Part shown: positions 1 through 39,542 of the stretch, one piece after another
Layout: the number at the start of each line of letters is the position of its first letter
Numbering within the stretch: the stretch's first letter is position 1
DNA from: Prevotella sp.
Lineage (GTDB): Bacteria > Bacteroidota > Bacteroidia > Bacteroidales > Bacteroidaceae
Assembly: GCA_024695815.1 (NCBI GenBank)
Contig: JAILHK010000016.1
Coordinates: 1-39,542 of the forward strand
DNA: 39,542 nt
Direction of reading: 5' to 3'
Program-made: the position numbers and the translations under genes
Notes under the pieces: model-generated
Database searches by the model: none
Told to the model about the DNA's origin: nothing
What the model saw: the letters and a program-made list of their open reading frames with translations, nothing else

Positions 1-139
1 AGACCTGAAAGAGTACATTGACTATTATAATAATGAGAGAATAAAGCTCAGACTAAAAGGAATGAGCCCAGTACAATACCGGACTCAATTCCATATGAGC
101 AATAGTGTTTAATCCGTCCAAACTTTGGGGTTCACTTCA
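1..139 (+). mobile_element. right end of an IS3-family insertion sequence (partial)
   Basis: The window opens inside an insertion sequence. The last transposase codons (2-112) are followed after a few bases by a likely terminal inverted repeat at 121-139; read on the minus strand it starts TGAAGTGAACCCC, resembling the TG...ACCCC ends common in IS3/IS150-type elements of Bacteroidetes. The left end and most of the transposase lie outside the window, so target-site duplication cannot be checked. The repeat array at 150 starts only ten bases after the inferred end, so the element may have inserted at or into that array. The exact end is an inference. Confidence 0.7.
2..112 (+). CDS. IS3-family transposase, C-terminal fragment
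   Basis: An open frame enters from the left edge and ends at TAA 110-112. Its residues include [10 protein letters not shown] and then [10 protein letters not shown], the C-terminal signature of the IS3/IS150 DDE integrase-like transposase (OrfB), where a conserved tyrosine/asparagine-rich helix precedes the 'G-x-S-P-x-x-Y-R' segment. Only 36 residues are visible, so neither the catalytic DDE residues nor the presence of an upstream orfA can be judged. The product would catalyse cut-and-paste or copy-out transposition of the element. Confidence 0.85.
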
Positions 140-149
140 AAATGAGCAT

Positions 150-228
150 TCTAGGGGCTAGACAGAGTGATTCTAGGGGCTAGATGAGGCGCGTCCAGGG
201 GCTAGACAGAAGGATTCTAGCCCCTGGA
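150..228. repeat. 22-bp-period CTAG array, four units (GGGG type)
   Basis: Four 13-bp units start at 150, 172, 194 and 216, exactly 22 bp apart, separated by 9-nt spacers of differing sequence. Units 1 and 2 are TCTAGGGGCTAGA, unit 3 is TCCAGGGGCTAGA, and unit 4 (TCTAGCCCCTGGA) is the exact reverse complement of unit 3, so units 3 and 4 could form a 13-bp hairpin with a 9-nt loop. The array holds six CTAG tetranucleotides. It sits between the IS3 end and the hairpin at 237-273. The same geometry recurs at 8134-8234 with a different core. Function unknown. Confidence 0.9.
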
Positions 229-236
229 ATCAGAAC

Positions 237-273
237 AAAAGTGGCACTATTACATTCGAATAGTGCCACTTTT
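237..273. terminator. GTGGCAC-family hairpin, likely terminator of the lipoprotein operon
   Basis: A perfect 15-bp stem (237-251 with 259-273) encloses a 7-nt loop. The arms begin AAAAGTGGCAC and end GTGCCACTTTT, giving a U-rich tract on either strand. It lies 29 bases beyond the stop of the minus-strand lipoprotein gene ending at 302, so it can act as that operon's rho-independent terminator. Related hairpins occur at 8036-8090, 8251-8271 and 17940-17974. Confidence 0.75.
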
Positions 274-301
274 ATACTGCAATAGCGGTGCTATGGCGAT
301 G

Positions 302-775
302 TTATTCTACTACTTTGATGGCGACAGCATGCAACTGTTGCCATCCGGCAGCATCGGTCAGGCGTATCATGAAGTGATAATCTCCAGGATCAACGTCGGC
401 CGGAATGGGGATGTTGACGTTGGCCTCATACTGACGCTGTCCCTCTGGGATATTGAAGTCCTGATTGTAGAGCCAAGGCTTGACAGGCGCTTTGTCTGCA
501 TCCATAGGACACTCTACGACGGAAGTGCTATGGGTATGGTGGTCGAAATTATTGTGAATCTCAATATTAAACTGTCCCAGTTCCATATTGTCGGTGAGAA
601 GATAATGCACCGCCATCGTTTCACCACGATGGTACACCTGACAGTCGATGGGATTGGCCACGATACCCTCTTCGCTGATAACGGGCATCTGCATATCCTT
701 GTCATCGCTATCAGAACTGCTGCACGCACAGAGTGCGCACAGCAGAGTGAAAATAAAAATTGTATTCTTTATCAT
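302..775 (-). CDS. DUF4625-type surface lipoprotein, His-rich
   Basis: This 157-residue protein has a lipoprotein signal peptide (lipobox LCAC, lipidated Cys18) followed by SSSDSDDKD. An acidic run just after the cysteine matches the lipoprotein export signal of Bacteroidetes, so it is probably displayed on the cell surface. The body is a single Ig-like beta domain with a histidine cluster near residues 72-83 (EIHNNFDHHTHS), typical of DUF4625 proteins. It is the last gene of a four-gene minus-strand operon with a TonB-dependent receptor, 25 bases after the preceding lipoprotein gene. The histidines and the receptor suggest metal capture or delivery; that role is inferred, not established. 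Confidence 0.75.
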   Translation of the reverse strand: MIKNTIFIFTLLCALCACSSSDSDDKDMQMPVISEEGIVANPIDCQVYHRGETMAVHYLLTDNMELGQFNIEIHNNFDHHTHSTSVVECPMDADKAPVKPWLYNQDFNIPEGQRQYEANVNIPIPADVDPGDYHFMIRLTDAAGWQQLHAVAIKVVE

Positions 776-800
776 TTCTTTTATCGCCTATTTATTCTTC

Positions 801-1214
801 CTAGTCCTCATCCTCCTCTTCGGTGATGCTCTTCTGGGCCGAGGCTGACAGTCCCTGCGCATCGGTCACGGTCATGGTCAGCACGTCGCCCTCCTGCACA
901 CCTTTATCGGCAATGGGTACATGCACGTGGAATCCTTCGATGTTGAGCACGCCAATATACTTACTCTCAGTCACGGGGTAAGACACCTTGATATTGCCCT
1001 GCTGGTCGGTGATGGTCAGCAGAATAGCTACCGTGCGTCCCTGGGCCACCACGTCGGCCTCGGTGCAGAGAACGTCCTCTTCGATGTTGGCCTCCTCGAT
1101 GGTGATCTGCGGTGCAGGCTGCTTGTCGTCATCATCGTCGCTGCAAGAGGTGAAACCGAGTGTGAAAGTAAATGCGAAAGCCATCATGAGGCTCATATAT
1201 GTCAAAGTTTTCAT
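801..1214 (-). CDS. surface lipoprotein of the TonB receptor operon (DUF4625-like)
   Basis: The ATG at 1212-1214 is preferred over an upstream TTG at 1218-1220 because it gives a standard lipoprotein signal (MKTLTYMSL to FTSC, lipidated Cys24) and a 137-residue protein. The cysteine is followed by SDDDDD, a close match to the Bacteroides surface-export signal. The rest looks like one Ig-like beta-sandwich with a small histidine patch (GFHVHVP), and it ends in an acidic tail (EEEDED). It resembles the downstream DUF4625 lipoprotein in layout and probably arose by duplication. It lies 44 bases after the TonB receptor and is likely co-transcribed. Likely an accessory surface protein for that receptor; the substrate is unknown. 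Confidence 0.65.
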   Translation of the reverse strand: MKTLTYMSLMMAFAFTFTLGFTSCSDDDDDKQPAPQITIEEANIEEDVLCTEADVVAQGRTVAILLTITDQQGNIKVSYPVTESKYIGVLNIEGFHVHVPIADKGVQEGDVLTMTVTDAQGLSASAQKSITEEEDED

Positions 1215-1258
1215 TTTCAAAATTGATTTAAAGAGTTGATATTTAATGATTGTATTGT

Positions 1259-3370
1259 TTAGAACGTCAGCCCCACCATCAAAGACACGTTGCGCCCTGG
1301 TTCGGGCACGTCAATGAGGCGGTAATAGCTGGTGTGATCGTAGTAACGGCGGTTCAACAGGTTGTCGGCATGGAGGGCAATGTCCAACTGGCACGACTTC
1401 AAGTCCACCTGCTTACCTGCTGAGAGGTTCAGGGTCCAATGTCCGTCAGTGGGTTTCTCGGGCGGCACAATCTCATGTTGCGCCCCCACGATGTGGGCAT
1501 TCACACCAATAAAGGTGTCGCCCAACCACTGGAACGAATATTTTGCACCCGCTTCTACTGACCACGGCATGCTGAAAGGCAGCGTGTAGCCCTTCTTCTG
1601 GCCCGACTGCTGGCGCGCATAGAGATACTCGCCCTTCAGTTCGGTTTCCCAATGCGAGTCGATGACCCACGTAGCCTGAGCCTCAACACCGGTGCGCAAC
1701 ACACGTGCCTGCGTGTAGTGATAGAGTTGTAGGCCTTCAACATACTGTGACGTAGGATTCAGATAGATATAGTTGGGGAAATAGTTTACGTAGGGATCTA
1801 CCTGCACGCAGAACACATCATTGTCCCAATGGATGCCCAGGTCCAGCTGGTAGCTCTCCTCGGGATCCAGATTGGCATTGCCACGCTCATAGCGGAAGAT
1901 GTGGTAGTTCACGCCATCGGCACCCAACTCTTTAGGTATAGGCACGCGATAGCTCTTACCCACATTGGCCGTCAGCACCCAGTGGTCCACGCCATAGCTG
2001 ACACCCGTGGACCAGGTGATGCTGTTGAAGTGGCGGTTGATGGTTGCCGAGCGCTGCTTATACACCTCGCCATCGGCAGTAGGCGTCGGGAACCAGTCGC
2101 GATAGCCGTCGATGTGCGTATCGGTGTGATCCAGACGGAGACCTGCGTTCCACTTCAACCTGTCGCTGATGGTATAGCGATCCATGGCATAGAGACCCAT
2201 GCTGGTGGTCTCGAAGTCGGGGATGATGAAGCCCCACCCGCCACGTCGGTTGTGCTGATACTCGCTGTTCAGGCCTACGCTCAGTTCATGACGCATAGAC
2301 AGGTTCAGCTTCATGCCCAGGTTGGCCGTCAGCGTGTTCTTGACGAAACGCCGTTCCAACGAACCGTCCGGACGCGGCATATAGCCATGACTCACGGGCT
2401 CGCTCAGCTCCTCGCGGTGGTTGTTCTGCCACGCCAGGTTGGCTTCCAGTCGCAGGCGCTCGGCCTGCCACGAGGTGTGGCTCAGCACCTTCAGATGGTT
2501 CACCCACTGATAGGGCAGGTCCACGTCACGACGCGAGTGGTCATAGTCGATGTCAGACAGTCGTACCTCCAGTCCATGAGCATTGGCAAAGAAGCCACTC
2601 TTCATATAACTGTCGGAGATGTGCAGGTCTGTGTGGAAGCGGTAGCCGGCATAGCCCAGTGTTAGGCTGCCGTCGCGCTCGCATCCTGCAGTATTACGCA
2701 GTCGCTGGTCTTTCAGTTTGATCCAGTAAGAATAATACTGAATGCTGTCGGTAGGCACCCGATAGTCGGCATAGTCTATCAGCGTGGCGCCCACGCGGTA
2801 GAACCAGTTGCCGTGTCGGCCACCCAGTTTTGCCGTCAGGCCGACCTGTTCGTTGTTCGAACGACCAAACACCTGGACGCTACCGCTCAGCGGTTCCGTC
2901 GGGATGTGGTTGGTGTATAGGTTCAGCACACCGCCAATGGCATCCGAGCCATAGAGCAGCGCAGCAGGTCCCTTGACCACCTCTGCCCTATCCACGGCAA
3001 ACTGATCGATCTCAAGACCATGGTCGTCGCCCCACTGCTGGCCTTCGTGCTTGATACCATCTTCGCTCACCACCATACGGTTGAAGCCCAAGCCACGAAT
3101 CACGGGTTTCGATTGTCCTGAACCAATCGTCATGGCCTTGACGCCGGGAATACCTTCGAGAGTCTGCATCAGCGACCCGGAAAAATGTTGTTGCAGATAG
3201 TCGTGGCTGACCTGTATGGCCGACTGCGACGTACGCATCAGGTAGTTACGCTGTTGCTGTCCGCTCACGGTGACTTCCTTCAGCACCACAGTCGTGTCAT
3301 CTGGCACCACTTCTACATGTCCACTGGCCATCAGCACCGACAGCGCTGCAGCCAGAATAGATAATGTCAT
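1259..3370 (-). CDS. TonB-dependent outer-membrane receptor, probable metal uptake
   Basis: This 703-residue protein has a short TonB-box-like stretch (VVLKEVTV, about residues 28-35), a plug domain (about 45-155, with VIRGLGFNRM and RAEVVKGPAALLYGSDAIGG) and a 22-strand barrel ending in a terminal Phe (MVGLTF). Length and plug motifs fit the siderophore/heme/zinc class rather than SusC-type glycan importers, which are near 1000 residues. The N-terminal leader (MTLSILAAAL...ASG) has no basic residue. The start overlaps, as ATGA, the stop of a tiny upstream reading frame beginning MEKSL; a sequencing slip or a coupled mini-leader could explain this. Its neighbours are a Cys/His membrane protein upstream and two His-containing lipoproteins downstream. 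Zinc or another transition metal is the best guess for the cargo. Confidence 0.85.
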   Translation of the reverse strand: MTLSILAAALSVLMASGHVEVVPDDTTVVLKEVTVSGQQQRNYLMRTSQSAIQVSHDYLQQHFSGSLMQTLEGIPGVKAMTIGSGQSKPVIRGLGFNRMVVSEDGIKHEGQQWGDDHGLEIDQFAVDRAEVVKGPAALLYGSDAIGGVLNLYTNHIPTEPLSGSVQVFGRSNNEQVGLTAKLGGRHGNWFYRVGATLIDYADYRVPTDSIQYYSYWIKLKDQRLRNTAGCERDGSLTLGYAGYRFHTDLHISDSYMKSGFFANAHGLEVRLSDIDYDHSRRDVDLPYQWVNHLKVLSHTSWQAERLRLEANLAWQNNHREELSEPVSHGYMPRPDGSLERRFVKNTLTANLGMKLNLSMRHELSVGLNSEYQHNRRGGWGFIIPDFETTSMGLYAMDRYTISDRLKWNAGLRLDHTDTHIDGYRDWFPTPTADGEVYKQRSATINRHFNSITWSTGVSYGVDHWVLTANVGKSYRVPIPKELGADGVNYHIFRYERGNANLDPEESYQLDLGIHWDNDVFCVQVDPYVNYFPNYIYLNPTSQYVEGLQLYHYTQARVLRTGVEAQATWVIDSHWETELKGEYLYARQQSGQKKGYTLPFSMPWSVEAGAKYSFQWLGDTFIGVNAHIVGAQHEIVPPEKPTDGHWTLNLSAGKQVDLKSCQLDIALHADNLLNRRYYDHTSYYRLIDVPEPGRNVSLMVGLTF

Positions 3371-3443
3371 AATGATTTCTCCATTTTAATAATAATAGAA
3401 CTAAAAGTCCACATCCTCACGGATGCCGACTTTCCCCAACATG

Positions 3444-3782
3444 CTAAATGGAAAAAGCAGGGGGCGCCCGTAGTCCTACGATGCCGCTGTCGGCCGTACG
3501 CACGGGGTACTGGCGGACAGCGATGCTGACGCATACCTCCCTGGAGAGAACAGAGATAACAATTGCTCCAGTGGCTACATACGTCAGCGTCAGAAACTGG
3601 CAGAGCACACAATCATGACTCCACGACACCACGTTTGTCAAGTGTCCTTGACAACTGTGCCGCACGCAGTCGCTACATTCCGTCTCTTCCTGTGCCTCTC
3701 GCTCATGAATATGGAACGAGGTGACCAGAAGCATCGACGAGAACACCAGCAACAGAGTCCATGCTGTAAAGATTCTCTTCAT
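3444..3782 (-). CDS. small Cys/His-rich membrane protein (DUF2946-like)
   Basis: The ATG at 3780-3782 gives 112 residues and sits just after a TAATTTTG promoter at 3800-3807; longer upstream reading lies within or beyond the promoter and is rejected. An N-terminal hydrophobic segment (about 5-21) precedes HIHEREAQ, then two Cys pairs (CSDC near 35, and CVLC in SHDCVLCQFL), another Cys and several His. A second hydrophobic segment (about 64-80) follows, and the end is GLRAPPAF. The spacing of Cys/His and the RAPP ending resemble DUF2946-type proteins often found next to metal-related TonB receptors. First gene of the receptor operon. Metal sensing or periplasmic metal handling is plausible but inferred. 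Confidence 0.6.
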   Translation of the reverse strand: MKRIFTAWTLLLVFSSMLLVTSFHIHEREAQEETECSDCVRHSCQGHLTNVVSWSHDCVLCQFLTLTYVATGAIVISVLSREVCVSIAVRQYPVRTADSGIVGLRAPPAFSI

Positions 3783-3799
3783 ATCCAGTTTCACGGGTG

Positions 3800-3807
3800 C
3801 AAAATTA
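3800..3807 (-). promoter_or_regulatory. -7 element of the TonB receptor operon
   Basis: Read on the minus strand this is TAATTTTG, matching the Bacteroidetes consensus TAnnTTTG, about 18 bases before the start codon at 3782. No convincing -33 TTTG is visible. It is divergent from the clpS promoter at 3861. Confidence 0.55.
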
Positions 3808-3860
3808 CAACATTTTATTGAATCGCTTTTCATTTTCGTATAAAAATAACTTTTTTTCAG

Positions 3861-3868
3861 TAACTTTG
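3861..3868 (+). promoter_or_regulatory. -7 element of clpS-clpA-aat
   Basis: TAACTTTG matches the TAnnTTTG consensus and lies 23 bases before the clpS start. The -33 region is weak (TTTTCG near 3833). Confidence 0.65.
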
Positions 3869-3891
3869 CACCCCATAAGTTATCAAACACA

Positions 3892-4197
3892 ATGGCAAAA
3901 GAACAAACTTCAGTCAGAGAAAGACAAAACATCGACCTGCGCGAACCGAAGCGCTACAAGGTGTTGATATACAACGACGACTTCACACCCATGGACTTCG
4001 TGGTGAAGATACTCGTAGAGATTTTTTTCAAAAGCGACACCGAAGCCGAGGCGCTAATGCTGCAAGTGCATCACTCCGACAAAGCGGTGGTGGGCATCTA
4101 CAGCTATGACGTGGCCCTCTCAAAGGTACGCAAGGCAACCAACATTTCACGAGAGGCGGGCCATCCGCTACGCCTGTCGGTTGAACCAGAACAGTAA
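3892..4197 (+). CDS. clpS: ClpS, N-degron adaptor of ClpA
   Basis: ClpS binds proteins carrying destabilising N-terminal residues (Leu, Phe, Tyr, Trp) and hands them to ClpAP for degradation in the cytoplasm. The 101-residue length is typical. The N-end binding pocket is intact: NDD at residues 28-30, the TPM methionine gate just after it, and His60 in QVHHSDKA, corresponding to the E. coli pocket residues. A flexible basic/acidic N-terminal tail (about 1-20) precedes the fold. Clp ATPase follows six bases after the stop codon, and aat overlaps the end of clpA, so the N-degron route is encoded in one operon. Confidence 0.95.
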   Translation: MAKEQTSVRERQNIDLREPKRYKVLIYNDDFTPMDFVVKILVEIFFKSDTEAEALMLQVHHSDKAVVGIYSYDVALSKVRKATNISREAGHPLRLSVEPEQ

Positions 4198-4203
4198 ACA
4201 ATT

Positions 4204-6483
4204 ATGGCAGAGATAAAACGAACCAAAAGGGCTAGTCGCGTGATGGAAGAAGCCGTGGCTTGCTGCCAGGCATTGAGACACGAGTTTGTGATGCCCGAGC
4301 ATCTGCTGCTGACACTCACCAACGACTTCGAGTTCTATCAGACACTACATATTTTCTACCATCCGGAACAACTGAGAAAGAGAGTCAGAGAGAAACTGCT
4401 AGAGTTGGAGATCGTGCCCACTGACCGCGACTACGCACCGGATATATCGGAACAGCTGACACAGGTCATCAGCATGGCATGGCAGCAGGTAAAGGCCAGC
4501 AGCGCCGAAGAGGTTGACGTGCCCCACATGGTGGCCGCCCTGTTGCAGTTGGAAGAGTCGTGGGCCGCCTATATACTGAAAAGTGCGCTCGACAATAAGG
4601 TGAGCAACTTCATGAGTCGGCTGATAGACAGTTATGAGATGGAGGATTTCCTGAGCGACTCGTACGAGGATGACGACGAGGAAGACGACGAGGAAGACGA
4701 CCTGTTTGGCGACTACGACAAGAAGCACGAGGTGGCCTGGCGCCAGCTGGTGACCTGCATGAATGAGCTGTACGAGAAACACAACCCGCTGATTGGTCGC
4801 GAGACGGAGTTGGCCCGCACCATCCAGGTGCTGTGCCGACGCGACAAGAACAACCCGCTGCATGTGGGCGAACCGGGTGTCGGAAAGACCGCACTGGTCT
4901 GGGGACTGGCACGCATGATTGCCGAAGGACAGGTGCCTGAGCGCCTGAAGGACGCACGAATCTATCAACTGGACATTGGCACACTGCTGGCGGGTACGCA
5001 GTATCGCGGCGACTTTGAAAACCGCATCAAGATGATAATGGATGGCATCGTGGCCGAAAGCGAGGCTAACATCGTGTATATCGACGAGATACACACGCTG
5101 GTGGGAGCCGGTGCCACGGGCGAAGGGGCGATGGATGCCTCTAACATGCTGAAGCCCTACCTTGAAGCAGGCAGCATCCGCTTCATAGGCAGCACCACTT
5201 ACGAGGAGTACAACCGTCACTTCTCGCGCTCGAAAGGACTGGTACGTCGTTTTCAACAGATTGACATCCCCGAGCCCTCGACCGAAGAGACTAAGCATAT
5301 CCTGCGACAGTTGCAACAAGGCTACGAGGCGTTCCACCACGTGAAGTACGACAGCGATGCCATCGACTTTGCGGTGGATGCCAGCGCCAAATACATCAAC
5401 GACCGCTTCCTGCCCGACAAGGCCATCGACCTGATAGACGAGGCGGGAGCTTCCTACGAAAGTAAACTGACGTCAGCGAATGGTGAAGACACCCAGAGCG
5501 CAACCGTGACCAAGGCCGACATTGCCGAAGTGCTGGCCAAAACCTGCAAGGTGGATGCCCTGGCAGTCAACGCAACCGACGAGCACCAGCAGCTGGAGCA
5601 GATGGCACCACAGATGCTGGCAAAGATTTACGGACAAGACGAAGCAATCCGACAGGTGGTGGAAGCCGTGCAGATGTCGCACGCCGGACTGCTGGACGAC
5701 AACAAGCCCATGGCGTCGCTACTGTTTGTGGGACCCACCGGCGTGGGAAAGACGGAAGTGGCTCGCGTGTTGGCCAAGGTGCTGGGCATCGAACTGATAC
5801 GCTTCGACATGAGTGAATATACCGAGAAGCACACGGTGGCCAAACTGATTGGCTCGCCAGCAGGCTACGTGGGCTATGAGGATGGTGGTCTGCTGACCGA
5901 TGCCATCCGCAAGACGCCCAACTGCGTGCTGCTGCTCGACGAGATAGAGAAGGCACATCAGGACATATACAACATCTTGTTGCAGGTGATGGACTATGCG
6001 CGTCTGACCGACAACAAAGGACGGAAGGCCGACTTCCGCAACGTGATTCTAATCATGACGTCGAATGCCGGCGCCCAATATGCGGCCCAGGCGTCCATCG
6101 GTTTCACAGGTGGTGCCTCGCGCGGCGAGGCAATGTTGCGCCAGGTCAAGAAGACCTTCAAACCTGAGTTCATCAACCGCTTGTCGGGAACGGTGGTGTT
6201 CAACGATATGGACAAGAAGATGGCTCGCCTCATCCTCAACAAGAAGCTCGACGAGTTGCGCGAAAAACTCAGTCAGAAGCACGTCACCATGACACTCAGC
6301 GACGAGGCCTTCGACCTGTTGCTGAACGAGGGCTTCACTAAGGAATATGGTGCACGCGAGATGGATCGCGTCATCGCCCGTCGTCTGAAACCCCTGCTGA
6401 CTCACGAAATTCTGTTTGGCACCATGAAGCAGGGCGGTAACCTTGACATCACAACAGACCATGGCCATCTTTCAATTAGATAA
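4204..6483 (+). CDS. clpA: ClpA, AAA+ unfoldase of the Clp protease
   Basis: A 759-residue double-ring AAA+ unfoldase that threads substrates into ClpP. Visible parts: N-domain with ClpS-binding repeats (about 1-145); an unusually acidic linker (about 152-172, nearly all Asp/Glu); D1 with Walker A GEPGVGKT (about 222) and Walker B VYIDEIHTL (about 292); D2 with Walker A GPTGVGKT (about 509) and Walker B LLLDEIEKAH (about 577); and an IGF tripeptide near residue 631 at the position of the ClpP-docking loop. No ClpB-type middle coiled coil is present, which separates it from ClpB and ClpC. It lies directly behind clpS, and its last 23 bases overlap aat, implying translational coupling. clpP is not in the window. 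Confidence 0.95.
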   Translation: MAEIKRTKRASRVMEEAVACCQALRHEFVMPEHLLLTLTNDFEFYQTLHIFYHPEQLRKRVREKLLELEIVPTDRDYAPDISEQLTQVISMAWQQVKASSAEEVDVPHMVAALLQLEESWAAYILKSALDNKVSNFMSRLIDSYEMEDFLSDSYEDDDEEDDEEDDLFGDYDKKHEVAWRQLVTCMNELYEKHNPLIGRETELARTIQVLCRRDKNNPLHVGEPGVGKTALVWGLARMIAEGQVPERLKDARIYQLDIGTLLAGTQYRGDFENRIKMIMDGIVAESEANIVYIDEIHTLVGAGATGEGAMDASNMLKPYLEAGSIRFIGSTTYEEYNRHFSRSKGLVRRFQQIDIPEPSTEETKHILRQLQQGYEAFHHVKYDSDAIDFAVDASAKYINDRFLPDKAIDLIDEAGASYESKLTSANGEDTQSATVTKADIAEVLAKTCKVDALAVNATDEHQQLEQMAPQMLAKIYGQDEAIRQVVEAVQMSHAGLLDDNKPMASLLFVGPTGVGKTEVARVLAKVLGIELIRFDMSEYTEKHTVAKLIGSPAGYVGYEDGGLLTDAIRKTPNCVLLLDEIEKAHQDIYNILLQVMDYARLTDNKGRKADFRNVILIMTSNAGAQYAAQASIGFTGGASRGEAMLRQVKKTFKPEFINRLSGTVVFNDMDKKMARLILNKKLDELREKLSQKHVTMTLSDEAFDLLLNEGFTKEYGAREMDRVIARRLKPLLTHEILFGTMKQGGNLDITTDHGHLSIR

Positions 6484-7108
6484 ACGATTGTGGTTCCCAC
6501 ATCCAAGTCTGGCAGAAGACGACGGGCTGATAGCCGTAGGTGGCGACCTCAGCATCGACCGTCTGCTGCTGGCCTACTCCAACGGCTTCTTCCCCTGGTT
6601 CTCGTATCGCGACAGCCCGGAGCCGATGTGGTACTGTCCGCAGCAGCGCTTCGTTATCTTCCCCGACGAGATACACATCAGCCACTCCATGCGCCAGCTC
6701 ATACGCAGTCAGCGCTATCAGGTGACCATCAACAAGGACTTCGACGGCGTGATTCATGGTTGTGCCATGGCACAAGACCGCAACACCACCGAGGGAGCAT
6801 GGCTGGGACCCGATATGATTCGTGCTTACACCGAGATGCACCACCAGGGCTTTGCAGCCAGCGTCGAGGTGTGGGACAATGGTCAGCTGGTGGGTGGACT
6901 GTATGGCATCACCATCGGTGCGGCCTTCTTTGGCGAGAGCATGTTCTCGTTGGTGCCGAGTGCCTCGAAACTGGCACTGATTCACCTGGCTCAGGTGCTG
7001 CGCGAAAACGGCGGGAGCCTCATCGACTGTCAGTTTGAGACACCTCATCTCCGTTCCATGGGCGGACGGCATATCTCCTACGAAGAATACATGAAACTTA
7101 TCGGATAG
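6461..7108 (+). CDS. aat: leucyl/phenylalanyl-tRNA-protein transferase
   Basis: Aat adds Leu or Phe from aminoacyl-tRNA to proteins with N-terminal Lys or Arg, making them ClpS substrates. The start at 6461 gives the classical beginning MAIFQLDKRLWFPHP; a start 18 bases upstream is possible but adds a non-family TSQQT segment. Conserved blocks include GLIAVGGDLS, NGFFPW, EGAWLGPDM, GGLYGITIGAAFFGESMFS and DCQFETPHLRSMGG. The 215-residue length is normal. The gene overlaps clpA by 23 bases, so ligase, adaptor and unfoldase are made from the same transcript. Confidence 0.95.
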   Translation: MAIFQLDKRLWFPHPSLAEDDGLIAVGGDLSIDRLLLAYSNGFFPWFSYRDSPEPMWYCPQQRFVIFPDEIHISHSMRQLIRSQRYQVTINKDFDGVIHGCAMAQDRNTTEGAWLGPDMIRAYTEMHHQGFAASVEVWDNGQLVGGLYGITIGAAFFGESMFSLVPSASKLALIHLAQVLRENGGSLIDCQFETPHLRSMGGRHISYEEYMKLIG

Positions 7109-7302
7109 TTTAAGTAAAGGCGATGGAGGTCACAATATTTGTTACATTTATTTTCTGAGATTAAAAACGAAGTGACACAAAAAACACATTTTTTTAATAA
7201 TTGTGCCGCATTGGAACACTCTTGTTATTTATCTCAAGAAATGACCTAACTGACCAGTTTAAAGCAGGACAAATGTTAAAATGGCATAGAAAAGCGTAGA
7301 AA

Positions 7303-7322
7303 AATTCCCATTATTGGGAATT
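7303..7322. promoter_or_regulatory. candidate HigA operator palindrome
   Basis: A perfect 8-bp inverted repeat, AATTCCCA and TGGGAATT, with a 4-nt spacer lies where the -33 box of the higBA promoter would be and ends seven bases before the -7 element. HigA-type antitoxins repress their own promoter through such palindromes, so this is the best autoregulatory operator candidate. No binding evidence exists in the sequence itself. Confidence 0.55.
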
Positions 7323-7328
7323 AATTAA

Positions 7329-7336
7329 TATCTTTG
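7329..7336 (+). promoter_or_regulatory. -7 element of higBA
   Basis: TATCTTTG fits TAnnTTTG and lies 20 bases before the higB start. The rest of the 248-base gap between aat and higB is AT-rich and shows no reading frame or strong hairpin apart from the palindrome at 7303-7322. Confidence 0.65.
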
Positions 7337-7356
7337 CCACAAAATTATATATTAAG

Positions 7357-7677
7357 ATGCAAATAATCTTTGACGACAAGGATTTGGAAGAACTCATCAC
7401 GACGGGGCGTAATAGCAAGTATAAGAAGTACATGCGCAATAAGAAATTTATGCATGCCCTCGCTACTGCATATAACTATCTGCGACTTTCTGAACGTGCT
7501 AGCGATCTCCGTTCCATCTCTTTTCTCCACTACGAACAGCTCTCTGGGACTAATGGCAAAAGTTCCATCCGAGTTGTCAACGGAATGGTGGAGCGAATCA
7601 TCTTCCGTGAATTCGAAGGCGGAATTAGAATTACGATTTTAGATTTAGACAACACTCATTATGGCAACAAGAAATGA
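7357..7677 (+). CDS. higB: HigB-type toxin (RelE/ParE fold)
   Basis: A 106-residue basic protein resembling the HigB/'plasmid maintenance killer' branch of RelE/ParE mRNA interferases, which cleave mRNA at the ribosome. The N-terminal half is helical and Lys/Arg-rich, and the C-terminal half contains the beta strands SIRVVNG, ERIIFREFE and GIRITILDLDNTHY. The toxin precedes the antitoxin, the hallmark higBA order, and overlaps it by 17 bases. It is slightly longer and more diverged than compact HigB proteins, so the catalytic residues cannot be assigned with confidence. Confidence 0.75.
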   Translation: MQIIFDDKDLEELITTGRNSKYKKYMRNKKFMHALATAYNYLRLSERASDLRSISFLHYEQLSGTNGKSSIRVVNGMVERIIFREFEGGIRITILDLDNTHYGNKK

Positions 7678-8038
7678 TAATCCGACGCCATTTATGGCGG
7701 TACACCCAGGAATGATGATTAAGCCCGAGCTCGAAGAGAGGGGCATCAGTCAGAAAGCATTTGCACAGATGCTTGGCACACAGCCCTCACATTTGAGCGA
7801 AGTACTCAATGGCAAACGAGCACTCACGGCAGAACTGGCCATGAAGATAGAGTCCACTATCGGTCTCCCAGCCAAAATTCTACTCTCCGCACAGGCACAG
7901 TATGAGCTAGAAACGGCAAGCGCTGATATTCCGAGAAGCAATCCGCAACAAGAGACAGTCACAGTCACCATTCCAAGTAGTGATCGAAACCTACTACAGG
8001 AAATTGTTAAGAGATTCGGCTGGGCATGCGTATTTTAA
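7661..8038 (+). CDS. higA: HigA-type antitoxin, XRE-family DNA-binding protein
   Basis: A 125-residue protein with a helix-turn-helix at about residues 27-70 (ISQKAFAQMLGTQPSHLSEV, then NGKRALTAELAMKIE). The preceding HPGMMIKPELEERG is the standard opening of the HigA/VapI 'addiction module antidote' family. The C-terminal third (about 85-125) is less conserved and ends in a hydrophobic helix. It would neutralise the overlapping toxin and repress the shared promoter. Its stop codon (8036-8038) is the first three bases of a long hairpin arm, so the message ends almost immediately after translation. Confidence 0.85.
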   Translation: MATRNDNPTPFMAVHPGMMIKPELEERGISQKAFAQMLGTQPSHLSEVLNGKRALTAELAMKIESTIGLPAKILLSAQAQYELETASADIPRSNPQQETVTVTIPSSDRNLLQEIVKRFGWACVF

Positions 8039-8090
8039 CAACAGGAAAGTGGCACTTTACACATCGTAAAGTGCCACTTTTCTGTTGTTA
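8036..8090. terminator. long GTGGCAC-family hairpin at the end of higA
   Basis: Two 25-base arms (8036-8060 and 8066-8090) pair with a single G-T wobble around a 5-nt loop; the core arm is GTGGCACTTTAC. The left arm begins with the higA stop codon. There is a short T run inside the right arm but no clean U-tract after it. Directly behind it, 8093-8116 holds a shorter related stem (CTTTTGC with GCAAAAG, loop CAT). Confidence 0.75.
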
Positions 8091-8133
8091 TAGTGCCACT
8101 TTTGCCATGCAAAAGGGTAACTATTGATATTAT

Positions 8134-8234
8134 TCTAGAGTCTAGAAAGCACATTTCTAGACTTTAGGAATGTAACATCTAGAGTCTAGAAACAATCATT
8201 CTAGACTTTAGAAATAGCTTTTCTAGAGTCTAGA
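8134..8234. repeat. 22-bp-period CTAG array, five units of alternating orientation
   Basis: Five 13-bp units begin at 8134, 8156, 8178, 8200 and 8222, exactly 22 bp apart with 9-nt spacers. Units 1, 3 and 5 are TCTAGAGTCTAGA; unit 2 is TCTAGACTTTAGG and unit 4 is TCTAGACTTTAGA, which are near reverse complements of the odd units. Adjacent units can therefore pair as hairpins. Eight CTAG tetranucleotides are present. Spacers mostly start with AA but otherwise differ. The array lies between the 3' ends of higA and the PL11 gene, flanked on both sides by GTGGCAC-type hairpins. Same geometry as 150-228, with a different core. Function unknown. Confidence 0.9.
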
Positions 8235-8250
8235 ATGATTCTGATACCGT

Positions 8251-8271
8251 CACTTTGCCATACGCAAAGTG
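8251..8271. terminator. short CACTTTGC hairpin behind the PL11 gene
   Basis: An 8-bp perfect stem (8251-8258 with 8264-8271) and 5-nt loop, 11 bases beyond the stop of the minus-strand PL11 gene at 8283. It shares the CACTTT-C...G-AAAGTG core of the hairpin family but has no U-tract, so termination is uncertain. Confidence 0.5.
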
Positions 8272-8282
8272 GCCTTATTGAC

Positions 8283-11200
8283 TTATAATCTTACCTTTTT
8301 TGCAGTGCCATCCGACAGCTTTACGATGTAAACCTTGCCACTCTCAAGATGTTGGACGCGACGGCCATCGAGGGTGTAATAAGCCACGGGCACTGCCTGA
8401 CGGGTTGCAGGTGCAACGCTGGTGGTTTCTTCTGGCGACATACGCGAAGCGTAGTTGTTCTCCACACGACAGTTCAATAGGATATTGTCGAACTGTGCCT
8501 GACCGGCATAGCGGTTGGTGTTGTAGAGGATGCTGCCCACCTTGACGAACGATGAGCCAATCGTGTACTTAGTACCATCGACATAGAGGAAGGTGCCGGC
8601 CTGCGAAGAGCGCAGTGATACGTGGTGATTGATGGTGGGAGCTGTCTCGGACTTGAAGTAGGTGCCCTTGGTGACACCATAGTGACCCACCACAGTGCCG
8701 TTGACAACGATGTCGCCCGTGGTTGCGCCAGTGAAGGCACGGAAGGTGACGATGGCACCATTGCTCTGGTTGCGAAGGATGATTTCGCCGGCACGGTCGG
8801 CATTGCTGCCGATGATGGATGTCTGGGCGAAGTCGAAGTTGAACTCGTATGAGGTGGTGGTGGCATACTCGCTGATGGCGGGAATGGTATAGGTAGCCGA
8901 GGTGCCGTTGTTGGCATCGAGCACGCTCTTCAGCCAAATACACTTAGAACCGCTGGCACCGTTCGACTGCTGGACGGCGGTCAGACGACCGGGAAGGGCG
9001 ATGGTCCAGTTGTCCTGCCAGTTGGAACCTTCAAAGTTCTGTACCAGCACATCGAGATAGGTAGCACCATCAATCTGATAAGTGGCATCGATAGCCGTAC
9101 CCACGTGCAGGTAATAGCTCTTGTTGGCCTGGTTGAAGAACACCGTGCCGAAGTGTCCATTAACCTGCGCGCTACACTCCACCTTCACGTCGAGCAGACT
9201 GGCCGAACCGGTAGCCATGCCCTGGAGCGTGCCCAACAGGTAGTCGCCATCGGCCAAAGCACCGGCAGAGCGGATGTCAATGACAGGCATCAAGTACTGA
9301 GGACCATACTGCCAGTTCTGTGTGCGCACGAAAAGGGTGCCAATGTTCAGGCGGTCGCCGTTAGCATTGCCATTGCCACTGATGTCGAACACCAGACGTG
9401 AGCCCTCCTTGATGATGAGGTTGCCAATGGTGAGGTGGGCATAGCCGTTATCGTTGACATAAGGAGTGGTCTTCTGGTGGCTGGTGATATAGAGCGCAGA
9501 GCCATACTCCATGCTAACAGACTTGTACTGACTCTCGGCTGCGGCCAGGTCAGAACCAAAGAACAGTTCGGTGAAGCGGTTGGCCCATACGTCGCTGTTG
9601 GTGATGCTACCATTACAGATCAGCGCGCCCTGCCAAACATCGGTCTTGCCCGAATGAGTATGCGTGGTGTAGGGCAGGTGGGCTGCCGACGAGCCCTGCT
9701 TACAGAGATTGGTGGTGCCAGAGAGGCCATTGCCCGTGAGGCGGATGCGGTCCCACGTATGCTTGGTTTCGAGATACTGCACGCGATCACCACCCTCGAT
9801 GGTGGTACGTGAGTTCAGGAAGAGCGTCGAGGGCTTGGCACCAGCATTGATATTGACCATGTACTGAGAGCCATTGCCGTCGGGCCATACAAACACGTCG
9901 CGACCATTGAGGGCGGTAGTAATGGAACCGTTGTTGCCAATGCCCGTGCGACCTGTCCATGTCAAAGCGGGAGGAGCCTGCGTGAGTCCTTCCAGCTCGC
10001 CCACGAAGAAGCTGGGATGAGGAGGTTGGTTGTAACCTTCGGTCTGCCATACCATGGCCTGACGATACTGGTGGTCGTACCACAGTGACTGCATGCGGTG
10101 TTCGGTAGGTGTGACGGTGGTATAGACACGGATGAAACGGTTATCTGAAGAGCGTACCACCAGCTCTTCGCGCCAGTCGCCCAGGATATCGCCTGTGGCA
10201 CAAGGGTTCTTCTTGGTGCCGTTGATGCACGAGGTGGCATACGAGCCGTGGTTGGTATCGAAGATGCGTTGTCCCAACTTGTCGATATAGAGATAGCTCT
10301 CGTTAGAGCCAGGGCCATTGATGGTCTCAGACAGCAGGTCGCCGTCCCAATAGATACGGAAGTTCAGCGCCATGGGGTAAGGCGTCTGCGCATTCCAGTT
10401 GTTGGCCATGCCACTGATGTAAACAGGCGATGTGGGGTTGGGCTGCACATAGCTCAGAGGAATGATGCCCGAGCCTGTCGAAGCACCGATACCACCAGGA
10501 TACTGGTTGGTGAAATTGCCAGCCATGGCACGTCCGTCGTCGCCACTGCCGGGTGTGCGGGCATAGATCTCGCAGGTGGTGGCATTGCGGAAGTTGTTGC
10601 AAGGATGGTCCTCGTTGCATGCAAAGGTCTCCAGACCACGACGGAAGGGATCCAGGTCGCCTGTATGGGAAGCATCGCCATGTCCGAGACCTGTAGAAGA
10701 ACAGCCATGCAGCGAGTTGTCGGCCGTGTGGAAGTCGAGCACCATGGAGCCATAGATAATCTCGTCGCTGCCATCCTCATCGACATCGGCAATAGAGAAG
10801 TTGTGGTTGCCCTGGCCGTTCCAACCGCTGTTGTTATAGCTGTGCCAGGTGTTGCCCACCTTATATAATTTATTAGTGCTCTTGTTCACGCGATAAGTAC
10901 AGGCATCTATCTTGGTATAGATGCCACGACCCAGGAAGATATAGGGATTGACACCATCCATGTAGGGGGCGCCCATGAAGTACTTGCTGGAACGATGACC
11001 ATAGGAATCGCCCCAGTCTGAGGCATTGCCACGGGGCAAGGGATAGGCGATGACGTCGTAGGTGCGACCTGTGCGACCATTGATATACATGAGCCACTCT
11101 TCGCCGGCATTAGAAAATGTCATGTTGGCGGTATGGGTGATGCCGTTGCGGATGTTCTCGTTGACATTGCCAATGGTCTCGGTGGTTCCATCGGCATGGT

Positions 11201-11936
11201 GAATAACGGTGTTGGCACCACCGCGATAAAGCACTTCGCAAGCGCCATCCTCGTTCCAGTCGAAGGCCACTGCATCCCACTGCTCATCAGCACCGTAGCA
11301 GATATTGGGTCCGCAATCAATCCACCACAGACGTCCATAGTTGATGCTGGAGGCATAGACCTCTATCTGGCAGTACATCTGATAGTTGTTGGCAGGGAAC
11401 AGGTTGTCTTGGTCGGTCTGATTCTTACGTTTCACGATGAAGTCAACCTTACCGTCGCCATCCACATCGCCCAGCGAGATATCATTAATCACATAGTTGG
11501 CCATCGCCGTAGAGGGGTTGTTTTGTTTCCACACCGTCACACCACTACGTGCCTGAACATTAGATACGGGAATCTCGAAATACTGGTTCTGCCAAGGGGT
11601 GACGGCTGCACACTGTGCTCCCTCTACCCCATTGCGGACTGCTGCCACGGTGTATTGGCTAGAAGTGCTGCCACTGGCATCGGCATAGTTGGAGGCATAG
11701 AGGTTCTGGGCAATCAGCGCACCGTTGCGATAGAGCTTGTACGTCACGCCATAGTACTCGTCTGCCTGTACGCGCCAACTGACAAACACGCCCTGCGACA
11801 CCTTGACGGCCACCAAGCCGCGATCCAGCTGATCGGTCTTGCGCTGTGCAGAAGCATTAGTCACGAAAAGAAACGAAAGGATAGCCAACAGAGCTATGCT
11901 TCCATACCTGCATAGGTACTTTGATAAGTGTTTCAT
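8283..11936 (-). CDS. secreted PL11 rhamnogalacturonan lyase, multidomain (1217 aa)
   Basis: PL11 enzymes cleave the rhamnogalacturonan I backbone of pectin by beta-elimination. A signal peptide ends NASA before QRKTDQLDRG. The PL11 propeller spans about 31-650 and contains the family opening DRGLVAV, Ca-binding-like DVDGDGKVDF and DVDEDGSDEI repeats, GHGDASH, CNEDHP, LNFRIYWDGDLL, TGDILGDWREELVVR and the closing GYNQPPHPSFFVGE. A second beta module (about 655-940) is shared with the PL11 protein at 13421. A jelly-roll-like domain (about 950-1145) and a type IX secretion-like tail (YTLDGRRV...VYIVKL...KKVRL) follow. No SusC/SusD pair is adjacent. Probably acts outside the cell. Confidence 0.88.
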   Translation of the reverse strand: MKHLSKYLCRYGSIALLAILSFLFVTNASAQRKTDQLDRGLVAVKVSQGVFVSWRVQADEYYGVTYKLYRNGALIAQNLYASNYADASGSTSSQYTVAAVRNGVEGAQCAAVTPWQNQYFEIPVSNVQARSGVTVWKQNNPSTAMANYVINDISLGDVDGDGKVDFIVKRKNQTDQDNLFPANNYQMYCQIEVYASSINYGRLWWIDCGPNICYGADEQWDAVAFDWNEDGACEVLYRGGANTVIHHADGTTETIGNVNENIRNGITHTANMTFSNAGEEWLMYINGRTGRTYDVIAYPLPRGNASDWGDSYGHRSSKYFMGAPYMDGVNPYIFLGRGIYTKIDACTYRVNKSTNKLYKVGNTWHSYNNSGWNGQGNHNFSIADVDEDGSDEIIYGSMVLDFHTADNSLHGCSSTGLGHGDASHTGDLDPFRRGLETFACNEDHPCNNFRNATTCEIYARTPGSGDDGRAMAGNFTNQYPGGIGASTGSGIIPLSYVQPNPTSPVYISGMANNWNAQTPYPMALNFRIYWDGDLLSETINGPGSNESYLYIDKLGQRIFDTNHGSYATSCINGTKKNPCATGDILGDWREELVVRSSDNRFIRVYTTVTPTEHRMQSLWYDHQYRQAMVWQTEGYNQPPHPSFFVGELEGLTQAPPALTWTGRTGIGNNGSITTALNGRDVFVWPDGNGSQYMVNINAGAKPSTLFLNSRTTIEGGDRVQYLETKHTWDRIRLTGNGLSGTTNLCKQGSSAAHLPYTTHTHSGKTDVWQGALICNGSITNSDVWANRFTELFFGSDLAAAESQYKSVSMEYGSALYITSHQKTTPYVNDNGYAHLTIGNLIIKEGSRLVFDISGNGNANGDRLNIGTLFVRTQNWQYGPQYLMPVIDIRSAGALADGDYLLGTLQGMATGSASLLDVKVECSAQVNGHFGTVFFNQANKSYYLHVGTAIDATYQIDGATYLDVLVQNFEGSNWQDNWTIALPGRLTAVQQSNGASGSKCIWLKSVLDANNGTSATYTIPAISEYATTTSYEFNFDFAQTSIIGSNADRAGEIILRNQSNGAIVTFRAFTGATTGDIVVNGTVVGHYGVTKGTYFKSETAPTINHHVSLRSSQAGTFLYVDGTKYTIGSSFVKVGSILYNTNRYAGQAQFDNILLNCRVENNYASRMSPEETTSVAPATRQAVPVAYYTLDGRRVQHLESGKVYIVKLSDGTAKKVRL

Positions 11937-12006
11937 TGTTTTTAATGAGTTAGATAGTTTTAAAATAGTTTATAGTTAGTAAAAAAGTAGTTATGGTTAG
12001 GTGGTG

Positions 12007-12037
12007 CAAAAATAAGAAATAATTGTCAGTAGCACAA
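12007..12037 (-). promoter_or_regulatory. promoter of the minus-strand PL11 gene
   Basis: On the minus strand TATTTTTG (12014-12007) matches the -7 consensus, with TTG about 20 bases upstream (12037-12035). The predicted leader is about 65 bases. The rest of the 202-base gap to asnA holds the asnA terminator. Confidence 0.5.
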
Positions 12038-12078
12038 TTATTTCACGAAAAAAGGTCTCGTTGCAAACATTAATTAAC

Positions 12079-12114
12079 AAAAAAGGAGGCAGGAAAATGA
12101 TGCTTCCTGCCTCC
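12079..12114 (-). terminator. asnA rho-independent terminator
   Basis: A perfect 11-bp GC-rich stem (GGAGGCAGGAA with its complement, 12085-12095 and 12104-12114), 8-nt loop, followed on the minus strand by six T (complement of 12079-12084). It lies 24 bases after the asnA stop. Confidence 0.85.
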
Positions 12115-12138
12115 ACTGATTCTTATGCTTGTCTATTA

Positions 12139-13176
12139 TTAAATAAGTGTCATACCCATCTCCTTGCACTGCTGGCGCATGTCGTCGGGCCAGATGCTGG
12201 CCTGAATCTCACCGATGTGGCCTTTGTGCAGTAGCACCATGCAGAGACGACTCTGACCGATACCACCGCCTATGGAAAGTGGCAACTTGTCGTTGAGCAA
12301 CTGCTGGTGGAAATAGAGCTGCATGCGCTCTTCTTTGTTTTCAATCTTCAGCTGGCGCAGCAACGACTCCTTGTCAACACGGATACCCATTGACGACAGT
12401 TCGAACGAACGACCCAGCACTGGATACCAAATCAGGATGTCGCCATTGAGACCCTCACGACCGTCCTCGGCAACGGTGCTCCAGTCATCGTAGTCAGGAG
12501 CACGCCCGTCGTGCTTTTCGCCGTTGGACAACTTACTGCCGATGCCGATAATAAACACGGCACCATATTTCTGACAGATGGCATCCTCGCGCTCCTTTGG
12601 CGTCTTGTCGGGATACATCTGCAACAACTCTTCGGCATGGATGAAGTGAATCTTCTCGGGGAGGAAGGGCTTCAGCTGGGGATAGGTCTCGCAGGTCAGG
12701 TACTCGGTGCGGCGAATGGCTGCATAGATACGCTCCACGATATTCTTCAGGAAGGCCAAAGTGCGGTCCTCGCGACGGATAGAAGCCTCCCAGTCCCACT
12801 GGTCAACATAGAGAGAATGCAGGTTGTCGAGCTCCTCGTCGGCACGGATGGCATTCATGTCGGTATAGATGCCATAGCCAGGTTCGATGTTGTATTCTGC
12901 CAGCGTAAGGCGCTTCCATTTTGCCAAAGAATGTACCACCTCGGCCTTGGCATCGCCTAAGTCTTTGATGGGGAACGTCACAGCACGCTCCACGCCGTTC
13001 AGGTCATCATTAATACCCAGTCCCTTCAATACAAACAAAGGGGCGGTGACACGACGCAAACGCAACTCGGTAGAGAGGTTAGCCTGAAAAAACTCTTTTA
13101 TCAACTTGATACCTTGTTCAGTCTGTCTCATGTCGAGCAACGGCTGATAGGCGATGGGCTTGATGACTTGACTCAT
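12139..13176 (-). CDS. asnA: aspartate-ammonia ligase
   Basis: AsnA makes asparagine from aspartate, ammonia and ATP in the cytoplasm. The 345-residue length is close to the usual 330. It shows the class II aminoacyl-tRNA-synthetase-like core: TELRLRRVTAPLFV, the Asp-contacting VDQWDWE segment, and the C-terminal GGGIGQSRLCM motif that binds ATP, then QASIWP. It has its own promoter and terminator and is transcribed alone between the two PL11 genes, with no obvious link to pectin breakdown. Confidence 0.97.
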   Translation of the reverse strand: MSQVIKPIAYQPLLDMRQTEQGIKLIKEFFQANLSTELRLRRVTAPLFVLKGLGINDDLNGVERAVTFPIKDLGDAKAEVVHSLAKWKRLTLAEYNIEPGYGIYTDMNAIRADEELDNLHSLYVDQWDWEASIRREDRTLAFLKNIVERIYAAIRRTEYLTCETYPQLKPFLPEKIHFIHAEELLQMYPDKTPKEREDAICQKYGAVFIIGIGSKLSNGEKHDGRAPDYDDWSTVAEDGREGLNGDILIWYPVLGRSFELSSMGIRVDKESLLRQLKIENKEERMQLYFHQQLLNDKLPLSIGGGIGQSRLCMVLLHKGHIGEIQASIWPDDMRQQCKEMGMTLI

Positions 13177-13202
13177 ATTCTCATGGTTTAAAAATTCGGG
13201 CG

Positions 13203-13233
13203 CAAAGTTAATAATAAAATATTAAACTGCAAA
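13203..13233 (-). promoter_or_regulatory. asnA promoter
   Basis: Minus-strand TAACTTTG (13210-13203) with TTTG (13233-13230) 19 bases upstream is a near-perfect Bacteroidetes promoter. The leader is about 20-25 bases. Confidence 0.75.
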
Positions 13234-13342
13234 CAATAGCACCCAAAATATTTTCAAATAGTTATCAGTAAGGGCCTTTTAGTAACTAATTGTTCCTCAA
13301 AACCCTAATAAAGGGTAATTATTACACTTTTTCGTCAATTTG

Positions 13343-13374
13343 TTTGGTAGTTAGATTCATTCTTCGTAACTTTG
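13343..13374 (+). promoter_or_regulatory. promoter of the plus-strand PL11 gene
   Basis: TTTG (13343-13346), a 20-base spacer and TAACTTTG (13367-13374) match the consensus well. The start codon follows 46 bases downstream after an A-rich leader. Divergent from the asnA promoter, with about 110 AT-rich bases between them that could hold regulator sites; no clear palindrome seen. Confidence 0.8.
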
Positions 13375-13420
13375 CACCCAAACCAAAAATAAATTACTAA
13401 CATTAATCAATTAAAACTCT

Positions 13421-16400
13421 ATGAAGAAGGTATTACTACTACTTTTCATGACGGTTTTCACGATGACGGGCAACGTCTGGGCTCAGAGAACCACAGACAA
13501 GCTAGATCGTGGTCTTGTGGCTGTTCCATCGGGGGCTGGCTCGTTTGTTAGCTGGCGCATCTTTGCCGAGGAGTACTACGACACGGAGTACAACCTCTAT
13601 CGCGACAGTACCAAGATTGCAGGACCGCTGAAGGTTTCTAACTATGTGGACAAGGACGGCAAGGACGGTGCCACATACCAGGTGGCTGCTGTGGTACGTG
13701 GCAAGGAACAGACTAAATGCGAAGCTGTGACCCGCCTGAAACAGCAATTCATACAGTTTGCTGTGAAGAACGTGACAGACCGCCAAGGCAACGACATCAC
13801 GGCCGACTACAACATCAATGATATTGCGCTGGCCGACGTTGACGGCGACGGCGTGAGCGAGTTCATCATGAAGCGCAACTACAAAGATGGCAGCTCGGTG
13901 AACGCACCCGCCTACAACCTGTTGGAGTGCTACAACATCAAGGGCGATCGTCTGTGGTATATCGACCTTGGTCCCAACATGGTGTCTGGACCCGACGAGC
14001 AGTATGATGCTGTGGGCTACGACTGGGACGGCGACGGCAAGGCTGAAATCCTGCTGCGCGGTGCCGACAACATGATTATTCATCATACCGACGGCACAAC
14101 CACCAATATTGGTAATATGAATGTGAACACACGTAACACCGTGAACCAGACGGCGAACATGACCTATACCAACACGGGGGCTGAATACCTGCTCTATTTG
14201 GAGGGCGCAACCGGAAAGCCTTATGCCATCGGCAATGACGGTGCGCTATGGATGGACTATCCCCTACCCCGTAACGGTGCCGACAGCTGGGGCGACGGCT
14301 ACGGACACCGCTCTACGAAGCACTATTTCGGCGCTCCTTTTCTGGACGGACGCCACCCATTCATCTTCCTGGGTCGTGGCTGCTACACACGCCACATGAT
14401 GAAGGCTTTCAGCGTGGATCCTGCCACGCACAAATTGTCACAGTACTGGGCGTGGGAAGACAACAACGGCTGGGGCAGCCCTTACTACGGACAAGGTTTC
14501 CATAACTTTGGCATTGCCGACGTTGACTGGGATGGTCGCGACGAGATCTGCTTCGGTTCGATGGTTATCGACGATAATGGCAAAGGACTTTCTACCACAG
14601 GATTAGGACACGGTGATGCGCAACACTGTTCGGATTTCGACCCCTATCGTCACGGACAGGAAATCTTCACCTGCAACGAGGACCATCCTGCCATGAACTA
14701 TCGTGATGGTACGACATCAAAAATCTACTATCGTCTGGAATCGACCAGCGACGATGGACGTGCACTGTGCGGCAACTTCTCGAACGACTTCCCTGGTGCT
14801 ATCGGTAAGTCGAGCCAGTCGGGCGTTGTATCGTGCGTATCAGACAAGGTGCTGCCTAATGGTCCTGCCGGATTTACACTGAACTTTCGCATCTACTGGG
14901 ATGGCGACCTGCTGGAAGAGGGACTCGACGGTGCCTCATCGCGCGAGGGTGCTGCCATGGTGGTAAAGGCCGACGGCACACATGTCTTCACAGCCGACGG
15001 TACTGCCAACTGTAACTGGACAAAGAACACGCCATCGGCCACTGGCGATGTGCTGGGCGACTGGCGTGAAGAGATTATTGCACGCACTGCAGATAATAAA
15101 TACGTACGCGTGTACACTACTAATATAGCAACCCCTTGGCGCAACTACACCTTGTGGCACGACCACCAGTATCGCCAAGGCATGGTGTGGGAGTCTATGG
15201 GCTACAATCAGCCACCTCATGCCAGCTACTACCTCGGAGAGATGGAAGGCATCACCATGGCACCTCCCCCACTGACTATGACCGACCGTACTGAGGTGGC
15301 CAACGGCGGAACAATCTCTGCTAACTTGGACGACAAGCACGTCATCGTATGTGAGACCAACGACATGACGATCAACGTGGCCGAGGGCGCAAAGCCTTAT
15401 ATGGTGACTTTCAACATTCCCTCATGGGTACAGGGCACCAACAGTACAATCACAAACGGTAATGCCCGCATCAACTACACCTATTACACCTGCGACGTGA
15501 AGGGGGCTGCCTTTACAGGCAACATGCGACTGGTGAAGCAGGGCGACGGCATTCTGAACCTGCCAAAGGTGGACATGACTTATACAGGCGAAACGAACAT
15601 ATGGGCAGGTACGGTGAACTTCGACGGTTCGTTGCTAAACTCACCGGTGTGGATGAACCGCTTTGCCGAACTCAACAGCAACGAGGGTCGTTTCCGCAGC
15701 ATCAAGATGGACTATGACTCTAAGCTGTATCCTGGCAGAAAGGACAACATTGGTTCGATTACAACCGATTCGCTATTGATGGGCTTTGGCTCACGCGTGG
15801 TCTTCGATTTGAAAAGCGACTTTACGGCTGACCAGATTAATGTTGAGCTGTTGACCATCGAGAAGAAGAACTGGCAGTATGGTCCAAAGTACATGGTGCC
15901 GGTGTTCCAGTTCAACAACCTGAATGCCAGCGAAGAACTGGGCGAAGGTAAATACTTGCTGGGACAGGTAAAAACCTTGAAGGGCCAATTGGTGAACATC
16001 AAACTGGAAGGACTGAGTAACAAGAAGAAGAACTACCTGTCTATAGAGGAAGAGAAACTCTACCTCGTCATTGAGAATCAACGCGATGCCAGCCAGATTT
16101 TCTGGACTGGTGCCAAGTCAAGCACATGGGACCTCGGCATCAGCGAGAACTTTGCCGATGCTGAAGGTGAAGGCATGATCTTCGTAACAGGCGACCAGGT
16201 GACTTTCGACAATAATGGCAAGTATAGCTCTATCAATATTGCCAACGATGTGGAGACTAGCGACATCGTGGTTAACACGACAAAGGACATCACATTTACT
16301 GGAACAGGAAGTATCGTGGGCAACAGCCGACTGGTGAAGCAGGGTTCTGGCAAGCTGACCATCAACACGGAAAACACCTATAAGGGCGGTAACCGCATCT

Positions 16401-17935
16401 CGGAAGGTGTGGTCAGCGTTTCTTCACTAGCCAACACCAACCAGTCTAAGGGCAACCTGGGTGCTATCACAAGCAATAGCGACCTATTCATCATTGAGAA
16501 TGGTGCCGAGCTGAACACCACGGCAGCCGTGAACAATGGCTCTCCCATCAAGTTCATGGGTGAAGAGGGTGGCGTCATCAACAATGCGCACGACTTTATC
16601 GCAGCAAGCTATATGACGGGTACGAAACTGACCAAGAAGGGCAATGGCTGGCTGAAACTGAACACGAACAATTCGTCGTTGGAACGACTGGTCATCGCAG
16701 GCGGTACGGTGCAGTGCATCAATACCTCTACACCTGCAAAAACTGTAGAATTCCAGGGCGGACGACTGGACGAGAACACCGGTACCAGTTATAACATCTA
16801 TATTCCTAAAGACAAGTCAGGTACTTGGAACACAGTGAATGATGCTACTTATAACAATACCATTTCCGGTGAAGGTACACTGACGGTATCATGTCCTGTA
16901 CGCAAGGGTGGCTCTAGTCCTAACTACTGGTATGCCACGCGTACTCACCTGGCATTGAGACTAAATAATTTTGCTGGCATACTGAAGGTTACCAGCAATG
17001 GCGACCCAGGCGGACGAGTCACACTGGACACCAGCAACGGCATGCCTAACGGCACGCTGAGTATCCCCAGCGGTGTTGTGGTGCTGAACTCTGGAAGAAC
17101 ATTACGCATTGGTAAGGTGGTAGGCAACGGTTCACTGGGTGGTATCAGTGACTTCGGCAGCGGTGCCAACGGTACAAACACCTGGGAGGTAGGTAACGAT
17201 GAAAACTGGAGCACCAACGTGGTGGTGACCGCCAACTCGCAGTTGATTAAAGTGGGTACTGGCAAGGTGACATGGAATGCTGCCTGTACACACACAGGGG
17301 CTACCTATGTCAACGAAGGCGAGATGTGTGTAAGCAATAGTACGAGCCTGGGAACGGGTGCTCTGACCGTGAAGGAGCAAGGCACTCTCTCTGGCAACAA
17401 CACTGCCGATAAATCGCTGAAGAATTCTTCGTACACCATCCATGGCATGCTGAAGCCTGGTGCATTTAATGGTTCTACCACTGGCACAATCTACTTCGGT
17501 TCGAAGAACGTCAACATGAGCGCCACCAGCACACTCCTTGTCAATGCTGCTGCTTGTGCTAACAGCACATACAATGGTTGCTCGTTCATTGGTGGCATCA
17601 ACACGCTGACCATGAACGGTACAATCATCGTGACACCCTCGAAGACAAACACGCTGGCACCTGGCGACTCTATTCGTCTGTGGAAGGCCAACAAATTCAG
17701 CGGCACGCCAACAGTACTGAACACCAATGGCATTACATGGGACACCAGCCGCATCAGCGAGGGTCTTCTCATTGTGAAGGATGTGGACACAGCCATCGGT
17801 TCGGTGGTTTCAGAGAACAAGCCTCAGAACATCTATGATGCTACGGGCCGACTGGTACGTCAGCAGGCAACCACACTGGAAGGACTGAAACCAGGCATTT
17901 ACGTTATTCGTGGACGTAAGTACGTGGTACGATAA
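13421..17935 (+). CDS. giant secreted PL11 rhamnogalacturonan lyase with PATR-like repeats (1504 aa)
   Basis: A signal peptide ends NVWA before QRTTDKLDRG. The PL11 catalytic propeller (about 22-620) carries the same blocks as its neighbour: DVDGDGVSEF, DWDGDGKAEI, GHGDAQH, CNEDHP, LNFRIYWDGDLL, TGDVLGDWREEIIAR and GYNQPPHASYYLGE. A beta module at about 620-885 is shared with the other PL11 protein. From about 890 to 1400 there is a beta-solenoid with repeats like autotransporter passenger repeats: GSGKLTINTENTYKGG (about 975), GNGWLKLNTNNSS (about 1076) and GTGKVTWNAACTHTGATYV (about 1276). The last 45 residues (YDATGRLVRQ...GIYVIRGRKYVVR) resemble a type IX sorting tail. Unusually long for the family. 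The solenoid may bind pectin or act as a stalk; this is inferred. Confidence 0.87.
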   Translation: MKKVLLLLFMTVFTMTGNVWAQRTTDKLDRGLVAVPSGAGSFVSWRIFAEEYYDTEYNLYRDSTKIAGPLKVSNYVDKDGKDGATYQVAAVVRGKEQTKCEAVTRLKQQFIQFAVKNVTDRQGNDITADYNINDIALADVDGDGVSEFIMKRNYKDGSSVNAPAYNLLECYNIKGDRLWYIDLGPNMVSGPDEQYDAVGYDWDGDGKAEILLRGADNMIIHHTDGTTTNIGNMNVNTRNTVNQTANMTYTNTGAEYLLYLEGATGKPYAIGNDGALWMDYPLPRNGADSWGDGYGHRSTKHYFGAPFLDGRHPFIFLGRGCYTRHMMKAFSVDPATHKLSQYWAWEDNNGWGSPYYGQGFHNFGIADVDWDGRDEICFGSMVIDDNGKGLSTTGLGHGDAQHCSDFDPYRHGQEIFTCNEDHPAMNYRDGTTSKIYYRLESTSDDGRALCGNFSNDFPGAIGKSSQSGVVSCVSDKVLPNGPAGFTLNFRIYWDGDLLEEGLDGASSREGAAMVVKADGTHVFTADGTANCNWTKNTPSATGDVLGDWREEIIARTADNKYVRVYTTNIATPWRNYTLWHDHQYRQGMVWESMGYNQPPHASYYLGEMEGITMAPPPLTMTDRTEVANGGTISANLDDKHVIVCETNDMTINVAEGAKPYMVTFNIPSWVQGTNSTITNGNARINYTYYTCDVKGAAFTGNMRLVKQGDGILNLPKVDMTYTGETNIWAGTVNFDGSLLNSPVWMNRFAELNSNEGRFRSIKMDYDSKLYPGRKDNIGSITTDSLLMGFGSRVVFDLKSDFTADQINVELLTIEKKNWQYGPKYMVPVFQFNNLNASEELGEGKYLLGQVKTLKGQLVNIKLEGLSNKKKNYLSIEEEKLYLVIENQRDASQIFWTGAKSSTWDLGISENFADAEGEGMIFVTGDQVTFDNNGKYSSINIANDVETSDIVVNTTKDITFTGTGSIVGNSRLVKQGSGKLTINTENTYKGGNRISEGVVSVSSLANTNQSKGNLGAITSNSDLFIIENGAELNTTAAVNNGSPIKFMGEEGGVINNAHDFIAASYMTGTKLTKKGNGWLKLNTNNSSLERLVIAGGTVQCINTSTPAKTVEFQGGRLDENTGTSYNIYIPKDKSGTWNTVNDATYNNTISGEGTLTVSCPVRKGGSSPNYWYATRTHLALRLNNFAGILKVTSNGDPGGRVTLDTSNGMPNGTLSIPSGVVVLNSGRTLRIGKVVGNGSLGGISDFGSGANGTNTWEVGNDENWSTNVVVTANSQLIKVGTGKVTWNAACTHTGATYVNEGEMCVSNSTSLGTGALTVKEQGTLSGNNTADKSLKNSSYTIHGMLKPGAFNGSTTGTIYFGSKNVNMSATSTLLVNAAACANSTYNGCSFIGGINTLTMNGTIIVTPSKTNTLAPGDSIRLWKANKFSGTPTVLNTNGITWDTSRISEGLLIVKDVDTAIGSVVSENKPQNIYDATGRLVRQQATTLEGLKPGIYVIRGRKYVVR

Positions 17936-17939
17936 ATAA

Positions 17940-17974
17940 ACAGTGGCACTTTCACGATGCGAAAGTGCCACTGT
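17940..17974. terminator. GTGGCAC-family hairpin behind the PL11 gene
   Basis: A perfect 14-bp stem (17940-17953 with 17961-17974; arm ACAGTGGCACTTTC) and 7-nt loop begins four bases after the PL11 stop codon. It has no U-tract of its own, but a second stem follows at 17983. Same core as the hairpins at 237, 8036 and 8251. Confidence 0.7.
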
Positions 17975-17982
17975 CATACAAT

Positions 17983-18009
17983 AAAAGAGGATGCGTGGCA
18001 CCCTCTTTT
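17983..18009. terminator. bidirectional terminator between PL11 and GH57-like genes
   Basis: AAAAGAGG (17983-17990) pairs with CCTCTTTT (18002-18009) around an 11-nt loop; A and T runs on the two sides allow termination of both convergent genes. Confidence 0.7.
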
Positions 18010-18042
18010 TTATACTGTAAACAGATGGTTTACTAGTTCCTT

Positions 18043-19464
18043 TTACTTTGTCTTTTCTTCAGAAGTAGCCTTCTTGGTTGTAGCCTTCTTCGGAGCGGCC
18101 TTCTTTGCAGGAGCAACTTTCTTAGCTGCGGGCACCTTCTTAGCTGCAGACTTTTCTGCCTCATCAGGTTGCAGTTTTGCCAACTTGGCCTTCAGACGCT
18201 CAATCTCAATATCCTTCATTTCAATTTCATCACCCTGATTTTTGATGGTGGTGAGTAGCGAGTTGAGCTGTTCATTATCGATCTCCTCTGGATAGAGTGC
18301 ATTGACGCGGTTGATGAAGTCGCCAAGAATATTCATGTAGTTGGTGAAGGCATCAAACGGACCGCTATAGATGCCACGGTCCAGTCCCACATTAGACGGC
18401 TTAGTGGTCATGAAGCGGAAGTTATTGCTGGCCTGCAGATAGTCCCAGTCTTGATTGATGCGGGGATCGTTGGCTATAAGCAAACGGTCGGCCACACTGT
18501 ACAACTTGTTGAAAGCCTCGTGCTGCATAGCATTACCCAACCAGCAGCTGACGTCGCGCTCTTCATCAACCCACGACAACGTGTCGGGCACATCGAGTGC
18601 ACCTACGCTCTTGGTCTTCAGACATATCTCGGTAGGCGTAGAGAAGGTAATACCTTTTGCCTTAGCACATACTGGCAAAGCCTTCATAAACTCCAGGATG
18701 TTTGAACTCAGCGGCTGAGCTATACCCAGAGCCGACAACTCCATGAAGATATTGATGAACTGCTCATCTTCTGGCAAGCGAGCGATGCGATCGATATAGG
18801 CATCGGCAAAGAGTGGATAGCCCTCCCACTCGGCATTATTAAAGCGCAAAGAGATATCATCGCTGAACTCTACGTCGCGCAGCAACAACTTCAGCGATGG
18901 AGCCATATTACAATTATAGATGTAGTGTGGCGACTTCCATCCCAGCACATGCTTAGCACCCTCGGTCAGCATACCCTTAAAGCCCATGCTGGCTACCTGA
19001 GCACCAATTTCGTCGCTATAGATGAGCGAAGAGTTGCGGAACACTGTAGGTTTCTTGCCGAAGAGTTCCTCTATCTTCTTGCACTGCTTCTGCACATCGC
19101 GAATGAAGGCCTCTGTATTGGCCAGCGACGACAGACCGTGGCTATAAGGCTCGGCCAAGAACTCGACACAACCGGTTTCGTTCAGCTCCTGCAATTTCTC
19201 GATGACCTGAGGAGCGTGAAACTCCAATTGCTCGATACCCGTACCTGAGAGCGAGAAAGCCACCTTGAAGTATTTGCCATTGTCTTTGATCATCTGCAAC
19301 AGAGCATTCAGGGCAGGCATATAGCTGCGCTCAGCAATATCGCTAATGCTACGTTCGTTCTCGTAGTCATCGTAGTAATAATGATCTGTACCAATATCGA
19401 AGAAACGGTAACGCTTCAGATGAATAATCTGATGTATCTCGAAATATAAACAAATTGTTTTCAT
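18043..19464 (-). CDS. GH57-like protein, probable pseudoenzyme with Lys/Ala tail
   Basis: A 473-residue protein with the fold and order of Bacteroidetes GH57 alpha-amylases: HQ at 11-12, DHYYYDDY, KVAFSLSGTG, EFLAEPYSHGL, MLTEGAKHVLGWKSP and EERDVSCWLGN. From memory of the family, the nucleophile Glu lies in a FRN-T-E-LIY motif, but here it is FRNSSLIY (Ser146). The acid/base block (usually a D/N-Y-E-T-x-G type) reads MELSALG at 241-247. HQP is HQII. Catalytic loss is therefore likely. A coiled-coil segment (about 401-436) leads to a 36-residue Lys/Ala/Pro tail resembling histone H1 tails. It is the third gene of the glycogen cluster and might bind or scaffold glycogen. Confidence 0.75.
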   Translation of the reverse strand: MKTICLYFEIHQIIHLKRYRFFDIGTDHYYYDDYENERSISDIAERSYMPALNALLQMIKDNGKYFKVAFSLSGTGIEQLEFHAPQVIEKLQELNETGCVEFLAEPYSHGLSSLANTEAFIRDVQKQCKKIEELFGKKPTVFRNSSLIYSDEIGAQVASMGFKGMLTEGAKHVLGWKSPHYIYNCNMAPSLKLLLRDVEFSDDISLRFNNAEWEGYPLFADAYIDRIARLPEDEQFINIFMELSALGIAQPLSSNILEFMKALPVCAKAKGITFSTPTEICLKTKSVGALDVPDTLSWVDEERDVSCWLGNAMQHEAFNKLYSVADRLLIANDPRINQDWDYLQASNNFRFMTTKPSNVGLDRGIYSGPFDAFTNYMNILGDFINRVNALYPEEIDNEQLNSLLTTIKNQGDEIEMKDIEIERLKAKLAKLQPDEAEKSAAKKVPAAKKVAPAKKAAPKKATTKKATSEEKTK

Positions 19465-19470
19465 AATTTA

Positions 19471-19581
19471 AACCCCCTCTCTTATCCCCCCGAGGGAGGA
19501 AGACCATGCAGGGAGCATTGGGTCTTTGAATTTTTAAATGAATCTAACTACGCCTCCCCTCGGGGAGGTCGGGAGGGGGTT
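19471..19581. repeat. C-rich imperfect inverted repeat between glycosyltransferase and GH57-like genes
   Basis: The left arm at 19471-19499 starts AACCCCCTCT and the right arm at 19553-19581 ends GGGAGGGGGTT; about 20 of 29 positions pair. A smaller hairpin (AAGACC...GGTCTT, 19499-19526) sits between them. The right arm runs into the glycosyltransferase stop codon. It fills the whole intercistronic gap and could be an RNA-stability element or a small mobile repeat. Confidence 0.6.
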
Positions 19582-20848
19582 ACTCCCACCCTAAAGTGCG
19601 TCTGTAGAGAGTACGTATCCAGCGACCTACCTTCTCCCACGTGATCTGATCGACCTCGCGCTTGCCCTCTTCCTTCAGGTAGTTGAACAGCGACTCGTTG
19701 ACGCAGATCGAATAGATGGCATCAGCTAAAGCATGCACATCCCAGTAGTCCACCTTGATACAGTTGTCCAGAATCTCAGCACAGCCTGACTGCTTCGAAA
19801 TGATAGAAGGCGTACCGCACTGCATCGCTTCAAGCGGTGAGATGCCGAAAGGTTCGCTGACCGAAGGCATCACATAGACATCTGAAGCTTTCAGACATTC
19901 ATAAACCTGTTTGCCACGCATAAAGCCGGGGAAGTGGAAACGGTCTGCTATGCCACGTTCGGCAGCCAGATAGATCATGGCGTCCATCATATCGCCAGAA
20001 CCAGCCATACAGAAACGCACGTTGCGGGTGCGATGCAGCACCATGTTGGCAGCCTCAACGAAATACTCGGGTCCCTTCTGCATGGTGATACGTCCAAGGA
20101 ACGTGACCACCTTCTCCTTGCCCGTATGATCCTCGCGAGGAATATCCTGATACTCCTGTGGTAAAGGATAAACGGCATTATGCACGGTGAAGCACTTACG
20201 CGGGTCCTGATGATACTGGTTAATGACAGTCTGACGGGTCAGCTCCGACACGCACATGATACAGTCGGCATTATCCATACCATTCTTTTCGATAGAATAG
20301 ACGGTAGGATTAACCTTGCCTCGGCTGCGATCAAAGTCGGTGGCATGCACATGGATACAGAGCGGTTTGCCACTTACCTGCTTGGCATGAATGCCGGCAG
20401 GGAATGTCAGCCAGTCGTGGGCGTGGATGATATCGAAGTCCTCGGTTCGGGCCACCACGCCAGCAATGATAGAATAGTTATTGATTTCCTCGTGCAGATT
20501 GCCCGGATAGCCACCGGCAAACTCCATAGCACCGAGGTCGTTGACATGCATATAGTTGAAGTCAGCATAGATATGCTCACGCAGACGGAAATAGTAGTCG
20601 GGGTCCATAATGTTGCCCACACGGCTCTTCACGTAGTCGTAGTTCACGTCGCGATAGGCAATAGGCACCGCATTCATCGCTACGATGCGACAAGCATGTT
20701 GACTCTCATCTCCAAAGGGATGTGGCAAACAGAGCACGGTCTCGATATCGCCCTGAGCCTTCAGACCTTCAGATATACCATAATTTGCAGTGGCGAGTCC
20801 GCCAAACACATGAGGAGGATACTCCCATCCAAACATTAATACTTTCAT
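19580..20848 (-). CDS. GT4 glycosyltransferase, glycogen-synthase-like
   Basis: A 422-residue GT-B enzyme that probably extends alpha-1,4-glucan from a sugar nucleotide. The N-terminal domain begins MKVLMFGWEYPPHVFGGLA, the GGL loop of starch/glycogen synthases; DIIHAHDWLTFPAG is the acceptor-side motif, and HVHATDFDRS follows. The C-terminal domain has VTFLGRITMQKGPEYFVEAA, GFMRG and the nucleotide-sugar E-x7-E motif in SEPFGISPLEAMQCGTP (about 335-351). It is smaller than classical GlgA (about 480) and fits the GT4 glycogen synthases of Bacteroidetes. It lies 16 bases behind the debranching enzyme gene and has a real Shine-Dalgarno-like AAGGAGGA. Confidence 0.82.
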   Translation of the reverse strand: MKVLMFGWEYPPHVFGGLATANYGISEGLKAQGDIETVLCLPHPFGDESQHACRIVAMNAVPIAYRDVNYDYVKSRVGNIMDPDYYFRLREHIYADFNYMHVNDLGAMEFAGGYPGNLHEEINNYSIIAGVVARTEDFDIIHAHDWLTFPAGIHAKQVSGKPLCIHVHATDFDRSRGKVNPTVYSIEKNGMDNADCIMCVSELTRQTVINQYHQDPRKCFTVHNAVYPLPQEYQDIPREDHTGKEKVVTFLGRITMQKGPEYFVEAANMVLHRTRNVRFCMAGSGDMMDAMIYLAAERGIADRFHFPGFMRGKQVYECLKASDVYVMPSVSEPFGISPLEAMQCGTPSIISKQSGCAEILDNCIKVDYWDVHALADAIYSICVNESLFNYLKEEGKREVDQITWEKVGRWIRTLYRRTLGWE

Positions 20849-20854
20849 TGTCGT

Positions 20855-20862
20855 TCCTCCTT
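20855..20862 (-). promoter_or_regulatory. Shine-Dalgarno-like site before the glycosyltransferase
   Basis: Minus-strand AAGGAGGA ends six bases before the ATG at 20848. Strong sites like this are uncommon in Bacteroidetes, whose genes mostly use A-rich leaders, and it supports the chosen start. Confidence 0.6.
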
Positions 20863-20864
20863 AT

Positions 20865-22814
20865 TTATTTTTGATATGTGTACTTCTCCAACAATTTCAT
20901 GGTGCGCAGGATCTCTGCCACATTAATGGCAAACGACATAGCACCGCGTCCATGGAATGGAGGATTACCATCGAACAATTCTGAGATGGTGCCGATAGCA
21001 TGATAGTCCATCTCGTCCTCATAGCCCACCATCATACGTTCGATAAACGACAGACGGGTACGCTTGTAGAGCTTCAGACTGGCTTCCATATAAAAACCGC
21101 CAAGCCAAGGCCATGCCGTTCCCTGATGGTAGGCATAGTCACGCTGAGTCTGCGGTCCTACATACATTGGATTATAGCCTCCGCTCTTAGGCGACAGCGA
21201 ACGCAGTCCCTTGGGGGTGAGCAACTCGCGGGTACAGATATCGACAACGCTCTTCATCTGCTGTTGTGAGAGCGGCGAATAGTCAAGTGCTACGGCAAAG
21301 ATCTGATTAGGACGGACACTCCAGTCCATGTTGGTGCCGTCTACATAGTCGAGCAGATAGCCATACTCATTGACAAAAGTATCTACGAACGACTGCTTAC
21401 ACTTTGCTGCAATATCCTCAAGCATAGCGGCGCCATTGGGGTCGTTATGTTCACCAGCCATCGATGCGCAGAATTTCAAGGCGTTATACCACAATGCATT
21501 GAACTCCACAATATAGCCAGAACGAGGCACCACAGGACGGCCGTTGGCCGTAGAGTTCATCCAAGTCACAGCCTTATCGCGACCATTAGAATAAACAAGT
21601 CCATTGTCATCCAAACGCAGGTTGGGATGCTTGTCGTTCTTAATATACTTCACAATATCGTTCAGCAATTTGCCATAGAGTTCGAAACAACGGTCTCGAC
21701 CCTCGTATTTGGCATATTGCTGAATGGCCCACACGGCCCACAGCATGACATCAGGCTGATCAATCTCGTAAATCTGTACGGAGAGAGGCTTACCCTCCAT
21801 AAACTCGTGCAGTCCGCGTTCAGCCGTCTTCATCACCAATTCAAAATAGTCGTTCTCGCCAATAGAAAGCGTCAGACCTGGCAGAGCAATAAACGTGTCG
21901 CGGCCACGTGCCTTGAACCAAGGATAGCCTGCAAGCAGATAGCGGTCGTCGTTGGGTTTGCGGTTATGGAACTGATGAGCAGCTGTTACCAGACAGTGAT
22001 AGAAGTTGTCGCGCGGTGTACGCAAATTCAACTCGTCCTGGAACAGTTTTTTCAAACTACCGGTTTTACTACATGAGGTAGAAGCGGCAAAGATAATGCT
22101 CTCGCCCTTCTTGATGGGCAACTCAAAATAGCCAGGTACGTAGAGGTCTTCGTTAGAAGCATAGCCACGCTCCTGCTCTTTTGGATATTCAATGCCACGA
22201 TACCAGTCGGGCTGGAACACAAACTCGCACTTCTTGTTAAACTGCATATACAGGTCAGGATAACCTGCATACATACATGTCCTGATACCATTCTCCACGT
22301 CGTGATACTCGCGACTGGCCACAGAATTCTCGTGGGTGAACTGTCGAACGGAACGGAATGCCAAGAAGGGGCGGAAGCGCAACGTGGTAGCCGAGTGAGC
22401 ATCTTCGAGCGTATATCGAATCAGGATGCGGTCCTCGTAAGCCTGAAAAATGCTTTCGCGCTTCAAGATCACACCACCCACACGGTAGGTCGTCGTAGGA
22501 ATTACGCTAGCATCGAACTCACGTATGTACTTGTGTCCTTTAGGACTGTAGTTGTTGCCCTGATACTTGTGGAGTCCCAAGTTAAACTCCGCGCCATGTT
22601 GTATCACCGTACAATCGAGCGATGACAAAAGTACATGGTTTTCATCATCAAGCTCAGGTACTGGCACAACCAGCAGTCCATGGTATTTTCGCGTATTACA
22701 GTCCACCAGTGTAGAACTGCTATAGGCACCAGAACGGTTTGTACGGAGTAATTCGCGACGAAGACTCTCCTCCAAGTTTGTCATCACGGCCTTCTCAAAT
22801 CGTAAATAACTCAT
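20865..22814 (-). CDS. glycogen debranching enzyme (amylo-alpha-1,6-glucosidase, GH133)
   Basis: A 649-residue protein with an N-terminal GDE-N beta-sandwich (about 10-230: NRSGAYSSSTLVDCNTRKYHGLLV, LSSLDCTV) and a C-terminal (alpha/alpha)6 glucosidase domain (about 265-645). The latter carries AGYPWFKARGRDTFIALPGL (about 290-310) with the GRDT motif, then EGKPLSVQIYEIDQPD, NSTANGRPVVPRSG and a late YHQGTAWPWLGG. It removes alpha-1,6 branches during glycogen turnover. First gene of the operon with the glycosyltransferase and GH57-like protein, with its own promoter at 22875-22905. Divergent from a Crp/Fnr regulator. Confidence 0.9.
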   Translation of the reverse strand: MSYLRFEKAVMTNLEESLRRELLRTNRSGAYSSSTLVDCNTRKYHGLLVVPVPELDDENHVLLSSLDCTVIQHGAEFNLGLHKYQGNNYSPKGHKYIREFDASVIPTTTYRVGGVILKRESIFQAYEDRILIRYTLEDAHSATTLRFRPFLAFRSVRQFTHENSVASREYHDVENGIRTCMYAGYPDLYMQFNKKCEFVFQPDWYRGIEYPKEQERGYASNEDLYVPGYFELPIKKGESIIFAASTSCSKTGSLKKLFQDELNLRTPRDNFYHCLVTAAHQFHNRKPNDDRYLLAGYPWFKARGRDTFIALPGLTLSIGENDYFELVMKTAERGLHEFMEGKPLSVQIYEIDQPDVMLWAVWAIQQYAKYEGRDRCFELYGKLLNDIVKYIKNDKHPNLRLDDNGLVYSNGRDKAVTWMNSTANGRPVVPRSGYIVEFNALWYNALKFCASMAGEHNDPNGAAMLEDIAAKCKQSFVDTFVNEYGYLLDYVDGTNMDWSVRPNQIFAVALDYSPLSQQQMKSVVDICTRELLTPKGLRSLSPKSGGYNPMYVGPQTQRDYAYHQGTAWPWLGGFYMEASLKLYKRTRLSFIERMMVGYEDEMDYHAIGTISELFDGNPPFHGRGAMSFAINVAEILRTMKLLEKYTYQK

Positions 22815-22874
22815 AGTTCCTATTTATTTAAAGGTTTCTTCTTTTCGTATCTTCAGTTTTAGATTTTGATTTCC

Positions 22875-22905
22875 CAAAAGTACACATTTTTTGTGTCACA
22901 ACAAA
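22875..22905 (-). promoter_or_regulatory. promoter of the glycogen operon
   Basis: Minus-strand TACTTTTG (22882-22875) with TTTG (22905-22902) 19 bases upstream. The leader to the start at 22814 is about 55 bases. Confidence 0.7.
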
Positions 22906-22963
22906 AAAAAAGCCTGATTATTTTGCTTTTTATGGGAAAAATGCCTTTTTCATCATCTTTTTC

Positions 22964-22994
22964 TTGACATTTATATAAAAAATACGTAACTTTG
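22964..22994 (+). promoter_or_regulatory. promoter of the Crp/Fnr gene
   Basis: TTG (22964-22966), a 20-base spacer and TAACTTTG (22987-22994). It is divergent from the glycogen promoter, with about 60 bases between the two -33 boxes, close enough for one regulator to act on both. Confidence 0.7.
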
Positions 22995-23041
22995 TCCACG
23001 GTATACCATTATGTACAACTAGGTTTTTATTTAGGAAACGA

Positions 23042-23734
23042 ATGATAAACGACAAGATTGAAATTGCCAAATCAATATCAAATATTTGGCATGTCATGAC
23101 AGAAGAGCAACGCAACACGTTCTTGGAACATTTGGAAATAGAACATCACACAGAGGCTGAGGTCATATTCAACGAAGGCGATACAGCCACACATACCTAC
23201 TTTGTTTATAAAGGTCGCGTAAAGAACGAAGTATTAGGTCTTGACAACAAGCAGCACATCATCAACATGGTGCCTGCGGGACATATCTTTGCCAGTCAGC
23301 CACCCTTCGATAAAGGTGTGTATAAGTTTACTGCCATTGCAACCGAAAACTCTATTGTTGCAAAACTGCCCAACGACATCGTTTATCACCTGGTGGAGAC
23401 CAACTCCCAGATAGCCTTGATGTACATTCGCACCTTCTCAGAACGTATCGACACGCTGATACGCAGAATCCAAAATCTTCAGAGAAAACACATACGCGGC
23501 AAGATGGCAGACATGCTACTGTTTCTTAGGGACAAATGCGGATACGAGGCCGACGGCAAGACCCTCAACGCCCACCCAAGCCGCAAAGAGATTGCCAATG
23601 CGGCCTATATGGACATCAGCAATGCCATCCGCACACTGTCAGCATTTGCCAACGAGGGAGTCATTGCCTTAGACGGAAGGCGCTACACCATCCTCGACGA
23701 AAAGAAACTCTTGTGGATTTCGCAGAAAGAGTAA
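23042..23734 (+). CDS. Crp/Fnr-family transcription regulator
   Basis: A 230-residue regulator with an N-terminal cyclic-nucleotide-binding-like beta-roll (about 20-125: EAEVIFNEGDTATHTYFVYKG, MVPAGHIFASQPPF), a long dimer helix (about 130-160) and a C-terminal winged helix (about 180-225: HPSRKEIANAAYMDISNAIR). No Fnr iron-sulfur cysteines are seen, and the phosphate-binding Arg-Ser/Thr pair of true cAMP receptors is not evident, so the ligand is unknown. The divergent arrangement suggests, but does not prove, that it controls the glycogen operon and itself. Confidence 0.85.
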   Translation: MINDKIEIAKSISNIWHVMTEEQRNTFLEHLEIEHHTEAEVIFNEGDTATHTYFVYKGRVKNEVLGLDNKQHIINMVPAGHIFASQPPFDKGVYKFTAIATENSIVAKLPNDIVYHLVETNSQIALMYIRTFSERIDTLIRRIQNLQRKHIRGKMADMLLFLRDKCGYEADGKTLNAHPSRKEIANAAYMDISNAIRTLSAFANEGVIALDGRRYTILDEKKLLWISQKE

Positions 23735-23782
23735 TTTCCCTATTCTCAAAAGAGCCCGTGATTAATCGGGTATCAGGAAATT
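23733..23782. other. nested stem between convergent crp and lipid-kinase genes
   Basis: AATTTCC (23733-23739) pairs with GGAAATT (23776-23782), enclosing CCCG/CGGG. The 27-base gap between the two stop codons lies inside it. It could limit read-through from both sides, but there is no U-tract. Confidence 0.3.
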
Positions 23783-24694
23783 AATCTGCTCAGGAAGTAC
23801 ATGAATAGAAAAAGAATCGGCAGGCGATTCCCACAGTCGTCCATCTATGCCTATTCGGATCTTTTTAGCCTCTTCGATATTCAACTTCCTAGTACGATAA
23901 GGATGCACGCTGCGATGGTTCAACAATCGTCCGCTGACCAGCAACCAAAGTCCATTCAACAACTGTTTGATGCTGGAGTTATACACCACCGACACATCAA
24001 GCATGCCACTATAAGGCACAGCATTAGGCGTTTGTCCATAACCAAGAGCATTTCCGACACAAACGGTCATCACCTTACGATCGATAACCTCATAGTTGAT
24101 ATCAATACGCATCTTGTAATCGTGGCGATGGAATATCATCACCACCAGAGAAGACAGGAAGGCCAACTTGACGGAGCCTAACTTCTGACGGGCCTGACGA
24201 CGCAAGTTCATTATATCGGCTATCAGTCCCATATTGATACAATTCAGGAAGTAGCGATTCACGTCATGTCCCTCGTCATCTTGATAGGTGATACATCCCA
24301 AGTCCACCTTTCTGACGCGCTGCTTCAACAACCACTCCACGGACTGCGCATCTTCACGCTCGGTGAAGCCCCAAAAGCGGGCAAAGTCGTTCAACAAGCC
24401 ATTGGGAATAACACCCAGAGAGATGCGGTTGCGTACCTCCTGATCCTCACGCATCAGACAGTTCACAGCATCGTTCAAGGCGGAGTCGCCACCCACAATG
24501 ATAATGGTCTTATAACCATTGCGAATCAACATCGTCATCAGGCGCTCGACACTATCAACAGATTCGCTTTGAACCATATCATAAAGCACACCACGACTAT
24601 CCAGCTCCTGCTGAATGCGCATCCAGTGCTTGCGGTGACGTCCTAAACCCTTTTTAGGACAATAAAGGATACCCCATCTCTCTACTTCTGCCAT
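23762..24694 (-). CDS. diacylglycerol/lipid-kinase-family protein
   Basis: A 310-residue protein with the YegS/DAGK layout: N-terminal nucleotide-binding domain (about 5-135) and C-terminal beta-sandwich (about 140-305). The signature reads VGGDSALNDAVNCLM (about 68-82), where the family consensus is GGDGTxNEVxNG, so the second Gly is Ser and Thr is Ala. It continues LGVIPNGLLNDFARFWGF instead of the usual P-x-GT-x-NDFAR. NCINMGLIADIM and the late GIDGRLWE are normal. It may phosphorylate a lipid such as diacylglycerol or a sphingoid base at the membrane, or be altered in nucleotide use. It overlaps the end of miaA by 13 bases, so the two are co-translated. Confidence 0.72.
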   Translation of the reverse strand: MAEVERWGILYCPKKGLGRHRKHWMRIQQELDSRGVLYDMVQSESVDSVERLMTMLIRNGYKTIIIVGGDSALNDAVNCLMREDQEVRNRISLGVIPNGLLNDFARFWGFTEREDAQSVEWLLKQRVRKVDLGCITYQDDEGHDVNRYFLNCINMGLIADIMNLRRQARQKLGSVKLAFLSSLVVMIFHRHDYKMRIDINYEVIDRKVMTVCVGNALGYGQTPNAVPYSGMLDVSVVYNSSIKQLLNGLWLLVSGRLLNHRSVHPYRTRKLNIEEAKKIRIGIDGRLWESPADSFSIHVLPEQINFLIPD

Positions 24695-25623
24695 ATCTCG
24701 ATTATCTTATTTACTTTCTCGTCCATCGGTAGCGTTGCATCAATCCAATGAATATGCATGCCACGTCTTTCCATGCCGCGGAACCAGGTCATCTGGCGTT
24801 TAGCAAACTGATGGATTGCAATCTCCAACTGTCGGAACATCTCTTCATAAGTCAGTTTACCAATGACATACTCCGTCAGGTACTTATACTCCAGCCCATA
24901 ATAAATGAGGTCTTCGGCAGGAATACCTTCGTCTATCAGTGCACGCACCTCGTCAACCATCCCCTCGTCCAATCGAGCCTTCAGTCTTCGGGTGATTTTC
25001 TCACGGCGCAGTTCACGGTCGATATTCACACCAATAAGCAGTGCGCCCTCCCCTATCCCATCCGATGAAACGTCGTTAGCCGCTCCTGCCTCCTGCGAAG
25101 ACTTGAACTGCTGACTACCGTATTCTATCTCGATAGCCCGGATGGCACGTTGGGCCGTATCAACATCGGTGGTGTTATGCATCACAGAGCCATTCTTAGC
25201 CTTCAACTCCTTGAGCATTTCCGTCAGCTCCGCAAGACTCTTTCCTTCAAGACTGGCACGCAGATCTGGATTCTGAGGCACTGGCGACAACTGGTAGTTC
25301 TTCAGCACAGCCTCGATATAGAGGCCTGTACCACCACACAGGATAGGTGTCCGTCCACGTTCTACAATCCCCTGATAAGCCCGATGAAAGTCCTGTTGAT
25401 ATTGAAAGAGGTTATATTTTGTACCTGGTTCACAGATATCAATCAGATGATAAGGCACGCCTTCATATTCCACCAAGTCCTTGCCAGTACCGATATCCAT
25501 TCTGCGATACACCTGACGAGAGTCGGCCGAGATTATCTCGCCGTCCACTCGCTTTGCCACGGCCACGGCCAAAGGTGTCTTTCCACTGGCTGTAGGCCCA
25601 AGTATGGTTATCATCTGTTTCAT
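24682..25623 (-). CDS. miaA: tRNA dimethylallyltransferase
   Basis: MiaA transfers the dimethylallyl group to A37 of tRNAs reading UNN codons. The 313-residue protein has the P-loop GPTASGKTPLAVAVA (residues 9-23), DSRQVYRRMDIGTGK, CGGTGLYIEAVL, DTAQRAIRAIEI and the late QFAKRQMTWFRGM. The stretch about 173-195 (Ser/Ala/Gly-rich) is an insertion relative to compact MiaA proteins, and GLEYKYLTEYV replaces the usual GYxE block, which suggests the second MiaA paralogue that many Bacteroidales carry. The gene starts 10 bases after a -7 element and overlaps the lipid-kinase gene. Confidence 0.88.
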   Translation of the reverse strand: MKQMITILGPTASGKTPLAVAVAKRVDGEIISADSRQVYRRMDIGTGKDLVEYEGVPYHLIDICEPGTKYNLFQYQQDFHRAYQGIVERGRTPILCGGTGLYIEAVLKNYQLSPVPQNPDLRASLEGKSLAELTEMLKELKAKNGSVMHNTTDVDTAQRAIRAIEIEYGSQQFKSSQEAGAANDVSSDGIGEGALLIGVNIDRELRREKITRRLKARLDEGMVDEVRALIDEGIPAEDLIYYGLEYKYLTEYVIGKLTYEEMFRQLEIAIHQFAKRQMTWFRGMERRGMHIHWIDATLPMDEKVNKIIEIWQK

Positions 25624-25631
25624 ATCAATTG

Positions 25632-25639
25632 CAAAAGTA
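25632..25639 (-). promoter_or_regulatory. -7 element of miaA
   Basis: Minus-strand TACTTTTG, nine bases before the start codon, implying a very short leader. No clear -33 box. Confidence 0.55.
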
Positions 25640-25683
25640 CGAAATATTATCTAATCTAAGCATTTTATCCGAAAAAAAGTTTG

Positions 25684-25691
25684 TACCTTTG
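25684..25691 (+). promoter_or_regulatory. -7 element of the EamA transporter gene
   Basis: TACCTTTG, eight bases before the start at 25700, again giving a very short leader. The -33 region is AT-rich without a clear TTTG. Confidence 0.6.
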
Positions 25692-25699
25692 TACGCGTT

Positions 25700-26623
25700 A
25701 TGGATAACAAGCAACCACTTTATGCACATCTGTCGATGTTTGCTGCTTGTGCCATCTGGGGACTGATGGCACCATTGGGAAAAGATGCCATGAACAACGG
25801 ACTCGACGGTCCGTCGATGGTAATGATTCGCGTGATGGGCGGTGCCGTTTTGTTCTGGATAGCCTCGCTTTTCACCAAATACGAGCATGTGCCCCTGAAA
25901 CATGTGTTCACCTTCGCTGGTGCTGCCGTCTTTGGCATTGTGTGCAACCAATGTGGTTTCACCATTGGCCTGTCATTCACATCGCCCATCAATGCCAGCA
26001 TTGTCACCACCTCCATGCCTATTTTCGCCATGCTGTTGGCTGCGCTTATCCTCAAAGAGCCACTTACCAGCAAGAAAGTGCTAGGTGTCCTGATGGGATG
26101 CAGCGGAGCACTGATGCTTATCCTCACATCGGCTACTCATGCCAGCGATAAGGTAGGCGACATCCGCGGCGACCTTTGTTGTCTGGGAGCCCAGTTCTCT
26201 TACGCACTCTACCTGTCGCTTTTCAATAGGTTCATCAAGCAGTATAGCGTCTTCACTGTCAACAAATGGATGTTCCTCTGGGCCACCATCATCTTGATGC
26301 CCTTGGTGGGTCCACATACGTTCACAATGGTAAGTGGAGAACTGTCAGCCAAAACATTTCTTGAGACCGCCTATGTAGTTTTCTTTGGCACCTTCGTCGG
26401 CTACATTTTGATTATCAAAGCCCAAAAGGTGTTACGTCCCACAGTGGTCTCTGTCTATAACTACGTGCAACCCATCGTTGCCGTTGCTGTCAGCGTAATG
26501 ACCGGAATCGGCATCATGAAATGGAGTCATGCGCTTGCCATCATCTTGGTATTCGGTGGCGTCACGCTGGTAACCAAGTCAAAGAGTCGTCACGACATAG
26601 AAGACAAAGAGTCTGCCCATTAA
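25700..26623 (+). CDS. EamA/DMT-family membrane transporter
   Basis: A 307-residue inner-membrane protein with about ten hydrophobic helices in two EamA repeats (about 8-142 and 155-292). Typical features are AAIWG-like CAIWGLMAPLGK in helix 1, SFTSPINASIVTTSMPIFAMLLA, LKEPLT and, in the second repeat, SVYNYVQPIVAVAVS. Members export or import small metabolites such as amino acids, purines or drugs; the substrate cannot be told from sequence. It is transcribed alone, divergent from miaA and convergent with the methionine sulfoxide reductase gene. Its last codons lie in a decayed 40-bp tandem repeat. Confidence 0.88.
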   Translation: MDNKQPLYAHLSMFAACAIWGLMAPLGKDAMNNGLDGPSMVMIRVMGGAVLFWIASLFTKYEHVPLKHVFTFAGAAVFGIVCNQCGFTIGLSFTSPINASIVTTSMPIFAMLLAALILKEPLTSKKVLGVLMGCSGALMLILTSATHASDKVGDIRGDLCCLGAQFSYALYLSLFNRFIKQYSVFTVNKWMFLWATIILMPLVGPHTFTMVSGELSAKTFLETAYVVFFGTFVGYILIIKAQKVLRPTVVSVYNYVQPIVAVAVSVMTGIGIMKWSHALAIILVFGGVTLVTKSKSRHDIEDKESAH

Positions 26624-26692
26624 GACGCTTCACGACATGATAGGCGAAAAGCCTATCAATTAACACTCTTCACGACACAGAAGACAGATTTC
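26591..26692. repeat. decayed 40-bp tandem repeat across two convergent gene ends
   Basis: The string CACGACA begins at 26591, 26631 and 26671, exactly 40 bp apart. The first two full units agree at about 27 of 40 positions; the third agrees with the first over its first 20 or so bases. Unit 1 contains the transporter stop codon, and unit 2 reaches the stop of the reductase gene. Confidence 0.55.
26638..26658. terminator. hairpin between convergent transporter and reductase genes
   Basis: TGATAGGC (26638-26645) pairs perfectly with GCCTATCA (26651-26658) around GAAAA. It fills the gap between two stop codons, with weak AT-rich flanks on both sides, so it is a plausible bidirectional terminator. 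Confidence 0.5.
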
Positions 26693-27121
26693 TTCCAGGT
26701 ATTTCTGATCTATCGCATCAAAGGTATTCAGATGTTCGCTATCAATGTCGAGCACAGCAATCACGCGTTCTGAATCATCCTTAGAGAAGATGGGCACCAC
26801 AATCTCCGAACGCGAAGCACTGCTACAAGCAATATGTCCAGGAAACTCCTCAACGTCGGGCACCACAATTGTTTGACGTTGTTTCCACGCCGTGCCGCAG
26901 ACACCTTTTCCAAAACCGATATGCATGCAGGCCACTGGTCCCTGAAACGGACCAAGTATTAACTCATCATTCTTCACACGATAGAAGCCTGTCCACCAGA
27001 ACTTCATCTCCTGATGAAGCAAAGCTGCCACATTACTCATAATCGCAATCTGGTCTTTCTCGCCCTCCACCAAAGCATGAACCTGATTAACTAACAACTG
27101 ATATCTTTCTTCTTTTTCCAT
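26660..27121 (-). CDS. msrC: free methionine-(R)-sulfoxide reductase (GAF domain)
   Basis: This enzyme reduces free Met-R-sulfoxide, protecting the cell from oxidants. The start at 27121 (MEKEERYQLL) is chosen because the -7 element lies at 27145-27152; the longer frame would begin upstream of the promoter. The 153-residue GAF domain has FWWTGFYRV, LGPFQGPVACMHI, GKGVCGTAW and PGHIACSSASRSEIVVP, with Cys65, Cys75 and Cys99. Their spacing (10 and 24) equals that of the three active-site cysteines reported for the E. coli enzyme (84, 94, 118). A Cys-rich tail (CLLCREEC) is extra. Confidence 0.92.
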   Translation of the reverse strand: MEKEERYQLLVNQVHALVEGEKDQIAIMSNVAALLHQEMKFWWTGFYRVKNDELILGPFQGPVACMHIGFGKGVCGTAWKQRQTIVVPDVEEFPGHIACSSASRSEIVVPIFSKDDSERVIAVLDIDSEHLNTFDAIDQKYLEEICLLCREEC

Positions 27122-27144
27122 AGCTCTTATCAATAAAACAGTGA

Positions 27145-27175
27145 CAAAGGTACACATAAAAAGCCGTCCGACAAA
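27145..27175 (-). promoter_or_regulatory. msrC promoter overlapping the gapA terminator
   Basis: Minus-strand TACCTTTG (27152-27145) with TTTG (27175-27172) 19 bases upstream. The TTTG box is the loop of the gapA terminator hairpin, and the terminator U-tract lies in the promoter spacer. Confidence 0.7.
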
Positions 27176-27185
27176 ATCGAACGGC
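27158..27185 (-). terminator. gapA terminator
   Basis: Stem 27177-27185 with 27163-27171 (nine pairs, one G-T), 5-nt loop, then five T on the minus strand (complement of 27158-27162). It lies 27 bases after the gapA stop. Confidence 0.85.
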
Positions 27186-27212
27186 TCAATTTATAACTGA
27201 TTTTGAAAAATC

Positions 27213-28238
27213 TTATTTCAGCTCAGCGAGGTACTTGATAGTACGAACCATCTGAGAAGTGTAAGAGTTCTCATTGTCGTACCAAGAAACAACCTGTACG
27301 AGTGAGTTGCCATCCTCCATCTTGCTTACCATGGTCTGGTTAGCGTCGAAGAGTGAACCGAACTTCATACCGATGATGTCGCTAGAAACCAGCTTCTCCT
27401 CAGTGTAACCGAAGCTCTCGTTCTGAGCAGCCTTCATGGCAGCGTTGATGCTCTCTACAGTTACATCACCCTTAACAACAGCGTGCAGGATAGTGGTAGA
27501 ACCTGTAGGAGTTGGAACGCGCTGAGCAGCACCGATCAGCTTACCGTTCAGCTCAGGAATTACGAGACCGATAGCCTTAGCAGCACCAGTTGAGTTAGGA
27601 ACGATGTTCTGAGCACCAGCACGAGCGCGCTGAACATCACCCTTGCGCTGAGGACCATCGAGGATCATCTGGTCACCAGTGTAAGCGTGAACAGTGGTCA
27701 TGATACCGCTCTGGATTGGAGCGAGGTCGTTCAGAGCCTTGGTCATAGGAGCCAAGCAGTTTGTTGTGCAAGAAGCAGCTGAGATAACGGTGTCAGCAGG
27801 AGTTAGAGTCTTGTGGTTTACATTGTAAACGATAGTAGGCAGATCGTTACCAGCAGGAGCAGAGATAACAACCTTCTTAGCACCAGCTGTCAGGTGAGCA
27901 GAAGCCTTCTCCTTAGAAGTGTAGAAACCTGTGCACTCCAGAACAACGTCTACGTCCAGCTTACCCCAGGGCAGCTCAGCAGCGTTAGGAATAGCATAGA
28001 TGGTGATCTTCTTGCCATCAACAACGATGAAGTCCTCACCAGCCTCTACAGTGTGCTTGTTCTCACCGAACTTGCCACAGAAACCACCCTGAGCGGTGTC
28101 ATACTTCAACAGGTGAGCCAGCATCTTAGGACTGGTCAAGTCGTTGATTGCTACTACTTCATAACCTTCAGCCTCGAACATCTGACGGAAAGCGAGGCGA
28201 CCGATACGGCCAAAACCGTTAATTGCTACTTTTGTCAT
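27213..28238 (-). CDS. gapA: glyceraldehyde-3-phosphate dehydrogenase, type I
   Basis: The glycolytic enzyme converts glyceraldehyde-3-phosphate, NAD+ and phosphate to 1,3-bisphosphoglycerate. The 341-residue protein shows the NAD Rossmann start [16 protein letters not shown], the catalytic [12 protein letters not shown] (Cys near residue 156), the partner His in [20 protein letters not shown]-like [14 protein letters not shown] and the C-terminal [18 protein letters not shown] near residue 33 keeps the Asp typical of NAD preference. Codon choice is strongly biased, as expected for a highly expressed gene. Transcribed alone from a promoter at 28321 with a leader of about 75 bases. Confidence 0.98.
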
Positions 28239-28320
28239 TTTTCTTAATTATTTAAATGGGTTATACCTAATTTTTCAATTTTTTTCGCGCCTTTTCGACA
28301 CTTTTTTCTGATTTCGAGTG

Positions 28321-28328
28321 CAAAGTTA
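28321..28328 (-). promoter_or_regulatory. -7 element of gapA
   Basis: Minus-strand TAACTTTG (28328-28321), about 82 bases before the start codon. No convincing -33 TTTG. The leader is AT-rich. Confidence 0.6.
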
Positions 28329-28340
28329 CAAAATAATTCT

Positions 28341-28348
28341 TATATTTG
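28341..28348 (+). promoter_or_regulatory. possible -7 element of mscL
   Basis: TATATTTG fits TAnnTTTG and would give a leader of about 135 bases before mscL at 28490. Within that leader, 28416-28427 can form a small GAAA-loop stem. No closer promoter was found. Weak support. Confidence 0.35.
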
Positions 28349-28489
28349 CACGTGATTTCATTCTTAATTAAAGTGAAAAGTGACCATAGGAATGTGAAAA
28401 ATGAGCTATATCAAGGTCGAAAGGCCAAGATTGCTAAACGCAGATTGCAAAATTAACATTATATATTAATCATTTAAAAATTAAACGTT

Positions 28490-28915
28490 ATGGGATTTAT
28501 TAAGGAATTCAAGGAGTTTGCCATGAAGGGCAACGTGATGGACATGGCAGTCGGTGTCATCATCGGCGGTGCATTTGGTAAGATTGTTACGAGTCTGGTT
28601 AACGACGTGCTGATGCCCATCATCAGTCTGTGCACAGGCGGTATTGACTTTACCAATCTGTTTGTCAACCTCAGCGACGACACCAAGTATGCCACCCTGG
28701 CTGCTGCTCAGGAGGCTGGTGCATCAGTGTTCGCTTACGGATCATTCATCCAGAACATCATCGACTTCATCATCATCGCATTCTGTATCTTCCTGATGAT
28801 CAAGGGTATGAACAAGCTGAACCGCAAGAAGGAAGAACCCGAGCCCGAGGCTCCCGCAGGACCCACACAGGAAGAGCTGCTGGCTGAAATCCGCGACTTG
28901 CTGAAGACGAAATAA
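28490..28915 (+). CDS. mscL: large-conductance mechanosensitive channel
   Basis: MscL opens under membrane tension to release solutes during hypo-osmotic shock. The 141-residue protein has the amphipathic N-terminal helix [20 protein letters not shown], pore-lining TM1 with Gly-rich [23 protein letters not shown] (about 21-44), a periplasmic loop (about 50-82), TM2 (about 84-105: [19 protein letters not shown]) and a charged C-terminal bundle with [24 protein letters not shown]. Length and layout are standard. It is a single-gene unit with its own terminator at 28941-28979. Confidence 0.97.
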
Positions 28916-28940
28916 ATCAAGAAAACGACTATTATTCATT

Positions 28941-28979
28941 ATATAAGGTGGCAATTATTTTGTCACCTTATATTTTTTG
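28941..28979 (+). terminator. mscL terminator
   Basis: A 14-bp stem (28941-28954 with 28960-28973, one G-T pair), 5-nt loop, and six T after the stem. It ends at the SulP promoter: the TTTG box (28959-28962) is in the loop and right arm. Confidence 0.85.
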
Positions 28980-28989
28980 CATATCTTTG
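28959..28989 (+). promoter_or_regulatory. promoter of the SulP gene
   Basis: TTTG (28959-28962), a 19-base spacer and TATCTTTG (28982-28989). The start codon follows 25 bases later. Confidence 0.75.
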
Positions 28990-29014
28990 CAGTCGAAAAT
29001 CAATTTTTAGGATA

Positions 29015-30721
29015 ATGAAGACTTTAGATTTCAAGCCGAAAGCGTTTTCGGTACTTAAGAATTACAACAAGCAGACCTTCATGGCCGACCTCATGGCCGG
29101 ACTCATCGTAGGTATCGTTGCTTTGCCGTTGGCCATTGCCTTCGGTATTGCCAGCGGTGTGTCGCCCGAGAAGGGTATCATCACCGCTATCGTTGCCGGA
29201 CTGGCCATCTCGCTCTTCGGAGGTTCGAAGGTGCAGATTGGCGGACCAACCGGTGCATTCATCGTCATCGTCTATGGCATCATCCAGCAATACGGCATAC
29301 AGGGCCTGACCGTTGCCACGCTCATGGCCGGTGTGTTCCTCATCCTGCTGGGCGTGCTGCGTCTGGGTACCATCATCAAGTACATCCCCTACCCCATTGT
29401 GGTGGGTTTCACCTCGGGTATCGCCGTCACCATTTTCTCCACTCAGGTCAAGGACCTGCTGGGAATGACGATGGACTCGGTTCCCAGCGACTTCGTCGAG
29501 AAATGGATAGCTTATATATATAATATAGGTAATATCGACTGCTGGAGTGCCTTGGTAGGTATTGTCAGTGTGGTGATTATTGCCGTGTGGCCCATGATGG
29601 CACGCAAGCTCCACCTGTCGCCCCTCAGGTCGCTGCCCGGCTCGCTGGTGGCTATCATCCTGATGACCATTGTCGCCCTGTTGCTGAAGCAGTATGCAGG
29701 GGTGACCTCCATCGAGACCATCGGCGACCGTTTCAGCATCTCCAGCCAACTGCCCGGCGCCGTCGTGCCCGAGCTGTCGTGGGAAGTAATCAAGGGACTC
29801 GTCGGTCCTGCCGTCACCATTGCCGTCTTGGGTGCTATCGAGTCGTTGCTGTCGGCTACCGTTGCCGACGGTGTCATTGGCGACCACCACAACTCGAACA
29901 CCGAACTCATCGGACAGGGCATTGCCAACATCGTGTCGCCCATCTTCGGCGGTATTCCTGCTACGGGAGCCATCGCCCGTACTATGACCAATATCAACAA
30001 CGGCGGACGCACCCCCGTGGCTGGCATCATCCACGCCATCGTGTTGCTGTTCATCTTCCTCTTCCTCATGCCGCTGGCACAATACATTCCTATGGCTTGC
30101 CTGGCGGGCGTGCTGGTAGTTGTCGCATACGGCATGAGCGGATGGCGTTCGTTCCTGGCCATGACGCGTCGCAATCCTAAGAGCGACGTCACCGTCCTGT
30201 TGCTGACGTTCTTCCTCACCATCATCTTCGACCTCACCATCGCCATCGAGTTCGGACTCATCTGTGCCTGTCTGCTCTTCATGCGCCGTATGGCCGAGAC
30301 CACCGAGGTACATGCCGTACTCAACGAGATCGACCTCAACGAGGACGCCGACATGCAGGCTGGCAATCTGGAACACCTCACCATCCCCGAGGGCGTCGAG
30401 GTCTACGAAATCAATGGTCCTTACTTCTTCGGAGCCGGCACGCGTTTCGAGGACATCATGGCGCGCTATGGCCGACATCCCAAGGTGCGCATCATCCGTA
30501 TGCGCAAGGTACCCTTCATCGATTCTACAGGTATGCACAACCTCGAGAACATGTGCCGCATGAATCAGAAGGAAGGCGTCACCGTCGTACTGTCAGGCGT
30601 CAATCCCAAGGTCGAGGCAGTGCTGAAGCGCAACAATTTCCAACAGCTGTTGGGCGAAAAGAACATCTGCAATCACATCGACCTGGCACTGGCCCGCGCA
30701 AACGAAATTGCTACCGCCTAA
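29015..30721 (+). CDS. SulP-family anion transporter with STAS domain
   Basis: A 568-residue inner-membrane permease for sulfate, bicarbonate or a dicarboxylate. The transmembrane part (about 20-420) has the SulP blocks DLMAGLIVGIVALPLAIAFG, GGSKVQIGGPTGAFIVIV, VVGFTSGIAVTIF, AIESLLSATVADG and GNIVSPIFGG-like IANIVSPIFGGIPATGAIAR. The cytoplasmic STAS domain (about 450-560) includes VYEINGPYFFGAG and the IDSTGMHNLE motif that is phosphorylated in anti-sigma antagonists. The substrate cannot be fixed from sequence; Na-dependent bicarbonate uptake is one possibility in this family. Its last ten bases overlap the end of the convergent gene. Confidence 0.92.
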   Translation: MKTLDFKPKAFSVLKNYNKQTFMADLMAGLIVGIVALPLAIAFGIASGVSPEKGIITAIVAGLAISLFGGSKVQIGGPTGAFIVIVYGIIQQYGIQGLTVATLMAGVFLILLGVLRLGTIIKYIPYPIVVGFTSGIAVTIFSTQVKDLLGMTMDSVPSDFVEKWIAYIYNIGNIDCWSALVGIVSVVIIAVWPMMARKLHLSPLRSLPGSLVAIILMTIVALLLKQYAGVTSIETIGDRFSISSQLPGAVVPELSWEVIKGLVGPAVTIAVLGAIESLLSATVADGVIGDHHNSNTELIGQGIANIVSPIFGGIPATGAIARTMTNINNGGRTPVAGIIHAIVLLFIFLFLMPLAQYIPMACLAGVLVVVAYGMSGWRSFLAMTRRNPKSDVTVLLLTFFLTIIFDLTIAIEFGLICACLLFMRRMAETTEVHAVLNEIDLNEDADMQAGNLEHLTIPEGVEVYEINGPYFFGAGTRFEDIMARYGRHPKVRIIRMRKVPFIDSTGMHNLENMCRMNQKEGVTVVLSGVNPKVEAVLKRNNFQQLLGEKNICNHIDLALARANEIATA

Positions 30722-31808
30722 GCGCGATATTGTAATTGACGTATTTTGGATTTCCCGTCACATCCTCTATCACACGGATCGATGGCGGGAAATTCACATT
30801 TTCATGCTGGGCCACACCCTTCGTCGCCAGGATAGTCAGGTTGCTCACAGGCTCGTGGAACGTGTCAATCTCGAAATACTGACCTTTCCATATGAAGCTG
30901 CGGCGCGTCTTGCGAATGGTGGCACGGTAGGGGTCGGCCTGTTGCAACAGCGACTCATACAGCGCATTCGTCACCTGGCGCTCCGTCTCCAGCACCTCGC
31001 CGTTCGCGAGGCGTTTCTTCGTCTTGTGCACGTTCACCACCTCACTACCCCAGTCGCGACGGCGCAGACGGATCTCACAGTCAGGATCTGCCACCAGGTA
31101 CGTCTGGGTAATCTCGCTCTCCACACACTCGGGCAGTTCACCCGTCACCTCGACCAGATAACTACGCTCGTCCTCGACGGGCTGTGGAATCTCAAGCACG
31201 TTCGATATCGCCTTCAGCACATGGTTCAGCTTCGTGTCGAAGTTGTTGTGGTTGTCGATGACCCGCAGGTGCGGATGGCCCGTCCATGCACGGTTCACCT
31301 TCTTGTCCAGGTCGCGGGCCAGTCGCAGACCTTCCTCGTTGGCCTGCTCGTAACGCGTCGAATTCGTCGCCGTCGTGTAATACTGCTCAGCACCGTCGGC
31401 AGCACTCACCAGGTGCAGCACGGCATCATAGCGTTTGCGCAACTCGTTCGTCGTCGTGCCACACTTCTCGCACAGCTCGTCCCACATTCCACGGTCGATA
31501 TACGCCGAGATGTCCAGCGTACCGCGGTCGCACACCACGAAGGTCGGTTTCGTACACGTCTCCGCCAGATGCATAAACGAGTCCTCCAATGCCAGCTGCG
31601 TTTTCAGGATGGCCAACTCGCCCTCGTAGTAAAGCTTGGGGTTAGGCGTCAGATAACTCCATCCGCCCTGACTATACATCGTAGGCACCTCAGGAACGGC
31701 AAACACCTTGAAACCCAGGTTCGAGAAGTGTTCAATGATGCGCACCAGGGCCGTCGTCTTGCCTGCACACGGCCCGCCCGTCAACACGATTCGCTTGATA
31801 TCTTTCAT
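30711..31808 (-). CDS. Ttd14-like AAA_28 ATPase fused to a CYTH-type domain
   Basis: The start at 31808 (MKDIKRIVLTGGP) is chosen because the promoter lies at 31832-31839; the frame upstream of it crosses that promoter. The 365-residue protein has an N-terminal P-loop domain (about 1-190) with GGPCAGKTTALVRI (Walker A), FAVPEVPTMY and VVCDRGTLDISAY. The C-terminal half (about 205-345) resembles a CYTH/triphosphate-tunnel fold: ITQTYLVADPDCEIRLRRRDWG, KTKKRLANGEVLETERQV and FIWKGQYFEIDTF. This arrangement matches the eukaryotic Ttd14 protein. A nucleotide- or polyphosphate-related function is likely; the exact reaction is unknown. Confidence 0.75.
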   Translation of the reverse strand: MKDIKRIVLTGGPCAGKTTALVRIIEHFSNLGFKVFAVPEVPTMYSQGGWSYLTPNPKLYYEGELAILKTQLALEDSFMHLAETCTKPTFVVCDRGTLDISAYIDRGMWDELCEKCGTTTNELRKRYDAVLHLVSAADGAEQYYTTATNSTRYEQANEEGLRLARDLDKKVNRAWTGHPHLRVIDNHNNFDTKLNHVLKAISNVLEIPQPVEDERSYLVEVTGELPECVESEITQTYLVADPDCEIRLRRRDWGSEVVNVHKTKKRLANGEVLETERQVTNALYESLLQQADPYRATIRKTRRSFIWKGQYFEIDTFHEPVSNLTILATKGVAQHENVNFPPSIRVIEDVTGNPKYVNYNIALRR

Positions 31809-31831
31809 TGCAGTAGTAATTATTGTGTTTG

Positions 31832-31839
31832 CAAAATTA
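31832..31839 (-). promoter_or_regulatory. -7 element of the Ttd14-like gene
   Basis: Minus-strand TAATTTTG, 23 bases before the start codon. The -33 box is unclear. Confidence 0.55.
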
Positions 31840-31882
31840 CGAAATATTTGTGAAATACGATGGCATATTACGTTTTTTTTCG

Positions 31883-31890
31883 TAACTTTG
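31883..31890 (+). promoter_or_regulatory. -7 element of glnA
   Basis: TAACTTTG, 39 bases before the chosen ATG at 31930. Its position argues against any start upstream of 31890; an ATG at 31903 would leave almost no leader. Confidence 0.65.
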
Positions 31891-31929
31891 CCCAAAATAT
31901 TTATGCAAACCTCAAACAAACAAAAGAAA

Positions 31930-33450
31930 ATGATCAACAACGAACACCTCATTCTGAATGCCAATCCCATCGTGGTGGCGTTGCAAAAGCCGGCTGCTGA
32001 ATTTACCAAGGCCGACATCATCAACTACATTGTGAAAAACGACATCCGCATGGTCAACTTCATGTATCCCGGTGGCGACGGAAAAATGAAGACGCTGAAC
32101 TTCGTCATCAACGACCTCAACTACCTCGATACCATTCTTACTTGCGGCGAACGCGTCGACGGCTCCAGCCTCTTCTCGTTCATCCAGGCAGGCTCCAGCG
32201 ACCTCTACGTCCTGCCCCGATTCCGCACGGCATTCGTCGACCCCTTTGCCGAGATTCCCACCGTCTCGCTGCTCTGCTCGTATTTCGACAAGGACGGCAA
32301 CCCGCTCGAGAGTTCTCCCGAGCATACCCTCCACAAGGCTGCTCAGGCTTTCACCGAGGTGACGGGCATGGAGTTCCAGGCCATGGGCGAACTGGAGTAT
32401 TATGTCATCAGCGACGACGAGGGCGTCTTCCCCGCTCAGGACCAGCGCGGCTATCACGAGTCGGCTCCCTATGCCAAGGCCAACGAGTTCCGCACTCGCT
32501 GCATGCAGTATATTGCCCAGACGGGCGGACAGATTAAGTACGGCCATTCCGAGGTAGGCAACTTCACACTCGACGGCATCAACTACGAACAGAACGAAAT
32601 CGAGTTCCTACCGGTACCCGTCGAACAGGCTGCCGACCAGCTGATGCTCGCCAAGTGGATCATCCGCAACCTGGGTTACGAGTTAGGCTATAACGTCACC
32701 TTCGCCCCCAAGATTACCACGGGCAAGGCTGGCTCTGGCCTCCATATCCACATGCGTATCGTCAAGGACGGCAAGAACCAGATGCTCTCCGACGGCGTTT
32801 TAAGCGAGAGTGCCCGCCGCATGATTGCCGGCATGATGGACCTCGCACCGGCCATCACCGCCTTTGGCAACAAGAATCCCACCAGCTACTTCCGCCTGGT
32901 GCCCCATCAGGAGGCGCCCACCAATGTCTGCTGGGGCGACCGCAACCGCTCGGTGCTCGTACGCGTACCGTTGGGCTGGGCGGCTGACGCCAACATGGCG
33001 GCACTGGCCAACCCGCAGGACACGTCTCTCACCGCTGGTCCCTCACCGCTGACCTCTGAGAAGCAGACCGTCGAGATGCGCTCGCCCGATGGCAGTGCCG
33101 ACATCTACCAGTTGCTGGCCGGACTCTGCGTGGCCTGTCGTCACGGCTTCGAGATGGCCGACGCCCTTGAGGTAGCCGAGCGCACCTACGTCAATGTCAA
33201 CATCCACGCTGCAGAAAACGCCAGCCGCCTCGAGACTCTCGCCCAGCTGCCCGACTCGTGTGTGGCCTCTGCCGCCTGTCTCGACCGCCAGCGCAAGGCC
33301 TTCGAGGAACATGGAGTCTTCTCGCCAGCCATGATCGACGGCATCATTGCCCAGCTGCGCGCCTTCGACGACACCAGCCTGCGCAAAAACATCGAGAACT
33401 ATCCGGAGGAAATCCAGAAACTCGTCAACCAGTATTTCCACTGCGGATAA
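31930..33450 (+). CDS. glnA: glutamine synthetase, type I-like
   Basis: Makes glutamine from glutamate, ammonia and ATP, the main route of ammonia assimilation. The start MINNEHLILN at 31930 gives 506 residues; one at 31903 would add nine. The N-terminal beta-grasp (about 20-110) has FMYPGGDGKMKTLNF and GERVDGSSLFSFI. The catalytic domain contains MGELEYYVI, the ATP/glutamate block GKAGSGLHIHMRIVKDG, NPTSYFRLVPHQEAPT and RSVLVRVPLGW. It is not the 700-residue GSIII type. The adenylylation-loop tyrosine of enterobacterial GSI is not evident. A secreted peptidase follows 30 bases later on the same strand and may be co-transcribed. Confidence 0.9.
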   Translation: MINNEHLILNANPIVVALQKPAAEFTKADIINYIVKNDIRMVNFMYPGGDGKMKTLNFVINDLNYLDTILTCGERVDGSSLFSFIQAGSSDLYVLPRFRTAFVDPFAEIPTVSLLCSYFDKDGNPLESSPEHTLHKAAQAFTEVTGMEFQAMGELEYYVISDDEGVFPAQDQRGYHESAPYAKANEFRTRCMQYIAQTGGQIKYGHSEVGNFTLDGINYEQNEIEFLPVPVEQAADQLMLAKWIIRNLGYELGYNVTFAPKITTGKAGSGLHIHMRIVKDGKNQMLSDGVLSESARRMIAGMMDLAPAITAFGNKNPTSYFRLVPHQEAPTNVCWGDRNRSVLVRVPLGWAADANMAALANPQDTSLTAGPSPLTSEKQTVEMRSPDGSADIYQLLAGLCVACRHGFEMADALEVAERTYVNVNIHAAENASRLETLAQLPDSCVASAACLDRQRKAFEEHGVFSPAMIDGIIAQLRAFDDTSLRKNIENYPEEIQKLVNQYFHCG

Positions 33451-33480
33451 ACAGAACGACACAACAAACATCAACCCAAT

Positions 33481-35586
33481 ATGAAAAAAAGTTTTTTTAC
33501 ACTGATGGCAACCCTCGCCACGACAACTGCTATGGCACAGCAAATCCAGTATCCCAAAGCCGCCAAGGACGGCACCGTCGACGAATACTTCGGCGTAAAG
33601 GTCGCAGACCCCTACCGCTGGCTCGAGAACGACACCTCGGCACAGACCGCCGCATGGGTCGAGGCCGAAAACAAGGTGACCAACGCCTATCTCGAAAAGA
33701 TTCCCTTCCGTCAGAAACTCCTGAAGCGCCTCCAGCAGGTCGTCAACTACGACACCAGTTCTGCCCCCTCCAAGCATCACGGCAAGTGGTACGTCTCGGG
33801 GCGTACTGGACTGCAGAACCAGAGCGTCATCTATCAGATGGACGAACTGGGCGGCCCGCAGCGCGTCTTCCTCGATCCCAACGCGCTAAGCACCGACGGA
33901 ACGGTGGCCCTCAAGTCGCTTTCCTTCTCACATAATGGTAAGTGGGCGGCCTACTCCATCTCGCGCTCGGGCAGCGACTGGGAGGAGTTTTTCGTCATCG
34001 ACCTCAAGACTGGCCAGCTCACCTCCGACCACATCCTCTGGGCTAAGTTCTCGGGGGCTGCATGGCAGGGCGACGGCTTCTACTACAGCGCCTACGATGC
34101 TCCCGAGCAGGGCAAGGAATTCTCGAACGTCAACGAGGTTCACAAGATCTACTATCACAAGATTGGCACCCCACAGTCGGCCGACGTGCTGTTCTATCAG
34201 AACCCCTCACAGCCCAAGCGCTTCTATTACGCTGACATCAACGAGGAAGAGACCGTCATGTACCTCTATGAGGCTGGCGCAGGAGCCGGTAACAACCTCT
34301 TCGTCAGAGATTTACGCCAGCCGGATTCACAGTTCATTCAGATGACATCCGACATGGATTTTCAGTACAGCCCCGTGCTTACCATGGGCGACAAGCTCTA
34401 CCTCTTCACCAACTACAAGGCACCCCGCGGACGCCTCATGGTCACCGACCTGCGCCACCCCGGGCTCAACGACTGGCAGGAACTCATCCCTGAGCAACAG
34501 CACACCCTCGACGGTGCAGCAGCCGTCAACGGCATGCTCATCCTCACCTACAATCAGGACGCCTCCGACCATGCCTACGTCTACGACCTCGACGGCCGTC
34601 TGCGCCATCAGGTCACCCTGCCTTCCGTAGGCAGCGTGGGCTTCAGCGGCAAGAAGGACCAGCCCGAATGCTTCTACTCTTTCACGTCGTTCACCCAGCC
34701 CGGCACCATCTACCGCTACGACATCGCCAACGACAAGAGCACGCTTTACTACGCCCCCAAGGTGGCCTTCCGACTCGACGACTTCACCAGCGAACAGGTA
34801 TTCTTCCAGAGCAAGGACGGCACGCGCATACCCATGTTCCTCACTTACAAGAAAGGCCTGAAGCGCAACGGCCGCAATCCCGTCTATCTCTACGGCTATG
34901 GCGGTTTCAACATCTCGCTCGGCCCGGGCTTCTCGGCATCGCGCATACCGTTCCTCGAGCAGGGCGGCATCTATGCCCAGGTCAACCTGCGTGGAGGCGG
35001 TGAGTATGGCGAAGAATGGCACTTAGCCGGCACCAAGATGCAGAAGCAGAACGTGTTCGACGACTTCATCGCCGCTGCCGAGTGGCTCATCAGCGAGGGC
35101 TACACCACCAAGGACCGCCTCGCCATCGTCGGCGGTTCCAATGGCGGACTGCTCGTCGGAGCCTGCATGACGCAGCGTCCCGACCTGTTCCGTGTCGCCG
35201 TCCCCGAGGTGGGTGTCATGGACATGCTGCGCTACCATCGTTTCACCATCGGCTGGAACTGGGCCAGCGACTACGGCACCAGCGAGGACTCCCCCGAGAT
35301 GTTCAATTATCTGCGGGCCTATTCCCCACTCCACAATCTGAAGCCCGGCACCGCCTACCCTGCCACCCTCGTCACCACAGCCGATCACGACGACCGTGTC
35401 GTCCCTGCCCACTCCTTTAAGTTCGCAGCCACCCTGCAGGAGTGCCACCAGGGACCCAACCCCGTGCTCATCCGCATCGACACCAAGGCCGGACACGGCG
35501 GTGGCAAGCCCCTGGCAAAAGTCCTCGAGGAACAAGCCGACATCTACTCGTTCATCCTCTACAACATGGGCGTGAAGTTCAAATAA
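33481..35586 (+). CDS. secreted prolyl oligopeptidase (family S9A)
   Basis: Cuts short peptides after proline. A signal peptide (1-19, ending TAMA before QQIQYP) sends it to the periplasm or outside. A seven-bladed propeller spans about 75-420, wrapped by an alpha/beta-hydrolase domain formed by the N-terminal segment (DPYRWLENDTS, typical) and residues about 420-701. The triad is visible: Ser near 554 in GGSNGGLLVGA, Asp near 639 in ADHDDRVVPAHS and His near 672 in AGHGGGKP. The 701-residue length is normal. It follows glnA by 30 bases without an obvious promoter; peptide breakdown and ammonia assimilation may be linked, but this is inferred. Confidence 0.95.
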   Translation: MKKSFFTLMATLATTTAMAQQIQYPKAAKDGTVDEYFGVKVADPYRWLENDTSAQTAAWVEAENKVTNAYLEKIPFRQKLLKRLQQVVNYDTSSAPSKHHGKWYVSGRTGLQNQSVIYQMDELGGPQRVFLDPNALSTDGTVALKSLSFSHNGKWAAYSISRSGSDWEEFFVIDLKTGQLTSDHILWAKFSGAAWQGDGFYYSAYDAPEQGKEFSNVNEVHKIYYHKIGTPQSADVLFYQNPSQPKRFYYADINEEETVMYLYEAGAGAGNNLFVRDLRQPDSQFIQMTSDMDFQYSPVLTMGDKLYLFTNYKAPRGRLMVTDLRHPGLNDWQELIPEQQHTLDGAAAVNGMLILTYNQDASDHAYVYDLDGRLRHQVTLPSVGSVGFSGKKDQPECFYSFTSFTQPGTIYRYDIANDKSTLYYAPKVAFRLDDFTSEQVFFQSKDGTRIPMFLTYKKGLKRNGRNPVYLYGYGGFNISLGPGFSASRIPFLEQGGIYAQVNLRGGGEYGEEWHLAGTKMQKQNVFDDFIAAAEWLISEGYTTKDRLAIVGGSNGGLLVGACMTQRPDLFRVAVPEVGVMDMLRYHRFTIGWNWASDYGTSEDSPEMFNYLRAYSPLHNLKPGTAYPATLVTTADHDDRVVPAHSFKFAATLQECHQGPNPVLIRIDTKAGHGGGKPLAKVLEEQADIYSFILYNMGVKFK

Positions 35587-35682
35587 TTTTTATAACTGAT
35601 TAAACCTTTTACAATCATGTTCGTCAAAGGTAAAAACTGACTAATTTATCACATCATTTAATTAACTAACAAAAACGAAAAA

Positions 35683-36192
35683 ATGAAAAAAGTATTTTTG
35701 ATGCTGTCTCTGCTGGCGCTCTCGCTGGGCATGCAGGCACAAACGAAGTTCCACGACGTAGAGGCTAACGATGCCACGGGTGCCGTGAAGTGTATCAAGA
35801 GTTCGATGATGGGACGCGATTTCGTCATCAATTTCTCGAAGGACGGTAAGATGTCGCGCGAGGGCATGTCGGACGCCCAGTACGACGCCAACGGCTATCT
35901 GACGTCAGTAAAGATGAGCATGATGGGTAACGAGGTGACCATCAAGTATACTTGGGAGAACGGCCGCATCAAGACGCAGTCGATGAACATGATGGGCAAC
36001 GACATGACGACCACCCGCACGTATAACGAGAAGGGTGCCCCTGCCTCAGAGAAAATCAATATGGGCGGCCAGGAGATGGAAAATCCCTACACCGACTACA
36101 AGTATGACGCCAAGGGCAACTGGATCAGCCGCAAGGCTTCGATGATGGGTCAGGAGATGGAACAGACCCGCACCATCGAATATTACGAGTAA
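35683..36192 (+). CDS. secreted Met-Met-Gly repeat protein of unknown function
   Basis: A 169-residue protein with a signal peptide (ending GMQA before QTKFHD). The mature part consists of about five short beta-hairpin-like repeats, each with an MMG-type turn: SSMMGRDF, MSMMGNEV, MNMMGNDM, INMGGQEM and ASMMGQEM. Between them are YDANGYL- and YDAKGNW-type stretches like YD/RHS repeats. No cysteines are in the mature part besides one near residue 37. Methionine clusters sometimes bind copper, but here they may only be part of the repeat turn. It lies 96 bases after the peptidase, without a clear promoter, and has its own terminator. Confidence 0.65.
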   Translation: MKKVFLMLSLLALSLGMQAQTKFHDVEANDATGAVKCIKSSMMGRDFVINFSKDGKMSREGMSDAQYDANGYLTSVKMSMMGNEVTIKYTWENGRIKTQSMNMMGNDMTTTRTYNEKGAPASEKINMGGQEMENPYTDYKYDAKGNWISRKASMMGQEMEQTRTIEYYE

Positions 36193-36236
36193 ATAAACAG
36201 ACAGATTATATATTTCATAGAAAAGAAAGTAATTTG

Positions 36237-36271
36237 AAAAGGAGCTCCCTCGTGATGAAGGGGCTCCTTTT
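36237..36271 (+). terminator. terminator after the Met-Met-Gly repeat gene
   Basis: AAAAGGAGC and GGCTCCTTTT-type arms (36237-36250 with 36259-36271, one bulge), 8-nt loop, T-rich tail. A and T tracts on both sides allow use by the convergent methyltransferase gene too. Confidence 0.8.
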
Positions 36272-36300
36272 ATTTTTCGCATTCGCTCAGCTTTTTGGGA

Positions 36301-37209
36301 CTAAGGCTTGCGGAGTATCCACTCGTGATAGGTACCGATGGCGGCATTACCGGAATCGTAGCCTAAATAGCCGAGAATGATGTTCGACACAAACTGGTCG
36401 GGCAACAGCCAGAACATCAGCTTGGCCAGCCCGGGGCGCGTCAGGATCTTGGCAGCCTTACGCTCCAGACGCTTCAGATCGGGCAGCGTAGCACGCGTAT
36501 GGTCGATGCTTTGCTCAATCTTCAGACCGCAGTTGGTGTAGTGCGAGTTCAACTCTTCGAGCGACTCAATCATGGCCGCTGCCCCACCCTTCGAAATCAG
36601 GGCGATGGCCTTCTGAATTTTCGGGTCGTAGGTTTCCAGCTTTGCCGCAAGGGCATAGTCGAACACAACGACGACGCCACCGGGTTTCAGCACACGGCAG
36701 ACCTCGCGGTAGATTTTCTCCTTGTCGGTATTGTGGACAACGGTCTCGAAGGCATACACCACATCGACGGAATTGTCGCCAAACTGCGCCAAACTGCTGT
36801 AGTCCTGCTGATAGGTACTGACATTCTGGGGGACATCGTCGCGTTTCAGCGGTGACAGGTCGACACCGATAAAACGGGCCTCGGGATGACAACGGGCCAG
36901 ATAGAGCAGATTGGCTCCCTGACCGAAACCAAGTTCCATGACGACGTGACCAGGCTTGATGAACTGCGACACGGCATCGGGCTGATAATACACATCCTCG
37001 TCGGTGAAACAGCCGTTGGAAGCAATTCTGAAATGCATAAAGCCATCCTGCGAATGGTAGTGGCGATATGCCCAGTCGTTGACTTTGAAATAGGACCGTA
37101 TCTGTTCTAAGGAATTCTTTTCGCCCTCGATGAACTTGTCGAGGTTGAGAAACTTCTCCATAGCATCAATCTTGGCATGGAGCTGATAAAGACTGTAATT
37201 CGGATTCAT
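36301..37209 (-). CDS. class I SAM-dependent methyltransferase
   Basis: A 302-residue cytoplasmic protein. The SAM-binding Rossmann core starts with motif I VMELGFGQGANLLYLA (about 90-105), followed by the acidic FIGVDLSP (motif II), VDVVYAFETVVHN (motif IV) and VLKPGGVVVVFDYA (motif V/VI). An N-terminal helical cap (about 1-75) and a C-terminal hydrophobic segment (about 260-290) flank it, as in sterol/quinone/cyclopropane-type methyltransferases acting on lipid-like substrates. The substrate is unknown. The start at 37209 lies 24 bases after a -7 element; a later ATG (MEKFLNL) is possible. Confidence 0.82.
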   Translation of the reverse strand: MNPNYSLYQLHAKIDAMEKFLNLDKFIEGEKNSLEQIRSYFKVNDWAYRHYHSQDGFMHFRIASNGCFTDEDVYYQPDAVSQFIKPGHVVMELGFGQGANLLYLARCHPEARFIGVDLSPLKRDDVPQNVSTYQQDYSSLAQFGDNSVDVVYAFETVVHNTDKEKIYREVCRVLKPGGVVVVFDYALAAKLETYDPKIQKAIALISKGGAAAMIESLEELNSHYTNCGLKIEQSIDHTRATLPDLKRLERKAAKILTRPGLAKLMFWLLPDQFVSNIILGYLGYDSGNAAIGTYHEWILRKP

Positions 37210-37232
37210 ACCACTATGGTTTAATTTGCGTG

Positions 37233-37240
37233 CAAAGGTA
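37233..37240 (-). promoter_or_regulatory. -7 element of the methyltransferase gene
   Basis: Minus-strand TACCTTTG, directly after the mutB terminator. No good -33 box at the usual distance; a TTG in the terminator loop lies about 24 bases upstream. Confidence 0.55.
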
Positions 37241-37252
37241 CGAAAAAAAAAT

Positions 37253-37283
37253 AAAAAACCCCGCCAATAAGCGGGGCTTTTTT
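37253..37283 (-). terminator. mutB terminator
   Basis: CCCCGC (37259-37264) pairs with GCGGGG (37271-37276), 6-nt loop, T tracts on either side. It begins right after the mutB stop. Confidence 0.88.
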
Positions 37284-37285
37284 CA

Positions 37286-39451
37286 TTACTCCTTATCGAG
37301 CAGAATCTTCATCATCTCGACAGCGGCCTTCGCAACGGAAGTACCGGGACCGAAGATGGCGGCAACGCCAGCCTGATAGAGGAAGTCGTAGTCCTGAGCG
37401 GGAATGACACCACCGGCAATGACCATGATGTCCTCACGACCCAGCTTCTTCAGTTCCTCGATGAGCTGCGGGATGAGCGTCTTGTGACCTGCGGCCAACG
37501 ACGAGGCACCGACCACATGGACGTCGTTCTCGACAGCCTCGCGAGCAGCCTCGGCGGGCGTCTGGAACAAGGGTCCCATATCGACGTCGAAACCACAGTC
37601 GGCATAACCCGTTGCTACTACCTTTGCACCACGGTCGTGACCATCCTGACCCATCTTGGCGATGAAGATACGGGGACGGCGACCTTCCTTCTGTGCGAAC
37701 TCATCGGTCAGCTTGCAAGCCAACTCGAATTCGCTATCATTCTTTGATTCTGAACTATACACACCTGAAATTGTTCTGATTACTGCCTTATAACGGCCCA
37801 CGATTTCCTCGCAGGCATCTGAAATCTCACCCAGCGTACAGCGCAAGCCTGCAGCCTTGACGGCCAGGTCGAGCAGGTTGTTCTGGCTCTTCTTGCCCTC
37901 GCTGAACTCGCGTACGCACTCAGTAATCTCCTTGAGGGCTGCCTGACAAGCGGCCTCATCACGATGAGCACGCAGCTCCTTCAGGTTCTCGACCTGCTGG
38001 ATACGTACAGCGGTGTTGTCGACCTCGAGGATATCGATGGGATCCTCGTGTTCGAGACGGTATTTATTGGTACCGACGATGGTCTGAACGCCTGAGTCGA
38101 TACGAGCCTGCGTGCGGGCAGCAGCCTCCTCGATACGCATCTTGGGCAGACCGGTCTCGATGGCCTTAGCCATACCACCCAGCTTCTCGATCTCCTGGAT
38201 GTGCTCCCAAGCCTTGTGAACCAACTCGTTGGTCAGTGTCTCCACGTAGTAAGAACCAGCCCACGGGTCAATCTGCTTGCACACCTTGGTCTCGTTCTGG
38301 ATGTAGATCTGGGTGTTACGGGCAATACGGGCAGAGAAGTCGGTAGGCAGGGCGATGGCCTCGTCGAGGGCGTTGGTGTGCAGCGACTGGGTGTGACCCA
38401 GCACGGCAGCCATAGCCTCGATACAGGTACGACCTACGTTGTTGAAGGGATCCTGCTCGGTGAGCGACCAACCAGAGGTCTGCGAGTGGGTACGCAGCGC
38501 CAGCGACTTAGGATTCTTGGCGCCGAACGACTTCACAATCTTGGCCCACAACAGACGACCGGCACGCATCTTGGCAATCTCCATGAAGTGGTTCATACCG
38601 ATGGCCCAGAAGAACGACAGACGGGGTGCAAAGGCATCGACATCGATACCGGCATTGACACCCGTACGCAGGTAGTCCATACCGTCGGCCAAGGTGTAAG
38701 CCAACTCAATATCGGCGGTAGCACCAGCCTCCTGCATGTGGTAACCCGAGATAGAAATGCTGTTGAACTTCGGCATCTTCTGAGAGGTATACTCGAAGAT
38801 GTCGGCAATGATCTTCATCGAGAATGCGGGCGGATAGATATAGGTGTTACGCACCATGAACTCCTTCAGAATGTCGTTCTGGATGGTTCCGGCCATTTCT
38901 TCCAATTGGGCACCCTGCTCGAGACCAGCGTTGATGTAGAAAGCCAGCACGGGCAGCACACCACCGTTCATGGTCATCGACACAGACATCTTGTTCAAGG
39001 GGATACCATTGAACAGCACCTTCATGTTCTCGAGCGAGCAGATACTTACACCAGCCTTACCCACATCACCCACTACTCGGGCGTTATCGGGGTCGTAACC
39101 ACGGTGAGTAGGCAGGTCGAAGGCTACAGAAAGTCCTTTCTGACCAGAAGCCAGGTTACGGCGATAGAAAGCGTTTGACTCTTCAGCGGTAGAGAATCCG
39201 GCATACTGACGGATGGTCCAGGGCTTGAAGGGGTACATCATCGAGTACGGACCACGCAGATAGGGAGGAATACCAGCCGTAAAGTCGAGGTGTTCCATGC
39301 CTTCGAGGTCTTCCTTTGTATAAACCGGACGAACCTCGATGTGCTCTGGGGTCTTCCAGTTGGCCTCAATATGATTGTCGGCAATCCACTTGGCACCATC
39401 TTGAGCCTTGATGCCTGCATAGATATCAATATCTTTAAACTGTTTACGCAT
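37286..39451 (-). CDS. mutB: methylmalonyl-CoA mutase, large subunit
   Basis: A B12-dependent enzyme interconverting succinyl-CoA and (R)-methylmalonyl-CoA, a step of the succinate-propionate pathway. The 721-residue protein has the CoA/substrate TIM barrel (about 20-560: [52 protein letters not shown]) and a C-terminal cobalamin domain (about 590-720) with [10 protein letters not shown] (His ligand), [12 protein letters not shown] and [15 protein letters not shown]. It is preceded 19 bases upstream by the end of the small subunit gene, with an AGGAGA site before its ATG. Confidence 0.97.
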
Positions 39452-39470
39452 AATTCAAGTCTCCTATTCT

Positions 39471-39542
39471 TTAAATACCAAGTTTCTGATTATATTCTTT
39501 CAAAGTCTCGAGCACGTTGCACTTGACGTGGACGAAGTTCTC
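39471..39542 (-). CDS. mutA: methylmalonyl-CoA mutase small subunit, C-terminal end (partial)
   Basis: The last 23 codons of a gene that runs off the right edge: ENFVHVKCNVLETLKEYNQ and then KLGI, ending at TAA (39473-39471 on the minus strand). The sequence and its position right before mutB fit the small, non-catalytic subunit MutA, which pairs with MutB. Too short to judge on its own. Confidence 0.75.
   Translation of the reverse strand, partial: ENFVHVKCNVLETLKEYNQKLGI

What the first reader, a model, noticed from the sequence alone, without database searches (positions are those of the whole stretch)
8134..8234. Second array with identical 13+9 geometry but a different core sequence
Five units begin at 8134, 8156, 8178, 8200 and 8222, again 22 bp apart with 9-nt spacers, but the core is GAGTC/GACTT instead of GGGGC. 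Units within each array are nearly identical, while the two arrays differ. Geometry is therefore conserved between arrays and sequence is homogenised within each one. This pattern suggests selection on spacing and palindromicity, with copying or conversion inside an array. Orientation alternates here, so neighbours can pair as hairpins. I do not recall a described element with these rules.
Basis: partly seen in the sequence, partly recalled or inferred. Interest (0 to 1): 0.8.

Follow-up and report, generated by a model that had tools for sequence, protein, structure and literature searches.

The report
Helix-phased palindrome arrays between bacterial genes
Between genes of the bacterium Xylanibacter brevis and of many relatives lie rows of short mirror-symmetric DNA words repeated every 22 letters, about two turns of the helix; the words differ from array to array and from species to species while the spacing does not, so they are likely a row of landing sites for a still unknown protein that would coat or bend the DNA along one face.

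Summary
Five 13-bp imperfect palindromes start at 8134, 8156, 8178, 8200 and 8222. They are the inner block of a larger array (8046-8287) whose outer units (AWAS-N5-STWT) keep the same 22-bp register and fill the gap between two convergent genes.

The draft genome, related to Xylanibacter brevis ATCC 19188, holds at least 48 such arrays; 187 of 188 unit spacings are multiples of 11 (165 are 22), and 127 of 127 in 30 ATCC 19188 arrays. Other species of the genus carry other cores at the same 13+9 pitch: a generic pattern occurs in 63 of 200 genus genomes. In 21 genomes chosen for it there are 2542 matches at pitch 22, 5 at 21, 44 at 23. A+T content in the arrays oscillates at 11.0 bp. Between strains arms changed 2.4%, spacers 12.9%.

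Hairpins are not the general rule: neighbouring spacers in CTAG blocks are not complementary above chance, and in well-formed outer units only the innermost symmetric pair covaries. IS tails abut GGG-type units at one fixed position (8 of 8 junctions).

Best reading: rows of sites for a symmetric DNA-bending or wrapping protein, working like E. coli BIMEs but not REPs. No protein was identified.

The parts
8134..8146 (+). CTAG unit 1, TCTAGAGTCTAGA
8156..8168 (+). CTAG unit 2, TCTAGACTTTAGG
8178..8190 (+). CTAG unit 3, TCTAGAGTCTAGA
8200..8212 (+). CTAG unit 4, TCTAGACTTTAGA
8222..8234 (+). CTAG unit 5, TCTAGAGTCTAGA
8046..8133 (.). left flank: four AWAG-type units (8046, 8068, 8090, 8112) with 9-nt spacers, same 22-bp register; the first two also form a terminator-like hairpin
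8244..8287 (.). right flank: two AWAG-type units (8244, 8266) in the same register, reaching the end of the next gene
150..228 (.). first array: four GGG-type CTAG units at 150, 172, 194, 216
238..303 (.). right flank units of the first array (238, 260, 282)
1..139 (+). end of an insertion sequence; its tail stops 10 nt before the unit at 150, the position used by the other IS tails found at arrays
   Evidence: transposase domains checked only in the like copy at L057
7661..8038 (+). gene upstream of the array, HTH_3 DNA-binding protein
8283..11936 (-). convergent gene on the other side, rhamnogalacturonan lyase family 11

Best explanation
The five units are the inner block of an intergenic array of two-fold symmetric DNA sites set 22 bp apart, likely a row of binding sites that a symmetric DNA-bending or wrapping protein would occupy along one face of the helix. 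Shown: the pitch of 22 with rare half-steps of 11; one register through inner and outer units; the 11.0-bp A+T oscillation; lower divergence of arms than of spacers between strains; other cores with the same pitch in other species; a position nearer to gene 3' ends; gain and loss of whole units; IS tails at one fixed point of the unit. Inferred: that a protein reads the sites. Outer positions that are A or T, or G or C, and vary independently in the two halves suggest reading of groove shape by a symmetric protein rather than base pairing. Predicted but untested: that the bound array works as a local supercoil or nucleoid anchor and gene insulator, as BIMEs are thought to do, and that the core drifts together with its reader. 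Arrays would grow and be homogenised by tandem duplication and by copying between arrays.
For: Pitch: with no register condition, spacings that are multiples of 11 are 187 of 188 (own, 48 arrays) and 127 of 127 (30 ATCC 19188 arrays). Cross-species: AWAS-N5-STWT cores in six sampled genus relatives lie 22 bp apart 20 times (in five of the six) against about 4 for 26 other distances together; arrays with other cores; 63 of 200 genus genomes match a generic two-unit pattern, 39 of them five times or more, reversed-pattern control 35 matches in all against 2835; 2542: 5: 44 matches at pitches 22: 21: 23 in 21 genomes chosen for matches at 22. W periodicity power 14.7 at 11.00 bp in 41 arrays against 1.1 in 154 control stretches. 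Strain divergence: arms 19/802, centre 16/240, spacers 93/721, outside 509/5315. In 255 of 348 outer units with intact A.A..T.T ends, positions 2/12, 4/10 and 5/9 do not covary; at 4/10 the unpaired GG+CC (75) far exceed CG (11). Spacers in CTAG blocks are not complementary at lags 0-2. Array nearer the 3' end in 17 of 18 tandem gene pairs. IS tail at one position in 8 of 8 junctions.
Against: No protein was identified and no binding is shown. The RNA of 8039-8282 folds very stably (-118.7 kcal/mol, z -17) and the first two flank units form a terminator-like hairpin. In all 348 outer units four of six symmetric pairs (1/13, 3/11, 4/10, 6/8) covary above shuffles; in the well-formed 255 only 6/8 of the four pairs tested remains. 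Some off-register control pairs also exceed shuffles, so that test is not clean. In the flanks adjacent inner arms are perfectly complementary in 17 of 348 cases against 1.9% by chance, and flank spacers 7 of 9 or better in 9 of 348 against 0.8%; in other species 6 of 20 adjacent pairs are perfectly complementary in the inner five bases. CTAG spacers at lag 3 are slightly above the null (3.77 against 3.42, n 47; none at 7 or more). Pitch could be kept by descent through 22-bp duplication. 137 of 200 genus genomes lack the generic pattern, so the element, or this form of it, is dispensable. 11-bp periodicity as such is described as ubiquitous in genomes (PMC1242344, passages read).
Confidence: 0.5

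Rival explanations
1. Selfish minisatellite or MITE-like element without host function: the unit spreads by duplication and by copying into other intergenic gaps, and palindromicity reflects the copying machinery.
For: Gains and losses of exactly 22 bp between strains; one near-identical copy of an array, with part of its flank units but without its neighbours, at another locus (L060 and L037, 95% over 204 bp); replacement of arrays at about 4 of 18 orthologous loci; patchy distribution (63 of 200 genus genomes).
Against: Arms diverge less than spacers and surroundings (2.4% against 12.9% and 9.6%), pitch keeps helical phase including 11-bp half-steps, and the same pitch holds with unrelated cores in other species. 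BrickBuilt/ISPg-type terminal repeats are not enriched (2 of 48 arrays against 10 of 48 shuffled).
Confidence: 0.22
2. Transcribed hairpins: arrays are stacks of alternative Rho-independent terminators or mRNA-stabilising stems at gene ends.
For: Strong RNA fold; terminator-like sites at 7600-8600: 4 against 0.6 in shuffles, two of them in the array; arrays lie nearer 3' ends; isolated AAAGTGGCACTTT pairs elsewhere look like ordinary terminators; minority complementarity in flanks and in other species.
Against: CTAG spacer complementarity is at or below chance at lags 0-2 while direct identity is raised; positions 2/12, 4/10 and 5/9 of well-formed outer units do not covary; adjacent units are mostly in the same orientation; a terminator needs no exact 22-bp pitch, and pitches 21 and 23 are nearly absent; arrays also lie between divergent genes (7 of 36 with both neighbours called).
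Confidence: 0.13
3. DNA gyrase sites, as for E. coli BIME-2: gyrase wraps the phased outer units and cuts in the array.
For: The E. coli gyrase motif has flanks with a 10.75-bp GC period, A+T facing the protein, and gyrase cuts are enriched in BIME-2 (PMC6379681, passages read); the arrays oscillate at 11.0 bp and lie nearer 3' ends, where positive supercoils would gather.
Against: The gyrase motif has a central part of about 36 bp between its periodic flanks, whereas here the register runs through the whole array; gyrase is universal (recalled) but the generic arrays are nearly confined to one genus; a degenerate wrapping motif would not require near-invariant TCTAG arms.
Confidence: 0.13

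Closest known systems
REP / BIME elements (E. coli BIME-2)
   Same: Extragenic palindromic units in arrays, targeted by IS elements including IS3-family IS1397 and ISKpn1 (PMC1525189, passages read). That BIMEs lie near 3' ends, are homogenised within an array and vary between strains is recalled; only titles in reference lists were seen.
   Different: Core of 13-15 bp, not 20-40 bp; no GTAG at any unit edge (0 of 236); neighbours mostly in the same orientation; one fixed 22-bp pitch kept across species with unrelated cores.
BrickBuilt MITE of Porphyromonas gingivalis
   Same: Intergenic tandem repeat of about two helical turns in a Bacteroidales species (order recalled), unit number varying between strains (PMC4596501: abstract, section 5, part 1 of 2 of section 7, section 8 read).
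   Different: 23-nt unit without spacers, leader and tail with IS5-like terminal repeats; such repeats are not enriched at the arrays.
PINSR, 188-bp repeat of Prevotella intermedia/nigrescens
   Same: Intergenic, 177 and 184 copies in two strains, no terminal inverted repeats, lineage-specific in Prevotella (PMC4755523: abstract, passages, sections 7 and 14 read).
   Different: Described as one 188-bp consensus; no 22-bp rule in the parts read. Its letters are in a figure that is not held, so whether it is a local form of the same system is untested.
Iteron arrays of plasmid origins
   Same: Sites about 22 bp apart that put bound proteins on one face of the helix (recalled, no call).
   Different: Iterons are direct repeats at one origin next to a Rep gene (recalled); these are palindromes at about 47 loci of a draft genome.

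Membership tests
REP/BIME | extragenic location, arrays of palindromes | tested here: met
   No called gene lies across any of 47 arrays listed, overlaps up to 60 bp tolerated, own gene-calling script; palindromic cores
REP/BIME | unit of 20-40 bp tagged at one end by GTAG or CGTC | tested here: not met
   13-bp core; GTAG at an edge in 0 of 236 units; CGTC in 30 of 236, so not a constant tag; definition from PMC3733652, abstract and passages seen
REP/BIME | alternating orientation of neighbouring units in BIMEs | tested here: not met
   143 same, 36 opposite; definition from the abstract start of PMC2817692 in a search listing
REP/BIME | associated RAYT tyrosine transposase | not tested
REP/BIME | bound by gyrase, IHF or Pol I | not testable with these tools
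   needs binding or cleavage data
BrickBuilt MITE | 23-nt repeat without spacers | tested here: not met
   22-bp period, conserved arm plus variable spacer
BrickBuilt MITE | IS5-like terminal inverted repeats | tested here: not met
   2 of 48 arrays within 350 bp at up to 2 mismatches, shuffled control 10 of 48
Intrinsic terminator arrays | paired arms covary and flanking spacers extend the stem | tested here: not met
   CTAG spacers at or below chance at lags 0-2; 2/12, 4/10, 5/9 do not covary in 255 well-formed outer units, 6/8 does; a minority of flank arms and spacers are complementary
PINSR | match to the 188-bp consensus | not testable with these tools

The most novel reading that the evidence does not exclude
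A genus-wide DNA scaffold code: intergenic DNA is written in phased palindromes that keep every dyad on one face of the helix, read by a dedicated DNA-coating or wrapping protein whose specificity changes from species to species together with the core, so that geometry is the conserved signal and sequence is not.
Probability: 0.3. Interest if true: 0.88.

Novelty: new variant of a known kind. Interest (0 to 1): 0.68.

Why it matters
Bacterial intergenic repeats are usually defined by sequence. Here the conserved property is helical geometry, across species and unrelated cores, which points to a structural role for DNA between genes that sequence searches would miss. It also gives a natural set of IS target sites and possible strain markers.

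Tried and rejected
MITE/BrickBuilt: terminal repeats not enriched. Rfam: no family at gathering score in the window. Viral origin: exact two-unit CTAG pattern in 0 viral contigs. Terminator between convergent genes only: arrays lie in all gene orientations (>> 11, >< 10, << 8, <> 7 of 36 with both neighbours called, one << being next to an IS gene; all adjacent pairs in the loci 39, 20, 47, 19). Hairpin code: rejected as the general rule, though the window's own RNA fold is strong, arms 8194-8214 and 8220-8240, spacers included, are 95% complementary, and flanks show a minority signal. CTAG arrays in other genera: 1 of 399 family genomes (own only); the scan of named genomes found 16 loci, all X. 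brevis ATCC 19188 (exact three-unit pattern). Generic arrays outside the genus: 34 of 279 genomes with at most 3 matches each, against 12 of 22 in the genus.

Limits of counts: gene calls are from my own codon-usage script (an earlier script failed). The own-genome list came from capped listings plus two complete lists of exact units, so arrays without an exact unit may be missing. The ATCC list was capped at contig 11, so its 30 loci are a part; 18 of the 30 had an orthologous array among my own loci, and I did not follow the other 12. One search used a unit set with some spurious two-mismatch hits; correct this. L064 and L069 share an exact 106-bp contig end and are probably one array split in two, so 48 arrays are about 47. 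One search examined 17 orthologous arrays, dropped 2 as replaced (L048/L084, L044/L085) from the sums, and kept L067/L090, which by eye is also replaced, and L049/L162, whose spacers are 60% alike; L071/L086 was seen only. Gap lengths: eight of 22 bp, one of 23, and 26 others from 1 to 99, many of them in the badly aligned pairs. Of the 63 genus genomes, 15 have a single match. In the de novo palindrome scan of six relatives period 22 has 63 starts against 1-14 at 13 other periods, but it stands out clearly only in G206, G299 and G403; 7 of the 10 starts of G426 lie in L146, which may be a coding repeat, G401 is mixed (6 starts at period 23) and G406 has 1.

Full report
WHAT IS THERE. The five units and their spacing are as reported. 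They are the inner part of an array that fills the gap between an HTH_3 gene (7661-8038, +) and a convergent rhamnogalacturonan lyase gene (8283-11936, -). On the left four and on the right two further 13-bp units with another core (AAAGTGGCACTTT and variants) continue the same 22-bp register. In the window only period 22 gives high-scoring runs of palindromes.

THE GENOME. The window is one contig of a 2.63-Mb draft genome (83% complete). Exact TCTAGAGTCTAGA occurs 78 times and TCTAGGGGCTAGA 63 times, reversed-pattern controls 0. I fetched 44 regions and with the window examined 48 arrays of two or more units (about 47 distinct). The usual build is about four outer units, about five CTAG units, about four outer units; 28 of 58 contiguous CTAG blocks have exactly five units. 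Several arrays have two CTAG blocks, one ACT-type and one CCC-type, joined by a similar linker of 9+11 bases. Counting units with at most one mismatch and no register condition, 187 of 188 spacings are multiples of 11: 165 of 22, 14 of 44, 4 each of 33 and 55; the exception is 42.

UNIT LOGIC. The 348 outer units have the form A-W-A-S-N5-S-T-W-T plus a spacer near TGCNNNGCA. Over all of them four of six symmetric pairs covary above shuffles, but this set includes positions past the array ends. In the 255 units with intact A.A and T.T ends, positions 2/12 (A or T on both sides), 4/10 (G or C) and 5/9 do not covary; only 6/8 does. At 4/10 there are 149 GC, 43 GG, 32 CC and 11 CG, which is not what base pairing would select. 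Spacers inside CTAG blocks are not complementary above chance at lags 0 to 2 (lag 3 slightly above, 3.77 against 3.42, n 47), but neighbours are alike in direct sense (4.64 of 9 against 3.46 between arrays). Flanks show a minority of complementary arms (17 of 348, chance 1.9%). This fits half-sites read largely independently plus tandem duplication, not base-paired stems as the general rule. A+T content oscillates at 11.00 bp in 41 arrays (power 14.7, control 1.1; seven IS-abutted arrays left out), so A/T tracts would face one side of the helix along the array. For comparison, the E. coli gyrase motif has flanks with a 10.75-bp GC period and BIME-2 elements are enriched in gyrase cuts (PMC6379681, passages read); an 11-bp bias is described for genomes in general (PMC1242344, passages read).

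STRAIN COMPARISON. Like arrays occur in X. brevis ATCC 19188 (127 of 127 spacings multiples of 11 in 30 arrays). Neighbouring DNA is 78-99% identical. Of 18 orthologous loci compared (17, one more), most align, and several differ by whole units of 22 bp; about four carry different units at the same gene pair with the same build (L044/L085 have eight CTAG units each). In the 15 arrays kept for the sums, arms changed 19 of 802, centres 16 of 240, spacers 93 of 721, surroundings 509 of 5315. In the own genome one array with part of its flank units is nearly copied elsewhere (95% over 204 bp, no match beyond), so copying between loci happens.

OTHER SPECIES. The CTAG core was found in the own genome and ATCC 19188 only (1 of 399 family genomes; 16 loci in the named-genome scan). 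The geometry is wider. In six sampled genus relatives (0.97 Mb) cores of the outer type lie 22 bp apart 20 times, in five of the six, against about 4 for 26 other distances; palindrome runs at period 22 stand out in three (G206, G299, G403), with cores such as AATCAAATTGATT, AAAGGTGGCCTTT or AAAGATAACCTTT. A generic two-unit pattern occurs in 63 of 200 genus genomes, in 39 of them five times or more and up to 359 times, reversed-pattern control 35 in all. In 21 genomes picked from these, pitch 22 gives 2542 matches, pitch 21 gives 5 and pitch 23 gives 44. In a family-wide draw, 12 of 22 genus genomes match, 11 of them six times or more, against 34 of 279 others with at most three matches.

POSITION AND IS. 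No called gene lies across any of 47 arrays (overlaps up to 60 bp tolerated). In tandem gene pairs the array is nearer the 3' end in 17 of 18 (median gap 146 to 3' ends, 272 to 5' ends). In the fetched array loci eight IS tails abut CTAG units (at L065 a single unit) and all use one position: 10 nt before a GGG-facing unit (6) or 3 nt before a CCC-facing unit (2), which is the same target read from either side; a ninth tail (L040) lies away from the units. For one of the two tail types all four exact copies in the genome are at arrays, and two one-mismatch matches back to back on C21 are not; the other type was not counted genome-wide. The copy at L057 encodes rve and HTH_21 domains, which I take, from recall, as IS3 family. 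REP-targeting by IS3-family elements is known (PMC1525189, passages read).

READING. The facts call for something that counts helical turns on double-stranded DNA, and a symmetric DNA-bending or wrapping protein is the simplest candidate. The function (supercoil or nucleoid anchor, insulation of neighbouring genes) is predicted by likeness to BIMEs and is untested. The selfish-repeat and gyrase readings remain open. Hairpins look like a minority feature.

NOVELTY. Searches of the paper library for Prevotella, Bacteroidetes, 22-bp, palindromic and intergenic repeats gave BrickBuilt, REP surveys and PINSR, but none of the listings or passages that I saw states the pitch rule. Most subscription journals are not in that library. 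The kind (extragenic palindrome arrays) is known; the fixed helical pitch with changing cores across a genus appears to be a new variant.

Noticed in passing
window 8039-8087: A 22-bp stem with a 5-nt loop formed by the first two flank units and their outer spacers, possibly a terminator between the two convergent genes.
   Followed up: partly
L034, L036, L037, L060, L062, L064, L067: Double-block arrays with an ACT-type and a CCC-type block joined by a similar linker (ACCAAAGCAATAGTTTCTGT and variants, in both orientations) that shifts the register by 11 bp, one helical turn.
   Followed up: partly
L060:140-343 and L037:2372-2575: An array with part of its flank units is copied at 95% identity to a second locus with unrelated neighbours.
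   Followed up: partly
L156, L160 (G401): 22-bp repeats of another build, TTTTNNNNNAAAA with a rather constant spacer near CGATACTAC, in a genus relative.
   Followed up: no
L188, L189 (G056, G547): A conserved 22-bp-phased repeat with CTTT-ended units shared by two genus relatives; could be related to the PINSR type of repeat of oral Prevotella.
   Followed up: no
window 8102-8236: Five sigma-70-like promoter matches around the array against 1.4 in shuffles, four of them built on TAGAAT of the CTAG units; consensus matches only.
   Followed up: no
L166 with L043 and L066: A genome rearrangement between the two strains: the left part of L166 matches L066 and the right part matches L043 from just before its second array.
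   Followed up: no
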